From Catelliglobosispora koreensis DSM 44566 (lineage in GTDB: Bacteria; Actinomycetota; Actinomycetes; Mycobacteriales; Micromonosporaceae), in NCBI RefSeq assembly GCF_000379685.1, contig NZ_KB903251.1:186001-250000 (forward strand): DNA of 64,000 nucleotides, given 5' to 3'. Position 1 is the first letter of the stretch. Each line of letters opens with the position of its first letter. Position numbers and translations under genes: made by a program. This document shows, piece by piece, positions 1 through 64,000 of the stretch. The notes beneath the pieces are model-generated. The model was not told the origin of the DNA. It did not search any database and worked only from the letters and a program-made list of their open reading frames with translations.

Positions 1-647
1 TGGCGGCGGTCGCCTGATTCGCCGAGGTTGAAGCCAAGCTGATAACGCGTCCACAGAGTGTCGGGGTGCTCGGCACCAATGACGTGCGCACGGTCGACGG
101 CCACGTGCCGCAGCAACTGAACGGCACCGTTGTAGTCGCCACGGCCAGCCAGCGTTAGGGCGTCGTTGTATTGACGGGTCAACGTCGCGGCATCGGGCAG
201 CGGACTGGTCGGCGGGATGGACAACAGCGTGCTCACCGGCTTTGGTGGCGGTGGTGCCACCGGCGCCGCGGCCTTCGAGCCCCGCAAGCGGTCAACAAAC
301 CGTGACGGTGGCATCCGGCCGCCGGTCACATCCTCGAACTGAACATCACTGAGCCGGAAGAACCTCCGGCCGGAAATCAGCAGCGGGTAGATCGGCTTGC
401 CCATCTCCTCCGCCTGGTTGATTTCCCGGTTCACCCACACGGATTCTTCGGCGGCTGGACTCATCACGACGATAAAGGCCACGCATGAATCAAGCTGTTT
501 TCGGATCACAGCCGCCCACCGATCACCACTGATGATGTCGCGGTCGAACCAGACAGGTATGCCTTGCTGGCTCAGGTGTTCTGCCAGTTGCTCAACATAA
601 TCCGAGTCGCTGGCATGGCTGTAGCTGATAAACACGTGGCCCGTCAC
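1..647 (-). CDS. TIR domain protein with TPR-like C-terminal part (partial, runs off left edge)
   Basis: Reading the minus strand from a GTG at 647 gives a protein that opens with HVFISYSHASD, the classic start of a Toll/interleukin-1 receptor (TIR) domain, followed by PVWFDRD and INQAEEMGKPIYPLL further on. A proline-rich linker (VAPPPPKP, about residue 135) leads into LRHVAVDRAHVIGAEHPDTLWTR-like residues typical of TPR repeats found in actinobacterial signalling and NB-ARC proteins. The gene continues beyond base 1. TIR domains of bacteria are commonly NADases in defence; here the catalytic glutamate region (SPAAEESVWVNREI) is present. Function as a defence effector is inference. No other defence gene is visible in the window. 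The GTG start sits directly before the domain; an in-frame stop lies at 702-704. Confidence 0.8.
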   Translation of the reverse strand, partial: MTGHVFISYSHASDSDYVEQLAEHLSQQGIPVWFDRDIISGDRWAAVIRKQLDSCVAFIVVMSPAAEESVWVNREINQAEEMGKPIYPLLISGRRFFRLSDVQFEDVTGGRMPPSRFVDRLRGSKAAAPVAPPPPKPVSTLLSIPPTSPLPDAATLTRQYNDALTLAGRGDYNGAVQLLRHVAVDRAHVIGAEHPDTLWTRYQLGFNLGESGDRR

Positions 648-744
648 GAACAGAAAACTACCGATTGCCACACGTCCCTGACAAACCCAGTACGCCAATC
701 TTTATCCGAAATGCTTAGTCCTATGTGGAGAGAGATCAGTTAGC

Positions 745-1656
745 TCAGCTAACCAGGTTGATAGCCTTGGCGCGGCTGGCGTACTTCCGCCGGGCCTTGA
801 TGGCGAGGTCAATGAGGATTCCAGCGACGGTGAGCACCAGCACAAACTTGACGAGACGGTCCGACGGGGGACTCTGGTAAACCGGGCCGGCGAACACCAC
901 CCACGTCATCACCGCGCCCATCGCGAGGTCCAAGACAAGCTCCAATTTGCGTGTGAAGGGCGACCATCGCCCCTGGACGGTGACCATGGCGAAGTGCACT
1001 ATCGCGAGCACCATGAGCGCGAGCACCAAGGGGCCCCGCAGGCGCAGGAACTCCTCGTCGAAGGAGAACGCCGCGATCGCGTCAGGTGCCGAGGTCACCT
1101 TCTTGATGAGCCAGCTGGCGTTGACCAGCACCAGCGTCCCGGCGACGAAGAACACTATCGCCGCGATCCGGCCGGCCCTGTTCACGTGATCGGTCCGTGA
1201 CGGCTTGGGTTTCCAGGCCGCACTGCTAGGCCAGCGCCTGCGCACCCAGCCCGCGATGCCAAAGCACACGACGAGAAGGCCGGGCCACCAGAAGGACTGC
1301 AGGACATATTTGAAGTACCACACCTGAAGCACCATCATCGCGCCGCTGCCCGCCTCGATGGCCTCGATCAGCCCCAGCGACCAGATGACGATGACGCCGA
1401 CAACGCTGAGCCTGAGGAACGGGCGCGTGTCACCCTGATCGATCACTGTCAGCGGTTTTCCGTACCGTGCGGCCACTTCCGCGGGACGGCCGAAGCCCCG
1501 CAACAGTTCGAGCGCCTCGTCAGCCGAGCCGTCCCCAAGCTCGTCGCGCAACAGCTCGCGCAGCTCCATCGAAACGTCGGCCCGATCCTTGCGTGGCAGC
1601 AATCTGGCCACATCGGCCACGTAGGCGTCAATTAGTTCAGGCGCGGTCATCATCAT
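745..1656 (-). CDS. HAAS-domain integral membrane protein (partner of PadR regulator)
   Basis: The N-terminal 70 residues (APELIDAYVADVARLLP, then a run of ELRELLRDEL) match the HAAS signalling domain that accompanies PadR regulators. The remainder carries about five to six hydrophobic segments (for example around residues 80-110, 115-140, 165-190, 205-225, 240-280), so the protein is an integral membrane protein. It starts inside the stop codon of the PadR gene (ATGATGA overlap), so the two are translationally coupled. PadR/HAAS pairs usually control an adjacent membrane or transport function; no transporter is linked here. The start could also be the second or third ATG in the ATGATGATG string. 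Confidence 0.8.
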   Translation of the reverse strand: MMMTAPELIDAYVADVARLLPRKDRADVSMELRELLRDELGDGSADEALELLRGFGRPAEVAARYGKPLTVIDQGDTRPFLRLSVVGVIVIWSLGLIEAIEAGSGAMMVLQVWYFKYVLQSFWWPGLLVVCFGIAGWVRRRWPSSAAWKPKPSRTDHVNRAGRIAAIVFFVAGTLVLVNASWLIKKVTSAPDAIAAFSFDEEFLRLRGPLVLALMVLAIVHFAMVTVQGRWSPFTRKLELVLDLAMGAVMTWVVFAGPVYQSPPSDRLVKFVLVLTVAGILIDLAIKARRKYASRAKAINLVS

Positions 1657-1982
1657 CCTTCATCACCTTCCAGGAGCCGGTCCATAACCTCGTTCAGCCC
1701 GCGCCATGAGGCCGTCAGCTGCTCGCAGAGCTTCACCCCGGTGTCGCTGAGCTGGTAATAGCGCCGCGGTGACCCTTCATTGGCCCGCCACTCGCTGGTG
1801 AGCACGCCCTGCGACTCCAGCCGCCGCAACAGCGGATAGAGCGTGCCCTCTTCGATGGGGAGCCCTTTGCTGGACAGCGACTGCCGCAGCTCGTAGCCGT
1901 AGCGGTAGGACCGCAACTGCGACAGGACAGCCAGCACGACCACCCCTCGCCGCAGTTCAAGCTCCAGCTTCTCGCTTACCAT
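1653..1982 (-). CDS. PadR family transcriptional regulator
   Basis: This 109-residue protein has the winged-helix signature of PadR: LELRRGVVVLAVLS, then YGYELRQSL, EEGTLYPLLRRLE and YYQLSDTG. I chose the ATG at 1982 because PadR proteins begin just before the first helix; the longer frame up to 2039 adds an unrelated N-terminus. Directly upstream lies a perfect 12-bp palindrome (1989-2000) that is a plausible autoregulatory operator. The stop overlaps the start of the HAAS membrane protein, indicating one transcript. PadR proteins generally repress and respond to small ligands; the ligand here cannot be deduced. Confidence 0.9.
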   Translation of the reverse strand: MVSEKLELELRRGVVVLAVLSQLRSYRYGYELRQSLSSKGLPIEEGTLYPLLRRLESQGVLTSEWRANEGSPRRYYQLSDTGVKLCEQLTASWRGLNEVMDRLLEGDEG

Positions 1983-1988
1983 GCGCCA

Positions 1989-2000
1989 CACAGTACTGTG
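1989..2000. promoter_or_regulatory. 12-bp perfect palindrome upstream of the PadR gene (candidate operator)
   Basis: The sequence cacagtactgtg is its own reverse complement and ends 6 bases upstream of the PadR ATG at 1982. PadR regulators typically bind palindromes in their own promoter, so autoregulation is the simplest reading. This is inferred from position and symmetry only. Confidence 0.5.
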
Positions 2001-2080
2001 CGCCACATAGGCTCGTCTAGTGACAGAATTCAGCACCATGTCCCCTGGGCTGCTTCAGCAGTCTCCAATGTGGAGGATCT

Positions 2081-2611
2081 ATGTCCGGCAACGCGAGACA
2101 GCCCAGCAACAAGCTCCTTGTCCTCGGGTGTTTGGTTCCTCTGCTCGCTGTACTCGTAGGAGCTGGAAGCCTGCTGGTCCACTACGCCATCGAATCCCCC
2201 GTGTCGCCTTATCAAGTGGAGTTCTCCGCGTCCGGGAAGGCGTGCACAAAGGATGATCCGGGAGACTCTGCGCTCGTCCTTGATCAGGACACGGGCGAGG
2301 TTCTGTATTGCAGTGTCCTGCCTCCGATGGGTGTGACCGGCGGTCCTCTTGCTAGCGGGGCGTTTTCGGCTGAGGAGGTTGGACGCATCACTCAACTGTC
2401 GCGTTCGCTCGCCTCAGAAGGTGGCTTTAGCGATGCGGACCGAGACGCTGTGCAGCAACTGGTGGCACAGATCAGCCGCGAACACGGCCACGACAAGATG
2501 GAGCCAACCCTGCTCGAAGACCTGACGTGGAATGTCGGCCTCTTCAGTCTCATCGCAGGGTTTGCTGTAGTCATTGGTCTCGGCCTTTGGAGCCATTCCC
2601 GCGGGGATTGA
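2081..2611 (+). CDS. Hypothetical two-TM protein with extracytoplasmic middle domain
   Basis: I do not recognise this 176-residue family. A hydrophobic segment lies near the N-terminus (about residues 12-36, LLVLGCLVPLLAVLVGAGSL) and a second near the C-terminus (about 150-170), leaving a middle region of roughly 110 residues with two cysteines (SGKACTKDD and VLYCSVLPP) that could form a disulfide outside the cell. The start has a good ribosome-binding site (GGAGG at 2072-2076). It is divergent from the PadR/HAAS pair, so it may be a target of that regulator, but nothing in the sequence proves this. Confidence 0.65.
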   Translation: MSGNARQPSNKLLVLGCLVPLLAVLVGAGSLLVHYAIESPVSPYQVEFSASGKACTKDDPGDSALVLDQDTGEVLYCSVLPPMGVTGGPLASGAFSAEEVGRITQLSRSLASEGGFSDADRDAVQQLVAQISREHGHDKMEPTLLEDLTWNVGLFSLIAGFAVVIGLGLWSHSRGD

Positions 2612-2738
2612 GCTCAAGTTGTGATCCAAAGGCGCTTTACCGACGGCACGGAGACTGATTGGTGCGTCAGGAATGTAACGTCTCAGCCGTGAGCACCGCT
2701 TAGTAGATAAGCGTTCCGGTCGGCGGATGGAGGCTCCA

Positions 2739-3170
2739 ATGACGTCAGAGTGTCTGCGGATTATGTGCGAGCAGCTGGATGTGCACTGGCGGCAGCTTTA
2801 CGAAATCGACGTCATCGAGCAAGCCGAGTCCGTGATCCGCGAGCAGCACCAAAACGCGCTTCTCAAGCAGCTGACCGAGGCACTGTCCGATGTGGACACA
2901 GCGAAGGATCGCTTAGCTGAGGTGAGAGAGTCTTGCGGCCAATCGGCTGCAGCGATGGCCGAAGAACATCTGTGCGCGGTCAGGCGGCGTGCGGAAAACC
3001 TGCTGGATCAAATCAACCGGCAACGTGACGCCTGCGCGCTCGTGCAAGACACGCATAAGGCCAACCGTGCTCATCTGCTTCACGTGATTCAGGCCTTGCA
3101 ACTAGCCATCAGCAGACGCCGTGCCGAGGAAGACAACGACGGCGTCCTCCCGTGGCCACCCGTCGTCTGA
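2739..3170 (+). CDS. Hypothetical helical (coiled-coil-like) protein
   Basis: The product of about 143 residues is almost entirely charged and helical, with heptad-like stretches (LLKQLTEALSDVDTAKDRLAEV and RRRAENLLDQINRQRD), so a coiled coil is likely. No signal peptide, membrane segment or catalytic motif is visible and I do not recognise a family. The ATG at 2739 is preferred over that at 2727 because GGAGG (2729-2733) lies five bases upstream. A short dyad (cgctta-n5-taagcg, 2696-2712) lies upstream and could be part of its promoter. Confidence 0.55.
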   Translation: MTSECLRIMCEQLDVHWRQLYEIDVIEQAESVIREQHQNALLKQLTEALSDVDTAKDRLAEVRESCGQSAAAMAEEHLCAVRRRAENLLDQINRQRDACALVQDTHKANRAHLLHVIQALQLAISRRRAEEDNDGVLPWPPVV

Positions 3171-3188
3171 CCCGCTGTCGCATGGGTA

Positions 3189-3201
3189 CCGAAACTTTCG
3201 G
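3189..3201. promoter_or_regulatory. Candidate xylanase operator palindrome
   Basis: The 13-base sequence ccgaaactttcgg is a near-perfect palindrome and contains the CGAAACTTTCG core described upstream of actinomycete xylanase genes, where LacI-family repressors bind. Its location about 310 bases upstream of the GH11 ATG fits control of that gene, though it is far away, which implies a long leader or a distal site. Confidence 0.6.
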
Positions 3202-3331
3202 CATTCTCACGCCGAAGATTTAGTGATCTCCAAAGTAGACAGGCTATCTTCGGCGGCAGCTAAAGCCGTGCAAAGGCACTAAAAGGGAGCACGCGAGAGT
3301 GCCATCGCTTCCGGAAGTTTCCCGGAAGTTA

Positions 3332-3361
3332 TTGACAGTCCAAATTGGGCCGGCTGATGAT
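3332..3361 (+). promoter_or_regulatory. Candidate promoter for the GH11 xylanase
   Basis: A perfect -35 hexamer ttgaca (3332-3337) is followed 18 bases later by gatgat (3356-3361), matching four of six -10 positions. It would leave a leader of about 140 bases before the ATG at 3509. Predicted by pattern only. Confidence 0.4.
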
Positions 3362-3496
3362 TCGAGCATCGATGAACCTCAACGATCGAGACATCCCGGC
3401 GTGATCCGGCGCTGATGACGGTGGCCGTGCCCGACGGCCCCACGACAGTGCCGAGTCGTGTCACGCAGCCTGGTCCCTAGGGCTGCCCTCACCTAA

Positions 3497-4642
<1,146 letters not shown>

Positions 4643-4647
4643 CCGCC

Positions 4648-4687
4648 GTCCGGGCCCTCGGCAGCGAAAGCGGTCTGGGGCCCGGAC
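4648..4687 (+). terminator. Rho-independent-like hairpin after the xylanase gene
   Basis: Two perfectly complementary 10-base arms, gtccgggccc (4648-4657) and gggcccggac (4678-4687), begin 5 bases after the xylanase stop. There is no T tract, as is common for actinobacterial terminators. Confidence 0.65.
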
Positions 4688-4736
4688 AACAAAGTTTGGT
4701 ACTGCGACGGTTCGCGATCCCGATTACGGTCTGCAC

Positions 4737-5165
4737 ATGGTCCCCGACATTCATATCGTGTTCGACTGCGGCGATCCGGACCTCCTCGCTCGTTTCTGGA
4801 TGGTGGCGCTACCTGGCTACGACTTCCCGCACGGCCCACCCGACGGCTACGCCACCTGGGAGGAATGGGCGGACGCCAACGAGATTCCGGAAGATCAGCG
4901 CAACGCCGGCCGCACCTTGGTCGACAAGAAAGGCCACCGTCCCGACATCTTCTTCCTCCGCGTTCCTGAACCCAAGAGCACAAAGAACCGCGTCCACCTC
5001 GACGTGAAAGCCGGCGGGCCAGACGATGGCCAGCGCCGCGCACGGATCGAGGCGGTTGGCGCCCAGCTAATCGCCGCCGGTGGATCGATCCTGCGCCGCG
5101 TAGACGACGGACGGTTCTGGCTTGTCATGCAAGACCCGGAAGGCAACGAATTCTGCGTCAACTAA
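4737..5165 (+). CDS. VOC (glyoxalase/bleomycin resistance-like) family protein
   Basis: The 142-residue protein has the paired beta-alpha-beta-beta-beta layout of the vicinal oxygen chelate superfamily: IHIVFDCGDPDLLARFW at the start and RVHLDVKA plus LVMQDPEGNEFCV at the end. This two-part version with a long middle loop is common in actinobacteria (Glyoxalase_6 type) and is usually of unknown substrate. The ATG at 4737 is preferred; the frame is open further upstream to 4608 but that part overlaps the xylanase end and its hairpin and has no family character. Confidence 0.85.
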   Translation: MVPDIHIVFDCGDPDLLARFWMVALPGYDFPHGPPDGYATWEEWADANEIPEDQRNAGRTLVDKKGHRPDIFFLRVPEPKSTKNRVHLDVKAGGPDDGQRRARIEAVGAQLIAAGGSILRRVDDGRFWLVMQDPEGNEFCVN

Positions 5166-5226
5166 AGACCACGCTTTCCGGTGAATGCCTGTTTAGCGGC
5201 CGGCCTTTAGGGGCAACCAGCGGTTC

Positions 5227-5448
5227 ATGGCCGACAGTTTCATGCAGCTGATAAATAACGCCCGCCTGATAGAAGACACAGGCGGGCCGGCCCCGGCCAC
5301 AGATCTTGAACGCTTTGACGCCAGCCTGGCTGAGCTGATTCGCCGCGCTCGTTTGCAGGCGGGCGAACTCGCTCTAATGATCCAGCGCATGGAAAAGCTC
5401 CGCCTCGATATCAGGACGCACCTGCCCCGGCCGCGCACCGCGGAGTAG
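5227..5448 (+). CDS. Small hypothetical protein
   Basis: A 73-residue frame whose product is mostly helical (ERFDASLAELIRRARL and MIQRMEKLRLDIR). It lies co-directionally 61 bases behind the VOC gene. I do not recognise a family, and the evidence is only its protein-like composition and open frame. Confidence 0.4.
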   Translation: MADSFMQLINNARLIEDTGGPAPATDLERFDASLAELIRRARLQAGELALMIQRMEKLRLDIRTHLPRPRTAE

Positions 5449-5571
5449 GTGCCCTGCGGGTGCGGCTGTCCGCCTCGTGCTCGTGGCGGTGAGCGTCGCA
5501 GGCAGCCAGCCGCACCACCGCTCACCTGCCTGGCTAAGAATCCAACATGCGCAGGTGGGGAAGAGTGAGAG

Positions 5572-5645
5572 TGCGCCCGGCAGGATTCGAACCTGCGACC
5601 GGCGGATTAGAAGTCCGCTGCTCTATCCAGCTGAGCTACGAGCGC
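5572..5645 (-). tRNA. tRNA-Arg (anticodon UCU)
   Basis: The minus strand gives a canonical cloverleaf of 74 bases. The acceptor arms GCGCTCG and CGGGCGC pair with one G-T wobble. The anticodon arm has loop CTTCTAA and so anticodon TCT, reading AGA. The T loop is TTCGAAT with a 5-bp GCAGG/CCTGC stem. The discriminator base is A. CCA is not encoded. Confidence 0.97.
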
Positions 5646-5686
5646 ATCCGTAAGGGTCGCCGGCCAGCATAGGTGACGGACCGTGA

Positions 5687-5732
5687 CGCCCGGAGAAAAG
5701 GGTACCGCGGACACGGTACCGCTCCCCGGGCG
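5687..5732 (-). terminator. Nested hairpin downstream of the sugar dehydrogenase gene
   Basis: Outer arms cgcccgg (5687-5693) and ccgggcg (5726-5732) enclose inner arms ggtaccg (5701-5707) and cggtacc (5714-5720). On the minus strand it begins 20 bases after the stop of the sugar dehydrogenase and contains a short T run. Confidence 0.55.
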
Positions 5733-5751
5733 CGTCGGGCATCTCGATTAA

Positions 5752-7581
5752 CTACGGCGCTGATCCATTGGTGGACGTAACTTTCCAGATCCGGCCGTTG
5801 GCTTTGGCGAGGATGTAGAGCTCTCCCGCCGCGTCGAGGCCGAATCGGAGGTCGACTCGGGAGTCTCCGGCTAAAGACGGCATGCTTGTCTGCGTACCAG
5901 ATGAATTGAATATCTTGAATTGATAGACCTGGGGTAGGGGACCGCCGCGGACCATGGACGATTCGTTGGTGTAGAAGACCCAGCCCTGCACCAGATCGCC
6001 GAAGATGTATTTGCCCCGTAGCGCGGGGATGGCGTTGCCGCGGTAGACGAAGCCGCCGGCGATGGCGCGGCCGAGGTCGCTGCTGCAGTTCCAGCCAGGC
6101 GGGGGATCGTGGTCGTAGGCCGCGACCGGATAGGTATAGCCAAACGTCGAGTCGTTGGACGGCAGGCTGTAAACGTTGCAGGGATCGGATTTGTTGTAGA
6201 TCCAGGCGCCTTCGCGGTCGCTCCAGCCCATGTTGTCACCGGCGCGTACGTCATAGACGCCCTCAATGGTGTGTTCGCCGATGTGGCCGAGGAACATGCG
6301 GTTCGTGCCGCCGCGGTCCCAGCTGAAGCGGTGCGGGTCGCGGTAGCCGATCGAGTAGATCTCACCGAGCGTTCCGGGCACGCCAACGAATGGATTGTTC
6401 GGCGGGATGCCGTAGCGGCCGTTCGCGCTGTTCGTGCCCGCCGGGTTGATCCGCAGGAGCTTGCCGAACGGGACATTGCGCTGCTGCGGGATCGTGCTCG
6501 ACGCGCCGCGGCCGCCATCGCCAACCGCGATATACAGCAAGCCGTCTGTCGTGTTCGGATTGAAGTCGATCTGCTGAATAGCGTGAATGTAGGTGCCAAA
6601 ACCGAGGCGCAGCAGCTGCCGCCGAGTACCAGTAAATGTTGTCGCCATGGGGTTGCTGGCGGTCCATTCGGTGACGACGCTGTGCACCACGGCGCTGGAT
6701 TGCGTCCAGTCCGCTTGCTGGTTGGGCGATTCACTGTGGACGGTGTAGAACTTGCCGTTCGTGACGTACTGCGGGTGGAACGTGACGAACCCAAAACCAC
6801 TGCCAAGGCCGCGGCCTGAGAAGAAATTGCCGCCAACCGTGGCGCGAACATCTAGATAGGTGGTTGGGGTTCCACCACTGGCTGGTACTAGGTAGAGCTT
6901 GCCGTTGAGGTCGGGAACGAACTTGCGCCCGGGTATGCCCGGCACCTCACCTAGGTGGTTGATGCGGGCCCGGCGCACGAGGCGGGAGTCCGTCGGCGCG
7001 GGCACCGGGTTTGACTGCGGAAACGTCGCGAACTCCGTGAGCACGAGACCGAGCCCTGACGTGACCGGATCGTTGGGGATCGGGTCCTCGACCGGCGCGG
7101 GATCGCCGCCTCCGCCCTGGCCATCGTCAACGGTGAGGGAGTCGATATTGGACAGTCCGTTGGACGTCGTCGCGCTGATACGGATGGTGTTGGTGCCAGC
7201 GGCCAATGTGGCGGTCGCGCTCATGGTGGACCACGATGTCCACGCGCCCGTGGGCGGAAAGAGCGGGCTGGAGTGGGCGGTGCCGTTGATGGTGAGCGTC
7301 GCGGGACGGTTCGACGTGGTTCCGTTGGCGTGCCGGAAGACGAGGGTCCGGCTGGCGGCCGCCGTCATCGGGACGCTGAACTCGATGGCTGCCCCGATAG
7401 CGTTGGCGCTGTTGACGAATCCGGTGCCGGTGAAGCCCGCGTGATTGCTCTCGACGACACCGTTGATGATCGTGGCCTGTTCGGCTTCGTAACGGACCGG
7501 GGCGGCGCTGGCGGCGGGACTGATGACAAAGCTGAGCATGACGAGCGCGGCGAATGCCGCCCAGGTCCGGACGGGACGCAT
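5752..7581 (-). CDS. Secreted PQQ-dependent sugar dehydrogenase (GSDH) with N-terminal CBM35-like module
   Basis: The 609-residue precursor begins with a signal peptide (AAFAALVMLSFVISPAASA). Residues about 28-155 are a carbohydrate-binding module of the CBM6/35 type (YEAEQATI, then GGGG linker). From about 180 on it resembles the glucose/sorbosone dehydrogenase propeller: VPGIPGRKFVPDL, ALGDGG-like AVGDGGRG, YSIGYRDPHRF, NMGWSDREG, IAGGFVYRG and YIFGDLVQGWV. Such enzymes oxidise aldose sugars with PQQ outside the membrane; which sugar is used is unknown. A polysaccharide-binding module and the nearby xylanase suggest a role in plant polymer breakdown. No PQQ synthesis genes are in the window. 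Confidence 0.9.
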   Translation of the reverse strand: MRPVRTWAAFAALVMLSFVISPAASAAPVRYEAEQATIINGVVESNHAGFTGTGFVNSANAIGAAIEFSVPMTAAASRTLVFRHANGTTSNRPATLTINGTAHSSPLFPPTGAWTSWSTMSATATLAAGTNTIRISATTSNGLSNIDSLTVDDGQGGGGDPAPVEDPIPNDPVTSGLGLVLTEFATFPQSNPVPAPTDSRLVRRARINHLGEVPGIPGRKFVPDLNGKLYLVPASGGTPTTYLDVRATVGGNFFSGRGLGSGFGFVTFHPQYVTNGKFYTVHSESPNQQADWTQSSAVVHSVVTEWTASNPMATTFTGTRRQLLRLGFGTYIHAIQQIDFNPNTTDGLLYIAVGDGGRGASSTIPQQRNVPFGKLLRINPAGTNSANGRYGIPPNNPFVGVPGTLGEIYSIGYRDPHRFSWDRGGTNRMFLGHIGEHTIEGVYDVRAGDNMGWSDREGAWIYNKSDPCNVYSLPSNDSTFGYTYPVAAYDHDPPPGWNCSSDLGRAIAGGFVYRGNAIPALRGKYIFGDLVQGWVFYTNESSMVRGGPLPQVYQFKIFNSSGTQTSMPSLAGDSRVDLRFGLDAAGELYILAKANGRIWKVTSTNGSAP

Positions 7582-7654
7582 AGTCGTCTCGATTCGACGG
7601 TTGGAAACCTTTCCATTAATAGTTCGTCAGGTTAACAATCCATCTTGATCGATT

Positions 7655-8617
7655 CTAGATGTAGGCGCCCAGCCACTTCTGGGTCTCGCTGAAGAACCGC
7701 TGCCTGGCAGGCTCCCGGGACAAGGTCAGGTCGTGTTTGCCGCCATCGATGCGCACCACCGTGACGTGGCGGCCGAGCGCTGGTGCCCAGCGGGAGATGT
7801 GCTCGACGTTCAGCACGGCGTCAGCCTCGTGGGCGGCATCGTCCCAAACCGGGGCATGAAACGAGGCGCTGGAGTGCGCGACCAGGATCGGCGCCGTGAT
7901 GTCCAGGCCCGCCCGCAGGCGCTGCTGTCCTAAGCGGACCGCGTGCAGCCAGCCCAGCCGGGCCGGGAACGACGACACCGGTTTCCACGACAGGTCATAG
8001 ACCCACTCGCCGTTGTAGTCCTGGTGCAGGCTCTGGCCGTAAAGCGATACACCACGCGAGCCGAACGGGCGCTTAGGCAGCCGCCCGGCGACGCGGCCGA
8101 TCACGGCGGCAAGCGGCCGGCGGACCATCCAGCTGGTGTTGAAGTCAAAGAACGGACTGTTGAGCACGAGCCCGTCCACGGCCCCGGTGTGCGAACGCGA
8201 ATGCGCCCACAGCGACGAGATCAGGCCACCGGTCGAGTGAGCGAAGATGACCATCGTGTCGTGCTCATCGTCGGCCCTGATGATGCGGGCCGCCTCGTCG
8301 AGCTCGGGGAAATAGTCCGCCAGGCTGCTGACATAGTTCGCGGTTTGATGGGGCTGCAGACTCCGGCCGTACTTACGCAGGTCGAGTGCGTAGAAGTCAT
8401 AACCGCGCTCGATGAAGAAGTCAGCGATATGCGTCTGGAAGAAATAGTCGTTGTAGCCGTGCAGGTATAGCGCCGCTTTCGGCGTCGGCTGAGGTGCCTT
8501 GCGGCTGACCAGCGTCGCGATGACGGGACCCTCGTCATCGTCGGGAAGCTCGATCACCCGCTGGTGATATGGCTCGCCGAGAACGTCGATCTGCAGTGCG
8601 TCCGTGCCCACCACCAA
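7655..8617 (-). CDS. Alpha/beta hydrolase (serine aminopeptidase S33 / monoacylglycerol-lipase-like)
   Basis: The 320-residue protein has the Hydrolase_4 pattern: oxyanion motif YLHGYNDYFFQ, LDLRKYGRS, nucleophile elbow FAHSTGG, an acidic residue in the later strand (APILVAHSS region) and the terminal histidine in DGGKHDLTLS. No signal peptide is seen, so it is cytosolic. Lysophospholipase or monoacylglycerol lipase activity is typical for the family, but the substrate is not determined. It is divergent from the ssb gene. Confidence 0.85.
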   Translation of the reverse strand: MVVGTDALQIDVLGEPYHQRVIELPDDDEGPVIATLVSRKAPQPTPKAALYLHGYNDYFFQTHIADFFIERGYDFYALDLRKYGRSLQPHQTANYVSSLADYFPELDEAARIIRADDEHDTMVIFAHSTGGLISSLWAHSRSHTGAVDGLVLNSPFFDFNTSWMVRRPLAAVIGRVAGRLPKRPFGSRGVSLYGQSLHQDYNGEWVYDLSWKPVSSFPARLGWLHAVRLGQQRLRAGLDITAPILVAHSSASFHAPVWDDAAHEADAVLNVEHISRWAPALGRHVTVVRIDGGKHDLTLSREPARQRFFSETQKWLGAYI

Positions 8618-8634
8618 AGATTACCTGGGGCTAG

Positions 8635-8660
8635 TTATCCACAGGCTGGGGTTATCCACA
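8635..8660. promoter_or_regulatory. Two tandem perfect DnaA boxes
   Basis: TTATCCACA occurs at 8635-8643 and again at 8652-8660, both in the same orientation with 17 bases between starts. They lie in the divergent gap between the hydrolase and ssb genes. TTATNCACA is the canonical DnaA box, while many actinobacterial boxes are TTGTCCACA. A role in regulating ssb or titrating DnaA is inference. Confidence 0.55.
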
Positions 8661-8746
8661 GCGGACGGGTCGTGAGGTTCGCTCGGGGTTGGGGTGCTGG
8701 CGCACGCTCCTTTTCAGGTTCGCAGATGGAGAAGGAGGGATGGGGG

Positions 8747-9259
8747 ATGTTCGATACACCTCTGACGATCGTGGGCAATGTCTTGACGGCGCCCGAGTTT
8801 CGCAAGACCAGCCAGTCCAACCAGGTGGTCGCGAGCTTCCGGGTCGCGTCGACCGCGCGGCGCTTCGATAAGGGGACGAGCGAATGGGTTGACGGGCATA
8901 GCTTGCGGGTTCGGGTGACGGCCTGGCGCCGGCTGGCCGAAGGCGCTGTCCAGTCGCTGAAAGTTGGCGACCCGGTCATCGTTGTCGGGCGGCTCTACAC
9001 GCGCGACTGGATCGACGAGGCGGGCGTGCGGCGCGTGCTTTACGAGCTCGACGCGGGCGCGATCGGGCACGACCTCGCTCGCGGGACGTCGACGTTCCAG
9101 CGGCACTCGTCGGCGGTCAGCACGAGCACGATCGAAGACGAGGAAGCGGAGCGCCGCGTCGGTGGCGAGGATTCGGAGCCTTATCACCCGGGCGTGGTTC
9201 CGCCGGGTGAGGCCGACGATGACGCGTTCGAAGACGAGCGTGAGCTGGCCGGAGTCTGA
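8747..9259 (+). CDS. ssb: Single-stranded DNA-binding protein (SSB, OB fold)
   Basis: The 170-residue protein shows the SSB OB fold: FDTPLTIVGNV, FRVASTARRFDK, WVDGHSLRVRVTAWRRLAE, LKVGDPVIVVGRLYTRDW and YELDAGAIGHDL. The acidic C-terminal part (DEEAERR, EADDDAFEDERELAGV) lacks the DDDIPF tip of the main SSB, suggesting the paralogous SSB common in actinobacteria. GAAGGAGG at 8731-8738 sets the ATG at 8747 as the start. Tandem DnaA boxes lie about 90 bases upstream. Confidence 0.92.
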   Translation: MFDTPLTIVGNVLTAPEFRKTSQSNQVVASFRVASTARRFDKGTSEWVDGHSLRVRVTAWRRLAEGAVQSLKVGDPVIVVGRLYTRDWIDEAGVRRVLYELDAGAIGHDLARGTSTFQRHSSAVSTSTIEDEEAERRVGGEDSEPYHPGVVPPGEADDDAFEDERELAGV

Positions 9260-9340
9260 CCGCTGCTGGGGACAGGGGTGGCCGGTGAGGGCGCTCTGGG
9301 GAGAGGGGGGCACCGGCCACCCCGGCACGGATAGGCTCGG

Positions 9341-10873
9341 ATGATGGGCGGGATCTTGATCGCGGGCACGACCTCGGATGCAGGCAAGAGCGTTGTCGCC
9401 GCTGGCGTTTGCCGGTGGCTGTGGCGGCGCGGGGTCAAGGTCGCGCCCTTCAAGGCGCAGAACATGTCGAACAACTCCGCTGTGGTGGTCGACCGGCACG
9501 GGCGGGGCGGCGAAATCGGGCGGGCACAAGCGTTGCAGGCTGTCGCCTGTGGACTCGAGCCCGAGGTCCGCTTCAACCCGGTGCTCCTCAAGCCGGGCAG
9601 CGACCGGTCGAGTCAGGTCGTGCTGCTCGGCGAGGCCATCGGCAACGTGGACGCGGATAACTTCCGCAGCCTGAAGGAAACCATGTCCACCACCGCCTTC
9701 GCGACCTATGACGAACTAGCGCGCGAGTTCGATGTCGTGGTGTGTGAAGGGGCGGGCAGCCCAGCGGAGATCAACCTGCGTGCACATGACTACGTGAATA
9801 TGGGACTGGCGAGGCACGGAAAGCTCCCCACCGTCATCGTGGGCGACATCGATCGCGGGGGAGTCTTCGCCGCGTTCTACGGCACGGTCGCCTTGCTGGA
9901 CAAGGCGGATCAGGATCTCGTGGCCGGGTTCCTCGTCAACAAGTTCCGCGGTAGCCGCTCGTTGCTGCAACCGGGAATCGACATGCTGACGCGACTGACC
10001 GGCCGGCAGACCTTTGGCGTGCTTCCGTTTGACGTCGACCTGTGGCTCGACGCGGAAGATTCGCTCGCCTACGGCAAAGTGCTCGGGCGTCCCGCCGCAC
10101 CGGTGGGCACGCAATGGCTTCGGGTCGCGGTCATCCGGCTGCCGCACATCTCGAACGCGACTGACGCCGAAGCACTCGCGACCGAGCCGGGAGTGGCCGT
10201 CCGCTTAACGGTAGAGCCCGCTGAACTCGCCGACGCCGATCTCATCGTGATCCCAGGGACAAAGTCCACAGTGGAGGATCTGGAGTGGTTGCGCCGCACC
10301 GGTTTAGCCGACGCCATCGTTGCCCACGCGAACAGTGGCCGTCCGCTGCTCGGGATCTGCGGCGGGTTCCAGATGCTGTCACGGCGCATCCACGACGAGG
10401 TGGAGAGCAAGCGCGGCGAGGTCGAAGGGCTCGGTTTGCTGCCCGTCGAAATCGGGTTCCAGAAGACGAAAACCCTTGCCCGGCCAACAGGTGAAGGGCT
10501 CGGCGCTGACGTGAGCGGATACGAGATCCATCACGGCCAGGTCGTGTGGCGCGAAGACCATTTGCCACCCCTGCTCACGCTGCCCTCCGGTGCCGGCGAG
10601 GGGGCAGCTTCAGGATCCATATGGGGTACTCATTGGCACGGCGCGTTTGAATCAGACGAATTCCGGCGACGGTTCCTGACCCTCGTCGCCGGGCTAGCCG
10701 GGCGCCGTGGATTCACCGTCGCGCCGGGCACCTCGTTCGCCTCACTGCGCACGGCGACCGTGGACCGCCTCGCCGACCTGATCGAGGAGCACTGCGACAC
10801 GGAGGCGCTCTGGCGTGTCGTGGAAAGCGGTGCGCCACAAGGACTTCCGTTCCTGGCTCCCGGTGCGCCGTGA
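9341..10873 (+). CDS. cobQ: Cobyric acid synthase CobQ
   Basis: The 510-residue enzyme carries the two expected parts. The first is an ATP-binding domain starting [15 protein letters not shown] and containing [14 protein letters not shown] and [12 protein letters not shown]. The second is a class I glutamine amidotransferase domain with the nucleophile cysteine in [11 protein letters not shown] and the histidine in GTHWHGAFE. It amidates the corrin side chains at b, d, e and g in cobalamin synthesis. The next gene starts inside its stop codon. Either of the first two methionines may be the start. Confidence 0.95.
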
Positions 10874-11403
10874 CCTATGTCGCTACGTTAGAAGCGCGCC
10901 TTCGCGAGCCACGGCTCGGGCGGACGCGCCTGGTGCTCATTGACGGGCCTAGTGGAGCGGGGAAGACGACTCTCGCTGAGCTGCTCGGTGAGCACTTGGC
11001 GGCTCAGGTAGTACACACTGATGATCTTTTGAATGGCTGGGATGACCAGTTCACTTACTGGGATCGCTTGAAGGAACTCGTGTTAGGCCCGTTGTTCCAG
11101 GACCGTGCGGGTCGCTACCAGGCTTACGACTGGCACGCCGAACGTTTCACCGGCCCATGGCACGAAGTCGAGCCCGGCGGAATCCTCATCGTCGAAGGCG
11201 TTGGCGCGGCGAGAGAAGAAGCACGCCCTTGGGCGAGCCTGACCCTCTTCGTCGACGCGCCCCTGAGCGTCCGCGAAGCGCGTTCCCTTGAGCGCGACGG
11301 CGAAGCCATGCAAACACAGCTAAAAGCCTGGCGCGCCAGGGAAGAACTCCACTTCGCCGCCGACGCCACCGCCTGGTGCGCCGACGTCATTATCTCCGCG
11401 TGA
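10870..11403 (+). CDS. P-loop kinase of the uridine kinase/AAA type
   Basis: This 177-residue protein has a Walker A motif ([14 protein letters not shown]), the uridine-kinase-like [10 protein letters not shown] and DWHAERF, and the Walker B-like [10 protein letters not shown]. It starts with GTG inside the cobQ stop (GTGA overlap), so it is co-translated with cobQ. The coupling suggests a role near cobalamin or nucleotide metabolism, but the substrate cannot be named from sequence. Actinobacterial homologues are annotated only as uridine kinase-like ATPases. Confidence 0.8.
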
Positions 11404-11814
11404 CTAGCCGCGCTTGGGCCAGACGGGACCCTGGTCGGTCCACGTGACGCCCTTGTTACGGCACAGGCAGAAGGGGTGCCCGACGGGGTCGGTGTAAACG
11501 CGGTGGCCGTAGCCCTCAGGGCCGACGTAGTCGCGCATCAGGGTCGCGCCGAGGGCCAGGACACGGCTGTGTTCGGCCTCGATGTCGTCGACTTCGAAGT
11601 CGAGGTGAAACTGTTTAGGGCGCTCGCTGTCGGGCCACTGCGGCGCGCGGTAGTCCTCCACGGGGGTAAAAGCCAGCTCGATCTCGCCGAACTGGATGCC
11701 GGCCCAGTGCTCGGTGCTGCCCTCCTTGACCGGGCGGCCCGTCACCTCCGAGTAGAAAGCCGCCAGCTTCATCGTGTCCGGGCAGTCGATGATGAAATCG
11801 GTGAGTCGCAGCAT
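11404..11814 (-). CDS. VOC (glyoxalase-like) family protein
   Basis: The 136-residue protein MLRLTDFIIDCPDTMKLAAFY has a two-module VOC layout with HFDLDFEVDDIEA-like residues (FHLDFEVDDIEA) and the closing VYTDPVGHPFCLC. This is the Glyoxalase_6 type, of unknown substrate. The ATG at 11814 fits the family N-terminus. The frame remains open another 318 bases upstream, but that portion has no domain character. It converges on the P-loop kinase with no gap. Confidence 0.85.
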   Translation of the reverse strand: MLRLTDFIIDCPDTMKLAAFYSEVTGRPVKEGSTEHWAGIQFGEIELAFTPVEDYRAPQWPDSERPKQFHLDFEVDDIEAEHSRVLALGATLMRDYVGPEGYGHRVYTDPVGHPFCLCRNKGVTWTDQGPVWPKRG

Positions 11815-12128
11815 TCGGCGATCTTGCCACAAGTCCAAATACGCCGCGGACTGAGACGGCCCCGTACGCTGCGGCTCAAAGGCCGTTAGCGAACGGCGAG
11901 ACATCCGGTGGTGGGAGTACGAAGAGGGCTGCATCCGAGACGCTTGGCTTGCAGCGGAATAGCCGTCAAGCATCAGGTGGGACGCCGGCGTAAAGCAGTA
12001 CCCGAGACCTGCGACGGCAGATGGCGAAATGCCAGGCTTGGATTGATGTGTGTTCTCCCCGCCTTTCCAGCTGCCCGCAGCCGGGAAGCTTCTAGCTAGA
12101 CGCTCACGCTCGAAATCTGGGTCATGGT
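11815..12128. other. Stretch without a convincing gene
   Basis: About 314 bases between the VOC gene and the small minus-strand frame at 12129. The minus-strand frame stays open through it as an N-terminal extension of the VOC gene, beginning in an ATGA overlap with the upstream small gene. However, the translated part (for example GGENTHQSKPGISPS) has no recognisable fold. I see no RNA gene or repeat here. Confidence 0.4.
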
Positions 12129-12353
12129 TCATTGTGCTGGCTGTCGGTTCCAGCTGGTCTCACTGCGGGGACCGACAGTGATGCATTCAACGCCGTGTCC
12201 GGCCAGATGCCAGGACTCAAACGTTGGGTCGGGGGTGACGAAGACCTCGGCACTGTCGTGGAACATCAGGTGAAGAGGATGCTTAACTTTTCCGTCCCAG
12301 GTGATCTCTACCTGGTGACCCAGAGCCAAGCAGCGGTTGCGCGCGCATGGCAT
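12129..12353 (-). CDS. Small hypothetical protein
   Basis: A 74-residue frame with protein-like composition (VEITWDGKVKHPLHLMFHDS and HLAGHGVECITV). It has an upstream purine-rich sequence (ccaggcagg) before the ATG, and its stop overlaps the start of a longer frame reading into the VOC gene. No family is recognised. It overlaps the start region of the divergent gene at 12380 closely. Confidence 0.45.
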   Translation of the reverse strand: MPCARNRCLALGHQVEITWDGKVKHPLHLMFHDSAEVFVTPDPTFESWHLAGHGVECITVGPRSETSWNRQPAQ

Positions 12354-12379
12354 CCTGCCTGGTATGGGTGGGACCGATC

Positions 12380-12799
12380 ATGGCCAATGAAGCGCCGCCA
12401 TATGGATATTGGTTCATTTCCGCGATGCTTGCCGTCGAGATCGGACTGTCACTATTGACCCTTGGCCAAGCGATTTGGCTCAGTATCGCCGGTCAGGAGG
12501 TAAGGGGAACCGTCGCGGCGGTCAACTACGAGAAACGCCCAGAAGGCGGCGGGTGGGTTCAGCAGTCCTACGTCAAAGTTGACTTGCCGCAGCCGTGGAA
12601 CCAGCAAGTGGACCTTTGGACCTGGAACGGGGCGCCGAAGCCAGGTGACACGGTTTTTGTGACCGTCGACCGGTTCAACCCCAGTTTCGCCCGGGGCGCC
12701 AACAGCTTCATCAATGGCCAACAGTTCGCCACCGGTTGCTGCACCATGCCGGTCACGTTGGTGTGGTGGTACGGCTTAAGGAAAATGCACCAGCGGTAG
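12380..12799 (+). CDS. Hypothetical membrane-anchored protein (DUF3592-like)
   Basis: From the ATG at 12380 the 139-residue product has an N-terminal transmembrane segment (YWFISAMLAVEIGLSLLTLG), then a soluble beta-rich domain with EVRGTVAAVNYEKRP and GDTVFVTVDRFNP, which resembles the DUF3592 pattern of a small barrel next to a membrane helix, and a second short hydrophobic segment (CTMPVTLVWWYGL). The assignment is by pattern and is tentative. The frame opens earlier at 12347 but the added residues are atypical. Confidence 0.55.
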   Translation: MANEAPPYGYWFISAMLAVEIGLSLLTLGQAIWLSIAGQEVRGTVAAVNYEKRPEGGGWVQQSYVKVDLPQPWNQQVDLWTWNGAPKPGDTVFVTVDRFNPSFARGANSFINGQQFATGCCTMPVTLVWWYGLRKMHQR

Positions 12800-13092
12800 G
12801 AGACACGCTGGCCACTCCGGCAGAGAAGTCATGCGCACAGCTATCCGTTGACGGTTGGCGCAGACTCTCACTGTTCATGAGACCGCGTACGGTTGAACGT
12901 CTACTGGGACACAGAGGTTAAGCATCACCCGAGACAGGACACCTAGGTCCACTTGATGTCCGGCTCGGATTGATGCGTTACGGATCCCTACGGGCTGCTA
13001 AAACCCGCCCCCGGGCACGCTCGCGCCTCAACGCCTTCGGCGACGGCGCGGCGGCCCGGGCGATTCCAAACCCTTAGCTACCAACGACGAAA

Positions 13093-13122
13093 GCCCAGCG
13101 CACCGGCAAGAGAACGCTGGGC
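13093..13122. repeat. Inverted repeat, 8-bp arms
   Basis: Arms gcccagcg (13093-13100) and cgctgggc (13115-13122) with a 14-base loop. It could be a terminator or part of the repeat cluster. Confidence 0.5.
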
Positions 13123-13192
13123 AGGTTCGGCCGCGAGGGCTGGTCAGCAGTGCATTGCTACGAGTTGTTCCGCTTGGATCGAGGTTTAGTGA

Positions 13193-13269
13193 GCCTCCGG
13201 CGGGCAGGACCTCCCGGCCCTGCACCCGGTGAAAGCCTCCGGCGGCCAGCGTTCCCGCGCTGGACCCGG
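13193..13269. repeat. Two tandem gcctccggcgg hairpin units with different but self-pairing stems
   Basis: Each unit starts gcctccggcgg (13193-13203 and 13235-13245) and ends acccgg (13224-13229 and 13264-13269). Between them unit 1 has stem gcagg/cctgc (13204-13208, 13219-13223) and unit 2 has stem ccagcg/cgctgg (13246-13251, 13258-13263). The stems differ in sequence yet both pair, which points to selection for a hairpin. Confidence 0.6.
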
Positions 13270-13340
13270 GGCAGCTCTGGAATGACTGGACGGCCGTTGC
13301 TGGGCGCGTCCGCCGAGCGCCGAAGGCCACCAGACCACGT

Positions 13341-13378
13341 CCGCGGGCGCAAACGGTGGAGCGTGTTTGCGCCCGCGG
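13341..13378. repeat. 14-bp perfect inverted repeat
   Basis: Arms ccgcgggcgcaaac (13341-13354) and gtttgcgcccgcgg (13365-13378) pair perfectly over 14 bp with a 10-base loop. There is no T tract. Terminator, protein-binding site or repeat remnant are all possible. Confidence 0.6.
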
Positions 13379-13573
13379 CCCGGTCGGGGAAACCTGCACG
13401 ACGGAATGACCGGGCCACATGTGGTCCAGGTGCGCTGATTCGGTCTCGGTTGCTGGGCCGTCTCGGGCCGTCTGAGGGTGCCGAACGCTGACCAACAATG
13501 ACCACCGTCGACGGAAGAGGTCCAGGTAGGGCATTGGGCGCACGGCCCGGAGCTTGGTCATAGGATCGGGGGC

Positions 13574-14923
13574 ATGACAACCCTCAGTGTTGATGAGTTG
13601 CGTGCCGCCGTCGCGCGTGAACTGCCCGGTGTGCGAGCCGATCTGGAGCGCTTGGTCCGCATTCCTGGCATCGCTTTCGACGGCTTCGACTTCACCCCGC
13701 TTGAGCGTTCCGCGGAAGCTGTGGCCGAGCTGCTGCGCGCGGAGGGGCTTGAGGTGCAGATTAGCCGGATCGGCGAAGGGCACCCGGCGGTCATCGGGAA
13801 GAAGGCGGCTCCGGCGGGCGCCCCGACTGTTCTGCTTTACGCACACCATGACGTTCAGCCACCCGGAGACATGAGCCAGTGGCGCACGGATCCGTTCGAG
13901 CCGACGGAGATCGACGGCCGCCTTTACGGTCGTGGTGCGGCTGATGACAAGGCTGGCGTTATGGCGCACATCGCGGCGCTGCGTGCGTTTGGTGACCAGC
14001 TGCCCGTTGGGGTGGTTTTGTTCATCGAGGGAGAAGAAGAGTTCGGGTCGGCATCGCTGGAAGATCTGCTGAAGAAGCACCAATCCGAGCTGACCGCTGA
14101 CGTGATCGTCATCGCCGACTCGGCGAACTGGGATATCGGTGTGCCCGCGCTGACGACGTCGCTTCGCGGCATCGTCAACAGTTTCGTTACGGTCGAGGTG
14201 CTGCAATCGGCTGTCCACAGTGGAATGTACGGCGGAGCCGTGCCGGACGCGCTGATGGTGATGAGCCGGCTGCTGGCCACGCTGCACGACGAGCGCGGTG
14301 ACGTCGCCGTGGCCGGGCTCGTGAGCAAGCCCGCTTCGCCGCTGGACTACCCCGAGGACAGGTTCCGTTCGGAGGCCGGCATCCTTGATGGCGTCGACCT
14401 GATCGGCACCGGCCGCATTGTCGACCGGATTTGGACCAGGCCAGCGATTTCGATCCTTGGCATCGACGCGCCCGGGACTGAGGGCGCGCCAAACGCCTTG
14501 ATTCCCAAGGCGAAGGCGAAGCTGAGCATGCGGCTGGCGCCCGGTGACGACCCGAAGTCGGCTTACGAAGCGCTGAAGGCCCACTTGACGAAGTTCGTCC
14601 CGTGGAACGCGAAGATCTCGTTCGAGTTCGAGCACGACGGCAACGCTTGCGTGATCGACGCGACCGGCAAGTACTTCGACGCGGTCCGGGACGCCTTCAA
14701 GGTCGCCTACAACGGTGCCGACACGGTCGAAGTTGGCATCGGTGGTTCGATCCCGTTCATCGCCACGTTCCAGGAGATGTTCCCCAACGCCTCGATCATG
14801 GTCACCGGCGTGGAAGACCCGATGTCAGGTGCGCACGGCCCCAACGAGAGCCTGCACCTAGGAGAGTTTGAGCGAGTCTGCCTCGCTGAGACGCTCCTGC
14901 TCCGCAACGTCGCCCTCGCCTGA
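13574..14923 (+). CDS. M20 family dipeptidase
   Basis: The 449-residue enzyme has the M20 metal-binding pattern: YAHHDVQPPG (first zinc ligand His and Asp), GRGAADDKAG (bridging Asp), FIEGEEEFGS (catalytic and ligand Glu), and the terminal HGPNESL ligand. The lid domain lies about residues 190-320. Family members hydrolyse dipeptides or related amides in the cytosol. Its 3' end overlaps the convergent SURF1 gene by 66 bases. Confidence 0.93.
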   Translation: MTTLSVDELRAAVARELPGVRADLERLVRIPGIAFDGFDFTPLERSAEAVAELLRAEGLEVQISRIGEGHPAVIGKKAAPAGAPTVLLYAHHDVQPPGDMSQWRTDPFEPTEIDGRLYGRGAADDKAGVMAHIAALRAFGDQLPVGVVLFIEGEEEFGSASLEDLLKKHQSELTADVIVIADSANWDIGVPALTTSLRGIVNSFVTVEVLQSAVHSGMYGGAVPDALMVMSRLLATLHDERGDVAVAGLVSKPASPLDYPEDRFRSEAGILDGVDLIGTGRIVDRIWTRPAISILGIDAPGTEGAPNALIPKAKAKLSMRLAPGDDPKSAYEALKAHLTKFVPWNAKISFEFEHDGNACVIDATGKYFDAVRDAFKVAYNGADTVEVGIGGSIPFIATFQEMFPNASIMVTGVEDPMSGAHGPNESLHLGEFERVCLAETLLLRNVALA

Positions 14924-15625
14924 GCTGGCTGGTGGCGCTTGGCTCGCGCGAACTTCTTTTCGCGCGAGCCAAGCCAAGGCCACGAACGCGCCCGCCGCGA
15001 AGATCCACCATTGCACCGCGTAGCCCAGGTTGAGCCAGTCGTTCTCCCGTTCCGAAGGCACCGGAACAAGATCGGTCACTTCGTCGTCGGCCAGCAGGTA
15101 GGTCTGGGCCAGCCGGTAGGGCACCTTCGAAGCGATCTCGGGCAGGCCGATCCGGCGTGCTTCCCAGAGCCCTTCGCGCAACTCCAGCCGCGGGTCGGAT
15201 TCGGTGAACCGCACCCGGCCATTGATGGTCACCTGTCCCTTGGGTGGTGCCGGGATCGGTGGGGTGACGGTCGGTCCGGCCGGGTCAGGTGCCACCCAGC
15301 CGCGGTCGATCAGGACAGCCGACCCGTCAGCGAGGATCAACGGTGTCAGCACCTCATAGCCGACGCGGCCGTTCACGGTTCTGTTGCGTACCAAGACTTG
15401 TAGCTCTTGGTCGTACTCTCCGGTGACCGTCGCGCGGGTCCACTCCGGAGTGCCCGGCTCCAACGGGACGGGCGCTGCCGTTTGGCTGGCGTCGATGCGT
15501 GCGTTGATGCTGCTGCGCTGTTCGTAGCGCCCCCACTGCCACTGGCCGAGCAGAACCATGACGTATGAGGCCACGGCCGTCAGAGCGACGATCCCGAGCC
15601 AGCGTGGGGTGAGTAGCGAACGCAC
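14858..15625 (-). CDS. SURF1 family cytochrome oxidase biogenesis protein
   Basis: The 255-residue protein has one N-terminal transmembrane helix (WLGIVALTAVASYVMVLLGQWQW), the SURF1 motifs GQWQWGRYEQR and VLIDRGWVAP, and a second helix near the C-terminus (LGYAVQWWIFAAGAFVALAWL). SURF1 proteins help assemble heme-copper oxidase. The last 66 bases lie on the opposite strand of the dipeptidase coding end, so the two C-termini overlap. Confidence 0.92.
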   Translation of the reverse strand: MRSLLTPRWLGIVALTAVASYVMVLLGQWQWGRYEQRSSINARIDASQTAAPVPLEPGTPEWTRATVTGEYDQELQVLVRNRTVNGRVGYEVLTPLILADGSAVLIDRGWVAPDPAGPTVTPPIPAPPKGQVTINGRVRFTESDPRLELREGLWEARRIGLPEIASKVPYRLAQTYLLADDEVTDLVPVPSERENDWLNLGYAVQWWIFAAGAFVALAWLARKEVRASQAPPASSGEGDVAEQERLSEADSLKLS

Positions 15626-15742
15626 GCCAGACAGTCTACGGTTGTGATTCCTATCACTCAGGCTGGCCTAAACGGTCACTCAGTCACGGCGCGGGTTTCC
15701 GGGGTAGGTTGAACCGGTTGCCCCTCACGGTTTGGGAGAAGC

Positions 15743-16312
15743 ATGACCGGCTACGTCACGGTTCGCCGTTTTCCGACGCTTACCGTTCAGACGCCACGGC
15801 TAGATGTTCGCCCCCTGACGGCGGCTGACGCGGAGCCTGTGGCGCAGATCTTCGCCGACAAGCAAACGCAGCGCTGGCTCCCGTTTCCGCAGGAGTTCGG
15901 CCCGATCGAGGGCAAGGCTTGGTGCACCGAGATGGCTGCCGAGCGCCGCGACAGCGGCAACGGCGATCACTACGGCATCATTCGCCGCGAAGACAACCGC
16001 CTGGTCGGGTGCCTGTGGACCCGCCGCACCGACTGGGGTGCCCGCGCGACCGAGATCTCTTATGCGGTCGCCTCTGACGTGCGCGGTTTCGGCCTCGCGC
16101 CCGAAGCGGTCGACGCGATCACGCTGGCGCTCGTGCTTGAGCACGGCTTTCAGCGGGTAGAAGTGCGCGTGGCACCGGGCAACCTGGCCTCCCGTCGCGT
16201 GACGGAGAAGGCCGGCTTCACCTACGAGGGACTTTTGCGCAACGCCGGTTTCGTGCACGGAGGCCGCGTCGACCTTGAAGTGTGGTCGATGGTCGCCGCC
16301 GACCTCCGTTAA
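15743..16312 (+). CDS. GNAT N-acetyltransferase (RimJ/RimL type)
   Basis: The 189-residue protein shows LTVQTPRLDVRPLTAADAE at the start and an acetyl-CoA binding region in the ISYAVASDVRGFGLAPEAV segment, with ASRRVTEKAGF as motif B. It belongs to the RimJ/RimL-like branch that acetylates N-termini or small amines; the substrate is unknown. It ends 9 bases before the convergent PBP gene. Confidence 0.88.
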   Translation: MTGYVTVRRFPTLTVQTPRLDVRPLTAADAEPVAQIFADKQTQRWLPFPQEFGPIEGKAWCTEMAAERRDSGNGDHYGIIRREDNRLVGCLWTRRTDWGARATEISYAVASDVRGFGLAPEAVDAITLALVLEHGFQRVEVRVAPGNLASRRVTEKAGFTYEGLLRNAGFVHGGRVDLEVWSMVAADLR

Positions 16313-16321
16313 CGAGCGTCG

Positions 16322-18538
16322 TTAGGGCCGTGCCGCGGTCGCGGTGGCCGACTTCTTGGGCGCCGGTGGTGGCGGCGGAGCCTTGCCGAGGATCTCGCCC
16401 GACGGTGCGGTGAAGTAAGCGACCGGCTGGCCGGCGAGAGCATCCCGCAGGGTCTGGGACACCGCTTCGATTGGCTTATAGGCGTTGCCGCCGCCAACGC
16501 CGTGGAACGGGTTGTCCGGATCGGCCATGAACGCGGCGCTGGCCAGGTCGGGCGTGAACCCGACGAACCAAGCGGCCCGGTTGTCGTCGGTGGTTCCGGT
16601 CTTGCCGGCCACGGGACGCCCGACCGAGCGGTAGACACCGGGCGCTGTGGACCAGCCACCGCAGGTCGAGGCAGCCGCGCCATATCCGGTCACGCACCGT
16701 GCCGCATCAGCGGCCGCACGAGCGACCTCGGGCGAAAACGCTTGCACGCATTGAGGTTCCGAGGCCGGGTGCACCGAACCGTCAGGCCGGACGATGGACA
16801 CGACCGGTGTGGCGGCGCAATACTTTCCGTCCGCGGCGACCGTGGCGTAGGCGTTAGCCATCTCCAGCGGTGTGGTGTCAGCGACGCCGAGCGTGAAAGC
16901 GCCCCAGCCCTTGGCTTTCGCCGGTGAGGCCTGCAGCTTGTCGATGTCGGTCCGCCACCGCAAGCCGAGACGTTCGGCCATCTGCACGACCTTGTCGGCG
17001 CCGACCTTTTGCTCCAGCTGCACGAAGTAGGTGTTAACCGACTTGCCAAAGCCCGACCACATGGCGTGGTTTCCGGTCATCGAGCCGCTGGCGTTACGTG
17101 GGCACCAGTAGCCGTTGCCGCAACTGGCCGGCTCACCCCACCCGGCGAAGTAGATGGACTTCAGGGTGCCGGGCGCATAGAACCAGGTGTGCATGGGCAT
17201 GCCCGCATCGAGCGCGGCGAGCATCGTGAACATCTTGAAGGTCGACCCCGCCTGGTACCCGGGAAGATCGCCCCCACCGAGCAACGGGTTGACGGTGTTC
17301 GGGTAGTTGCCCGGCCCGTCGGAGGAGCCGGTGTGGTTGCCGTTGTTGGACTTGTCCAGCGAGTAGTTCCGGTTGACGGCCATCGCCCGCACGCGTCCCG
17401 TCCCAGGTTGTACGACGACCTGGCCTAGGGCGTAGGAGCTGCCGATCCGCTCACGGGACGTCACGTGTTTCAAAGCGGCGGCCTGCACTGACGGGTCTAG
17501 CGATGTCGTGATCCGGTATCCGCCGCGGCGCAAGTTGTCGAGCCGTTGCGCTGGTGTGGGACCGAACGCCTCTTGCGATAGCCACCAGTTCTTGAAGAAG
17601 TCGCAGAAGAAGCCATAGTCGTTCGTGGACGGTGCGACGGACACGCAGTCGTTCGGTGGCTCCGTCACGTTCAAGACGATCGGCGAGTCTTTCGTCGCGG
17701 AAGCCTCAGCAGGAGTGATGTAGGTCAGTTCCGTCATGCGGTCGATGACGTAGTTGCGGCGTTCCGTCGCGGCGGACGGATCCGCGCCCGCGGGGTCGTA
17801 TGCCGACGGTGCTTTGACGAGCCCGGCCAGCGTCGCGGCTTCCGCGACCGTCAAGTCAGACGGTGCTTTGGAGAAGAAGATCTGCGCGGCCGCGTAGATG
17901 CCGTAGGCGCGGTGCCCGAAGTAGGCGACGTTCAAATAGCGTTCCAGGATCTCGGTTTTGCTGAGTTCCTGCTCGACGCGCACGGCCAGCCGCATCTCGC
18001 GGATTTTGCGGCCACTGGTCTGTTCGGTGGCGGCCATGACTTCTTCGGCGGACTGTGCTCCGTCGCGCAGAGCCATCCGTACATATTGCATAGTCAGCGT
18101 GGACGCGCCCTGGGACACCTGACCGGCGGTCTGGTTGGCGACGAACGCGCGCGCGATGCCTTTGGCGTCAACTCCACGGTGCTCATAGAAGCGGCCGTCT
18201 TCGCTGGCGACGATGGCTTGCTGCATCAGCGTGGAGATGCCGGCGATTGGCGTGTACTTGCGGTATTCGTCGTAGAACAACGTCAGTGGCGTGGTGCCAT
18301 CGGAGGCGTAAACGTAGGTCGTCTGGGCCGGGGGCTGGACACTGAGTTCCGAGGGAAGCGCTTGGTAGAAGTCCGATCCAGCCTTGATGGTTAGCCCCCC
18401 AACCGCGGCCAAGGGGTAGGTAACGGCGGCGACCACGATCCCGGCGAGAAGGCCGGCCCGGGCGATCGGTTTCAGACGGCTGGTGCCACCAAACAAGCGA
18501 CGCAGGATCACCACTTCAAGGTAGGACAAAGTACACAT
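16322..18538 (-). CDS. Class A penicillin-binding protein (bifunctional transglycosylase/transpeptidase)
   Basis: The roughly 738-residue protein has a transmembrane segment near its start (ARAGLLAGIVVAAVTYPLAAV). The GT51 transglycosylase domain follows, with IVASEDGRFYEHRGVD and SQGASTLTMQYVRM. The transpeptidase domain has the SXXK serine in GSTFKMFTM, SxN-like KSVNTYF, and KTG in AGKTGTTDDNRAAWFVGFTP. The tail is Pro/Ala-rich (PPPPPAPKK). It polymerises and cross-links peptidoglycan. The start is uncertain: ATG 18538 is used here, but GTG codons at 18514 or 18511 are equally possible. It is divergent from cobT. Confidence 0.92.
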   Translation of the reverse strand: MCTLSYLEVVILRRLFGGTSRLKPIARAGLLAGIVVAAVTYPLAAVGGLTIKAGSDFYQALPSELSVQPPAQTTYVYASDGTTPLTLFYDEYRKYTPIAGISTLMQQAIVASEDGRFYEHRGVDAKGIARAFVANQTAGQVSQGASTLTMQYVRMALRDGAQSAEEVMAATEQTSGRKIREMRLAVRVEQELSKTEILERYLNVAYFGHRAYGIYAAAQIFFSKAPSDLTVAEAATLAGLVKAPSAYDPAGADPSAATERRNYVIDRMTELTYITPAEASATKDSPIVLNVTEPPNDCVSVAPSTNDYGFFCDFFKNWWLSQEAFGPTPAQRLDNLRRGGYRITTSLDPSVQAAALKHVTSRERIGSSYALGQVVVQPGTGRVRAMAVNRNYSLDKSNNGNHTGSSDGPGNYPNTVNPLLGGGDLPGYQAGSTFKMFTMLAALDAGMPMHTWFYAPGTLKSIYFAGWGEPASCGNGYWCPRNASGSMTGNHAMWSGFGKSVNTYFVQLEQKVGADKVVQMAERLGLRWRTDIDKLQASPAKAKGWGAFTLGVADTTPLEMANAYATVAADGKYCAATPVVSIVRPDGSVHPASEPQCVQAFSPEVARAAADAARCVTGYGAAASTCGGWSTAPGVYRSVGRPVAGKTGTTDDNRAAWFVGFTPDLASAAFMADPDNPFHGVGGGNAYKPIEAVSQTLRDALAGQPVAYFTAPSGEILGKAPPPPPAPKKSATATAARP

Positions 18539-18587
18539 ACGCCTTGAACGACGCGCAGGAGAAACGCCCCTGAGTCGGCAAGGCGAC

Positions 18588-19673
18588 ATGCCACGTGGTG
18601 AAGTAGGCAGTGTGACAAGCGAACTCATTAGATCAACGATCGAGCAGATCATGCCGCTCGATCAGGGCTCCATGGAAGAAGCCCGTCACCTGCATGGACG
18701 TCTGACGAAACCCGCTGGTTCGCTTGGTGAGCTTGAAGAATTGTCGATCCGGCTGGCCGGGCTGGCGGGGGAGTGCCCGCCGCCGTTGCTACGCAAAGCC
18801 AGTCTCGCCATCTTCGCCGGGGATCACGGTGTGCACGCCCAGGGGGTCACTCCCTGGCCCCAGGAAGTCACAGCCCAGATGGTGGCGAACTTCCTGCACG
18901 GTGGAGCGGCCGTCAACGCGTTCGCCCACGAAGTCCGGGTGGGGGTGACTGTCGTCGACGTCGGCGTCAACGGTGACCTTCCGCAAGACCTAGGTCTCGT
19001 GCACGCGAAGGTGCGCCGGGGCACGCATGACATGACGGAAACGGCGGCGATGACGCGAGGCGAAGCCGAAGCGGCGATCGAAGCCGGCATCAAGGTGGCT
19101 CAGGATCTCATCGAGGACGGCGCTGACGTTCTGCTCACGGGAGACATGGGGATCACGAACACGACCGCCTCGGCGGCGCTCATCTCCGCCTTCTGCGGAC
19201 GCGAGCCGGGCATGGTGACCGGCTATGGCACGGGTATCGACAACGCGACCCATGCTCGCAAGATCGAAGTAATCAAGGCCGCGCTCGCACGGCACAAGCC
19301 GTCCAAAGAGGACCCGATCGGGGTGCTGTCGTCGGTCGGCGGGTTTGAACATGCCGCCCTGGCCGGCTTTATCCTCGGGGGCGCGGCTCACCGGGTACCA
19401 GTAATTCTTGATGGGGTTATCGCTGTTTCTTCGGCGCTGGCGGCTTATGCGCTCGCCCCTGAGTGCCGGCACGCGATGATCGCTGGACATCGTTCCGTGG
19501 AGCCGGGCGCGACGATAGCCCTGGGCAAACTCGACCTGGCGCCCCTGCTGGAGCTGGGCATGCGTTTGGGCGAGGGCACCGGAGCCGTCCTGGCTTATCC
19601 CATCGTCGCCGCCTCGGTCCGGGTCTTGCATGAGATGGCCACGTTCGACGATGCCGGAGTGTCAGAAAAGTGA
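18588..19673 (+). CDS. cobT: Nicotinate-nucleotide-dimethylbenzimidazole phosphoribosyltransferase CobT
   Basis: The 361-residue enzyme carries the family motifs RLTKPAGSLGELEEL, FAGDHGVHAQGVTPWP, GDMGITNTTAS, VSSVGGFEH-like LSSVGGFEHAA and GHRSVEPG with the catalytic Glu region EGTGA. It makes alpha-ribazole phosphate for the lower ligand of cobalamin. It overlaps cysG by a GTGA junction. A GTG at 18612 could be the true start, shortening the protein by eight residues. Confidence 0.95.
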   Translation: MPRGEVGSVTSELIRSTIEQIMPLDQGSMEEARHLHGRLTKPAGSLGELEELSIRLAGLAGECPPPLLRKASLAIFAGDHGVHAQGVTPWPQEVTAQMVANFLHGGAAVNAFAHEVRVGVTVVDVGVNGDLPQDLGLVHAKVRRGTHDMTETAAMTRGEAEAAIEAGIKVAQDLIEDGADVLLTGDMGITNTTASAALISAFCGREPGMVTGYGTGIDNATHARKIEVIKAALARHKPSKEDPIGVLSSVGGFEHAALAGFILGGAAHRVPVILDGVIAVSSALAAYALAPECRHAMIAGHRSVEPGATIALGKLDLAPLLELGMRLGEGTGAVLAYPIVAASVRVLHEMATFDDAGVSEK

Positions 19674-20872
19674 GCGATTTATATCCGCTGGGGCTCAGGC
19701 TCGATCAGAAGCTGGTGCTCGTCGCGGGCGGCGGATCCGTTGCCACGCGCCGGGTTCCGGCTCTGCTCAGCGCCGGGGCGAAGATAAAACTGGTTTCGCC
19801 GCGTATCACCCCTGCGCTGCAAGGCCTCGCGGAAGCGGGCCGTCTGGAGTGGATAGAGCGCACGGTCCAGCCTGAAGACCTTGACGGAGTGTGGCTCGTC
19901 CAGGTCGCGATCGACGATGCGCAAGCCGCGTCAGCGATCTCAGCGGAAGCCGACGCGAGACGCATCTTCTGCGTGCGTGCGGACGACCGGTTCGCGGCGA
20001 GCGCCTGGACTCCTGCCGTGACAAGGCAAGGCACGGTGACGGTCGCGGTGCTGGCCGGTGGCGATCCACGCAAAGCCATGCGGGTGCGTGACCGCATCTC
20101 CGAGACGCTCAGCGTCGAGCAGGACACGGTCGAGATGGAAAAGGGGACGGTCGCGCTGGTCGGTGGTGGCCCGGGCGATCCTGAACTCATTACGGTCAAG
20201 GGGCGCCGGCTGCTCAGCAAGGCTGACGTCGTGGTGGCCGACCGGCTCGGGCCGATGTTGCTGCTCGATGAGTTGCGGCCAGAGGTCGAACTGATCGATG
20301 TGGCGAAGCTGCCTTACGGCCCGGCCGCGCAACAGGAGGAAATCAACCGCATCCTTGTGGACCGTGCTCAGCAAGGAAAACGCGTGGTGCGCCTCAAAGG
20401 CGGAGATCCGTTCGTGTTCGGCCGGGGCAGCGAAGAAGTGCTCGCCTGCGCCGAAGCCGGCGTCAAGGTGATCGTGGTGCCCGGCGTCAGCAGCCCGGTC
20501 TCGGTGCCCGCTATCGCTGGGATTCCCGTGACGCACCGGGGTGTGACGCACGAGTTCACCGTCGTGAGTGGACATCTGGCCCCGGATGACCCCGGGTCAC
20601 TGGTCAACTGGGCGGCCCTGGCCAAGATGCGGGGGACCCTCGTCATCATGATGGGGCTCAAGAACCTCCCCTCCATTGTGGACACCCTGATCCGCGAGGG
20701 CCGCGATCCCGCGACGCCCGCCGCGGTCATTCAGGAAGGAACAACCCCTCATGAGCGGCGGGTACGCGGTGAGCTAGCCACCCTGGCACAGATGAGCGCC
20801 GGCCTGCGGCCTCCGGCGATCGTCGTGATCGGTGACGTCGTGAACGTCTTAGGCGTCACCGAAAGTGGCTAG
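19670..20872 (+). CDS. cysG: Siroheme synthase CysG-type (precorrin-2 dehydrogenase / uroporphyrinogen-III C-methyltransferase)
   Basis: The 400-residue protein is a two-domain fusion. Residues about 1-150 form the NAD-binding dehydrogenase/ferrochelatase part (GLRLDQKLVLVAGGGSVATRR). Residues about 160-395 form the SAM methyltransferase: VALVGGGPGDPELITVKG, VVADRL, RLKGGDPFVFGRG, VVPGVSS and GIPVTHRG. It makes precorrin-2 and siroheme or feeds cobalamin synthesis, in line with co-translation with cobT. Its 3' end overlaps the convergent GNAT gene by 24 bases. Confidence 0.95.
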   Translation: MSDLYPLGLRLDQKLVLVAGGGSVATRRVPALLSAGAKIKLVSPRITPALQGLAEAGRLEWIERTVQPEDLDGVWLVQVAIDDAQAASAISAEADARRIFCVRADDRFAASAWTPAVTRQGTVTVAVLAGGDPRKAMRVRDRISETLSVEQDTVEMEKGTVALVGGGPGDPELITVKGRRLLSKADVVVADRLGPMLLLDELRPEVELIDVAKLPYGPAAQQEEINRILVDRAQQGKRVVRLKGGDPFVFGRGSEEVLACAEAGVKVIVVPGVSSPVSVPAIAGIPVTHRGVTHEFTVVSGHLAPDDPGSLVNWAALAKMRGTLVIMMGLKNLPSIVDTLIREGRDPATPAAVIQEGTTPHERRVRGELATLAQMSAGLRPPAIVVIGDVVNVLGVTESG

Positions 20873-21760
20873 ATAGGTGTAGGACGTGGCGATCACCTTG
20901 TACCCGAGCCAGTCGTTGACGGCGAGCATCGGGGCGTTGGTGTAATCGTTGGCGGTGATGGCCTGCGTGACGCCGAGTTCAGCGGCCTTGCGCAGGCACA
21001 CCGACTTGACCAGCTTGGCCAGGCCCCGTCCCCGGAACTCGCGAAGCGTTCCCGTGGCCCCGGTCCAGCCCCGGCCGAGCAGCGGGTTGATATCAAACTC
21101 GGTGACGCACGCGGGCTTACCGTCCACAAAGGCCACCGTGCTCGCTTCGTGACTGTAGTCGGGTGCGTTGAAGTGCCGCACGAGCCATTCTTCTTTGGGT
21201 GCCGCCTCAAACGGCATGTCCCCGGGAACGTCGCGGGCCGCCTCAAGGTCGACCGTGTAGAACGGGCCTGGCCCGACTTCGGCCGCGCTGTGCAGCGTGA
21301 CGCCGGGCGGAATCTCGGGCATCGGGGGCAGCTCGCGCGGGTCGACGGCGGAGAAGCGTGACGAGGCGCCACGAGCGATGCCGCGCTTAGCCATCCACGC
21401 TTGCGTGTGTTCGTCATCGCGGCCCCAGCCCATGGCGCGCTTGACGCCCAGCGACCGGTAGTGCGCCGACAGCGGCTCCCACAATGCGGTGCCGATGCCG
21501 CGGCCCTGGTAGTCCGGATGCACCTGGACGAAACCGCCGCCGGCGTTGGGTTCCGTCGTCATGAGGTTGAGCGCCGCCAGGCCGACCCCGGCGATGACCC
21601 CGTCGACCTCGGCGACCAGTTGCAGCGCGTGCGACCCGGCGGGCTGGTTGCGGAACCGCACTTCCTGCGCCTGCACCGAGGCCACCATCCACGACGTGAG
21701 CGCGTACTTAAGCGCGCTTACCCCCGGCAGATCCTCGACCGTCATTTCCCTGATCAGCAC
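20849..21760 (-). CDS. Tandem-domain GNAT acetyltransferase (paralogue 2)
   Basis: The product of about 303 residues contains two GNAT folds. The first has VHPDYQGRGIGTALWEPL (acetyl-CoA motif). The second has REFRGRGLAKLVKSVCL and ends ANDYTNAPMLAVNDWLGYKV. The GTG at 21760 is preferred because GAAGGA lies six bases upstream. It starts 7 bases inside the end of the upstream paralogue. This double-GNAT architecture is common in actinobacteria and is often of unknown substrate. Confidence 0.88.
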   Translation of the reverse strand: MLIREMTVEDLPGVSALKYALTSWMVASVQAQEVRFRNQPAGSHALQLVAEVDGVIAGVGLAALNLMTTEPNAGGGFVQVHPDYQGRGIGTALWEPLSAHYRSLGVKRAMGWGRDDEHTQAWMAKRGIARGASSRFSAVDPRELPPMPEIPPGVTLHSAAEVGPGPFYTVDLEAARDVPGDMPFEAAPKEEWLVRHFNAPDYSHEASTVAFVDGKPACVTEFDINPLLGRGWTGATGTLREFRGRGLAKLVKSVCLRKAAELGVTQAITANDYTNAPMLAVNDWLGYKVIATSYTYLATFGDA

Positions 21761-22650
21761 GACACATCCTTCAGGTAGGACCACTGGGTGCCGACGACCT
21801 TATAGCCCAGCCAATCGTTGATCGCGAGCATAGGAGCGTTGGTGTAATCGTTCGACGTGAAGGCGTGGGTCACGCCTTGTTTTGCGGCTTCACGCAACGA
21901 CAGCGACTTGGCGATCTTCGACAGCCCACGTCCCCGGAACTCCCGCAGGGTCACGGTTCCCGCCGCCCACGCGCGTTCCCCATTTACCTCAAGGAAGGTC
22001 GCGGCAGCGGGCACTCCGTCGACCAGTGCCACGATGCTCAGATCGTGTGACAGGTCGGGACTGTTCCAGACGCGGTCGAGCCAGTCCTGTTTGGGCAGCC
22101 GGTCGTAGGGGATGTCGGAAGGCTCATCGGCCGAGGCGGTTGTGTCGAGTTCGTAAAGCACGTCTGGGCCGACCTCAGCGGCCGTGACGAAGGTGACGCC
22201 CTCGGCAATGGCCGGAACCGGTGGCAGACTCCCCGGTTCAACGAACGAGTAGCGCAGCGAAGCACCTTGGCTGAACCCGCGCCGCTCGGCGAAAGCGGTA
22301 GAGCCCTCAGCGGCCCAGGTCTGGGTGCGCCGAGCGCCAATGGCCCGCAGATGCGCCTCCAGTTGCGTCCACAGCGCCGAGCCGATTCCCTGGCCTTGGA
22401 AGCTGGGCCGCACGGCCACACCCGCCCAAGCGGCGCCCTCTTCGGAGGTAGCGACATTAAGGCCGCCAAGAGCGAAGGCGACGATCTCGCCATCGATCTC
22501 AGCGGCTATGCGTTTGGCCTGGGCCTTCGGCTTTTGTGTGCGGTACCAGTTCTCCTGTGCCGCGAGCGAAGCCACGAGCCAGGGGAACAGTTCCTTGCGG
22601 ATCTCACAGAACGCGCGAACATCGTCAATGGTGGTATCTCGGATATGCAC
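21754..22650 (-). CDS. Tandem-domain GNAT acetyltransferase (paralogue 1)
   Basis: The 298-residue protein parallels its downstream neighbour domain by domain: RPSFQGQGIGSALWTQL in the first GNAT fold and REFRGRGLSKIAKSLSL then SNDYTNAPMLAINDWLGYKV in the second. The closing motif is almost identical in the two proteins, so they arose by tandem duplication. The two genes overlap by 7 bases and are co-transcribed. The substrate is not predictable. Confidence 0.88.
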   Translation of the reverse strand: MHIRDTTIDDVRAFCEIRKELFPWLVASLAAQENWYRTQKPKAQAKRIAAEIDGEIVAFALGGLNVATSEEGAAWAGVAVRPSFQGQGIGSALWTQLEAHLRAIGARRTQTWAAEGSTAFAERRGFSQGASLRYSFVEPGSLPPVPAIAEGVTFVTAAEVGPDVLYELDTTASADEPSDIPYDRLPKQDWLDRVWNSPDLSHDLSIVALVDGVPAAATFLEVNGERAWAAGTVTLREFRGRGLSKIAKSLSLREAAKQGVTHAFTSNDYTNAPMLAINDWLGYKVVGTQWSYLKDVSC

Positions 22651-22671
22651 GCGTTCTGTCTAGCAGCGGTG

Positions 22672-25200
22672 TCAAGCGGATAACAGCTGTGCGCAGCGGA
22701 TCAAACCCAAGTGGGAGTAGGCCTGTGGATGGTTGCCGAGCCCACGCTCAAGGTCGGGATCGTATTGCTCTGGCAGCAGCCCGGTTGGCCCGGCCGTGGC
22801 GAGCAACTGCTCGAACAGCTCCTCGGCATCGGCCCGCCGTCCCGTGCGCAGGTAAGCCTCGATGAGCCACGCCGTGCAGATGTGGAAGCCACCCTCCTTG
22901 CCCGGCATGCCGTCGTCCCAGTGATAGCGGTAGACGGTCGGGCCACTGCGCAGTTCCGACTCAACACGAAGGACCGTTTCCAGGAATCGCGGGTCGTCAT
23001 TGGGCAGCAGACCGGACAGTCCAATCCAGAGACTGGACGCGTCCATTTCCGTTGAGCCGTAAGCGACCGTGTAAGCCTGGGTGGTGTCGTTCCAGCCCTG
23101 GTTGAGCACGTTCTCGGCGATCCGGTCACGCAACTGTTCCCAGTCTGGGTTGGTGTCGCTCGTGTGCCGCGCCATCACCTTGATCGCGCGGTCGACCGTC
23201 ATCCAGCACATCACCTTGGAGTAAACGTGATGCCGCGGTGGGAGCCGCGCCTCCCACAGGCCGTGATCGGGCTCGTGCCAGCGCTGCGCCACGGCGTAGA
23301 CCATGGCCTCCAGCACCCGCCACTCTTCGTCTTTGACCTTGCCGCGCTTGTCCGCCACTGCCATCAGCACATCCGCCACCGGGCCGAATACGTCGAGTTG
23401 CAGTTGCTTGTTCGCGGCGTTGCCCACGCGCACCGGCCGGGAACCCGCGTAGCCGGGGAGCGTCTCGATCACGGCCTCCGGGCCGAGCTCGTGTCCGTCC
23501 ACGGTGTAGAGCGGGTGCAGCCGCTCCGGGTGCCCATCGGTGTGCTCCAGGCAGACCCCCACCCAGCGCAGGAAGTTTTCCGCCTCCTGCACCGACCCGA
23601 GATCCGTCAGCGCCTTGACCGTCATCGCCCCATCGCGCAGCCAGCAGAACCGGTAGTCCCAGTTCCTAATGCCGCCAAGGGTTTCCGGCAGTGACGTGGT
23701 GGCCGCGGCCAGCACCCCACCGCCTTCGAAGTGGCACAGCCCGCGCAGGGTGAGCGCACTTCGCAACACGAGTTCACGTTCCCTCGACGGAAGGTCAAGC
23801 GAACTGGCCCACTCGCGCCAGCCACGTTCGGAGGTCTCCAGACGCTCCTCTGTGGACAGTGCCGGTGGCGACAGGTCGTGCGTGCGCATCCGCAGATCCA
23901 GCAGCACTTCACCGCCAAGCTTGCCCACGTCGATCGTCGCCCGCGCGACATCGTGCCCCGCGTCGAGCGACACCTCCCAGTCGACACCGGGAGAGTAGAG
24001 CGTCATGTGATCGCTCGTGCCCAGAACCAGCAGCCCGTCTCCGAGCTCCTGCAAGCGCACGGGCACCTGGCCGAATTCCGGGCGCGGAGCGAACTCCACG
24101 ACCGCCACGGTGTTGCCCGTGATCCGGCGCAGCAGGTGATCACCGTCGAGCCAGTCCGTCACGCTCAGCCCGGGCCACCTGGTTTCCACCGTCATGGTGC
24201 CCGGGCGGTACCGCTGCCCGAGAGGGTGACCTCCGCGTTGCGAGGAGACCGTGAAGTGCCCGGCCGGGGCACCACCTAGCAGATCGGCGAACAGTGCCGC
24301 CGAATCAGGCCGTGGGTGACACAGCCAGCTGATGCGGGCATCCGGCGTCACCAGAGCCACGGTGTTGCCGTCGGCCAGCATCGAGTGCCGCTCAATGGGC
24401 ACCGCGCGCTCGCCATAGAGCCAATTGCGCCGCGTCTCGAGCAACAGGGCCAGCACGCGGACCGCCTCGAGCGGGTCAACGACGCGGTAATGCGCCGCGG
24501 ACTCGCCGTTGCCGACCTTGATGCCAATGTCCTTTCCGGACAGTGCGCGGAAGGCGTCCTCATCGGTCACGTCGTCACCGATGAACAACACGCCACCCGC
24601 CGACACCTGCCGGCGCAGTTCCTCGATCGCGGTGCCTTTGTGTGTCGCCAGCACCGCGAGCTCGATCACTTCCTTGCCGAGCTTGGTGTGCACACCCGCC
24701 CATTGCGCCGGGCCCGTGCTCACAGCGTCCACCATGGACTCGGTGACCGTGGGCGTAGCGGTCCGGGTGTGAACGGCTATCGACGCGGGTTTGGGCTCAA
24801 GGCGTACCCCCGGGTGGCCTTTCGCAAGATCTTCAAGCGTTTCTAGGAGACGTCGCCGTAGCTCTGTTAGTTCCGGCTCAAGCCGGGCTACGAAGCCGAC
24901 GTCGAATTCGGAGCCATGGCTGCCAACGAGATGCACCTCGCTGGGCAGCCGTGACATGGCGGCCAAATCGCGCAGGGCGCGCCCCGAGACCACGGCGACC
25001 GTCGTTTGTGGAAGTGCGGCCAGCGACCGCAAGGCCGCCACCGCCTCCGGCAGCGGCGCTGCCGCCGAAGGATCTTCCACAATCGGCGCGAGCGTGCCGT
25101 CGTAGTCACAGGCCACGAGGAGCTGCGGGATGCGGGCTAACTGGGTGATGGCCGAGCGCAGTTGTGCCTCGAACCCATCACGATCCAAGTCAATCGTCAT
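22672..25200 (-). CDS. otsB: Trehalose-6-phosphate phosphatase fused to a GH15 (glucoamylase/trehalase-type) domain
   Basis: The 842-residue protein has an OtsB HAD phosphatase at residues about 1-255: CDYDGTLAPIVED nucleophile, VVSGRALRDL, and GDDVTDEDAF. A GH15 part follows: YGERAVPIERHSMLADG, an N-terminal beta region, then the (alpha/alpha)6 barrel with GGIRNWDYRFCWLRDGAM, MYAVAQRWHEPDHGLWE-like VAQRWHEPDHGLWEARL and PEQYDPD. It is translationally coupled to otsA through an ATGA overlap. The phosphatase finishes trehalose synthesis. The GH15 part could hydrolyse trehalose or another alpha-glucoside, or be regulatory; this is not shown by sequence. Confidence 0.92.
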   Translation of the reverse strand: MTIDLDRDGFEAQLRSAITQLARIPQLLVACDYDGTLAPIVEDPSAAAPLPEAVAALRSLAALPQTTVAVVSGRALRDLAAMSRLPSEVHLVGSHGSEFDVGFVARLEPELTELRRRLLETLEDLAKGHPGVRLEPKPASIAVHTRTATPTVTESMVDAVSTGPAQWAGVHTKLGKEVIELAVLATHKGTAIEELRRQVSAGGVLFIGDDVTDEDAFRALSGKDIGIKVGNGESAAHYRVVDPLEAVRVLALLLETRRNWLYGERAVPIERHSMLADGNTVALVTPDARISWLCHPRPDSAALFADLLGGAPAGHFTVSSQRGGHPLGQRYRPGTMTVETRWPGLSVTDWLDGDHLLRRITGNTVAVVEFAPRPEFGQVPVRLQELGDGLLVLGTSDHMTLYSPGVDWEVSLDAGHDVARATIDVGKLGGEVLLDLRMRTHDLSPPALSTEERLETSERGWREWASSLDLPSRERELVLRSALTLRGLCHFEGGGVLAAATTSLPETLGGIRNWDYRFCWLRDGAMTVKALTDLGSVQEAENFLRWVGVCLEHTDGHPERLHPLYTVDGHELGPEAVIETLPGYAGSRPVRVGNAANKQLQLDVFGPVADVLMAVADKRGKVKDEEWRVLEAMVYAVAQRWHEPDHGLWEARLPPRHHVYSKVMCWMTVDRAIKVMARHTSDTNPDWEQLRDRIAENVLNQGWNDTTQAYTVAYGSTEMDASSLWIGLSGLLPNDDPRFLETVLRVESELRSGPTVYRYHWDDGMPGKEGGFHICTAWLIEAYLRTGRRADAEELFEQLLATAGPTGLLPEQYDPDLERGLGNHPQAYSHLGLIRCAQLLSA

Positions 25201-26627
25201 AAGCGGTTCTTCTCCGTGCCACCGATCTCGGCCAGGGAATCCAAGAATTCAGATGCCCAGGCTGCCACGTCATGTTTACGCAAATGTCTCTGCATGATGG
25301 ACATCCGGCGCCGCGCTTCACCCTCGTCGACCGTCACGGCACGCATGAGCGCGTCCTTGACGCCATCGAGATCGTGAGGGTTACACAGAAACGCCTGGCG
25401 CAATTCCCCTGCCGCACCGGCGAACTCGCTGAGCACAAGTGCTCCGCCGTTTTCAGCCCGGGCCGCCACGTATTCCTTGGCTACCAAATTCATGCCGTCC
25501 CGCAGAGGTGTCACCATCATTACGTCGGCCGCGCAATAGAGCGCGGCCAGTTCGCTACGACTGTACGACTGATGCAAGTAATGCACCGCCGGCACGCCGA
25601 CTTTCCCAAAGTCGCCATTGATGCGGCCGACTTCACGTTCCACTTTGACCCTAAGCGCTTGATAGTGCTCTACCCGCTCCCGGCTCGGAGTAGCCACTTG
25701 GACCATCACTGACTCCGGAACGGACAGTTTGCCGTCGGCTAGAAGTTCGCGGAACGCTTTGAGCCGGTGTTCGATGCCCTTGGTGTAGTCAAGCCGGTCC
25801 ACGCCGAGGATGACCGTCTTCGGGTCGCCGAGCTCGGCCCGGATCTGCTTGGCCCGCTCGCGCACGAGCGGATTGTCGGCCAGGCGCTGCATTTCCGCGA
25901 AATCGATGGAGATCGGAAAGGCCTCAGCTTTTACCTTGCGGCCTTCATATTCGAGGGTGCTACCAGAATAGGGGGTACCAAGTAAGTGCTTGGACAGGCG
26001 CAAAAAGTTCTGTGCCCCCAAGCGTTGCTGGAACCCGACGAGGTCGGCGCCCAGCAGGCCGCGCAACACTTCGGCCCGTTGCGGCAGTTGCATGAACAAC
26101 TCGATCGGGGGAAACGGGATGTGCAGGAAGAAGCCAATGAGCAGATCGGGCCGCTGTTCCCGCAACATCGCCGGAACGAGCTGAAGCTGATAGTCCTGCA
26201 CCCAGACGGTGGCACCGGGCGCGGCGACCTTGGCTGCCGCGGCGGCGTACCGGCGGTTCACCTCGCGGTAGGTGTCCCTCCATCGCCGGCGGAAGATCGG
26301 CGGCTCCACGTTATCGTGGTAAAGCGGCCAGATAGTCGCGTTTGACTGTCCTTCGTAGTACCGTTCGACTTCGTCTTCGGAAAGGGACATTGGCACCAGC
26401 TTGATCCCGTCGACCTCAAACGGGTCGGGGGCCGGGCCCGGTGTTCCGGACCAGCCGATCCAAGTCCCCTTGTGCTCAGCGAGCACGGGATGAAGGGCGG
26501 TTACAAGACCGCCGGGGCTCGGGCGCCATCGCCTGCCGCCGCTGGTTCGGGAAGAAGGTGTGTCGTCGGTCACCTCATCGACTGGGAGACGGTTAGCGAC
26601 CACGACAAACGGACTACCTTGGACCAT
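25197..26627 (-). CDS. otsA: Alpha,alpha-trehalose-phosphate synthase OtsA (GT20)
   Basis: The 476-residue enzyme has the GT20 signatures: VVVANRLPV, the glucose-6-phosphate loop region [42 protein letters not shown], and the C-terminal [17 protein letters not shown]. It joins UDP- or another NDP-glucose to glucose-6-phosphate. The next gene completes trehalose synthesis. It is divergent from ettA with a 39-base gap that must hold both promoters or leaders. Confidence 0.95.
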
Positions 26628-26666
26628 CCATTCAGCCTACTAAGAGCATCTGGGAAGATTTCTACC

Positions 26667-28343
26667 GTGGCTCAGTTCATTTACACGCTTGAAAAGGCAC
26701 GCCGGGCGCATGGCGACAAAGTCGTGCTCGACAACGTGACCCTCAACTTCTTGCCTGGCGCCAAAATCGGCGTGGTTGGCCCTAACGGCGCGGGTAAGTC
26801 CAGCCTGCTGCGGATCATGGCGGGCGACGATCACCCGTCCAACGGTGAGGCACGTCTCATGCCGGGCTACACCGTCGGCATGGTGGCGCAGGAGCCGAAG
26901 CTCGACGAGTCACTGACCGTTCTTGAGAACATCGAGCTCGCCGTGGCTGACACCAAGGCGAAACTAAATCGCTTCAACGAGATCGCTGAACTGATGGCGA
27001 CCGACTACTCCGACGCGCTCATGGACGAGATGGGGCGCCTGCAGGAGGAACTCGACCACGCCGACGCCTGGGACCTCGACTCGAAGCTTGAGCAGGCGAT
27101 GGACGCGCTGCGCTGCCCGCCCGGTGACGCGCTTGTCGCGCCGCTGTCCGGTGGCGAGAAGCGCCGTGTGGCGCTGTGCAAGGTGCTGCTGGAGCAGCCT
27201 GACCTGCTGCTGCTCGACGAGCCCACGAACCACCTCGACGCCGAGAGCGTGCTGTGGCTAGAGCAGCACCTCGCCAAGTACCCGGGGACGGTCATCGCGA
27301 TCACCCACGACCGGTACTTCCTGGACAACGTCGCCCAGTGGATCCTCGAACTCGACCGTGGCCGCGCCTACCCCTACGAGGGCAACTACTCCACCTACTT
27401 GGAGAAGAAGGCGCAGCGCCTCTCGGTTGAGGGCCGCAAGGACGTCAAGATGAAAAAGCGCCTCACCGAGGAACTCGAGTGGGTGCGGTCCAACGCCAAG
27501 GCGCGCCAGACCAAGTCCCGTGCGCGTCTTGACCGCTACGAAGAGATGGCGGCCGAGGCGGAAAAGACCCGCAAGCTCGACTTCGACGAGATCCAGATCC
27601 CGGCCGGGCCGCGTCTTGGCAGCACCGTGATCGAGGCCAAGAACCTGACCAAGGGCTTCGGCGACCGGGTGCTCATCGAGAACCTGTCGTTCTCGCTGCC
27701 GCGCAACGGCATCGTCGGCATCATCGGCCCCAACGGTGTCGGTAAGACCACGCTGTTCAAGACGATCGTCGGGCTGGAAAAGCCAGACTCGGGCGAGGTC
27801 AAGGTCGGCGAGACGGTTTCACTGTCCTATGTGGACCAGACCCGCGCCGGTCTTGAGGGCAAGAAGACCCTCTGGGAGGTCGTCTCCGACGGCCTGGACT
27901 TCCTGATGGTCGGCAAGGTGGAAATGCCTTCCCGTGCCTACGTCGCCGCGTTCGGCTTCAAGGGACCGGATCAGCAGAAGCCGGTCAACGTGCTCTCCGG
28001 TGGTGAGCGCAACCGCCTGAACCTCGCGCTGACGCTCAAGCAGGGCGGCAACGTGCTGCTGCTCGACGAGCCGACAAACGACCTCGACGTGGAAACACTG
28101 TCCTCTTTGGAGAACGCGCTCCTGGAATTCCCCGGTTGCGCTGTGGTCATCTCCCACGACCGGATGTTCCTCGACCGGGTCGCCACGCACATCCTCGCGT
28201 GGGAAGGCGATGACGAGAACGAGGCCAAGTGGTTCTGGTTCGAAGGAAACTTCGACGCCTACGAGAAGAACAAGATCGACCGTCTGGGTGCTGAGGCGGC
28301 CCGCCCACACCGCGTCACCCACCGCAAGCTGACTCGCGACTGA
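26667..28343 (+). CDS. ettA: Energy-dependent translational throttle protein EttA (ABC-F)
   Basis: From the GTG at 26667 the protein is 558 residues, the usual EttA length, and starts AQFIYTLEKARRAHGDK. It has two ABC domains without membrane segments: Walker A GPNGAGKSS and GPNGVGKTT, signatures LSGGEKRRVAL and LSGGERNRLNL, and Walker B LLLLDEPTNHLD and VLLLDEPTNDLD. The charged interdomain linker (about 245-310) is the P-site tRNA-interacting motif. It binds the ribosomal E site and couples translation to the ATP/ADP ratio. The longer frame from 26472 runs backward through the start region of otsA and is rejected. Confidence 0.95.
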   Translation: MAQFIYTLEKARRAHGDKVVLDNVTLNFLPGAKIGVVGPNGAGKSSLLRIMAGDDHPSNGEARLMPGYTVGMVAQEPKLDESLTVLENIELAVADTKAKLNRFNEIAELMATDYSDALMDEMGRLQEELDHADAWDLDSKLEQAMDALRCPPGDALVAPLSGGEKRRVALCKVLLEQPDLLLLDEPTNHLDAESVLWLEQHLAKYPGTVIAITHDRYFLDNVAQWILELDRGRAYPYEGNYSTYLEKKAQRLSVEGRKDVKMKKRLTEELEWVRSNAKARQTKSRARLDRYEEMAAEAEKTRKLDFDEIQIPAGPRLGSTVIEAKNLTKGFGDRVLIENLSFSLPRNGIVGIIGPNGVGKTTLFKTIVGLEKPDSGEVKVGETVSLSYVDQTRAGLEGKKTLWEVVSDGLDFLMVGKVEMPSRAYVAAFGFKGPDQQKPVNVLSGGERNRLNLALTLKQGGNVLLLDEPTNDLDVETLSSLENALLEFPGCAVVISHDRMFLDRVATHILAWEGDDENEAKWFWFEGNFDAYEKNKIDRLGAEAARPHRVTHRKLTRD

Positions 28344-28348
28344 TCCCC

Positions 28349-28747
28349 GTGCGCTATACGTACCACTGCGCGCTGCGCTGGTCCGATCTGGACGCCTACG
28401 GGCACGTGAACAACGCGCGCTTCCTCACCCTTTATGAGGAGGCGCGCGTTGCCATGATGTTCATCGGGGCGCGGGAAGCTGGGCTGACGTCCTTTGAAGA
28501 GGGCATCGTCATCGCCCGGCACGAAGTGGATTACCTGCGTCCCGTGGACTACGGCGATCCGGTGCGCATCGAGCTGTGGATCGACGAGATTCGCCCGTCG
28601 CGGTTCACGGTCGCCTACGAGCTGTTTGACGGCGACCTGCTCGCCAGCAGAGCCCGTTCCGTGTGCGTTCCATTCGACTTGGACAGACAGCGCCCACGGC
28701 GGCTCACAGACGAAGAGCAGACTTTCCTCAAGCCATGGCAGATCTAG
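28349..28747 (+). CDS. Acyl-CoA thioesterase (4HBT hot-dog fold)
   Basis: The 132-residue protein has the hot-dog thioesterase motif RWSDLDAYGHVNNARFLTLYEEAR, where the Asp after DLDAYGHVNN is catalytic, and DYLRPVDYGDPVRIE in the second strand pair. It starts with GTG five bases after ettA and probably shares its transcript. The acyl-CoA substrate is unknown. Confidence 0.9.
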   Translation: MRYTYHCALRWSDLDAYGHVNNARFLTLYEEARVAMMFIGAREAGLTSFEEGIVIARHEVDYLRPVDYGDPVRIELWIDEIRPSRFTVAYELFDGDLLASRARSVCVPFDLDRQRPRRLTDEEQTFLKPWQI

Positions 28748-29286
28748 CCGTCTTCCGCGCCCAGTTGCTGCGCTTCGACCCGGCGGCGCTGGTGCGCGTG
28801 CAAGACGGTCTGGCGTGGGCGAAGCTGCCCTGGGACGTGTTCGTCGGCGTTGCCTGCGATGCCCCAGAAGGGGTCATCTCAGCGGTCGATGGTTCCGCTG
28901 CGGACGGCCAATGGCGCGGGGCACTGCCTCCTGTCTCCGCCCCGGCGGTGGAGTCCATTCCGGCGTCCGCATTGAAGAGCGCCGCTGCCGCGGCCGCTAA
29001 AACGCTCCGTGAGATGACCGGGCGGGCCGGAGAACGGGCGATTCGTGACGCCCTGCTGGACCACATCGTGGTACGCGGAGAGTCCGATGTGGACGGCACG
29101 CCTTTCGCTGTGCCGCAACGGCTTGTGCAAGCCATGGTCCGGATGGATCTGCTCGGCTCCGCGGCGGTGACCGTGCGCGTGAGCGGCCCCTGGACCGGCC
29201 TAACCTCCGAACTTGGCTTGGCGTTTTACCGCCTCGGTAATCCATTGTCTGTTCGGCCGATAGTTAATCAAGCGTTCGGCCGGTAG
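28735..29286 (+). CDS. Conserved hypothetical protein downstream of the thioesterase
   Basis: The 183-residue product has no motif I can name. It is rich in alanine and valine with a helical central part (ALKSAAAAAAKTLREMTG) and shows no signal peptide or membrane helix. The ATG at 28735 overlaps the last 13 bases of the thioesterase gene, so it belongs to the ettA transcription unit. Gene order ettA-thioesterase-this protein is frequent in actinobacteria in my experience, which supports its being real. Confidence 0.7.
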   Translation: MADLAVFRAQLLRFDPAALVRVQDGLAWAKLPWDVFVGVACDAPEGVISAVDGSAADGQWRGALPPVSAPAVESIPASALKSAAAAAAKTLREMTGRAGERAIRDALLDHIVVRGESDVDGTPFAVPQRLVQAMVRMDLLGSAAVTVRVSGPWTGLTSELGLAFYRLGNPLSVRPIVNQAFGR

Positions 29287-29487
29287 GGCTCATACCTTTG
29301 GACACCACCCGTCGGTAAGGGGCTGACGAAAGCGGGGCCCAACGGGTAGCCTCACGCCTCGGGATCTACTGAGGGTAGGCAGGCGGCTCCACTCAGCTGA
29401 TGAAGCGGTCCGATTTGCATACCTGAATTTGTTGTTCACGGGGGGAGGCGGCTTCTTTGCATTTGCTGGGAGAAGGGGGCGTGAACG

Positions 29488-30060
29488 ATGGCATGGTGGT
29501 CGTGGCGATGGTCAGACCAGCCGGGGCGGACCGAGGTTGCGCGTGAACGGGTGGTCCCACCGCGACGCGAATCGATCTATTGTCCAGATGATCTATCGAG
29601 TCTTGATGGATTGCCATCTATTCCTATGGAGAACGATATCAACCCGCCGGTCAGTTTGCGGCGGGTCGCCTGCACACTGGACCTGCTAGACGTTCGCCAT
29701 TTGTCCGACGGTGAATCTAGCTTGCTGGCGTTGTGGGAACGGCACGCGCTGCTATTCGGCATCGAGGGACCAGACGACGAGATCCTCGTCATCCGGGCCC
29801 GGCCACACGCGACTGTCCCACCTGAACTGTCCGAATTGGCCTATCGCGCCGTAAACGAGTGGAACCATGCCCGCCGGTTCGCCAAGGCATATGTTGGCGA
29901 CCCGACCGAGCGCGGTCAGCTGCCTATCTTCGCGGAGTGGCAAGTGCCCATGCGCTCAGGCATCCACGACGCGTTGCTGCTCGAAATCGTGGACACCGCC
30001 AAATCAGTCTCGACGACGTTCGTCGACTGGCTGCACGGCGACGGTGGCCTGTTGTTCTAG
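29488..30060 (+). CDS. YbjN domain-containing protein
   Basis: The 190-residue protein has the YbjN/secretion-chaperone-like core: LLALWERHALLFGIEGPDDEILVIRAR in the middle, LAYRAVNEWNHARRFAKAYV, and a helical C-terminus. The first 45 residues are basic and proline-rich and may be disordered. A purine-rich RBS precedes the ATG. Its cellular role is unknown. It stands alone and ends in a clear hairpin. Confidence 0.75.
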   Translation: MAWWSWRWSDQPGRTEVARERVVPPRRESIYCPDDLSSLDGLPSIPMENDINPPVSLRRVACTLDLLDVRHLSDGESSLLALWERHALLFGIEGPDDEILVIRARPHATVPPELSELAYRAVNEWNHARRFAKAYVGDPTERGQLPIFAEWQVPMRSGIHDALLLEIVDTAKSVSTTFVDWLHGDGGLLF

Positions 30061-30084
30061 TGCGAAGAATTGGGGCTTCGCACT
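30059..30084 (+). terminator. Hairpin terminator after the YbjN gene
   Basis: Arms agtgcgaag (30059-30067) and cttcgcact (30076-30084) overlap the stop codon and pair over 9 bp, followed by a short T pair. It lies between convergent genes. Confidence 0.6.
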
Positions 30085-30170
30085 TTGCCGGATCGTGCCG
30101 CTCGAAGGTGCTATGCACCCGAGGAAAGCGGCGCTGCGCACTTCCCATCGTGCGGCGCCGAAGCTGATTC

Positions 30171-31409
30171 TCAGCCGGCGCCGGGGAAGAGCCCGATTCG
30201 GCCGTGATACTCGCGGGCGAGCTCGTCGGTGTCAGAACCGGCGAGCAATCCCTTGCTCGTCAACGCGAACGCGCGTACGCCGACACCCCGGCTGCGCGTT
30301 GGATTCCAGTCCAGGGCCTTGCCCGAGACCGGGTCCAAAGCAGCCAGACCCGGCCGGTCCACCGCGCCGGGCCCGGCCGACTCGTGCCCATACGGGTTGT
30401 CCATCCAGCGCTGGTGGCCACCGACGTAAACCGCTGAGTCCGAGATCTCAACGGCGTAAAGCGAGTCGCCGCCGGTGTGGTTGACCCACGTGGGTTTGAC
30501 TTCATCGTCGGCGTAGGTCTCAAAGCGCGACGCGGTGTCGCAGAGCTTCAGCACGCTGTTTTGCCGGCCGGTCGTCACGATGACGAAGTAACTGCCGTCA
30601 GGCGCGAAATCAACGGCCCGCATGTAGGTGTCGAAGCCCGCACGGCACGGGCGGTTGAAAGCGTCCGTCCACCAAGGAGCGAGCACCGGCTCGCGCCCCG
30701 TCAGATCGAACATGGCGGCCTGAACGCGGAAATCCCCACCGGCCTCCGTCATCGCCCCGATCGCGATCAGACGGTCGCCCTGAGGCGATACGGCGATGTC
30801 TTCCACTTTGACCCGCCCGATCTCCGGAGCGGACAGTCGCGCGTCGAAGGCGTCCACGGCGCCCGTGCGTGGATCCAGCTTCGCCAGGCCGCTGCGTTTG
30901 ACCCCGTTGATAGCCGAGAAGGTGCCACCAACGTAGAGCGAGCCATTGGTGTACTCGATGCCCCGCACATCGCCCCAGTCCACCGCGGCCGTGAACTCCG
31001 CCACCGGCTGCCCCGTCGCTAGGTCGAGTTGCGTGATCCCACGCTGATCGCGGTCGCCGACGCGGTGAAACCTGCCGCCGACGTAAACCGTGTTGCCTGG
31101 TCCCGGTTCAAGCGACATCACGGAGCCGTCCAGCCAGGGCTCAAAACTCAGAATCCGCCCGGTACTCAGGGAGAACGCGAACAAATACCAAAGTTCGCGG
31201 ACCGGACCGCCGTCGCTTTCCGTGACCCCGGTGAAGTCCCCGCCCACGACGACGGTGTCGCCGACCGTCGTGATCGCACGGACCTGCCCGTCCATGACGT
31301 GCGGCGTCCAGTCCACGGGATCTTCGCCAACGGTCCATCCCGGAGTGGCTGTCGCTGGCACAGCGAAAGCTAGGAGCAGGACACTGAGGGCAAGCACAAT
31401 CCGCCGCAT
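30171..31409 (-). CDS. Secreted beta-propeller protein (delta-60-like repeats)
   Basis: From the ATG at 31409 the 412-residue protein starts with a signal peptide (MRRIVLALSVLLLAFAVPATA, cleavage near ATA-TPG). The mature part is a series of blades with similar motifs VVVGGDFTGV, VYVGGRFHRVG, LYVGGTFSAING and VYVGGHQRW, matching the delta-60/DUF5122 propeller type. The role is unknown; such proteins are often exported structural or binding modules. The longer frame from 31547 overlaps the truncated globin and is rejected. Confidence 0.85.
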   Translation of the reverse strand: MRRIVLALSVLLLAFAVPATATPGWTVGEDPVDWTPHVMDGQVRAITTVGDTVVVGGDFTGVTESDGGPVRELWYLFAFSLSTGRILSFEPWLDGSVMSLEPGPGNTVYVGGRFHRVGDRDQRGITQLDLATGQPVAEFTAAVDWGDVRGIEYTNGSLYVGGTFSAINGVKRSGLAKLDPRTGAVDAFDARLSAPEIGRVKVEDIAVSPQGDRLIAIGAMTEAGGDFRVQAAMFDLTGREPVLAPWWTDAFNRPCRAGFDTYMRAVDFAPDGSYFVIVTTGRQNSVLKLCDTASRFETYADDEVKPTWVNHTGGDSLYAVEISDSAVYVGGHQRWMDNPYGHESAGPGAVDRPGLAALDPVSGKALDWNPTRSRGVGVRAFALTSKGLLAGSDTDELAREYHGRIGLFPGAG

Positions 31410-31432
31410 AAACGGCTTAACGAACGAGGGTC

Positions 31433-31822
31433 CTACTCCGTGTTCACCATGAAGAAAGCCGCGCGCTCCAAGTAGTCCCAGAGCATCTTGTCGAGTTCGG
31501 GGGACAGCTCCAGCACGCTGACCGCATGGCGCATGTGCTTGAGCCACGCGTCACGGGCCGCCGCGTCCACGACGAAGGGCATGTGACGCTGGCGCAGCCG
31601 GGGATGGCCTCGCTCTTCGGAATACGTCTTGGGGCCGCCCCAGTACTGCATGAGGAACAGCCGCAGGCGGTCCTTGGCCGGGCCGAGGTCTTCCTCGGGA
31701 TACATCGGGCGCAGCAGGGGATCGTCGGCCACCCCGGCGTAGAACTCGTCGACGAGCAGCCGGAACGTGTCTTCACCGCCTAGGGCGGTGTAGTAGTCAG
31801 CAGGGGTGGCATCAGCGGTCAC
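31433..31822 (-). CDS. glbO: Group II truncated hemoglobin
   Basis: The 129-residue protein has the group II trHb pattern: TALGGEDTFRLLVDEFYAGV, then MYPEEDLGPAKDRLRLFLMQYWGGP, the proximal His in RLRQRHMPF and Trp G8 in DAWLKHM. Such globins bind oxygen and handle NO or peroxide in the cytosol. The gene is followed 23 bases later by the secreted propeller gene, probably by chance of strand packing. Confidence 0.93.
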   Translation of the reverse strand: MTADATPADYYTALGGEDTFRLLVDEFYAGVADDPLLRPMYPEEDLGPAKDRLRLFLMQYWGGPKTYSEERGHPRLRQRHMPFVVDAAARDAWLKHMRHAVSVLELSPELDKMLWDYLERAAFFMVNTE

Positions 31823-31831
31823 GCCCCAAGG

Positions 31832-33154
31832 TTATCCGGCCGCTGTGGCCTGGTTCAGCCGCCGGGCACGCTCGATGGCGGCCGTGAAGAGGTCTTTGCT
31901 CGGCCAGAAGATGACGGCAGTGAGCAGCACCACGCCAAAGGCGGCTAGTCCCCACCAGCCGACGACCACCGGGAGGACCGAAGCGGGCATGGCCAGGCTG
32001 CCGATCGCGAGCACCGAAGCGCCCTGGATCACCTGAAGCCCGCTCTGCACCACCCCAAACGCCCGTGCGCGGTGAGTCGACGGGAGTGCTTGCACGAACA
32101 TGCCGTTGGCGGTCGGCAGCACTCCGGCGACAGCGATGCCGGTGGAGGCACCGATCAGGCACACGACTGGCAGAGAGGGGCTGAGCAACGCTGGAATGAG
32201 CGTCAGCGGGGCGATGAGCGCCAACGGGCGCACCAGCCGCTGGCGTGCCGCCGGAGGGACCAGACGGCCGATGAGCAGACCGCCGACGATGAACCCGGCG
32301 CCGTGCGAAACAGTGATCAAAGTCTGATAGAGGCTGTGCTGGCTCTGGCTTGACGGTTCCAGGCTGTCAGCCCACACCACGGCCATGCCTTCTTGCACGG
32401 CGGCGACGAGCATGAGGGAAAACACCAGCAGCGTGATCGCGCGCAGCGCTGGCGTGCCAAAGACGACCCGGAATCCATCGCCCGTCTCACGCAGGATGTT
32501 GCGCCGTTCGTCCCCGGCGGCCACCGCGGGCCGTCGTTTGATGAACATCATGATCAGGATGCCGGAGACCCCGAATGTGGCGGCATTGATGAGCAAGGCC
32601 ATCCGCGGATCGATCGCCGCGAGCACGCCACCGGCGCTGTATCCGGCGATCTGGGCCGCCTGCGCCATGCTCGCCTGCACGGACACGCCAACGACGAGCC
32701 GGTCGCCGGTCAGCAGCGTGGCCACGAGAGCCGACCGCGACGCTTCGTAGGGCGGATTGCCAAGGGCGGTAAGGAAAAGGAGCCCGATCATCGCCCACAC
32801 CGGCAAACCGGGCAGAGCCACCAACGCGATCGTGACCATGCGCGCGAAGTCACTGAAGATCATCACACTGCGCCGGGGCAGCCGCTCGGCGACGGCCGTG
32901 AGCACCGGCCCGATGACGATCCAGGGTGCGTAACTGATCGCGAACGCCGCTGCGGTCACCACGGGTGACTGGGTCTGGTGGAAGATCAGCGCCGCGACCG
33001 CGATCTTGGCGAGATAGTCACCGACCCACGACAGGACGGTCGCCGAAAAGAGCGCACGATACTCGCGGATCGCGAACACTTCACGAAAGGTTGCCTGACG
33101 CTCCGGGTTCGGTGGTTCGCTGGGTGCAGAGCTGGTGCTTACGGGGTGTGGCAC
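31832..33154 (-). CDS. MFS transporter
   Basis: The 440-residue protein has about 12 hydrophobic segments and a basic loop after segment 2 (AERLPRRSVMIFSDFARM) like MFS motif A. The overall form resembles the MFS_3 (enterobactin exporter EntS-like) branch: FREVFAIREYRALFSATVLSWVGDYLAKIAV. It probably exports a small molecule; the substrate cannot be told. No biosynthetic genes are adjacent. Confidence 0.88.
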   Translation of the reverse strand: MPHPVSTSSAPSEPPNPERQATFREVFAIREYRALFSATVLSWVGDYLAKIAVAALIFHQTQSPVVTAAAFAISYAPWIVIGPVLTAVAERLPRRSVMIFSDFARMVTIALVALPGLPVWAMIGLLFLTALGNPPYEASRSALVATLLTGDRLVVGVSVQASMAQAAQIAGYSAGGVLAAIDPRMALLINAATFGVSGILIMMFIKRRPAVAAGDERRNILRETGDGFRVVFGTPALRAITLLVFSLMLVAAVQEGMAVVWADSLEPSSQSQHSLYQTLITVSHGAGFIVGGLLIGRLVPPAARQRLVRPLALIAPLTLIPALLSPSLPVVCLIGASTGIAVAGVLPTANGMFVQALPSTHRARAFGVVQSGLQVIQGASVLAIGSLAMPASVLPVVVGWWGLAAFGVVLLTAVIFWPSKDLFTAAIERARRLNQATAAG

Positions 33155-33272
33155 CGGCTATCCTCCATTGATCATGATGAGCACACTGCACCTGGGGATG
33201 AGTCATCGTGACGCACCCTTGCGCCCCTTGACTGCCGTGATTCTGCCCGATTGGCCGATGATGCGCTAGCCC

Positions 33273-34274
33273 CTATGGCTGACGAGGTGACTCATCGGGG
33301 GAGGACGGCCTAATGACCCGGCCTGCCTGCATTTGTGCCGTGATTCCGGAGGAGTTCAGGGCCTCGGTGAGACGCAATCTCAGCTCCCGCTGAACGTCGA
33401 TCTGGCGCTCGGAGGGAGTCTTGCAGATGACCCGCATGATCGTGCCATCGATGGTGATCTGCTCGACTCCGGCCAGGTAGGGCGGCTCGATGAAGTCGTT
33501 GGCGTGGACCGGGTCGGCGGCATAGGTGTCGATGGCCTGGCGCAGCACGACCGACGCTTCCTCGACCGAGGCGAAGCCGATCGGAACATCGATGAGCAGC
33601 TGGGCCCAGCCCTGGCTCTTGTTGCCGATCCGGATGATCTCTCCATTGCGGACGTACCACAGCACGCCCCGGGCGTCGCGCAGCGTGACCGTCCGCAGGC
33701 CCACGGACTCGACGACACCGATCGCCTCGCCGGTGTCGATGACGTCGCCGACCCCGTATTGATCCTCCAGCAGCATGAACAGCCCGGCGATCATGTCCTT
33801 CACGAGTGTCTGCGCCCCAAAGCCCAGTGCGACACCGGCGATGCCGAGGCTCGTCAGAAGCGGCGCCAAGTTGAACCCGAACAGGTCGAGCACCATCAAG
33901 AACGCGATCGAGAAGACGATGACCGTGACGACGCTTTTGAGCACCGAGCCGATCGCCTCGGCCCGCTGGCGCCGGCGCTCCGGCACGAGTCCCGGAGCCG
34001 GGGCCGGCATCTTTTCACGCAGGGGACGCAGGAACGCTGGAACACGCCCGGCCGCGGTGCGCTCCACGATTTTGTTGATGGAGTGGTTGAGCAGGGCCCG
34101 CACGATCATCGCGAACAGGAGGATGAGCAGGATCCGCACAGGCTGGACCACGAGGTAGTAGCCGCCGTCGGTCAGCCAGTTGTCGCCGACCCAGTTATAG
34201 ATCTGCTGACATACCTTGTCATCGGGGCGGCAAGCGGAAGACGGGGAAGTACTCGGCACGGGCTCCAGGCGCAT
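33273..34274 (-). CDS. MscS-type mechanosensitive ion channel
   Basis: The 333-residue protein has three or four membrane segments in the N-terminal 160 residues. The pore-lining MscS helix LGIAGVALGFGAQTLVKDMIAGLFMLLEDQ-like stretch lies at about residues 145-175, followed by YGVGDVIDTGEAIGVVESVGLRTVTLRD (beta domain). It releases solutes on hypo-osmotic shock in the inner membrane. Its C-terminal domain is short. Confidence 0.93.
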   Translation of the reverse strand: MRLEPVPSTSPSSACRPDDKVCQQIYNWVGDNWLTDGGYYLVVQPVRILLILLFAMIVRALLNHSINKIVERTAAGRVPAFLRPLREKMPAPAPGLVPERRRQRAEAIGSVLKSVVTVIVFSIAFLMVLDLFGFNLAPLLTSLGIAGVALGFGAQTLVKDMIAGLFMLLEDQYGVGDVIDTGEAIGVVESVGLRTVTLRDARGVLWYVRNGEIIRIGNKSQGWAQLLIDVPIGFASVEEASVVLRQAIDTYAADPVHANDFIEPPYLAGVEQITIDGTIMRVICKTPSERQIDVQRELRLRLTEALNSSGITAQMQAGRVIRPSSPDESPRQP

Positions 34275-34431
34275 ACCTACTGTGGTACCGCATCGGCCGC
34301 CTTAAGGGTTAGTTGGCCCCCCGGACATTTTCGGCAAATGCCATATTCATCGGCGGTCTGCGAATTTGTTGGTGCAATAGTGGCATCAATCAGGGACGAT
34401 GGTCACAGGTTCGAGCGGAAGGTTAAAGCTG

Positions 34432-34959
34432 ATGCCTGACATACGACCCATACCGAGCTCGGTAGCGCTGCTATTAAATGCCACCTACGAGCCGCTGTGT
34501 GTCGTGTCAGTGCGAAGAGCCGCGATCCTTGTCCTATCGGGAAAAGCCGTCTGTGTCGCCGATGGTGATGGTGTGCTGCACAGTGCCCGGCGCGAGGTGC
34601 CGGTGCCGCTCGTGATCCGGCTTTCCCGTTACGTGCGCGTGCCCTACCGCGCTCACGTGGGCCTTTCGCGCAGAGCCATTTTCGCCCGTGATGGCGGGCG
34701 ATGCGTTTACTGCCAAGGGTCGGCGGAAACGATAGACCATGTACACCCCCGATCCAAGGGCGGTGAGCACGCGTGGGACAACGTGGTGGCCGCCTGCGCC
34801 AAATGTAACCACCACAAAGGTGACAAGACGCTAGCCGAACTCGGCTGGCGTCTCGCCGTTAAGCCCACCGTGCCGCATGGCAACGCCTGGCGGATCCTCG
34901 GGCACCGCGTGCCCGATCCGCGTTGGGCCAACTGGCTAGAGCCCGCGCTAAGCCTTTAA
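34432..34959 (+). CDS. HNH endonuclease
   Basis: The 175-residue protein has an N-terminal part VALLLNATYEPLCVVSVRRAAILVL typical of actinobacterial HNH proteins, then the zinc-bound HNH core: CVYCQGSAETIDHVHPRSKGG, WDNVVAACAKCNHHKGDKT. This family is chromosomal and single-gene in many actinobacteria, with unclear function. GGAAGG about 9 bases upstream supports the ATG at 34432. Confidence 0.92.
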   Translation: MPDIRPIPSSVALLLNATYEPLCVVSVRRAAILVLSGKAVCVADGDGVLHSARREVPVPLVIRLSRYVRVPYRAHVGLSRRAIFARDGGRCVYCQGSAETIDHVHPRSKGGEHAWDNVVAACAKCNHHKGDKTLAELGWRLAVKPTVPHGNAWRILGHRVPDPRWANWLEPALSL

Positions 34960-34963
34960 GCGC

Positions 34964-35572
34964 CTAGGCCTTGTGCGAGCTGACCAGGCTCGCGAAAACG
35001 ATGACGTTGTCGGCGTAGCCGGTTTCACCGCCGACCCATGCGCCGCCACACGTGATGAGCCGCAGCGAAGGCCGGCTGAAGTCTTGGTACACCCGGGGAA
35101 CTGGCACGTGGTCCTTGTTGAACTGCTCGACGGAATTCACCTCGAACACAGCCACTTGCCTGTCCCGGCGCACGATTTCGATTTTCGCGCCGGGCGTCAG
35201 CTCCTTGAGCCGGTGGAACACGGCCGGTTTGTCTTTGGTATCAACGTGTCCCACGATGACCGCAGGGCCGAATTGGCCCGGCGTCGGTCCTTCGCGATAC
35301 CACCCGGCCTCGTTGCGCAGGTTCAGCGACGGGGTCGCGATCGTCCCGTCCTTGTCCTTGCCAACGCCGTGCACGGGTGCCGCTACACCGATCGCGGGGA
35401 TGCGGATTTTGGAGGGCGGGCTAGGGTCCAGGACCGGAAAGTCATGCGGCGGCGCCTTGCTGTCAGCCTGGAAGAAGCTCTTGAGGCTAAAGCCATGCTG
35501 GCGGCCGATTCCAATGCCGACACTGAACAGGCCGGCGACCACTAGCAGCGCCGCGAGCGGCTTGAGCTTCAC
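34964..35572 (-). CDS. Class F sortase
   Basis: The 202-residue protein has an N-terminal membrane helix (LAALLVVAGLFSVGIGIGRQ) and a sortase domain with the catalytic His in AVIVGHVDTK, Cys in LRLITCGGAW, and a conserved acidic/Arg region at the end (ETGYADNVIVFA). It is membrane-anchored with the active site outside. It overlaps the preceding gene by 4 bases (ATGA). That gene encodes a protein with a C-terminal anchor, so it is the likely substrate. Confidence 0.92.
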   Translation of the reverse strand: MKLKPLAALLVVAGLFSVGIGIGRQHGFSLKSFFQADSKAPPHDFPVLDPSPPSKIRIPAIGVAAPVHGVGKDKDGTIATPSLNLRNEAGWYREGPTPGQFGPAVIVGHVDTKDKPAVFHRLKELTPGAKIEIVRRDRQVAVFEVNSVEQFNKDHVPVPRVYQDFSRPSLRLITCGGAWVGGETGYADNVIVFASLVSSHKA

Positions 35573-36081
35573 GACGAGGCGGACTCGCGGCGCCTGCGCG
35601 CCACAAACAACATCAGGCCACCAGCCAAGGCGATCACGCCACCCGCGCCGATCATCATGTTGGTGGTGCCGGTGCCGCCGCTGGCCAGATAACCGCCGCC
35701 CGTCTTGGGACCGCGCGACTTGAAGTCGTTGTTGACGACGTTCAGCGTTGTCGTGGCGGTCTGCTGGCTTGGGCAGGTCAGCCGCACCTTGTACGCCCCG
35801 GCCGCGGTGTTGCCCGGGACGGTGGCCCGTCCACGATGCAGGTATTTGCCGTTGCGGTCAGGAGTGGGGGTAATGGTCACGACCCCGAAAGCGTCGGAGC
35901 TGACCGTGGCGGGGTTGACGTTGTCGCCGCAGTTAGCTTCGATCTCGACCTGATAACCAGCCTGGATGGTGCTCGGCGTGATCCGGAGGTACTCCCCGTC
36001 GGCGTACGCCGGGACAGGTGCTGCCAATAGGGCGGCGGCACCGGCTGTCACGGCGAAGGCCCGTAGTACAGACCGCATCAT
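35569..36081 (-). CDS. Secreted protein with C-terminal membrane anchor and basic tail (candidate sortase substrate)
   Basis: From the ATG at 36081 the 170-residue precursor has a signal peptide (AFAVTAGAAALLAAPVPAYA), an Ig/bacterial-type beta domain with paired cysteines (EANCGDN and RLTCPSQQ), then GGGYLASGGTGTTN, a membrane helix (MMIGAGGVIALAGGLMLFV) and the tail ARRRRES. There is no classic LPXTG; the LASGG region sits where a sorting signal would be. It is translationally coupled to the class F sortase, which supports a dedicated pair. Confidence 0.8.
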   Translation of the reverse strand: MMRSVLRAFAVTAGAAALLAAPVPAYADGEYLRITPSTIQAGYQVEIEANCGDNVNPATVSSDAFGVVTITPTPDRNGKYLHRGRATVPGNTAAGAYKVRLTCPSQQTATTTLNVVNNDFKSRGPKTGGGYLASGGTGTTNMMIGAGGVIALAGGLMLFVARRRRESASS

Positions 36082-36158
36082 TCCCCCTCGAAAAGGACTT
36101 CTAGTGACCAAAGCATCTCATTGCGGCACGGATGTGAGCTGGGAAACGTGAAAAGTAG

Positions 36159-37646
36159 ATGAGATATCGTCGGCCTGTGTCGCTCAATGAAGACGGCGCC
36201 AGGCGGCTTGACCAGGCCGACCCGGGTCTCCGTGATCTTTTTCTGATCCCGCCTGCCGACGGTGGCAACTACGCCGAAGCTGCTTATATGGCAGGCAACT
36301 CGCTCGGTTTGCAGCCCAAGGCCACTCGTGCCGAGCTGCTAGAAGACCTCGACGCCTGGGCCCAGCTCGGGGTTGAGGGCCACTTGGACGCCAAGCGCCC
36401 CTGGCTGCCGTATCACGAATTGCTCACGGGACCAGCGGCGCGGCTTGTCGGCGGTCTGCCGGAAGAGACCGTCATCATGAACTCGCTGACGGTCAACCTG
36501 CACTTCCTGATGGTGTCTTTCTACCGGCCACGCCCGGGGCGCGACCGCATCGTCATTGAGGATTCGGCTTTTCCGTCCGACAGCTACGCGGTCCGCAGCC
36601 AGGCCCGTTTCCATGGCCTCGATCCAGACCAAGTGGTGGTACGCCTTGAGCCCGCCGACGTCGTGAGCTATCTCGAGGCTGAAGGCGAAACCGTCGCCCT
36701 GGTGCTGCTCGGTGGCGTGAACTACCTGACCGGCGAGCTGATGGACATCCCCGGCATCACGGAACTGGCCCAGCGCAAGGGCGCCATCGCCGGCTGGGAT
36801 CTCGCGCACGCGGCGGGCAACGTTCCGCTGCGGCTGCACGACTGGGGCGTCGACTTCGCGGCCTGGTGTTCGTATAAGTACCTGAACTCCGGGCCGGGTG
36901 CCCTCGCCGGAGCGTTCGTGCACGAGCGGCACTTGGCTGACGAGACGCTGCAACGGTTTGAGGGCTGGTGGAGCACTGATCCGGCCACCCGGTTCAAGAT
37001 GGCGCCGGTCGCGACTCCACTGCCCAAAGTGGACGCATGGCAGGTGTCGAATCCGCCCATCTTCGCGATGGGGCCGGTGCGCACGTCACTCGAACTATTC
37101 GATCGCGTGGGCATGGAAACGCTGCGCCAGCGGTCCGTCAAGCTGACCGGCTATCTGGAATCCCTTCTGGACAAGGCGTTCCCGCGACCCGTCACGCCGG
37201 CTTGGCCGTCCTTCGACCCGCCGTTTGAGACCGAGCGGCTCAAGCGGGACCCCTTCGGCACCACTGCCGCCTTCGTGCCGGATCAGCCGGAAGGGTTGCA
37301 CCGCACCGGATCCCGCGATCCGAAGGACCCGTTCGCGTCCAGCGTGCCGTTCGTGGCGCCGACAGTGCAAGTCCCGCCGAGCCAGCAGGCGATGCCGGTC
37401 AGCCCCTATCCGGTGATCGTGACGCCGCGGGATCCAGAGCGCCGGGGATCGCAACTGTCGCTGCGGATTCCGGGCGGCAAGGGTGCGGGTGACCTGGCCC
37501 GCCGGCTGCGTCACGAGCACGGTGTCGTCGCTGACGCACGCGAACCCGACGTGCTCCGCCTGGCGCCCACGGCACTCTATTCGTCCTATCACGACTGCTG
37601 GCGCGCTGTCGCCGCCCTCGCCTCAATCTACGGAGCACAGCTATGA
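36159..37646 (+). CDS. kynU: Kynureninase KynU with an unusual proline-rich insertion
   Basis: The 495-residue protein is a PLP fold type I enzyme. It has YMAGNSLGLQPKA at the start, VIMNSLTVNLHFLM, GWDLAHAAGNVPL, the PLP lysine in WCSYKYLNSGPGA and WWSTDPATRFKM. It cleaves 3-hydroxykynurenine (or kynurenine) to 3-hydroxyanthranilate and alanine. It is about 75 residues longer than usual, because a Pro-rich segment at about residues 345-420 (FDPPFETERLK to VQVPPSQQAMP) interrupts the small domain. It opens the kynurenine operon. The start may be ATG 36159 or GTG 36177. Confidence 0.95.
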   Translation: MRYRRPVSLNEDGARRLDQADPGLRDLFLIPPADGGNYAEAAYMAGNSLGLQPKATRAELLEDLDAWAQLGVEGHLDAKRPWLPYHELLTGPAARLVGGLPEETVIMNSLTVNLHFLMVSFYRPRPGRDRIVIEDSAFPSDSYAVRSQARFHGLDPDQVVVRLEPADVVSYLEAEGETVALVLLGGVNYLTGELMDIPGITELAQRKGAIAGWDLAHAAGNVPLRLHDWGVDFAAWCSYKYLNSGPGALAGAFVHERHLADETLQRFEGWWSTDPATRFKMAPVATPLPKVDAWQVSNPPIFAMGPVRTSLELFDRVGMETLRQRSVKLTGYLESLLDKAFPRPVTPAWPSFDPPFETERLKRDPFGTTAAFVPDQPEGLHRTGSRDPKDPFASSVPFVAPTVQVPPSQQAMPVSPYPVIVTPRDPERRGSQLSLRIPGGKGAGDLARRLRHEHGVVADAREPDVLRLAPTALYSSYHDCWRAVAALASIYGAQL

Positions 37647-37658
37647 GCGCCCCATCTC

Positions 37659-37762
37659 GTCTCGCTCGCGACACCACGGCCTCGGGCGAAGGAGCGGCGC
37701 GAATCAACGTCTTGCCTTGTCTCGCTCGCGACACCATGGCCTCGGGCGAAGGAGCGGCGCGA
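37659..37762. repeat. Tandem repeat, two 44-bp copies with 60-bp period in the kynU-kmo spacer
   Basis: Copy 1 is 37659-37702 and copy 2 is 37719-37762. They differ at one base (c at 37676, t at 37736). Each starts gtctcgctcgcgacacca and ends ggagcggcgcga. The second copy ends on the first base of the kmo ATG and supplies the purine-rich RBS (gaaggagcgg). Confidence 0.85.
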
Positions 37763-39087
37763 TGAAGCAACGGGTCGCCATCGTTGGAGCCGGGCTGGCC
37801 GGGTGTCTGCTCGCGAGCTACCTGGCCAAGCGCGGCTACACCGTCGACCTTTACGAGCGCCGGCCGGATCCGCGCACGGGCAAGGTCGAGCGGGGCCGCT
37901 CGATCAACCTCGCGCTGTCGGAGCGTGGGCTAGACGCGTTGCGCCGCATCAACCTAGACCAGCTCGTGATGAAGGACGCGCTGCCGATGACGGGGCGCAT
38001 GATTCACCCGATCGACGGCGAGCTGGACTTCCAGCAATACAGCGTGCATGGCGACCGGGCCATTAACTCGATCAGCCGTGGGGCGCTCAACGCCGCGCTG
38101 CTGGACGCGGCACTGTCCAACCACGACGTTCGGGCCTACTTCGACCGGCGCCTGACCGGGCTGAACCCGCTCACGGGAGAGATGACCTTCGAGCGTGGGC
38201 TGAGCGCACAGGCCGATATCGTGCTCGGCACAGATGGTGCTGGCTCCGCTGTCAGAGGGCAACTGCTCAAGGCTGGCTTGCTTGACGAGAGCCTCGACTT
38301 CCTGGACTACGGATACAAGGAACTGTCGATCCCGGCGAAGGACGGCGACTGGGCGCTTGATCCGGGCGCGCTGCACATCTGGCCGCGCGGCAGCTCGATG
38401 ATGATCGCGCTGCCCAACCCCGACAAGTCCTTTACCTGCACCCTTTTCTGGCCCAACGGTGGCACGTCGAGCTTCGCCTCGCTCACCAGCCCGGCAGCGA
38501 TCATGCGTCACTTCGAGGAGCACTACCCTGACGTTCCGCCGATGGCACCCAACCTCGTCGAGGACTATCAGCACAACCCGGTCGGCCTGCTCGGCACCGT
38601 GCGCTGCACGCCGTGGCAGGCGCACGGCAGGGTCGCCCTCCTTGGCGACGCCGCGCACGCGATCGTCCCGTTCTATGGGCAGGGTGCCAACAGCGCCTTC
38701 GAAGACGTGGTCGAGCTGGACCGGTGTCTAGAAGAGACCGGGGACGACTGGGCCGCAGCGCTGCCCTTGTTCCAGGAGCGGCGGCAGGAAAACGCCGAGG
38801 CCATCGCCCAGATGGCGCTGGAGAACTTCGTCGAGATGCGCGACAAGGTCGCTTCGCCCGTGTTCCAAGCGCAGAAAAAGTTAGAACACGTTCTAGAAAG
38901 AGCCCTCCCGGGCCGGTATGTTTCGCGGTATGAGCTGGTGTCGTTTTCCACCGTCCCCTACGCACAGGTGCGCGAGCGGGTTCGCCGCCAGCAGCGGGTG
39001 CTGGGCGGGGTGCTCGGCGGCACCGTGCTAGCGCTGGCAGGCCTGGCCGCGGCCGCACTCCTGCGGGCCAGCCGGAGAGCGTCATGA
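37762..39087 (+). CDS. kmo: Kynurenine 3-monooxygenase with C-terminal hydrophobic tail
   Basis: The 441-residue flavoprotein has the N-terminal FAD motif VAIVGAGLAGCLLASYLAKRG, the KMO-specific ERGRSINLALSERGLDALR-like stretch, and the second FAD motif ALLGDAAHAIVPFYGQGAN. It hydroxylates kynurenine with NADPH and O2. Its last 30 residues (VLGGVLGGTVLALAGLAAAALL, then RASRRAS) form a predicted membrane helix with a basic end, as in eukaryotic KMO and unlike the soluble Pseudomonas enzyme. The frame is open to 37483, but that part is the kynU end and the repeat. Confidence 0.95.
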   Translation: MKQRVAIVGAGLAGCLLASYLAKRGYTVDLYERRPDPRTGKVERGRSINLALSERGLDALRRINLDQLVMKDALPMTGRMIHPIDGELDFQQYSVHGDRAINSISRGALNAALLDAALSNHDVRAYFDRRLTGLNPLTGEMTFERGLSAQADIVLGTDGAGSAVRGQLLKAGLLDESLDFLDYGYKELSIPAKDGDWALDPGALHIWPRGSSMMIALPNPDKSFTCTLFWPNGGTSSFASLTSPAAIMRHFEEHYPDVPPMAPNLVEDYQHNPVGLLGTVRCTPWQAHGRVALLGDAAHAIVPFYGQGANSAFEDVVELDRCLEETGDDWAAALPLFQERRQENAEAIAQMALENFVEMRDKVASPVFQAQKKLEHVLERALPGRYVSRYELVSFSTVPYAQVRERVRRQQRVLGGVLGGTVLALAGLAAAALLRASRRAS

Positions 39088-39119
39088 GCGTGGAGCGGGC
39101 CGGCTCGGCAGGGCCGGGG

Positions 39120-39218
39120 AAAGCGCGGGTCCGGTTCGCGGCGCCGCACAGACTGTTCGCGAAAGCGCGGGTCTGGTTCGCGACGCCGCACAGACTGTTC
39201 GCGAAAGGACGGGTCCGG
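39120..39218. repeat. 42-bp tandem repeat (two full copies plus a partial third) between kmo and the aldehyde dehydrogenase gene
   Basis: Units lie at 39120-39161 and 39162-39203, with a partial third from 39204. Each begins aaagcgcgggt and ends cagactgttcgcg; the two full copies differ at two bases. The third supplies the region directly before the GTG start at 39218. The unit length is a multiple of three, and each unit has internal symmetry (ttcgcg / cgcgaa). Confidence 0.85.
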
Positions 39219-40675
39219 TGAAGCGGCTGAACAGTTTCGTGAACGGGTCGTTTGTGGACTCTGGCAAGCACTTCGCGAAATTCTCTCCCGTGACGGGGGA
39301 GCAGATCGCCGAGGTCGACGAGGCCTCCAAGGAGACCGTTGACGCCGCGGTGAAAGCGGCGCGAGCCGCGTTGCGCGGGCCCTGGGGACGCATGTCCGAT
39401 CAGGAGCGGGCCGGGCTGATGCGCACGGTCGCCAACGAGATCGAGCGGCGTTTCGATGACCTGGTCGAGGCTGAGGTCGCCGACACCGGCAAGTCCATCT
39501 CGCAGGCCCGCACGCTCGACATCCCGCGTGGGGCGGCCAACTTCCGGGCGTTCGCCGACATTGTGGCGACGACGCCGACCGAGAGTTTTCTCACCACGAC
39601 CGCTGACGGGCGCAAGGCGCTGAACTATGCCGTGCGCAAGCCCGCTGGCGTCGTGGCGATCATCGTGCCGTGGAATCTGCCGCTGCTGTTGCTGACGTGG
39701 AAAGTCGCGCCGGCACTCGCGTGCGGAAACACGGTGGTGGTCAAGCCATCGGAGGAGACACCGGGTTCGGCGACGGTTCTGGCTGAAATCATGAAGGCCG
39801 CCGGCGTACCAGATGGGGTGTTCAATCTTGTTCATGGGTTTGGGCCTGACTCCGCGGGCGAATTCCTCACCCGGCACCCCGGCGTAGACGCGATCACGTT
39901 CACCGGGGAATCCGCGACCGGAAGCGCCATCATGAAAGTGGCCGCCGATGGGGTGAAGGCGGTGTCGTTTGAGCTCGGCGGAAAGAACGCCGGGATCGTC
40001 TTCGCCGACGCGGATCTGGACGCCGCCGTGGCCGGGTCGGTGCGGTCGAGCTTCACCAATGGCGGGCAGGTTTGCCTTTGCACGGAACGGCTTTACGTCG
40101 AGCGGCCGATCTTTGACGAGTTCGCTACGCGACTGGCCAAGGAGGCGGGAAACCTGCGCTACGGGTGGCCTACCGACGAGGCGACGGTCAACATGCCGCT
40201 GATTTCCGCTTCTCACCGGGAAAAGGTGCTGTCCTACTACGACTTGGCGCGCCAAGAGGGCGCCACTGTGCTGACCGGGGGCGGCGTGCCGCACTTCGGC
40301 GACGACCGGGATAACGGCGCGTGGGTTGAGCCGACCGTCCTAACCGGACTGTCGCAAGACGCGCGCTGCAACCGCGAGGAGATCTTCGGTCCTGTCGTCT
40401 CGCTCATGCCGTTTGACACCGAAGACGAAGCGTTCGCCCTCGCCAACGACAGCGACTACGGGCTGGCCGCAACGGTTTGGACCCGTGACGTGGGCCGAGC
40501 GCACCGGGCGGGCCTGCGGCTCGACGCGGGCATCGTCTGGGTCAACACGTGGTTCTTGCGCGACTTACGCACGCCGTTTGGTGGCGTCAAGGCCTCCGGG
40601 ATCGGCCGCGAAGGCGGCGTCCATTCGCTCGAGTTTTACTCCGAACTCACCAATGTTTGTGTGGAGCTTTCATGA
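39218..40675 (+). CDS. 2-Aminomuconate-6-semialdehyde dehydrogenase (ALDH family)
   Basis: The 485-residue ALDH has the NAD fold and catalytic residues: PWNLPLLLLTWKVAPALACGN, the Glu in SFELGGKNAGIVF and the Cys in NGGQVCLCTERLYV. The operon places it after ACMSD: it oxidises 2-aminomuconate semialdehyde to 2-aminomuconate (AmnC-like, also similar to 2-hydroxymuconic semialdehyde dehydrogenase). It starts with GTG at 39218, and its stop overlaps the hydratase start (ATGA). Confidence 0.92.
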   Translation: MKRLNSFVNGSFVDSGKHFAKFSPVTGEQIAEVDEASKETVDAAVKAARAALRGPWGRMSDQERAGLMRTVANEIERRFDDLVEAEVADTGKSISQARTLDIPRGAANFRAFADIVATTPTESFLTTTADGRKALNYAVRKPAGVVAIIVPWNLPLLLLTWKVAPALACGNTVVVKPSEETPGSATVLAEIMKAAGVPDGVFNLVHGFGPDSAGEFLTRHPGVDAITFTGESATGSAIMKVAADGVKAVSFELGGKNAGIVFADADLDAAVAGSVRSSFTNGGQVCLCTERLYVERPIFDEFATRLAKEAGNLRYGWPTDEATVNMPLISASHREKVLSYYDLARQEGATVLTGGGVPHFGDDRDNGAWVEPTVLTGLSQDARCNREEIFGPVVSLMPFDTEDEAFALANDSDYGLAATVWTRDVGRAHRAGLRLDAGIVWVNTWFLRDLRTPFGGVKASGIGREGGVHSLEFYSELTNVCVELS

Positions 40676-41466
40676 ATGAGCTGTTGGGCGCTTACGCGAC
40701 CGGGGTCCCGATCCCGCCACTGCGTGAGCACCTGCTGCCGGTGGGCGACATCGACGCCGCCTATGCCGTGCAGAAGGAGGTAACCGCACACTGGCTGACG
40801 CAGGGGCGGCGGCTCGTCGGGGCGAAGATCGGCCTGACGAACAAGGCGGTGCAATCGGTGTTCGGGGTTTTCCAGCCCGACTTCGGTGTGCTGCTCGCCG
40901 ACATGGCGGTCAACGACGGTGACGTCGTGGACCTCGGGCGCCTGATTCAGCCCCGGGTCGAAGCGGAGATCGCTTTCGTCATGGGCGCGGACCTACCGTA
41001 CAAGGAAGTCACGGCGGTTGACGTCATCCGGGCGACGGAATACCTGTTGCCGTCCATCGAGATCGTCGACTCGCGGATCATCAACTGGGATATCTCCATT
41101 GTGGACACTGTCGCGGACAACGCGTCCAGTGGACTTTTCGTGCTGGGGACGCAGCCGGTCAAGCTGAGCGATGTGGACCTGCGCATGTGCGGCATGGTGC
41201 TGGAGCACATGGGTGAGCCAGTGTCCGTCGGCGCCGGTGCCGCGTGCCTGGGTAACCCGCTGAACGCGGTGACCTGGCTGGCCTCAACGATGGCGCGCAT
41301 GGGCACGCCGTTGCGCGCGGGCGATGTCGTGCTGTCAGGTGCCTTGGGCCCCATGGTTTCCGTGACACCGGGAGCCCGTTACGAGGCCCGCATCAGCGGC
41401 CTCGGCTCGGTGCGCGTCGGCTTCAGCGACCGCCCGGCTGCAGGCACCGGCGGCACCCCGGGTTGA
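40672..41466 (+). CDS. mhpD: 2-Oxopent-4-enoate hydratase (MhpD/DmpE type)
   Basis: The 264-residue protein is of the fumarylacetoacetase-like hydratase/decarboxylase fold. The stretch VGAKIGLTNKAVQSVFGVFQ and the following QPDFGVLLADM match MhpD/DmpE rather than the decarboxylase paralogue encoded at 43609. IEIVDSRI and ADNASSGLFVLG are also family motifs. It hydrates 2-oxopent-4-enoate to 4-hydroxy-2-oxovalerate. A 181-base repeat-containing spacer follows before the next operon gene. Confidence 0.9.
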   Translation: MNELLGAYATGVPIPPLREHLLPVGDIDAAYAVQKEVTAHWLTQGRRLVGAKIGLTNKAVQSVFGVFQPDFGVLLADMAVNDGDVVDLGRLIQPRVEAEIAFVMGADLPYKEVTAVDVIRATEYLLPSIEIVDSRIINWDISIVDTVADNASSGLFVLGTQPVKLSDVDLRMCGMVLEHMGEPVSVGAGAACLGNPLNAVTWLASTMARMGTPLRAGDVVLSGALGPMVSVTPGARYEARISGLGSVRVGFSDRPAAGTGGTPG

Positions 41467-41553
41467 ACGACATCCCTGGAGACGTGATCAACAGGCGGTT
41501 TGATCACGTCGGTGGGGATGTGGATCAGTGTTGGGGATGTGGATCACGACTAG
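41467..41553. repeat. Nested palindromic repeat element, copy 1
   Basis: A perfect 11-bp hairpin gacgtgatcaa/ttgatcacgtc (41481-41491, 41500-41510) with loop caggcggt is followed by ggatgtggatcagtgt and a second gatgtggatcacga. The same element occurs at 53743-53832 with the hairpin loop in inverted orientation (accgcctg). It occupies the spacer between the hydratase and acetaldehyde dehydrogenase genes. Confidence 0.85.
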
Positions 41554-41647
41554 GGCCACCAAGTAGAGGCCGCCGCTGGAGACGGTCGAGGTTTGCAGGA
41601 CGGGACGGGATGAAGGGCGTGGCGCAGATGTGGGATGAGGAGAGCGC

Positions 41648-42529
41648 ATGAGGGCCGGTGTGGCGATCATTGGGTCGGGCAACATTGGGACCGATCTGAT
41701 GTTCAAGGTGATGCGGCTGTCGGAGACGCTGCGCATGGTGGCGATGGTCGGCATCGATCCCGAGTCTGACGGTTTGGCACGGGCGAAGCGGATGGGCGTG
41801 GCGATCACGTCAGACGGTGTCGACGGGCTGCTGGCGATGCCGGAGTTCGCCGAAGTGGAAGTCGTGTTCGACGCGACGTCGGCCAAGGCGCACCACCGCA
41901 ACGCGGAGCTGCTCAAGGATAAGATCGTTGTCGATATGACGCCGGCCGCGATCGGTCCGTATGTGATCCCTCCGGTCAACCTCGACGAACATATGAACGC
42001 GCGCAACGTGAACATGGTCAGTTGCGGTGGGCAGGCGACCGTGCCGATCGTGGCGGCTGTGGGACGGGTGACACCCGTGTCCTACGGCGAGATCGTGGCG
42101 TCCATTTCGTCAAAGTCAGCTGGACCTGGTACCAGGCAGAATATTGATGAGTTCACGGTGACGACATCACGTGCCATCGAAGTCGTTGGCGGCGCCCAGA
42201 AAGGCAAGGCCATCATCGTGCTCAACCCGGCCGAGCCGCCGATGATTATGCGCGACACCGTTTACTGCCTGTGCCCTGACGTCAACGCCGATCAGGCCGC
42301 GATCGCGAAATCGGTGCAGGACATGGTTTCCGGGGTGCAGGAATATGTCCCTGGCTACAAACTCAAGCAGGAAGTCCAGTTCGACCAGCGCGAGGATGGG
42401 CTTCAAGTGAGCGTGTTCCTTGAGGTTTCCGGTGCTGGGCACTATCTGCCCGCCTACGCCGGCAATCTTGACATCATGACCTCGGCTGCGCTGCGCACCG
42501 GTGAGCGTTTGTGGGAGCTGTCGAAATGA
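41648..42529 (+). CDS. mhpF: Acetaldehyde dehydrogenase (acylating)
   Basis: The 293-residue enzyme has the Rossmann start [14 protein letters not shown], the catalytic Cys in [11 protein letters not shown], and [14 protein letters not shown] after the first strands. It converts acetaldehyde from the aldolase to acetyl-CoA using NAD and CoA; MhpF/DmpF enzymes channel the substrate from the partner aldolase encoded next. GAGGAGA precedes the ATG. Confidence 0.95.
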
Positions 42530-42611
42530 GTGAGGGCAAGCCCCGAGCGAATCGGATGACAGGGTGTCGCGTGCCTCGTGACGAGGCTGACCGAAGGGAG
42601 GCCTCGGCATG
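42527..42611. repeat. Intercistronic hairpin spacer, copy A
   Basis: The spacer begins at the stop TGA and reads TGAGTGAGGGCAAGCCCC, GAGCGAATCGG, then a variable part and GACCGAAGGGAG before the next ATG. The same arrangement recurs at 44308-44380. The GGGC-aa-GCCC part forms a small hairpin, and GAAGGGAG is the ribosome-binding site. Confidence 0.75.
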
Positions 42612-43616
42612 AGTGTTGAGATTTACGTTCAGGACGTGACGTTGCGCGATGGCATGCACGCCATCCGGCACCAGTACACGGTGGAGCAGGTGCGCCAGAT
42701 CGCGGCCGCCCTTGACGCGGCTGGGGTAGCGGCGATCGAGGTCGCTCACGGCGACGGGCTCGCCGGGTCGAGCTTGAATTACGGCATCGGCAAAGCGACC
42801 GATCACGAGTGGATTTCAGCCGCGGCGAGTGTCATCAAGAACGCCAAGCTGACGACGCTCATTCTGCCCGGCATCGCGACGATCGACGATCTGCGCGCGG
42901 CCCGTGACCTCGGCGTGGAAAGTGTCCGCGTGGCAACGCATTGCACCGAGGCCGACATCTCGGCACAGCACATCGGCTGGGCACGCGAGAACGGGATGGA
43001 CGTCAGCGGCTTCCTCATGATGTCGCACATGAACGATCCCGCGTCACTGGCTCAGCAGGCCAAGCTGATGGAATCCTATGGGGCGCATTGTGTTTACGTC
43101 ACCGACTCGGCCGGGCGGCTGACGATGGGCGACGTGGCCGAGCGCATCGACGCGTACCGGTCCACGCTGGACGATGACACCCAGATCGGCATTCACGCGC
43201 ATCACAACCTGTCGCTAGGTGTGGCCAATAGCGTGGTCGCGGTCGAGCGCGGGACCTACCGGGTCGACGCGTCGCTCGCGGGCATGGGTGCCGGGGCCGG
43301 CAACGCGCCACTGGAGGTGTTCGCGGCGGTGGCCGACCTGATGGGCTGGAAGCACGGCTGCGATGTGTTCGCGCTCATGGACGCCGCTGACGAGCTCGTC
43401 CGCCCGCTGCAGGACCGGCCGGTGCAGGTCGACCGCGAGACGCTGACGCTCGGCTACGCGGGCGTTTACGGCAGCTTCCTGCGCCATGCCGAGCGCGCGT
43501 CAGCCAAATATGGTGTTGACGCCCGGTCGATCCTGGTGGAACTAGGCAAGCGCCGGATGGTCGGCGGCCAAGAAGATATGATCGTCGATGTGGCATTGGA
43601 CCTGAAGAATGGCTAA
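42609..43616 (+). CDS. mhpE: 4-Hydroxy-2-oxovalerate aldolase
   Basis: The 335-residue enzyme has the DRE-TIM pattern [15 protein letters not shown] and the metal-binding HxH in [15 protein letters not shown], plus VTDSAGRL. It splits 4-hydroxy-2-oxovalerate to pyruvate and acetaldehyde and pairs with the acylating acetaldehyde dehydrogenase. Its last 8 bases overlap the decarboxylase gene. Confidence 0.95.
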
Positions 43617-44310
43617 CGCAGCGGAACTGCTGGACTACGCGGCACGCAACGCGCAGGCGATGCCGCAGTTGCGGCTCGCCGAGGTCGCCGACGGCTACGC
43701 CGTGCAGGACGAGCTGGTCAAGCGGCGGCTGGAGCGCGGGGAACGGCTTGTTGGCTACAAGATGGGGCTCACCAGCCGCGCGAAGATGGCACAGGTCGGC
43801 GTGAACGAGGTGATCTTCGGGCGCTTGACGGACGCGATGCAGGTGCCTGACGGTGCCATGGTTGACCTCGCCCAGTACATCCACCCGCGCGTGGAGCCCG
43901 AAGTCGCGTTCTGGATCGAAGACGGCGAGATCGCGGCTGTGGCGCCGGCGCTGGAGCTGATCGACTCGCGTTACGCCAACTTCGAGTTCACGCTGCCGGA
44001 TGTCGTGGCCGACAACACGTCTGGAGCGTCCTTCGTCATCGGAGCCTGGCAAGACGTTCCGTCCACAGTGGACAACCTCGGCGTGCTGCTGGAAATCAAC
44101 GGTGAAGTGGTTCAGGTCGGGTCAACGGCGGCGATCCTCGGCGATCCGCGCCGTGCGTTCACCGATGGCGCCGAGCTAGCGGCCCGTTACGGCGTCACGT
44201 TCGACGGCATCTTGCTCGCTGGCGCCGCCACCGCCGCTGTGCCGTTGCCCAAGGGTGCCTACGTCAAGGCCGTCGTGGAAGGACTCGGGACAGCGTCCCT
44301 GCGCTCATGA
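43609..44310 (+). CDS. dmpH: 4-Oxalocrotonate (2-oxo-3-hexenedioate) decarboxylase (DmpH type)
   Basis: The 233-residue protein is the paralogue of the hydratase in the same operon. [23 protein letters not shown] and [21 protein letters not shown] match the DmpH branch. It decarboxylates 2-oxo-3-hexenedioate to 2-oxopent-4-enoate. It is about 30 residues shorter than typical DmpH, mainly at the N-terminus. Confidence 0.9.
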
Positions 44311-44380
44311 GCGAGGGCTTGCCCGAGCGAATCGGGATCGCAGTGGTAACTCATGGCGGCGACCGAAGGGAGACGGCATG
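44308..44380. repeat. Intercistronic hairpin spacer, copy B
   Basis: It begins at the stop TGA and reads TGAGCGAGGGCTTGCCC, GAGCGAATCGGGAT, a variable part, then GACCGAAGGGAG before the RidA ATG. It matches the spacer at 42527-42611 at both ends but not in the middle; the hairpin centre changes from aa to tt. Confidence 0.75.
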
Positions 44381-44779
44381 AGCCAGCAGTTAGTAACGCC
44401 GCGGGGACGGTTCCCGCATGTGAAGGTGGCCAACGGGTTCGCCTTCGTCAGCGGGACGTCGAGCCGGCGCGTGGACAACACCATCGCCGGCGCGAGCGCC
44501 GACGCGATGGGAACCACCACTTTGGACATTCGCGTGCAGACACGCGAAGTCATCGAAAACATCGGCACCATCCTCGCCACCGTGGGGCTGGGCCTGCAGG
44601 ACCTCGTTCAGGTCACCACCTACCTGGTGAACATGAACGATTTTGGCGGCTACAACGAGGTATATGGGGAATACTTCGACGAGACCGGGCCGACCCGGAC
44701 CACGGTCGCCGTCCACCAGCTGCCGCACCCGCATCTGCTGATCGAGATGCAGGCGGTGGCCGTAGTGAGGGAGAACTGA
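44378..44779 (+). CDS. RidA-family 2-aminomuconate deaminase
   Basis: The 133-residue protein has the RidA/YjgF fold: [43 protein letters not shown] and [10 protein letters not shown] with the conserved terminal Glu. In this operon it is best read as 2-aminomuconate deaminase (AmnD/NbaF-like), releasing ammonia to give 4-oxalocrotonate. It overlaps the 3-HAA dioxygenase start by one base. Confidence 0.9.
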
Positions 44780-45294
44780 TGGACAACCCGATCAATTTCC
44801 CGCAATGGCTTGGCGAGAACCAGCATTTGCTCAAGCCGCCGGTGGGCAATAAGCAAATGTTCCCGACCGGTGATGACTTCATCGTGATGATCGTAGGCGG
44901 GCCCAACGCGCGCACCGACTATCACGTTGACCCCTACGAGGAATACTTCTACCAAATCAAAGGCAACATGCACGTCAAGGTGATGACGCCGGATGGCCCG
45001 CAAGACGTGCACATCAACGAAGGTTCCATGTGGGTGCTGCCCCGCAACACCCCTCACTCGCCACAGCGCCCCGAGGCCGGATCGGTCGGCCTGGTCGTGG
45101 AGCGCGTACGGGCCGAGGGGACGCTGGAGAAATTCCAGTGGTACTGCCCGGAATGCAACGCCCTCGTCCACGAGGTTGAGCTGCAAGTGCGCTCCATTGT
45201 GGATGACCTTCCGCCGCTGTTTCAGGCGTTCTATGACGACGAGAACGCCCGCACCTGCGCCAACTGCGGCCATCTGCACCCGGGCAAAGGCTGA
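44779..45294 (+). CDS. nbaC: 3-Hydroxyanthranilate 3,4-dioxygenase
   Basis: The 171-residue cupin opens GENQHLLKPPVGNK and contains the iron ligands in RTDYHVDPYEEYFYQIKG and the second His in NTPHSPQRPE. A C-terminal rubredoxin-like iron site is formed by two CXXC pairs (WYCPECNALVHE and RTCANCGHLH), as in the bacterial enzyme. It opens the ring of 3-hydroxyanthranilate. The start overlaps the RidA stop by one base and its stop overlaps the ACMSD start. Confidence 0.96.
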   Translation: MDNPINFPQWLGENQHLLKPPVGNKQMFPTGDDFIVMIVGGPNARTDYHVDPYEEYFYQIKGNMHVKVMTPDGPQDVHINEGSMWVLPRNTPHSPQRPEAGSVGLVVERVRAEGTLEKFQWYCPECNALVHEVELQVRSIVDDLPPLFQAFYDDENARTCANCGHLHPGKG

Positions 45295-46274
45295 TGCCGA
45301 AAGTCATCGACGTTCACACGCACATCGTGCCCAAGGGCTGGCCCCGCATGGACGGTGTGCCGTGGTTGCGGATCGACTCGGAACGCGAAGCCATGATCAT
45401 GGTGGGCGAGACCGAGTTCCGGGCGATCACCGCGCAGTGCTGGGACGCCTATACGCGTGTCACAGACATGAGAGACGACGCGGTCGACGTGCAGGTCGTC
45501 TCACCCACGCCGGTGTTCTTCGGCTACGACAAGCCAGCCAGGGCCGCCGCCAACGTAGCGGCGATCTTCAATGACCTGACGCTGTCGATCACGCAAGGTG
45601 CGCCGGAGCAGTTCATCCCGTTCTGCCAAGTGCCCTTGCAGGACGCCGATCTGGCGTGCGAGGAGCTCGACCGGTGCCGAGCCAACGGTCACGTGGGGGT
45701 CGAGATCGGCAACCATGTGGGTGACCGCGATCTCGACGATGCCGGCGTCGTGCAGTTCCTCCAGCATTGCGCGGCAACGAATACGCCGGTTTTCGTGCAC
45801 CCGTGGGACATGCAGACCGGCCCGCGCCTCAATCGCTGGATGGCCCAGTGGCTGACCGGCATGCCGGGGGAGACGCACCTGTCGATCCTGGCGCTGATCC
45901 TTGGCGGCGCGTTCGACCGGCTGCCAAGTGACCTGAAGATCTGCTTCGCTCACGGGGGCGGCAGCTTCCCGTTCTGGCTCGGCCGCGCCGACAACGCCTG
46001 GCACATGCGCAACGATGTGGTACGCGGTAAGTCTGAGAACCCGCCAAGCCATTACGTGGACCGGTTCTATGTGGACAGTGTCGTGTTCACCGAACCGTCG
46101 CTGCGGCTGCTGACCGACGTCATGGGCGAAGACCGGGTCATGCTCGGCAGCGACTACCCCTACCCGCTGGGCGAGCGGCCCGCCGGGAAAGTCGTCCGGG
46201 ACGCGGGTTTCCTCAGCGAGGCCCAGCGCGAGAAACTGCTCGGCGGCAACGCGACAACGTTCTTAGGACTGTGA
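45294..46274 (+). CDS. nbaD: 2-Amino-3-carboxymuconate-6-semialdehyde decarboxylase (ACMSD)
   Basis: The 326-residue amidohydrolase-fold protein has the zinc-binding HxH in VIDVHTHIVPKGWP, the later His in FVHPWDM, FAHGGGSFPFWLGR and the Asp in GSDYPYPLGE. It decarboxylates the ring-opened product and so diverts flux from quinolinate toward 2-aminomuconate. Start and stop overlap the neighbouring genes by one to four bases. Confidence 0.95.
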   Translation: MPKVIDVHTHIVPKGWPRMDGVPWLRIDSEREAMIMVGETEFRAITAQCWDAYTRVTDMRDDAVDVQVVSPTPVFFGYDKPARAAANVAAIFNDLTLSITQGAPEQFIPFCQVPLQDADLACEELDRCRANGHVGVEIGNHVGDRDLDDAGVVQFLQHCAATNTPVFVHPWDMQTGPRLNRWMAQWLTGMPGETHLSILALILGGAFDRLPSDLKICFAHGGGSFPFWLGRADNAWHMRNDVVRGKSENPPSHYVDRFYVDSVVFTEPSLRLLTDVMGEDRVMLGSDYPYPLGERPAGKVVRDAGFLSEAQREKLLGGNATTFLGL

Positions 46275-47161
46275 TGGAAGACCGCTCTGTGCTCGAACGC
46301 GCCGCCCGGCCAGCGGACGCTGAGATGTATTTCGGCGACCCCCGGCGGCCCGTGATCGCCCTCATCCACGGTGGGTTCTGGCGCCCCGAATACGACCTGA
46401 CACACCTGCGGCCGATGGCCTCAGCCCTGGCTGATCTCGGCTGGCCGGTGGCGCTGCTCGAATACACCCGCATCCCGGGACGGCCCGACCTCATGGTGGC
46501 CGACATCAAGCGCGCCATGGACAGCCTGCCCGACGACATCATCGTGATGGGACACTCCGCCGGCGGCCACCTTGCGCTGTGGGCCGCCGGTTACCGCGCC
46601 GGCCTGCACGGCGACAACACCAGCGGCCCGGCGACAGACGGCTCGGCGGCCGGCACTGTGACGAGCGGCCCGCCGGGCGGCAGTGCGGCAGCCGGTGAAG
46701 CGGTTGCGACTGGTGCAGCGGGAATGGCGGGCGGTCACGCGATGGGCGCCTCGGCGGCCGGGAATGAGGCAAGCGGCGAAGCGGGATCGGGTGCTGCGCA
46801 AACGGCGGCGGGCCGTGAGGCGATGGCGAGGCAGTCCGAAGGACCGCAGGTGCCGGTGATCGCGCTGGCGCCGGTGGCCGATCTTGAGCTGGCCCGTGAG
46901 CTGAATCTCGACGAGGGCGCTGTGCAGGACTTTCTCGGCGACCACAGCCCCGAGCCCTATCAGCCGGCCGTTTCCCGCGCGACGATCATCCATGGCGACG
47001 ATGACGTCATCGTGCCGGTCAGCGTGTCGGAACGGTATTTGAGCCGTCATGTCGAGGGCCGGCTCATCCGTGTACCAGCGGCTGGGCATTTTGCTCTTAT
47101 CGATCCGCACTCGGAAGCTTGGCCCGTCGTGATCGACGAACTCAACCGGCTGCTAGCGTGA
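46274..47161 (+). CDS. Alpha/beta hydrolase, probable kynurenine formamidase, with Gly/Ala-rich insertion
   Basis: The 295-residue protein has the arylformamidase-like motifs HGGFWRPEYD (oxyanion hole), nucleophile elbow VMGHSAGGHLALWAAGY, and the later Asp/His (HGDDDVIVPVS and AAGHFALID). It probably hydrolyses N-formylkynurenine. Between about residues 108 and 195 lies a low-complexity Gly/Ala/Ser/Thr insertion of about 85 residues right after the nucleophile helix, where the cap normally is. It is translationally coupled to ACMSD. ATG 46274 is used; GTG 46271 is an alternative. Confidence 0.88.
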   Translation: MEDRSVLERAARPADAEMYFGDPRRPVIALIHGGFWRPEYDLTHLRPMASALADLGWPVALLEYTRIPGRPDLMVADIKRAMDSLPDDIIVMGHSAGGHLALWAAGYRAGLHGDNTSGPATDGSAAGTVTSGPPGGSAAAGEAVATGAAGMAGGHAMGASAAGNEASGEAGSGAAQTAAGREAMARQSEGPQVPVIALAPVADLELARELNLDEGAVQDFLGDHSPEPYQPAVSRATIIHGDDDVIVPVSVSERYLSRHVEGRLIRVPAAGHFALIDPHSEAWPVVIDELNRLLA

Positions 47162-47165
47162 AGAC

Positions 47166-47420
47166 GTGTTTGAAGAACCTCAAGATTGGCTGATCTTCGC
47201 GGGGATTCCACTCGCGGTGATCGCGATCATCTTCGCGCTTGTTTACGCGGCGGGCGCGCGCGACGCCAAGAGGTACCGGCCGGGCCGCAACTACGCCTAC
47301 GCGCCGGTCTGGTTCCTGGCTAAGCCGGGCACCGATGGCCCGCAGGCCGGTCGCGAGATCGAAGCCGCAGCCGGGGTGCAACACCCGGGTCTGACAGGAG
47401 GCGCAAGTGACCGCTGGTGA
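47166..47420 (+). CDS. Small membrane protein upstream of DUF5130
   Basis: The 84-residue protein has one transmembrane helix (LIFAGIPLAVIAIIFALVYAAG) and a soluble tail ending GGASDRW. A protein of this type next to DUF5130 is common in actinobacteria. Starts with GTG four bases after the formamidase. Function unknown. Confidence 0.8.
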   Translation: MFEEPQDWLIFAGIPLAVIAIIFALVYAAGARDAKRYRPGRNYAYAPVWFLAKPGTDGPQAGREIEAAAGVQHPGLTGGASDRW

Positions 47421-47811
47421 TCTGTTGCCGACGACGGCCAACGCCGAGGTGCTGGACGGTCCGTTTACGACTCGCCAGCTCCTGCGCATCGATGAGGCAC
47501 TACGCGCGGCGGACAGCAACACTGGCCTGACCTTCAGCGTCTTCGTCGGCACGATCGACGACCCGCTGCGGGAAAACGCCGAGAAGCTGCACGCTCAGCT
47601 GGCCGACCCGGCCAAGTCGGTGCTGCTCGCGATCGACCCGGACCGGCGTCAGCTGGAGATCGTTACCGGCTCCGTCGCCCGCAAGCGCCTGGCCGACCGT
47701 GACTGCAAGCTCGCGGCGCTGTCCATGGCAGCCGCTTTCAGCGGTGGCGACCTAGCCGGCGGCATCGTCAGCGGGCTGGCTCAGCTAGCCGACCACGCGG
47801 GCCGAAGCTAA
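47407..47811 (+). CDS. DUF5130 family protein (TPM-like)
   Basis: The 134-residue protein has the conserved run FTTRQLLRIDEALRAAD, SVFVGTIDDPLRENAEKLHAQL and VLLAIDPDRRQLEIVTG, typical of DUF5130 (related to the TPM domain). It overlaps the preceding small gene by 14 bases. Function unknown. It is followed by a large bidirectional hairpin. Confidence 0.88.
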   Translation: MTAGDLLPTTANAEVLDGPFTTRQLLRIDEALRAADSNTGLTFSVFVGTIDDPLRENAEKLHAQLADPAKSVLLAIDPDRRQLEIVTGSVARKRLADRDCKLAALSMAAAFSGGDLAGGIVSGLAQLADHAGRS

Positions 47812-47920
47812 AAGACGGCCGCCAATTGGCCCCTGGCTGCGTTGCTCCGGTCCTTGTGTACCAAGTGCGTACACGGAGGACCGGTGCGCCTTGCCAGATG
47901 ACCAATTGGCGGCCGTTTTC
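47811..47920. terminator. Large branched bidirectional terminator
   Basis: Outer arms acggccgccaattgg (47815-47829) and ccaattggcggccgt (47902-47916) pair over 15 bp, flanked by aaag and ttttc. An inner stem ccggtcct/aggaccgg (47847-47854, 47877-47884) makes a branched or cruciform structure. It sits between two convergent genes, starting inside the last codon of one and ending at the stop of the other. Confidence 0.8.
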
Positions 47921-49260
47921 TAAGAACCGGTGAGGAGACCGTCGAGTTCGAGTGCGGCTTGAACGGTTACGGTCTCCATGCCGCGCAAGTAGCGCTCCAT
48001 CGCCTCTGGCGCCAGGACTTCGGTGTCCGCGAAGAGACACAATTCGATCGCCTGGGGCGCGGCGTTGATGTGCAAGAAGTAGCGCGCGCCATATTTCTCT
48101 AGCGGCGGGTCCCAGTGAAATGTGGTGGCGGGCAAGGCGTCTCGCACCTCTTGCGGCGACGTTTCGGTCACAGGACTTTGGCTGTCAAAGCGGCGGTCGT
48201 TGTAAGAGCACGACAAGTCCACGCCTAGCCGGTCGATCAGACTGTCTAAAGCCGACGGATCATACTGCGAATGCACATAGGCGTTCATCGACGCACGCAT
48301 CGCCCGGCTCACGACTTCGGGAAAACTGCTCTCCCCAACGTGTACGACACACAGCCCGTCCTGCGCGGCCGGGCAAACCGCGTCGGCATATCCGCTGCGG
48401 AACCGGTTGCCCACAATGACTTGCACGACACTTTCCGCGCGGTCCGTCAGCTTGGTGAGCACGAAGCTCGCGGCGGCCAGCAAGACGGCCGCGCTGCTAA
48501 CCCGTTGCCGGGCGGCGATCAGGCTGACCGCCTTGTCCATAGCGGGTGAGTTCAGGATCGCGTTCCAATAGCGGGGCTCTTGCGCCGCCACGACCGAGCC
48601 GAACCGTTGCGTGGGCACGTCTTGGAGCTGACGTTCCCAGTACCGCAAAGCTTTCTCGCTTTGCCGGAGCCCCGCTGCCGAGCCCTGATAGGCCGCCTGG
48701 TCCAGTGGCTGCGCGGCATCCAAGGGCGGCAACGGTTTTCCGGCCAGGGCGAGCAGCACGTCGCGCACGAGCGGGTTGAGGCCGCCGCGGTCGGTGGCCA
48801 GATGACAGACGATGAACACGGCATGCGTGATGTAGCCACCGCAGCGCACCGCTCCCACACGCAATGGCAACTCGGTGGCGTAGCTGAAACCTGGTTCCAG
48901 CAACCGTTCCTTCAGCGCGGCGGCCGCTTCGGCGGCGTTTTCCCTTGGCACATCAACGATGTCGATCGCGACTTCACCGGAGCGCCGCAGCACTTGATAG
49001 GGCTCACCCGCGTCGTCAAAACCCACGACCGTACGCAGTGATTCGTGCCGCGTCACGATGCTGTGGACTGTCTCGATCAGACGGTCGATCGTGGTGTTGA
49101 CCCCGATGCCCTCGTCTTCGATCGCGGTGATCCAGCCCATGTTGAGCGCGTTGTCCCGGGGCACGAGCCGTTGGATGGCACCCCAGATCGCTCGCTGGCC
49201 CCAGCTGAGCGGAGCCTGACCATCCCGTGATCCATTGAAATATACGAAGGCCCCAGCCAT
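47920..49260 (-). CDS. Stand-alone condensation-domain protein (NRPS C-domain superfamily)
   Basis: The 446-residue protein has the condensation fold: PLSWGQRAIWGAIQRL (C1), RHESLRTVV (C2), an active-site motif CHLATDRGG in which the second His and Asp of HHxxxDG remain but the first His is Cys, and FHWDPPLEKYG near the end. Adenylation and carrier domains are absent here and nearby. It may be an acyltransferase or a tailoring enzyme for a distant pathway. The start is ATG 49260; it lies alone between the terminator and pepN. Confidence 0.85.
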   Translation of the reverse strand: MAGAFVYFNGSRDGQAPLSWGQRAIWGAIQRLVPRDNALNMGWITAIEDEGIGVNTTIDRLIETVHSIVTRHESLRTVVGFDDAGEPYQVLRRSGEVAIDIVDVPRENAAEAAAALKERLLEPGFSYATELPLRVGAVRCGGYITHAVFIVCHLATDRGGLNPLVRDVLLALAGKPLPPLDAAQPLDQAAYQGSAAGLRQSEKALRYWERQLQDVPTQRFGSVVAAQEPRYWNAILNSPAMDKAVSLIAARQRVSSAAVLLAAASFVLTKLTDRAESVVQVIVGNRFRSGYADAVCPAAQDGLCVVHVGESSFPEVVSRAMRASMNAYVHSQYDPSALDSLIDRLGVDLSCSYNDRRFDSQSPVTETSPQEVRDALPATTFHWDPPLEKYGARYFLHINAAPQAIELCLFADTEVLAPEAMERYLRGMETVTVQAALELDGLLTGS

Positions 49261-49336
49261 GGGCACGACAATGGCAAAGTTTCTTAACAAGTGTCAAGCG
49301 GCCCACCGGATAGTGGGCCGCTTGATCAGTTCGCTA

Positions 49337-51886
49337 TTACGCCGAGGCGTCTTTCAACCGGGCCTTGAGCGCACGCTTGACGCGGTCGTTGCCCTCGGCG
49401 ACAAGGCGCCGCAGCGGGCCGGGGTGACCCTCTTCGGCCAGCCAGGCCTCGCCAGCGTCCAACGTCTCCTGCGACACCTGGTACACGGGGTAGTTGTAAG
49501 ACACGAACTCCTGCGCGGGCTCGCTGTCGCGCAACTTCCACACGCTGGCCACATCGGCGAAGAACCGCGGCATGTACGGCTTGGTCAGCTCGACCTGGGC
49601 CGGGTGCTGGAAGCCGAAGATGTAAGCGCGGTTGAGCGAGTTGACCAGCTCAGCGTTGGTCGTCATCTCCTGCCACGCAAACTCCTTGGCTTCCGGCGTC
49701 GGAATGAGTGCCGTGGCCATGGTCGACCCGATCTGCCCAGCGGCCGTCTGGTCGGCGGCATACTCGGCGTCGATGTCGTCCTTGCCCAACTGGCCGAGCG
49801 CGGTCAGCGCCTGCACCAGCTGCCAGCGCAGCTCACCTTCGATGGTCAGGCCGGCCGGAACGTCCACTCCGGACAGCCAGTCCTTCATGCGTGCCAGGTC
49901 CTCGGCCGACCGGGCTGACGCGATGTAGGTGCGGGCCCACTGGAGCTGGAAACCACTGCCCGGCTCGGCCGCGTCCATGGCGCCGCGGGCGGTGCTGTTC
50001 AGCAGTGCCCAGCCCGTCGGTGTCCAAGCGGGATCGGCATATTGCGCGAGCACCAGCGAAGCCTGCCGCAAGGTCGTCGTCACCAGGTTGATGTCGGTTT
50101 CCTTCGGCAGCGACTTCGACACCAGCGTGACATAGTCACGGCCGGCCATCTCCGCGTCGCGCACCATGTCCCAGGCGGCGGCCCAGCACAGCGCACGGGT
50201 CAGCGACGACTCGAAAGTCGCGAGGTGACCCACCACAGTGGACAGTGACCGGTCGTCGAGACGCAGCTTGGCATAGCTCAGGTCTTCGTCGTTGAGCAGC
50301 AGCACGTCCGGCGCGCGTACGCCGGCGAGGGCGTGGATCGTCGTCGACGGCCCCGCGACGTCGGCCTCGATCCGGTCACGCAACTTCAGCGTGCCGTCAA
50401 CAAGGTCATAGAGCCCGATCCCGATGCGGTGTGGCCTTAGCGTGGGGTATTCCTCCGGCGCCTCCTGCAGCACTTCAACTTCGGTGTACGTCCCGTCCGG
50501 GCCGACCGTGACGTCAGGGCGCAGTGTGTTGACCTGAGCGGTCTCCAGCCACGCCGCGGCGAACGCGTCGAGCTTGCGGCCAGAGGCGGCCTCCAGAGCG
50601 TTGAGCAGATCCGTGAAGGTGGCGTTGCCCCAGGCGTGATCGGCGAAGTATTGCCGCAAGCCAACGAGGAACGGCTCTAGCCCGACATAGGCGACCAGTT
50701 GCTTGATGACACTGGCACCCTTGGCATAGGTGATGCCGTCGAAGTTGACTTCCACCGCGCCCACGTCGGGCATCTCGCAGTAGACCGGGTGCGTGCTCGA
50801 CAGCTGATCCTGGCCGTAGCCCCAGTTCTTGCGCAGCGACAGGAATGTCGTCCACGCGTCGGAGAAGCGGGTCGCCTCGGCGTTGCACCAGTGCGAGGCC
50901 CACTCGGCGAAGGACTCGTTGAGCCACAGGTCATCCCACCACCGCATGGTGACGAGGTCGCCGAACCACATGTGCGCCAGCTCGTGTGTAATCGTGTTGG
51001 CCCGCTGCTCGCGCTCGAAGTCGGTCACGGCCGAGCGGAAGATGTAGGAAGCGTCAGCGTGGGTCACACAGCCGAAGTTCTCCATCGCGCCGGAGTTGAA
51101 CTCCGGGACCCAAAGCTGGTCGTACTTGGGGAGCGGATAACGCACCCCGAACTGATCGTGGAAGAAGTCGAACGCCTGCGACGTGATCTCGAACAGCTCG
51201 TCGCTGTCGAGGTGCGGCGCGTTCGAGGCCCGGCAGAACAGGCCGAGATCGATGCCGTCGTGCACCCGGCGCACCTCGTGATAGGGGCCCGCGCATAGCG
51301 CTGTCACGTAAGTTGACATCCGCACCGATGGTGCGAAGTGGACGGTCTTGTCGATGACACCGTCGTCGGTGGTGTCCACGACGGCGTTGGAGACGACCTT
51401 CCAATTATTCGGGACCCGGGCGTGCCACGTGTAGACCGCCTTGAGGTCAGGCTGGTCGAAACAGGCGAACACCCGCTGGGCATCGTTGGTCTCGAACTGG
51501 CTGTAGAGGTAAACCTCTTTGTCAGCCGGGTCGACCGCACGGTGCAGGCCCTGACCGGAGGAAGAAAACGGGAAGGTGGCCTCGACGACAAGGGTGTTGT
51601 CGGCCGCGAGATCGGGCAGCGGCAAGCCATCGTCTGCCGACCAGGTGCTCACGTCCAGCTCGGTGCCATTGAGCACGGCTCTCTGCACGGACTGGGCGGC
51701 GAGCTCTATGAAGGTCGACGTTCCCGGCTGGCGGGAACGGAAGCTGACTGTAGTGACGCTCCTGAATGCATTGACCCCGGGATTGCCTGAGCCATCAGTC
51801 AGGTCGAGGGCAATGTCATAAGCCGTCACCTCGATCAGGGCGGAGCGCTGGGTGGCCTCCGCCTGGGTGAGGTTGTGTATTCCGGT
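49337..51886 (-). CDS. pepN: Aminopeptidase N (M1 family)
   Basis: The roughly 849-residue zinc aminopeptidase starts GIHNLTQAEATQRSALIEV and has the substrate-binding GAMEN motif (NSGAMENFGCV), the zinc site HELAHMWFGD with the downstream Glu (NESFAEW), and an ERAP1-like C-terminal part. It removes N-terminal residues from peptides. GTG at 51886 fits the family N-terminus with AAAGGA upstream; a GTG at 51907 is an alternative. Confidence 0.95.
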   Translation of the reverse strand, partial: TGIHNLTQAEATQRSALIEVTAYDIALDLTDGSGNPGVNAFRSVTTVSFRSRQPGTSTFIELAAQSVQRAVLNGTELDVSTWSADDGLPLPDLAADNTLVVEATFPFSSSGQGLHRAVDPADKEVYLYSQFETNDAQRVFACFDQPDLKAVYTWHARVPNNWKVVSNAVVDTTDDGVIDKTVHFAPSVRMSTYVTALCAGPYHEVRRVHDGIDLGLFCRASNAPHLDSDELFEITSQAFDFFHDQFGVRYPLPKYDQLWVPEFNSGAMENFGCVTHADASYIFRSAVTDFEREQRANTITHELAHMWFGDLVTMRWWDDLWLNESFAEWASHWCNAEATRFSDAWTTFLSLRKNWGYGQDQLSSTHPVYCEMPDVGAVEVNFDGITYAKGASVIKQLVAYVGLEPFLVGLRQYFADHAWGNATFTDLLNALEAASGRKLDAFAAAWLETAQVNTLRPDVTVGPDGTYTEVEVLQEAPEEYPTLRPHRIGIGLYDLVDGTLKLRDRIEADVAGPSTTIHALAGVRAPDVLLLNDEDLSYAKLRLDDRSLSTVVGHLATFESSLTRALCWAAAWDMVRDAEMAGRDYVTLVSKSLPKETDINLVTTTLRQASLVLAQYADPAWTPTGWALLNSTARGAMDAAEPGSGFQLQWARTYIASARSAEDLARMKDWLSGVDVPAGLTIEGELRWQLVQALTALGQLGKDDIDAEYAADQTAAGQIGSTMATALIPTPEAKEFAWQEMTTNAELVNSLNRAYIFGFQHPAQVELTKPYMPRFFADVASVWKLRDSEPAQEFVSYNYPVYQVSQETLDAGEAWLAEEGHPGPLRRLVAEGNDRVKRALKARLKDASA

Positions 51887-51949
51887 CACAAGAAGCAATC
51901 CTTTCACATCCTCGCGTCACTTCACGAACCCCTGTGGAGTTGGGTGTGC

Positions 51950-52093
51950 GTGGCAGAAAACAATGAGGCCCCGTGGCGGATGGAAGTCCCCGCCGAGGTG
52001 GTCGCGGAGAACCTAAGCGCCTTTTATGTCTGGTTTGACGACGAAGCTGTCGTGGTCGAGCCCGCCATGCCCGAACTCGTGGGGGCCCAGTAG
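51950..52093 (+). CDS. Small hypothetical protein
   Basis: A 47-residue product from the GTG at 51950 reads as a compact protein (MEVPAEVVAENLSAFYVWFDDEAVVVEPAMPE). It ends 11 bases before the DUF1015 gene, divergent from pepN. Family not recognised; the composition is protein-like and the upstream ggag supports the start. Confidence 0.5.
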   Translation: MAENNEAPWRMEVPAEVVAENLSAFYVWFDDEAVVVEPAMPELVGAQ

Positions 52094-52104
52094 CGTTACC
52101 GGGC

Positions 52105-53226
52105 GTGACAGTCGTGCACCCGATCGCCTCCGCTTGGCTCACCACCGGCCGCACCGGCGCGCAGAACTATGACGAGTTCGCCGACGATGCCGAGATCACC
52201 GAAATCATCGCCGCCAACCCGCTGAGCGCGCTGGCCGTCGAGATGCCACACAGGGCACCAGACAGCCTCGGCAAGTCGTTCACGCAATCGCTTCCAGACG
52301 CGGTGCGGCGTCTTTCCGATGCTCGCGACAGTGGCGCGTATCAGTCCTTTACCGACGTCGCGGTGCTTTACCGCATCAGTGCGGGCGGACAGGACGCCTA
52401 CGGTCTGTGGTGCATGGCCGATACCTCGGAGATCTCGACCAGTGCCGACGAGCCGGGCCTGATCATCCGCAACGAGGACGTCTTCATCGAGAAGGTCCGC
52501 GAACGGGTAGCCCTGTTCCAGGCGCTGGGAACGCTGCTGTCGCCGGTGCTCTTGATGCAGACCGGCCGCGGCGATGAACTGCATGCCGCTCTTGCCAAGG
52601 CCTGCGCGGAAGCTGGTGAGCCGTTCGCCACCGACATGGACCCCTCGGGCCGTGTCCACTCGATCTGGCCGCTCACGGATGCTTCCTCGCTGTTGGAGAT
52701 CGCCGGCGGTGGAGAGCTGGTCGTCGCCGATGGCAACCACCGCAGCCTGGCCGCGCAAACCGGTGGGCTGCCGCGCTTCCTGGCCGTCGTGACCACACCC
52801 GCGTCGGTCACCATCCAGCCCTACAACCGCCTGGTCCGCGACGTTTCTTTCGCTGGTACGCAGTCAGGCGGCCACATCCGGGTATACACCCGTGAGCACG
52901 GGTTGCGTGCGATCGCACTGGAACCAGACCCAGGACTGGGGTTCGTGGACAACATGGATCACGCGCTCGTCGAACGCGTCCTGTTCAAAGAACAGCTGGA
53001 CTTGGACCCAGGCGACAAGCGCATCACTTACGTCGGCGGGGATTATCCCGAGTCGTGGCTGATTGGTGAGGTGGACGCTGGCCGGGCCGACCTCGCTGTC
53101 CTCATCGATCCGGTGACCGTGCCCGACTTCGTGGAAGTCAACCTCGCCCGGCAGAAGATGCCGCGCAAGAGCACCTGGTTCACCCCGAAAGCCCGGGCCG
53201 GACTGGTCCTAGCGGAGATAGGCTAA
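52105..53226 (+). CDS. DUF1015 family protein
   Basis: The 373-residue protein has the DUF1015 pattern, including IADGHHR-like VVADGNHRSLAAQTGG and ATFTPKA-like TWFTPKARAGL at the end. Some members are related to free serine kinases, but the motif VADGNHR here differs from the usual ADGHHR and activity is unknown. It is followed 5 bases later by rpiB, so the two are co-transcribed. Confidence 0.8.
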   Translation: MTVVHPIASAWLTTGRTGAQNYDEFADDAEITEIIAANPLSALAVEMPHRAPDSLGKSFTQSLPDAVRRLSDARDSGAYQSFTDVAVLYRISAGGQDAYGLWCMADTSEISTSADEPGLIIRNEDVFIEKVRERVALFQALGTLLSPVLLMQTGRGDELHAALAKACAEAGEPFATDMDPSGRVHSIWPLTDASSLLEIAGGGELVVADGNHRSLAAQTGGLPRFLAVVTTPASVTIQPYNRLVRDVSFAGTQSGGHIRVYTREHGLRAIALEPDPGLGFVDNMDHALVERVLFKEQLDLDPGDKRITYVGGDYPESWLIGEVDAGRADLAVLIDPVTVPDFVEVNLARQKMPRKSTWFTPKARAGLVLAEIG

Positions 53227-53231
53227 CGATC

Positions 53232-53699
53232 ATGCGCGTATATCTTGGCGCCGACCACGCAGGTTTCGAGCTGAAGAATCACCTCGTGGAAGCGTTGTCC
53301 AGCAAGGGTTTCGACGTTGTGGACGTGGGGCCGGCGGCCTACGACGCCGACGATGACTACCCGGTCTTCTGCTTCCACACGGGGGCGCGGGTCGTGGCCG
53401 ACTCGGGCAGCCTCGGTGTCGTGATCGGAGGGTCCGGCAACGGCGAGCAGATCGCGGCCAACAAGGTGCCCGGAGTGCGGGCCGCCCTGGCTTGGAACCT
53501 GAACACCGCGACCCTGGCCCGTGAACACAACGACGCCAACGTGGTCGGCATCGGCGCCCGGCAGCACTCGACGGAAGAAGCGACCGAGATCGTGCTGACG
53601 TTCCTCAACACGCCATTCTCAGGCAATCCCCGCCACGCCAGGCGGATTAGCCAGGTCACGTTCTACGAGGACACGCACACCCTGCCTGACTTGCCGTAG
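53232..53699 (+). CDS. rpiB: Ribose-5-phosphate isomerase B
   Basis: The 155-residue enzyme has the RpiB/LacAB pattern LGADHAGFELKNHLVEAL, the substrate-binding loop GGSGNGEQIAANKVPGVRAAL and HNDANVVGIGARQ. It interconverts ribose-5-phosphate and ribulose-5-phosphate. The start ATG lies 5 bases after DUF1015. Confidence 0.95.
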   Translation: MRVYLGADHAGFELKNHLVEALSSKGFDVVDVGPAAYDADDDYPVFCFHTGARVVADSGSLGVVIGGSGNGEQIAANKVPGVRAALAWNLNTATLAREHNDANVVGIGARQHSTEEATEIVLTFLNTPFSGNPRHARRISQVTFYEDTHTLPDLP

Positions 53700-53742
53700 C
53701 AGGGCTTCAATGATCCTGTGCGCGCGCCTGCTCGCGCGCCTT

Positions 53743-53832
53743 TCGTGATCCACATCCTTCGGGGCGTGATCAAACCGCCTGTTGATCACGTCTGGTGGGA
53801 TGTGGATCAGTGTGCGGGCTGTGGATCACGAT
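53743..53832. repeat. Nested palindromic repeat element, copy 2 (loop inverted)
   Basis: Outer arms tcgtgatccaca and tgtggatcacga, with tgatccacatcc (53746-53757) also pairing to ggatgtggatca (53798-53809), enclose the hairpin cgtgatcaa/ttgatcacg (53765-53773, 53782-53790) with loop accgcctg. This loop is the reverse complement of that in the copy at 41467. The right flanks of the two copies are nearly identical. Confidence 0.85.
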
Positions 53833-53864
53833 GAAGTCCACGGCGGTCCGGTAGCGTGTTCGGC

Positions 53865-54065
53865 ATGCACGAGCGGCATGGCGACGATCACGACATTGAG
53901 CGTGGGCTGCGCGGCCTGATTGGGCCGGGCGCCTCGCAGGTCAGCATCTCGGCGGCGATGCGCGCACGCGACGCGGCCCGCCCGACGGACGAGGATCTGG
54001 CTCGTGCTGAAGCCGAGCTGGAAATCGTCCGCCGGGGCTGGCAGCCGCGCGATCCGTTGCGCTAG
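53865..54065 (+). CDS. Small conserved hypothetical protein
   Basis: The 66-residue protein starts MHERHGDDHDIERGLRGL and ends EIVRRGWQPRDPLR, with helical charged composition. It recurs next to eis-like genes in actinobacteria in my recollection, so it is probably real. Its end overlaps the convergent eis-like gene by 4 bases. Function unknown. Confidence 0.6.
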   Translation: MHERHGDDHDIERGLRGLIGPGASQVSISAAMRARDAARPTDEDLARAEAELEIVRRGWQPRDPLR

Positions 54066-55258
54066 AACATCTCCAGGCCCACGGGCGTGACCGGCCAAGT
54101 GAACGCGCGGTGAGCGGCGGCGAGCGCGCCTGGCCGCCGCTCCTCGATCCGCCCAGCGGCTGCTAGCGCGCCAGCCGAACCGCCGCCGAGGTAAAGCCCA
54201 CTCAACGTGGCGATATCCAGCGACAGGTCCGCAGCGTCCTGCGTCGGTGAGCCGTCGAGCCGGAAGCGGCCATTGTTTTCCGGGAACAGGTGATCGCTGA
54301 CGTCGAGCACGACGTCGTCGTCACCTGAGTAGGAGCGGGCCGCCAGTGCTGACGGGATGTCCACGATGCGCAGCCATAGTCCGTCAAACAGTTGCGCACC
54401 AAGCCTTCTGGGCTCGTTCACCAGGTCGAAAACGGGCTCGTCGACGGCGGCGAAATCGACGCTGACTTTCCGTGTTAGGTCGATGTTGAGCAGGTAGCGC
54501 CACATTTCCAGGTATCCGGCCGGGGTGCTCGCCACGAGATGCCGCACCATGACCTCGCCGGTTGGCCCGGCGGTTTCCCAGTCTTGCCGCACCCGGAACA
54601 GGGCATAACTTTCCGCTCCGGAGGATCCGGAGTAGACAGCCACGCGCAGTGGGCCAGCGCCATGCCGGCGCACCTTCGGATCGCTGAGCAGAAAGTCCCA
54701 CCATTTCTCGTCGCGGCTGGCGTAGCCGGGGCGCTCACGGCGTACCGACTCATAGATGGCGGCTAAGTCTTTGCGGAAGTCGTCTGGCCGGCCGGCCTTG
54801 ATCGTTCCTCCCGCTGGCGGACGGTTGAGGCGAATCTCACGCGTATCGGCTAACAGGGTCGTGCGGCGCGATCCAAGCCCGTAGCCGAAACGCTGATAAA
54901 TGCGCCCTTCGCTGGCCCAAAGCACGGCCGCCGGCTCACCGCGCTCGCGGATGTCAGCCAGCTGTTTCGTCAGGATCGCCGAGGCGATGCCCTGACGGCG
55001 GTGCGTGCTCGCGACGCCGACCATAGTCACGTAGCCAGCAGGGATAACACCGCCTGGGACGGTCAGCTCACGGGAGAAGGTGCCCGTGTGACCCACGATC
55101 TCACCAGCGTCCACGGCGACGAGAGAACGGTCTGGTTCAAACACCTGACGATCGATATCGGACAGTTCTTCGTCAGGCACGTCGTGAAACGCCACGAACA
55201 GCATTTGGAGGATCGGGTCGAAGTCAGCCGCAGTGGCCGTCCTGACGGTAAATGGCAT
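54062..55258 (-). CDS. eis: Eis-family GNAT N-acetyltransferase
   Basis: The 398-residue protein has the Eis three-part architecture. A GNAT domain carries the acetyl-CoA motif VASTHRRQGIASAIL and QRFGYGLGSRR. A second GNAT-like domain follows (about 160-290), then a sterol-carrier-like C-terminal domain ending in GLEMF with the C-terminal Phe carboxylate used in catalysis. Eis proteins acetylate aminoglycosides and lysines. ATG 55258 is preferred to 55270. The small-molecule target is not known here. Confidence 0.9.
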   Translation of the reverse strand: MPFTVRTATAADFDPILQMLFVAFHDVPDEELSDIDRQVFEPDRSLVAVDAGEIVGHTGTFSRELTVPGGVIPAGYVTMVGVASTHRRQGIASAILTKQLADIRERGEPAAVLWASEGRIYQRFGYGLGSRRTTLLADTREIRLNRPPAGGTIKAGRPDDFRKDLAAIYESVRRERPGYASRDEKWWDFLLSDPKVRRHGAGPLRVAVYSGSSGAESYALFRVRQDWETAGPTGEVMVRHLVASTPAGYLEMWRYLLNIDLTRKVSVDFAAVDEPVFDLVNEPRRLGAQLFDGLWLRIVDIPSALAARSYSGDDDVVLDVSDHLFPENNGRFRLDGSPTQDAADLSLDIATLSGLYLGGGSAGALAAAGRIEERRPGALAAAHRAFTWPVTPVGLEMF

Positions 55259-55313
55259 AAACCTTTTCATATCGTGCTGCTATGTGTGGAGCAACCCGGT
55301 TACTCTTTTCGGC

Positions 55314-55856
55314 GTGAACGAGAGGCTGGACCGCACGCAGGAGATTCCCACCGAGCCGGTGCGCTTTACCCCGCCTAAGCCGCGGAAACCGGACTTTCAG
55401 CCGGGAAAGGCGACTGTTCCCCCCAAACGCATCGATTCCACCATGAGCTTCGAGCCGACGCTCCCGCCCGGCCGGATCGTCACCCAAGGACAGCTCAAGC
55501 GTCCTGCCAAACCGCTGCGGGAAAGGCTGCGCCTCCTGCGCTCCGGTGGCCGCTGGACCGCGACCGGGGCGATCGTCCTGCTTGTCTGCTGGGGACTGTG
55601 GGCTTCGGACAGTGGCGGTGACCTCGCGACCGAAGGACTCATGCTGGTCCTGATTTTCCTGGTGAGCCTGGGCCTTTTCGCCATCTCACGGCTCGCCGGC
55701 GGGGTCATCCTGGAGAAGATCTTCAGCCGCACGCGCCGCAGCGCGGTGCTATCGCACATGGCGATCGGGCTCTTTCTGAGCATCGTGGGCATCAAGCTGC
55801 TGACGCAGGTCAGCTGGGTCATCACGGCGGTTGGCTACCTGCGCGGCGTACGTTAA
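55314..55856 (+). CDS. Hypothetical membrane protein with disordered N-terminus
   Basis: From the GTG at 55314 the 180-residue protein begins with a basic, proline-rich 70-residue region (PKPRKPDFQPGKATVPPKR), then three hydrophobic segments (ATGAIVLLVCWGLWA, LMLVLIFLVSLGLFAIS and MAIGLFLSIVGIKLLT). It is probably an inner-membrane protein with a cytosolic disordered tail. The family is not recognised. It is divergent from the eis gene. Confidence 0.7.
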   Translation: MNERLDRTQEIPTEPVRFTPPKPRKPDFQPGKATVPPKRIDSTMSFEPTLPPGRIVTQGQLKRPAKPLRERLRLLRSGGRWTATGAIVLLVCWGLWASDSGGDLATEGLMLVLIFLVSLGLFAISRLAGGVILEKIFSRTRRSAVLSHMAIGLFLSIVGIKLLTQVSWVITAVGYLRGVR

Positions 55857-55941
55857 CTGACTTTTTTCGCAACTCGGGCAATCCGCAGCGAACTGGCGCA
55901 CGAATCCTTCAGTGACAGCCCACTGGAAGGGAAGTTTTGCC

Positions 55942-56535
55942 ATGATCGCGTCAAAGAAACTGCTTGTTGCCGGGGTGGCCGTATTCGCGCTCGCGGGATG
56001 CTCCGCGATGGGTGCAGCCACGGCACAGCCCACGCCTTCGGGATCGGCCATGGTGGCCGATGGGGAGTTCGGGCCCGCGTGTTCCGCGATACCTACCGAT
56101 CCATCCAATCCCGGAAGCCTAGAGGCGATGGCCAAGGTCCCGGTCGCGACAGCAGCGTCCGGAAACCCCGTGCTGTCCACTTTGGTCACCGCGGTCGGCC
56201 AGGCCAACCTCGGCGACTCACTGAACAGCGCGCAGGACATCACTGTCTTCGCGCCCTACAACGACGCCTTCGCCAAGATTCCGGCGGCGGACCTGAACGC
56301 GGTGCTTGCCGACAACGCTCAGCTCACCAAGATCCTGACTTACCACGTCGTGCCTGAGCGGCTCGCGCCCGAGGACCTCGCCGGAACGCACAAGACTCTC
56401 CAAGGTGGAGAGCTGACCGTGACCGGAAGCGGCACGGACTTCAAGGTGAACGACACGGCCGCCGTGATCTGCGGCAACGTGCAGACGTCCAACGCGACCG
56501 TCTACATCATCGACACCGTGCTCATGCCGATGTGA
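55942..56535 (+). CDS. Fasciclin-domain lipoprotein (MPT70/MPT83-like)
   Basis: The 197-residue precursor has a lipoprotein signal with lipobox LAGCSAMG (cysteine at about 20) and a single fasciclin domain: VATAASGNPVLSTLVTAVGQA, DITVFAPYNDAFAKIP and ILTYHVVPERLAP, closing with ATVYIIDTVLMPM. Such proteins are surface-anchored cell-envelope factors. GGAAGGGAAG lies before the ATG. The next gene starts inside its stop, linking it to a molybdopterin oxidoreductase, as in related actinobacteria. Confidence 0.9.
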   Translation: MIASKKLLVAGVAVFALAGCSAMGAATAQPTPSGSAMVADGEFGPACSAIPTDPSNPGSLEAMAKVPVATAASGNPVLSTLVTAVGQANLGDSLNSAQDITVFAPYNDAFAKIPAADLNAVLADNAQLTKILTYHVVPERLAPEDLAGTHKTLQGGELTVTGSGTDFKVNDTAAVICGNVQTSNATVYIIDTVLMPM

Positions 56536-58280
56536 TTTCGATGCGCCTTCGCTATGCGGTCACTGGTGTGATTGCTGCGGCTGGTGGTCTGGCGGCGGCA
56601 GAACTTGCCGCCGCCTTGACCAGGCCCGAAGCCTCACCACTAGTCACCATCGGCGGGTCGGTCATCGACGCGACCCCAACGCCCGTAAAGGAATTCGCGG
56701 TCCGCACCTTCGGGACAGCAGACAAACCGTTACTCCTCAGCGCAATCGTGGCCGGGGTCATCGCCGCGGCCGCCATCATCGGTCTCCTTGCCCGCCGCCG
56801 TCGCAAACTAGCGATTGTGGCGATGGCCGGCTTCGGCCTCATCGGCGCACTAGCCGCCCTTACCCGTCCCGCATCCGCGCCCTTCGACATCGTCCCCGCC
56901 CTGCTCGCCGGTGCCGTCGCTGCCGCCCTCCTCGCCTTCCTCACCCGCCACCGAACCGCCGAGCTTCCGCCTGCGCTTCCAGAGCCTGGCGCGCTTTCCG
57001 CGGCGGATCCCGAGGCGCTTCACGCCAGCCCGCATGCGCTTTCTGACGCGGATGCGGAGGTGCTTCACGCGGATCCTCCGGCGGCGGGCCAGCACCCGGA
57101 AGCGAGTCGGGCCACGGATCTGGAGGCGCTTGTGGCGGTGGGGAAAGCGGGATCGGCTGGGCCGCATGATGCGATGGGGCGGGCCGCGCTGGGTGCCGGT
57201 GCTGGCGCTGGTGCTGATGGTGGTGTGGGTGCCGGTGGTGGGACGGGTGCGCGGGCGGCGGTCAGGCGCAGGGAGGTGCTGATCGCGGGGGCGGGGGTCG
57301 CTGGGATTGCTTTGCTGGGTAAGGGAATCGGGACCTGGAAGGGGCGGTCCGTTAGCAGTGCGGTAACGCTGCCGGTGGCGGCGGACCCGGCGAAAACCAG
57401 GATCACCACTCCCGGGTTCTACACCGCCAACAAGGACTTCTACCGCGTGGATACCGCGCTCACGGTGCCGCGGGTCGCCGTCGATCGCTGGCAGTTGACG
57501 ATCCGGGGAAACGTGCCGCTGACACTCAGTTTCGAAGACCTCATCAGGCTGCCGCTCATCGAACGTGACATCACGCTCAACTGTGTGTCGAACGAAGTGG
57601 GCGGACCGTACATCGGAACAGCCCGCTGGCTCGGCGTCCCGCTGGCGTCACTGCTCAAGCAAGCCGGAATTCCGGCTGGCGCTGACCAGATCGTCGCCCG
57701 CTCAACGGAAGGCATGACGATCGGCACACCGGTCGAAACTGTCCTTGATGGACGCGACGCCATGATCGCCATTGGCATGAATGGTGAACCACTGCCACCT
57801 GAGCACGGCTTCCCGGCCCGGATGCTGACGCCTGGGCTCTACGGTTACGCGGGAGCGTGCAAGTGGATCGCTGAACTGGAACTGTCCACATTCGACACGT
57901 TCGACGCCTACTGGGTGCGGCGGGGCTGGGCGGCCCGTGCCCCGGTCAAGACCGCTTCCCGCATTGACCGTCCAGCACCGTTCGCCAAGCTAGCGCCGGG
58001 TCAGGTCGCCGTCGCTGGCGTGGCGTGGGCTCAGCAACGGGGCATCGCGAAGGTGGAAATCCAGGTCGATGACGGCCCGTGGGCGCAGGCCACGCTGATG
58101 CCCGTTCCGTCCGCCGACACCTGGGTCCAGTGGACGTTCGCGTGGAACGCCACGGCTGGCGGACACTCGCTGCGCGTTCGCGCCACGGACGCACGCGGTG
58201 ACGTGCAAACGCCTGACCGGCAGCCACCGTTTCCTGACGGCGCAACGGGATGGCACACGGTCGCGGTTACGGTGGCGTAA
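56532..58280 (+). CDS. Membrane-anchored molybdopterin-dependent oxidoreductase (sulfite oxidase family) with low-complexity linker
   Basis: The 582-residue protein has four N-terminal membrane helices (about residues 7-30, 65-85, 95-112, 118-136). A low-complexity Ala/Gly/His/Asp-rich linker (about 140-240, e.g. LGAGAGAGADGGVGAGGG) follows, then another hydrophobic stretch and a sulfite-oxidase-like catalytic domain with the molybdenum-binding Cys in DITLNCVSNEVGGPYIG, and a dimerisation-like domain at the end. It overlaps the fasciclin gene at ATGTGA. It should face outside and may reduce or oxidise an envelope substrate; the substrate is unknown. Confidence 0.88.
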   Translation: MISMRLRYAVTGVIAAAGGLAAAELAAALTRPEASPLVTIGGSVIDATPTPVKEFAVRTFGTADKPLLLSAIVAGVIAAAAIIGLLARRRRKLAIVAMAGFGLIGALAALTRPASAPFDIVPALLAGAVAAALLAFLTRHRTAELPPALPEPGALSAADPEALHASPHALSDADAEVLHADPPAAGQHPEASRATDLEALVAVGKAGSAGPHDAMGRAALGAGAGAGADGGVGAGGGTGARAAVRRREVLIAGAGVAGIALLGKGIGTWKGRSVSSAVTLPVAADPAKTRITTPGFYTANKDFYRVDTALTVPRVAVDRWQLTIRGNVPLTLSFEDLIRLPLIERDITLNCVSNEVGGPYIGTARWLGVPLASLLKQAGIPAGADQIVARSTEGMTIGTPVETVLDGRDAMIAIGMNGEPLPPEHGFPARMLTPGLYGYAGACKWIAELELSTFDTFDAYWVRRGWAARAPVKTASRIDRPAPFAKLAPGQVAVAGVAWAQQRGIAKVEIQVDDGPWAQATLMPVPSADTWVQWTFAWNATAGGHSLRVRATDARGDVQTPDRQPPFPDGATGWHTVAVTVA

Positions 58281-58662
58281 GCCGCATCATCACCGTGATC
58301 GACGTGCCGCCCGGCCCGGTATCGATATCGATGCTCTCGGCGAGCGACCGCGCCACCCAGATCCCACGGCCACTGACCGAATCGGGAGACGGCCGGACGA
58401 TGCCCTTGGATTCCGCGTCGGGGATGCCTGGGCCTTCGTCGCTGACGCGGCAGTAAAGCGCTGTTCCGTTGCTCCACACGCGCACGCGCCCGCTGCCTCC
58501 CGCGTAGGCGATCGCGTTGGTGACCAGCTCACTCGCCACGAGTACCAGATGATCAGATTGAGCCGCTGACGCCCCGAGGCCGTTGGCGGACCTCGCCACG
58601 GCCGCACGCATCTCCGCCAGGCTCCCACGATCGAAGGCCTGATCTAGTACAAGGCGTGCCAT
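58267..58662 (-). CDS. Anti-sigma-factor-like HATPase (RsbW type)
   Basis: The 131-residue protein has the HATPase_c_2 N-box ELVTNAIAYAGG and GRGIWVARSLAES (G box), with VWSNGTALYCRVSDEGPGIPD (D box). Such proteins act as serine kinase or anti-sigma factors, or as partners of PP2C phosphatases. Its last 14 bases overlap the end of the convergent oxidoreductase gene. No sigma or anti-anti-sigma gene is adjacent. Confidence 0.9.
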   Translation of the reverse strand: MARLVLDQAFDRGSLAEMRAAVARSANGLGASAAQSDHLVLVASELVTNAIAYAGGSGRVRVWSNGTALYCRVSDEGPGIPDAESKGIVRPSPDSVSGRGIWVARSLAESIDIDTGPGGTSITVMMRLTPP

Positions 58663-58716
58663 ACGCGGACTTTACCCGGGGATGGGGGCAACTACTCGTA
58701 TCACACGGACATTAGG

Positions 58717-58749
58717 GAAGCCCAGGGCTGTAGCCTAGCCCTGGGCTTC
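58717..58749 (-). terminator. Hairpin terminator downstream of the tRNA-like RNAs
   Basis: Arms gaagcccagggct (58717-58729) and agccctgggcttc (58737-58749) pair over 13 bp. It lies downstream, on the minus strand, of the two permuted tRNA-like elements and upstream of the anti-sigma gene. Confidence 0.7.
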
Positions 58750-58784
58750 GGGATGCCACCCATTTGCGCACGTCAGCGACATTT

Positions 58785-58892
58785 AAGCATGTGGATTAAT
58801 TTGTAACCTAGTGCTCTGCCATTAAGCCACAGCCCCATGAGCGGGGCTGACGGGAGTCGAACCCGCAATCCCAAGGCTGCCGCACATGCGGT
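58785..58892 (-). ncRNA. Permuted tRNA-like element B (YrlA-type Y RNA or permuted tRNA)
   Basis: On the minus strand the order is: anticodon-stem-like ccttg and ggatt (58867-58876), T arm GCGGG-TTCGACT-CCCGT, acceptor strand CAGCCCC and G, a 5-base loop CTCAT (58837-58841), acceptor strand GGGGCTG (58830-58836), then TG, D arm GCTT-AATGGCAG with AGC, and ctagg (58807-58811). The acceptor strands pair 7 of 7, the T loop and D-loop GG are canonical, and ctagg pairs with ccttg in 4 of 5. The flanks gcatgtg and cacatgc (58883-58889 and 58787-58793) form a further 7-bp helix. The order is a circular permutation of a tRNA. Confidence 0.75.
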
Positions 58893-58915
58893 TGATCTGA
58901 CGATCGGTGGCGAAT

Positions 58916-59050
58916 GCTGAGTCTGGAGCAAGAGTCTGAGTTTCATCGTGGTTGCCTCTGCCAGTTGGGCTACCTCCGCATGAGGTGCGGAGGGCGGGAC
59001 TCGAACCCGCACTTGTCGCCACGTTGGTCAGCTTGAGCTTCAGCTTCAGC
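58916..59050 (-). ncRNA. Permuted tRNA-like element A (YrlA-type Y RNA or permuted tRNA)
   Basis: On the minus strand the order is: flank with repeated GCTGA, cgtgg (59019-59023), T arm GCGGG-TTCGAGT-CCCGC, acceptor strand CCTCCGC and A, a 6-base loop CCTCAT (58980-58985), acceptor strand GCGGAGG (58973-58979), TA, D arm GCCC-AACTGGCAG with GGC, and ccacg (58947-58951). Acceptor strands pair 7 of 7; cgtgg/ccacg pair 5 of 5. Flanking segments continue the stem with bulges: CTGA/TCAG, CAAG/CTTG and GCTGA/TCAGC. A closed acceptor hairpin and paired ends are the architecture of bacterial Y RNA tRNA mimics. Confidence 0.75.
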
Positions 59051-59065
59051 TTGCGCTCATGCGCA

Positions 59066-59087
59066 CCCCCGCGCTCTCGCGCGGGGG
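59066..59087 (-). terminator. Hairpin between the DUF7873-like gene and the tRNA-like RNAs
   Basis: Arms cccccgcgc (59066-59074) and gcgcggggg (59079-59087) with loop tctc pair over 9 bp, 12 bases after the stop of the upstream minus-strand gene. It may end that transcript or separate it from the small RNAs. Confidence 0.6.
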
Positions 59088-59099
59088 AGTCTGGTTTCG

Positions 59100-59831
59100 T
59101 TACTGGAACAGGTATCCGAACACTTTCTCGCCGGTCTTCGTGTCGACAGCCTGCGTGTTGTTCGCTTCCTCGCGGGCGAACTTGACCGCGTGCTGCACCT
59201 TCTCGATCCGGCCGAGCAGCTCGGCGACCCGCTTGGCCGGCAGGGCACCCGAGAACTTCACCGTCGTCCAGTACCCGACGGTCACGTCCTCGTGATAGAC
59301 CTCGACCTGCGCGGGGTGCTTCTCGGTCGCCTCGGCCTTCACGTGGTTACGCGGGACCTTCTTGGTGCGCAGGGTGCGCACCGGCTCGGTCGACCAGCAG
59401 TTGGCGGAGTCGTTGTAGACCCACGACTCGGCGGCGTCGAGCACCGGCAGCTTCTTGACGAAGGTGTGCAGATCCGTGAGCTGCTTTTCCAGGAAGAGCA
59501 GGTAGCTCACCGGCACATCCGAAAGCAGCGGCTGGTCGTCGACAACGACGTTGGCCTTGGCCACGCAGTTGGTGGCGTCCTTCGTCGCGGTGACGTCGAA
59601 GAGCTTGGTGAGGCTGGCCGCGATGTCACGCAGCACCTCTTCGGAGCGCACCTGCACCTTGGTGGACTCTGGCGGCAGCTGCTCGCCCTCTTCGTCCTTC
59701 GGCTGATAGGTGCGTGCGAGACCGGTCAGCAAAGCGACCTTCTGCACCGCGTGGTGCGCCTCGGTTAGCTCCTGAAACGACTTGCTCTTGACGCCCTTTT
59801 CGACGGCGATGATCTGATTAAGCTTTGCCAT
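59100..59831 (-). CDS. Conserved protein of unknown function (DUF7873-like) upstream of the tRNA-like RNAs
   Basis: The 243-residue protein reads as a soluble mixed alpha/beta protein: AKLNQIIAVEKGVKSKSFQ at the start, then YLLFLEKQLTDLHTFVKKLP, WSTEPVRTLRTKKVPRN and HPAQVEVYHEDVTVGYW. I recall such proteins as DUF7873 in actinobacteria but cannot check this. No nuclease, kinase or known RNA-binding motif is visible. The start has a strong AGGAGGAAT ribosome-binding site. It reads directly into the permuted tRNA-like region, so a functional link to those RNAs is possible (inference). Ro60/TROVE homology is not apparent. Confidence 0.75.
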   Translation of the reverse strand: MAKLNQIIAVEKGVKSKSFQELTEAHHAVQKVALLTGLARTYQPKDEEGEQLPPESTKVQVRSEEVLRDIAASLTKLFDVTATKDATNCVAKANVVVDDQPLLSDVPVSYLLFLEKQLTDLHTFVKKLPVLDAAESWVYNDSANCWSTEPVRTLRTKKVPRNHVKAEATEKHPAQVEVYHEDVTVGYWTTVKFSGALPAKRVAELLGRIEKVQHAVKFAREEANNTQAVDTKTGEKVFGYLFQ

Positions 59832-59934
59832 GTCTGACTATTCCTCCTGACCGCAGAACCCTAGGCCGCAACGCGCTTGATGGCAAACGAATTGGTACCC
59901 CGCACGAATCACGCGGTTATGGAATCATTCGCCC

Positions 59935-60465
59935 ATGGGGGAATTCCGGATAGTGCCCACAGACCGGCTGGACCAGATTGAGCTGGACGACATTCGCGCC
60001 CTGATGGACGACGCCTTCCAAGGCAGGTTCGACGACAACGACTTCGAGCATGGTCTGGGCGGTTACCACGTGATGTCCTATGTGGACGCACAAGTGATCG
60101 TTCACGCTGCTGTTGTCGCCCGGACACTTCACATCGGCTCACGGCAGGTGAAGGCCGGTTACGTGGAAAACGTTATGGTGCAGCCACAATTCCAGGGACG
60201 CGGCCTCGGCCACGCGGCCATGGTCCTGATCGGCGACCTTATCGCGAAGCATTTCGAGCTAGGTGCACTGAGCGCAGGCGAACGCGCACAGCGCGTTTAC
60301 CGAAAGCTTGGCTGGCGCGTCTGGCTGGGGCCCACTTTCGTGGACGCGCCAGGTGGCCGCGAGCGCACCGCAGACGAAGACGGTGGTGTCATGGTGCTTG
60401 GCCCGCCAGACCTAGACCTGACCGAGCCGATCACGTGCGACTGGCGCAGGGGGGACGTCTGGTAG
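59935..60465 (+). CDS. AAC(2')-I family aminoglycoside 2'-N-acetyltransferase-like protein
   Basis: The 176-residue GNAT protein has the chief motifs of mycobacterial AAC(2')-I: FEHGLGGYHVMSYVDAQVIVHAAVV, GYVENVMVQPQFQGRGLG, LGALSAGERAQRVYRKLGW, GPTFVDAP, RTADEDGG and the ending CDWRRGDVW. In mycobacteria these intrinsic enzymes can acetylate aminoglycosides; the natural substrate is debated. The gene stands alone on the plus strand, between the minus-strand DUF7873-like gene and the minus-strand oxidoreductase. Confidence 0.88.
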   Translation: MGEFRIVPTDRLDQIELDDIRALMDDAFQGRFDDNDFEHGLGGYHVMSYVDAQVIVHAAVVARTLHIGSRQVKAGYVENVMVQPQFQGRGLGHAAMVLIGDLIAKHFELGALSAGERAQRVYRKLGWRVWLGPTFVDAPGGRERTADEDGGVMVLGPPDLDLTEPITCDWRRGDVW

Positions 60466-61392
60466 CTACGGCAGCAAAACGATTTTGCCCGTGGTGTGGC
60501 CGGATTCGAGTTCCGCGTGCGCGAGAGAGGCTTCGGCTAGCGGGAAGGTGTGCGAGACATGCACTTTCAGCGCGCCCTGGGTGACCAATGTGGACAGGTG
60601 CGCCAGCCCAGCGTGATCTGGCTCGGCGAGGAAATCAACGACACGGACGCCCAGAGAATCGCCAGCGTTGACGATGCCGGGGTCGGTGTCGCTCGTGAGC
60701 GTGACCATCAAGCCGCCAGGACGCAGGCAGGTGAGCAGATCTTTGGCTTGCGTGCCGACCAAGCCCAGCACCAGATCCATGTCCGTGGCCGCGGACGGCA
60801 CGTCGGCGGACGTGTAGTCCAGGATCTCGTCAGCCCCCAGGGAATGGACGAAGTCGTGCTTGGCCGGGCTCGCGGTCGCGATGACATAGGCACCAAGGGC
60901 TTTCGCGATCTGCACGGCCACGTGACCGACTCCGCCCGCGGCGGCTGGCACGAGCACACGCTGGTCTGGTTCCAGGAGTGCGGTGTCGTGCAACACCTGC
61001 CACGCAGTCAGTCCCGCGAGCGGCAAGGCGCCGGCCTCCGTGTGCGACAACGTGACCGGCTTCGGAGCGAAATGCCTTGCGGGAGCGGTGACGTATTCCG
61101 CGTAGGCGGCCGCCTCGTGCGGAAACCGGGGCATGCCAAAGACTTCGTCACCGACGGCGAAACGCGTGACGCCACGGCCCACGGCCGTCACGGTGCCCGA
61201 GACATCCCACCCCACCGTGAACGGTGGCGAGCCAAGGAAACCGCCGCTACGCCGGACCTTCCAGTCGACCGGGTTGACGCCAGCCGCGTGCACCCTGACG
61301 AGCACCTCGGTCGGGCCGGGCTCCGGCACCGGAACCTCGGCCAGCCGCAGAACTTCTGGGCCGCCAAGAGTGTCCTGAACGATGGCGCGCAT
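60466..61392 (-). CDS. NADPH:quinone oxidoreductase-like MDR protein
   Basis: The 308-residue protein has the MDR fold: MRAIVQDTLGGPEVLRLAEVPVPEPGP, VHAAGVNPVDWKVR, the NADP motif AAAGGVGHVAVQIAKALG and C-terminal GKIVLLP. It lacks the zinc ligands of alcohol dehydrogenases, so it belongs to the quinone/enone reductase branch. Upstream lies a perfect 11-bp inverted repeat (61406-61437) that could be an operator. The substrate is unknown. Confidence 0.9.
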   Translation of the reverse strand: MRAIVQDTLGGPEVLRLAEVPVPEPGPTEVLVRVHAAGVNPVDWKVRRSGGFLGSPPFTVGWDVSGTVTAVGRGVTRFAVGDEVFGMPRFPHEAAAYAEYVTAPARHFAPKPVTLSHTEAGALPLAGLTAWQVLHDTALLEPDQRVLVPAAAGGVGHVAVQIAKALGAYVIATASPAKHDFVHSLGADEILDYTSADVPSAATDMDLVLGLVGTQAKDLLTCLRPGGLMVTLTSDTDPGIVNAGDSLGVRVVDFLAEPDHAGLAHLSTLVTQGALKVHVSHTFPLAEASLAHAELESGHTTGKIVLLP

Positions 61393-61405
61393 CAAGCCTC
61401 CTGGG

Positions 61406-61437
61406 TGAGCGGTAACTTCGCTTAACGTTACCGCTCA
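61406..61437. promoter_or_regulatory. 11-bp inverted repeat upstream of the quinone oxidoreductase gene
   Basis: Arms tgagcggtaac (61406-61416) and gttaccgctca (61427-61437) are perfectly complementary with a 10-base spacer, starting 13 bases upstream of the oxidoreductase start. It has the size and symmetry of a TetR- or MarR-type operator, but a weak terminator for the preceding gene is possible. Confidence 0.5.
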
Positions 61438-61447
61438 TCCGGCACGT

Positions 61448-62413
61448 CTAAACGGCCCGAGCGACAGCGATCGTCGACGAACCGCGTTGCCCGGCCTCGT
61501 AGAACATGTATTGCACGCCACCGTCGGTGCCGAAAGATGGCGCCGCGCTGCGGTTGTTGTCTGGTGCGCCGCTGAGCGCGGAGTGGAAGACACCAAGGTG
61601 CACAGCGCGGTCGAAGCTGTTGCCGACCTCGGTGATGAACATGTCGCCACTGTCGCCGTGATAGACCACGTAACACGTGTTGTTGCGCTTGAGTAGGTGC
61701 GGGGCGCTGATGCTGACCTGTCCGTCATCGGAGGGCCAGATCAACGGCGTGGGGTCGAAACTGAACGTCTTGCCGTCGGCTGACCAGCCCCAGAAGATGC
61801 GCCGCACCCCGTCCTGCATGCCCATGAACAACATGACGTACTTGTTGCCCAGTCCCGGAATCGTGTGCTCGAAAACCCGGGCGTACGACGTCTCCGTGGT
61901 TCGGGGGATCACCCCTGTGTGCAGCACGACGCCGAAGTAGGTGAAGTTGACGCCGTTGGTCGACCAGGCCATCCGGGTCGTGTTGTTCTCGCCGTGGAAG
62001 TACATGTAGAACTTGCTGTTCGACGCGTTCCAGATGACGTGCGGCGAGGACACGTGGCTGACGGAGTAATGCGGCGACCACACCCGGGGAACGATGGGAT
62101 TCGCCGCGTACTCAGTGAATTGCCCACCGAGTGAGTTGCCGTAGGCGAGGCAGATGCCGCCGGGGGCGTCGTGGGGAGCGTAGTAGAGGTAGTACCGGCC
62201 GAGCGGGCTGCTGATCTTGTCGTACACGCCCCGGACGCACGGGAAGATCAGCTCACCGGTCGGGTTGTAGCGCAGGTTCGCCTTGTTGAACGCGGTCCCG
62301 ATGTACTGGTAGTCCGGGAATCCGGCTGGCGCTGACATCGCGGCACTCGCGGGCAGAAGTGCGCCCGCGGTGGCCGCGGCGGTGCCGAGAAGGACGGCTC
62401 GGCGATTGATCAT
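61448..62413 (-). CDS. Tat-exported five-bladed beta-propeller glycosidase-like protein (GH43/GH32/GH117-like)
   Basis: The 321-residue precursor has a Tat-type signal (INRRAVLLGTAAATAGALLPASA). The mature part resembles five-bladed propeller glycosidases, with YYLYYAPHD, SPHVIWNASNSKFYMYFHG, MAWSTNGVNF and CYVVYHGDSGD. Catalytic residues cannot be assigned with confidence. It is divergent from a LacI regulator, with two operator-like palindromes in the shared region, so it is probably sugar-induced. Confidence 0.8.
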   Translation of the reverse strand: MINRRAVLLGTAAATAGALLPASAAMSAPAGFPDYQYIGTAFNKANLRYNPTGELIFPCVRGVYDKISSPLGRYYLYYAPHDAPGGICLAYGNSLGGQFTEYAANPIVPRVWSPHYSVSHVSSPHVIWNASNSKFYMYFHGENNTTRMAWSTNGVNFTYFGVVLHTGVIPRTTETSYARVFEHTIPGLGNKYVMLFMGMQDGVRRIFWGWSADGKTFSFDPTPLIWPSDDGQVSISAPHLLKRNNTCYVVYHGDSGDMFITEVGNSFDRAVHLGVFHSALSGAPDNNRSAAPSFGTDGGVQYMFYEAGQRGSSTIAVARAV

Positions 62414-62448
62414 GGGTTGGGCCTCCCATCTGACTCAAAGTAACCGGA

Positions 62449-62477
62449 AGTCTGTTGCGCGCTGATGCCCGAGTCAA
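62449..62477 (-). promoter_or_regulatory. Candidate promoter for the glycosidase gene
   Basis: On the minus strand, TTGACT (62472-62477) and CAGACT (62449-62454) are separated by 17 bases. The candidate LacI operator 1 lies just upstream of the -35. Confidence 0.4.
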
Positions 62478-62481
62478 GGGG

Positions 62482-62495
62482 CTAATACGAATTAG
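62482..62495. promoter_or_regulatory. LacI-type operator 1 (imperfect palindrome)
   Basis: The sequence ctaatacgaattag has arms ctaat/attag and resembles the perfect palindrome at 62559-62572. It lies in the divergent promoter region of the LacI regulator and the glycosidase gene. Confidence 0.65.
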
Positions 62496-62510
62496 TAAAA
62501 GGATCTGGGG

Positions 62511-62538
62511 TTGACAAGGCGGCGGACTGTCATCAGGA
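62511..62538 (+). promoter_or_regulatory. Candidate promoter for the LacI-type regulator gene
   Basis: A perfect ttgaca (62511-62516) is followed after 16 bases by caggat (62533-62538), close to the actinobacterial -10 TAGGAT. Operator 2 (62559-62572) lies just downstream, so binding there would block transcription. Confidence 0.55.
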
Positions 62539-62558
62539 TGTCATCTCACCGGAACAAG

Positions 62559-62572
62559 CTAATGCGCATTAG
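62559..62572. promoter_or_regulatory. LacI-type operator 2 (perfect palindrome)
   Basis: The sequence ctaatgcgcattag is a perfect 14-bp palindrome with a central CG, the typical LacI/GalR operator pattern. It lies downstream of the candidate promoter of the regulator gene. Confidence 0.75.
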
Positions 62573-62594
62573 TTCTCAAGATTGGACACTGACC

Positions 62595-63806
62595 GTGACA
62601 GGAGCCCGCCGGCGGGTAACCCAGCAGGACATCGCCAAGATGACCGGCGTCAGCCAGGCGACCGTGTCCGTTGTCCTGAATGGACGGTCCGACTCGGAGG
62701 TGAAAATCGCCCCCGAGACAAGGGAAAAGGTCCTGCGGGCGATCGCCGAGACCGGCTACGTGGCCGATCCGGTGGCGCGCCGCTTGGCGGCCCGTCATAA
62801 CAAGATCATTGGCGTGTTCACGTACGAGCCGGTGTTCCCGTCAGCCAATAGCGACTTCTACCACCCGTTCCTCGTCGGCATCGAGCAGCGGGCCGAGTCC
62901 CTCGGCTGTGATCTGCTGCTGCTAACGAGCTCGCCGGTGGTCGAGGGACGGCGGCGCATCTTCCACCAGGACAACCGCATCCGGCTCGCCGACGGCTGTG
63001 TCCTGTTAGGACGATCGCTGGATCGTGATGAGCTGACCCGGCTCGTGGCCGACGGACTGCCGTTCGTGTCGATCGGCCGCCGTGACGCCGCCGGGGGGCC
63101 GGTGCCCTACGTGGGCGCGGCCTACGGCCCGGCAGTGGCGTCCCTGGTGGCCAGGGCCGTCTCGCTCGGCCACACGAAGCTCGCCTATCTCGGCGCCGGA
63201 GCGGGGCCTGAATCCTGGGCGGACCGTTACGCCGGCTTTACGGCGGCGGTCGAAACGGCCGGCGTGACCGGGAGCCGGTTCGCGCTCGACGGCACGGCAA
63301 CACCTTCCGGCGGCTCCGCACGGGCCGGCACAGGACACGCGGCGGTTACGGGAGGCGCGGCGGGCGCGGGAAACGCGCCGGTCACGGTGGCGGTCACGGG
63401 AAACGCGGCGGTTACGGGAGGCACGGCGGGCGTGGGAAACGCTTCGGGTGCGGGAAACGTGGCCAGTGTGGGAGGCACGGCGGGTGCGGGGGTGTCGGCG
63501 GTCTTGGAAGCCGTTGTGGCGCAGGGGATTACGGCGGTGTTCGCTGAAGAGCACGCTGACGGGGTCGCGCTGTGGCTGGCGGCTGAAGCTGCCGGGATCG
63601 AACTGTCCGTCGCGACACTCGGGGAGCCGACGCGAGACGCCCCACCGTCGCGAGTGGAGTTTTCCGGGCTGCGCATCCCGCGCCAGGACATGGGCGCACA
63701 AGCGGTGGAGGTGCTCACCGCACTGATCGAAGGAACCCGCACCGAGATTCAGCGGCTGCTGCCGTGCGATGTCGTGACGGGCGAAACACTGAAGGAGAGG
63801 GCTTAA
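62595..63806 (+). CDS. LacI-family transcriptional regulator with low-complexity insertion
   Basis: From the GTG at 62595 the 403-residue protein has the LacI helix-turn-helix [27 protein letters not shown], the hinge [20 protein letters not shown] and a periplasmic-binding-like sensor domain ([37 protein letters not shown]). An extra Ala/Gly/Val/Thr-rich segment of about 65 residues lies at roughly 235-300, built from a duplicated 66-bp unit. It should bind the two palindromes and respond to a sugar. Neighbours are a glycosidase and an FAD oxidoreductase. Confidence 0.9.
63337..63468 (+). repeat. 66-bp in-frame tandem duplication inside the LacI gene
   Basis: Unit 1 (63337-63402) and unit 2 (63403-63468) share the first 20 bases exactly (acgcggcggttacgggaggc) and about 38 of the first 40. 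The later parts diverge. The period is 22 codons and encodes Gly/Ala/Val/Thr-rich low-complexity protein. Confidence 0.75.
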
Positions 63807-63808
63807 GC

Positions 63809-64000
63809 GTGCAGACCGAGATCCTGGTGACGGGGGGCGGATTGGGTGGCGTGGCCGCCGCCTTGGCCGCTCTGCGGGCGGGGCGCCGCGTTGTGCTCAC
63901 GGAGGAGTACGACTGGCTCGGCGGTCAGCTCACCAGCCAGGCCGTGCCACCCGACGAGCACAGCTGGGTCGAACAGTTTGGCATCACGGCAAGCTACCGC
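63809..64000 (+). CDS. FAD-dependent oxidoreductase (partial, cut by right edge)
   Basis: The visible 64 residues open with an FAD motif, [24 protein letters not shown], followed by [22 protein letters not shown]. The pattern fits the FAD_oxidored family (PF12831), often linked to sugar or glycoside loci. GAAGGAGAGG precedes the GTG at 63809. It follows the LacI gene by 2 bases, so it is probably under the same control. Confidence 0.8.

Follow-up and report, generated by a model that had tools for sequence, protein, structure and literature searches.

Tandem circularly permuted tRNA-like modules linked to DUF7873 in bacteria and phages

It is their partner Ro60 that defines bacterial Y RNAs. 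Circularly permuted tRNA genes occur in algae and archaea, and a G3-U70 pair is a mark of tmRNA. In the published model of Y RNA function, a ring protein occupies the base stem and PNPase the tRNA-like domain (PMC8394870, PMC4726728); in the former report, the base stem holds Rsr and the tRNA-like domain binds PNPase. A survey of jumbo phages recorded that a small share of phages encode TROVE proteins, which in cells work with a tRNA-like partner (PMC7824862), and Y RNAs have been suggested near an Rsr-like gene of a Listeria phage (PMC12282133). The passages concerned make no mention of the protein family DUF7873. A search of open-licence PubMed Central papers for its name found none that contains it, and no description of a DUF7873-linked double module was found in the titles and abstract starts of that literature.

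The window analyzed here is a stretch of 64,000 nucleotides from Catelliglobosispora koreensis DSM 44566. A previous sequence-only reading had proposed that its minus strand carries two tandem permuted tRNA-like modules, and inspection of the sequence, a module scan and covariation all bear this out. Along that strand, the DUF7873 gene is followed by hairpin 1, hairpin 2 and module A; a short spacer, also conserved, separates A from module B, after which come the tail TTAAATG and a hairpin of 13 bp (Table 1). In module A, the T arm (59010-58994) is followed by CCTCCGC as acceptor 3′ strand, the linker ACCTCAT, GCGGAGG as acceptor 5′ strand and the D arm; in module B, the T arm (58866-58850) is followed by CAGCCCC, the linker GCTCAT, GGGGCTG and the D arm. 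Both acceptor stems pair at 7 of 7 positions and the T loops read TTCGAGT and TTCGACT, as had been stated. The outer pairings are likewise present, namely CGTGG/CCACG and GCTGA/TCAGC in A, and CCTTG/CTAGG (4 of 5 pairs) and GCATGTG/CACATGC in B. What that reading overlooked is the linked DUF7873 gene, the distribution in phages and the fact that A and B together form one conserved tandem cassette.

Table 1. Positions of the cassette elements in the window, and of the elements of one phage locus in that locus.
Feature	Position	Strand	Basis and remarks
DUF7873 gene, 243 aa	59100..59831	-	Pfam PF25283; directly upstream of the RNA; proposed protein partner
Hairpin 1, 9 bp, loop GAGA	59066..59087	-	Sequence; between DUF7873 and module A
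Hairpin 2, TGCGC-ATGA-GCGCA	59052..59065	-	Sequence; similar hairpins in rows of the cassette alignment (by eye)
Module A with outer stem GCTGA...TCAGC and conserved 3′ strand CTCAGACTCTTGCTCCAGACTCAGC	58916..59050	-	Fold, covariation, model R1
tRNA-like core of A: T arm, acceptor 3′ strand, linker ACCTCAT, acceptor 5′ strand, D arm	58954..59010	-	Sequence, YrlA 25.6 bits, covariation
Conserved A-B spacer with ATCAA (motif ATCRA)	58889..58915	-	Cassette alignment
Module B with outer stem GCATGTG...CACATGC	58787..58888	-	Covariation, model R2
tRNA-like core of B: T arm, acceptor 3′ strand, linker GCTCAT, acceptor 5′ strand, D arm	58813..58866	-	Sequence, YrlA 28.9 bits, covariation
TTAAATG, counterpart of the TTAAACG tail motif after B	58780..58786	-	Cassette alignment
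13-bp hairpin, possible transcript 3′ end	58717..58749	-	Sequence, fold
HEARO RNA and two modules of Microcoleus phage locus L074	4950-5159, 6559-6702, 6804-6932

Several elements flanking the two heads recur elsewhere. The ATCRA motif between A and B is found in 79 of 88 loci, and the pattern T[TC]AA[AG], which is short, follows B in 79/88. Judged by eye, a GC-rich hairpin is visible at the place of hairpin 1 in rows of a 51-sequence cassette alignment. According to a terminator scan, hairpin 1 is terminator-like only if read on the plus strand; the same scan did not call the 13-bp hairpin, which is not followed by a T run. On the plus strand, the window also encodes (59935-60465) a GNAT protein distantly resembling AAC(2′) aminoglycoside acetyltransferases (141.7 bits to AAC(2′)-Ie, cut-off 400).

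The product of the gene upstream of the RNA matches DUF7873 above the gathering score (384.5 bits, cut-off 27). All 22 members of a protein alignment (A1) match this family at E ≤ 0.01, even where identity to the window protein is as low as 29%, and N88, W137, K158, T169, H172, Q175, S194 and N224 are among the invariant residues. In the predicted structure (pLDDT 94.0, pTM 0.69), long helices are joined to two long strands. A Foldseek search with this model returned no match at E ≤ 0.001, and the best VIA-align match was 3kdq, itself a protein of unknown function (Z 9.4, rmsd 7.8). The DUF7873 search was without match in PADLOC, gave a single match in PHROGs (E 0.48) and a single one among PDB sequences (E 1.1). 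Judged by the model and these library matches, DUF7873 has no recognisable fold or function.

Both heads have a permuted tRNA-like fold with compensatory changes, and their tandem order is conserved. A strict scan for permuted modules, reaching 800 nt downstream of DUF7873, found at least one module in 147 of 168 regions downstream of DUF7873 homologues (73/80 in genomes, 65/78 in viral contigs and 9/10 in phage and plasmid records), against 0/3200 base-shuffled regions and 1/170 upstream control regions. Two strict modules are present in 51 genome loci, 30 viral contigs and seven phage or plasmid records. Covariation was assessed in alignments A3 and A4 (43 rows each), built from the 50 of 88 two-module loci with short linkers, which were made non-redundant to 43, with L073 subsequently left out and the window row added. 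A further alignment (A2) holds 90 rows, L202 having been dropped for a stop codon and some other loci not being used. Covariation in relatives, which had been suggested as a check, is evident: changes on both sides occur in 23 of 35 pairs in A and in 25 of 27 in B. In A, 92.9% of cells pair, compared with 82.5% after column shuffling and 35-43% when partners are slid, a control that favours the counted outer stem of A as this was taken from the window's own fold; RNAalifold on A3 did not recover that stem. In B, 88.5% of cells pair, compared with 66.3% in shuffles and 35-47% with slid partners. In the outer helix of B, 90.2% of cells are paired and each of the seven pairs shows changes on both sides; the outer stems played no part in choosing the loci. 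The T, acceptor and D helices pair in 95-100% of cells, in part because the loci were selected for this, and the same applies to U8, to the letters of the T loop and to GG in the D loop. In the anticodon-like stem proposed for B, only 49.7% of cells are paired in the alignment. Free-energy z-scores are −2.68 for A and −1.56 for B, which taken alone is weaker evidence.

Position 15-48 is A-T or G-C in 86/88 A and 88/88 B modules, so that the heads retain the tRNA elbow, and A14 is kept in 88/88 A and 82/88 B modules. Linkers measure 4-39 nt, 39 nt being the limit of the scan; some hold a hairpin, and their ends are conserved, with C at −3 in 83/88 A and 75/88 B modules. In the window, the sole Rfam match at gathering level is an ordinary tRNA (5572-5645), and ARAGORN called no tRNA at the site of A and B.

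The RNA is linked to DUF7873 in bacteria as well as in phages. Searching the own genome and 60 relatives at the DNA level revealed loci with one or two modules, of which 16, including the window, encode DUF7873 alongside. DUF7873 is present in 17 of these 61 genomes, and a covariance model of B (R2) matches beside it, on the same strand, in all 17, at 52.8-137.4 bits and full-length in 16. The best R2 match away from DUF7873 is a partial one of 53.1 bits near a TROVE gene (G020); as it overlaps that range, the R2 score alone is not fully separating. Weak R2 matches with no DUF7873 nearby, many of them full-length (31-43 bits), were also seen in G010, G019, G028, G032 and G050; those of G010, G028 and G050, genomes without DUF7873 and without TROVE, include full-length matches of 36-43 bits. 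Possibly these represent further permuted RNA families.

Profile-based scans extended the survey to 80 bacterial loci, retained from at least 491 relatives, and 80 viral loci, retained from 250. R2 matches 75/80 bacterial DUF7873 loci at E ≤ 1e-9 (45/50 outside the training set), and the model of A (R1) matches 66/80 at the same threshold. The window itself scores 156.9 bits with R1 and 103 bits with R2, its row being part of both training sets. The bacterial hosts are Actinomycetota together with one Ktedonobacterales and one Deinococcales MAG. In L090 and L102 the B matches are weak (37.2 and 36.7 bits), and DUF7873 lacks an R1 or R2 match in three of the 80 genome loci (L086, L091 and L106), which we take to be Chloroflexi. 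In six Streptomyces loci (L098, L105, L118, L119, L121 and L128; near positions 3259-3358), ARAGORN placed a Leu or Phe tRNA over the start of module A. These calls look like artefacts, and genome annotations may carry such false tRNAs at the start of module A.

Among the viral loci, R2 matches 77/80 at E ≤ 1e-6 (66/69 outside the training set), counting a partial match (L211) and one cut by the contig end (L192). R1 matches 60/80 at E ≤ 1e-6, the match in L173 being its B module. Three of the 80 (L198, L200 and L206) have DUF7873 without an R1 or R2 match. A DUF7873 relative is carried by 73 of 50,697 phage records, annotated, among the matches listed, as hypothetical protein or not at all. 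Phages with the gene-RNA pair infect Arthrobacter, Gordonia, Rhodococcus, cyanobacteria and Klebsiella. A single module was found in each of four further phages, two of Vibrio and two of Rhizobium (L255, L256, L257 and L075). Arrangements vary: in a Microcoleus phage (locus L074) a HEARO RNA lies between DUF7873 and both modules, which are about 2 kb away (Table 1), and in viral contig L227 both modules (2130-2419) are upstream rather than downstream of DUF7873.

The same pairing of gene and RNA is found in numerous bacteria and large phages, in many cases without Ro60, and so the RNA appears to be a relative of the bacterial Y RNAs that has gone undescribed. The reading that we favour, and regard as reasonably probable, is that of a double-headed, Y-RNA-like tRNA mimic working with DUF7873 rather than with Ro60. 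The locus would produce either a single structured non-coding RNA some 300-400 nt long or a transcript from which two RNAs are processed, presenting a pair of circularly permuted tRNA-like heads, with a separate stem closing the base of each. By analogy with Ro60 and Y RNAs, DUF7873 would bind the conserved stem strands (CTCAGAYTCTYGCTCCAG of A; TGATCC and TTAAA of B) and internal loops, and thereby stabilise the RNA. The two heads might dock, guard or decoy a tRNA-recognising enzyme, be it PNPase as in RYPER, a tRNA nuclease or a repair factor, and the RNA could have a use in RNA surveillance when cells are stressed, and also during infection by large phages. With DUF7873 as binder and heads that engage tRNA enzymes, we propose a Ro60-independent sibling of the Y RNPs. 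We infer both protein binding and function of the DUF7873-RNA pair.

New here are the linkage to DUF7873 and the double-headed cassette common to bacteria and phages. If the favoured reading is correct, tRNA mimicry as an RNP handle would be a more general strategy, in which the same heads go with another conserved gene; the spread across actinobacteria and phages of several bacterial phyla stands behind this generality. DUF7873, a family of unknown function, would gain a first testable role. Moreover, laboratory phages carrying the module would allow deletion to ask what a tRNA mimic does in infection.

An ordinary pair of YrlA Y RNAs acting with Ro60 in trans, with DUF7873 as a mere neighbour or accessory, appears unlikely, though it has several results in its favour. 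The sequence-only reading had considered a Y RNA pair the best fit. This stands insofar as A and B are tRNA mimics of YrlA layout, with a permuted core of T arm, acceptor and D arm closed by a base stem; it is not supported for the Ro60 partnership, given the missing stem motif, a neighbour that is DUF7873 and not TROVE, and many genomes without detectable Ro60. The Y RNA label is partly supported, right for the shape of the heads but not supported as to the partner. The Rfam YrlA model (RF02553) matches both modules full-length at a relaxed threshold, below its gathering score of 69 (B 28.9 bits and A 25.6 bits, with E 2.9e-4 and 2.5e-3 for a 451-base stretch). This threshold does not discriminate, as Ro60-linked RNAs of relatives (25.9-49.7 bits) equally fail to reach it. 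It had also been noted that the window holds no Ro60/TROVE gene, which is correct: the only TROVE match of the genome lies on contig C1 and the window on C3, so that Ro60 is present in the genome, which speaks for its action in trans, without being adjacent.

On the other hand, the genome's own TROVE gene has a permuted module about 0.8 kb away (C1:572980-573075), and the linkage of the RNA studied here is to DUF7873. That module likewise has a tRNA-like core and is matched by R2 (positions 22-119, 50.6 bits), yet differs in its place beside TROVE and in its GTGCGTAG/CTCGG stem motif. At this locus (L031; C1:563000-582000, module near locus position 10000), as in L030, two ordinary tRNA genes lie close to TROVE and the module. 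A YrlA-like match is carried by 12 of 13 TROVE loci scanned in the own genome and relatives; these come from the 14 TROVE genomes, with L037 left out. In 12 of 14 Ro60-linked RNAs, the stem carries GTGCGNAG upstream and CTCGG downstream, a motif derived from these same RNAs of relatives in the bacterial family to which the window belongs. Both halves together occur in 0/88 A and 0/88 B modules beside DUF7873. The 5′ half taken by itself is found in 0/88 A and 0/88 B and the short 3′ half in 3/88 A and 7/88 B, and the window's A and B have neither. Unlike YrlA, then, the window RNA consists of two tandem modules behind DUF7873, with different stem strands and without the Ro60-linked motif; CCA is often encoded after acceptor A, and the RNA occurs in genomes without detectable Ro60.

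TROVE was detected in 8 of the 17 DUF7873 genomes of the 61-genome set and in 25 of 49 DUF7873 genomes overall (leaving aside L094, L108, L136, L140, L150 and L152), and was undetectable in the other nine, including the single-contig G031 and G033, and the other 24, respectively. Similarly, it is present in 7 of 32 viral records and undetectable in 25, some of which are fragments, these records covering 32 of the 88 viral and phage loci. Six phage records titled complete genome (W01-W05 and W08) are without TROVE. DUF7873 genomes and complete phage records lacking TROVE indicate that TROVE is not required. It is nevertheless enriched with DUF7873 (8/17 against 6/44 genomes without DUF7873; Fisher p = 0.014), also in a second set that is confounded by genus (5/7 against 6/389; p = 1e-7). 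Being enriched and not depleted, Ro60 may take part where it is present, and the Ro60 and DUF7873 systems may serve related processes. In two viral contigs (G469 and G476; loci L220 and L238), TROVE lies within about 3 kb of DUF7873.

Equally doubtful is a reading in which DUF7873, without detected relation to Ro60, and the RNA form a new RNP common to bacteria and large phages, which would be matured by tRNA enzymes through cutting of the linker and formation of CCA on A, and would act in phage-host conflicts over tRNA cleavage and repair. Improbable to a somewhat greater degree is a two-piece molecule resembling tmRNA or a split tRNA, from which tRNA-processing enzymes would excise the linker, leaving a CCA end on A that is perhaps aminoacylated, and in which the acceptor and outer stems would hold the pieces together. 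In favour of such a molecule, the base after the acceptor is followed by CCA in 44/88 A modules, more often than in B (16/88) and in ordinary tRNA genes of the bacterial (23/130) and viral (51/293) loci, although this count is crude and CCA is missing in half of the A modules. CCA after acceptor A may be a relic, or the linker may be cut and a CCA end formed. Linkers vary widely in length, some of them containing a hairpin, although conservation is seen at their ends; those of the window, however, at 6-7 nt, could be plain hairpin loops. Gene order is that of permuted tmRNA, with the acceptor 3′ strand before the 5′ strand, and the permuted tmRNA model (RF04321) weakly matches the shared core at 17.8 and 16.0 bits. 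These scores do not reach its gathering score of 47, and G3-U70 is found in only 2 of 43 A modules.

Genuine permuted tRNA genes that are spliced into decoding tRNAs, judged less likely from the start, are disfavoured to the point of being very improbable. The modules share the order of the halves with the permuted tRNA genes of algae and archaea, as well as the tRNA elbow. In contrast to those genes, joining the halves rarely gives an anticodon-loop signature, and the outer base stems are conserved instead: with any one cut, U33 and purine 37 together with a stem of at least four pairs were obtained in at most 1/88 A and at most 10/88 B modules of the 88-locus set, which does not include the window's own pair. 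ARAGORN called all 688 constructs of joined halves, which is uninformative because all had been pre-filtered for the stem, so that the U33/purine-37 count alone was used.

Decayed remnants of tRNA arrays, or chance, to which the frequent position of phage homologues among tRNA genes might be taken to point, are already contradicted by covariation and by a tandem order conserved across phyla and phages, and can practically be dismissed. Within about 2.5 kb, tRNA genes were called in 22 of 40 viral loci scanned (out of 80), which points to tRNA biology; in bacterial loci, a tRNA call not overlying module A was obtained in 3 of 40 (out of 80). In nine of the 40 viral loci (L165, L171, L179, L184, L185, L194, L197, L203 and L209), a tRNA gene in ordinary order begins no more than about 30 nt after the B match, with varied anticodons. 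The window has no tRNA gene just after module B. Rfam confirms all nine genes as tRNA (48-64 bits), and this post-B tRNA gene could be a third element of the cassette.
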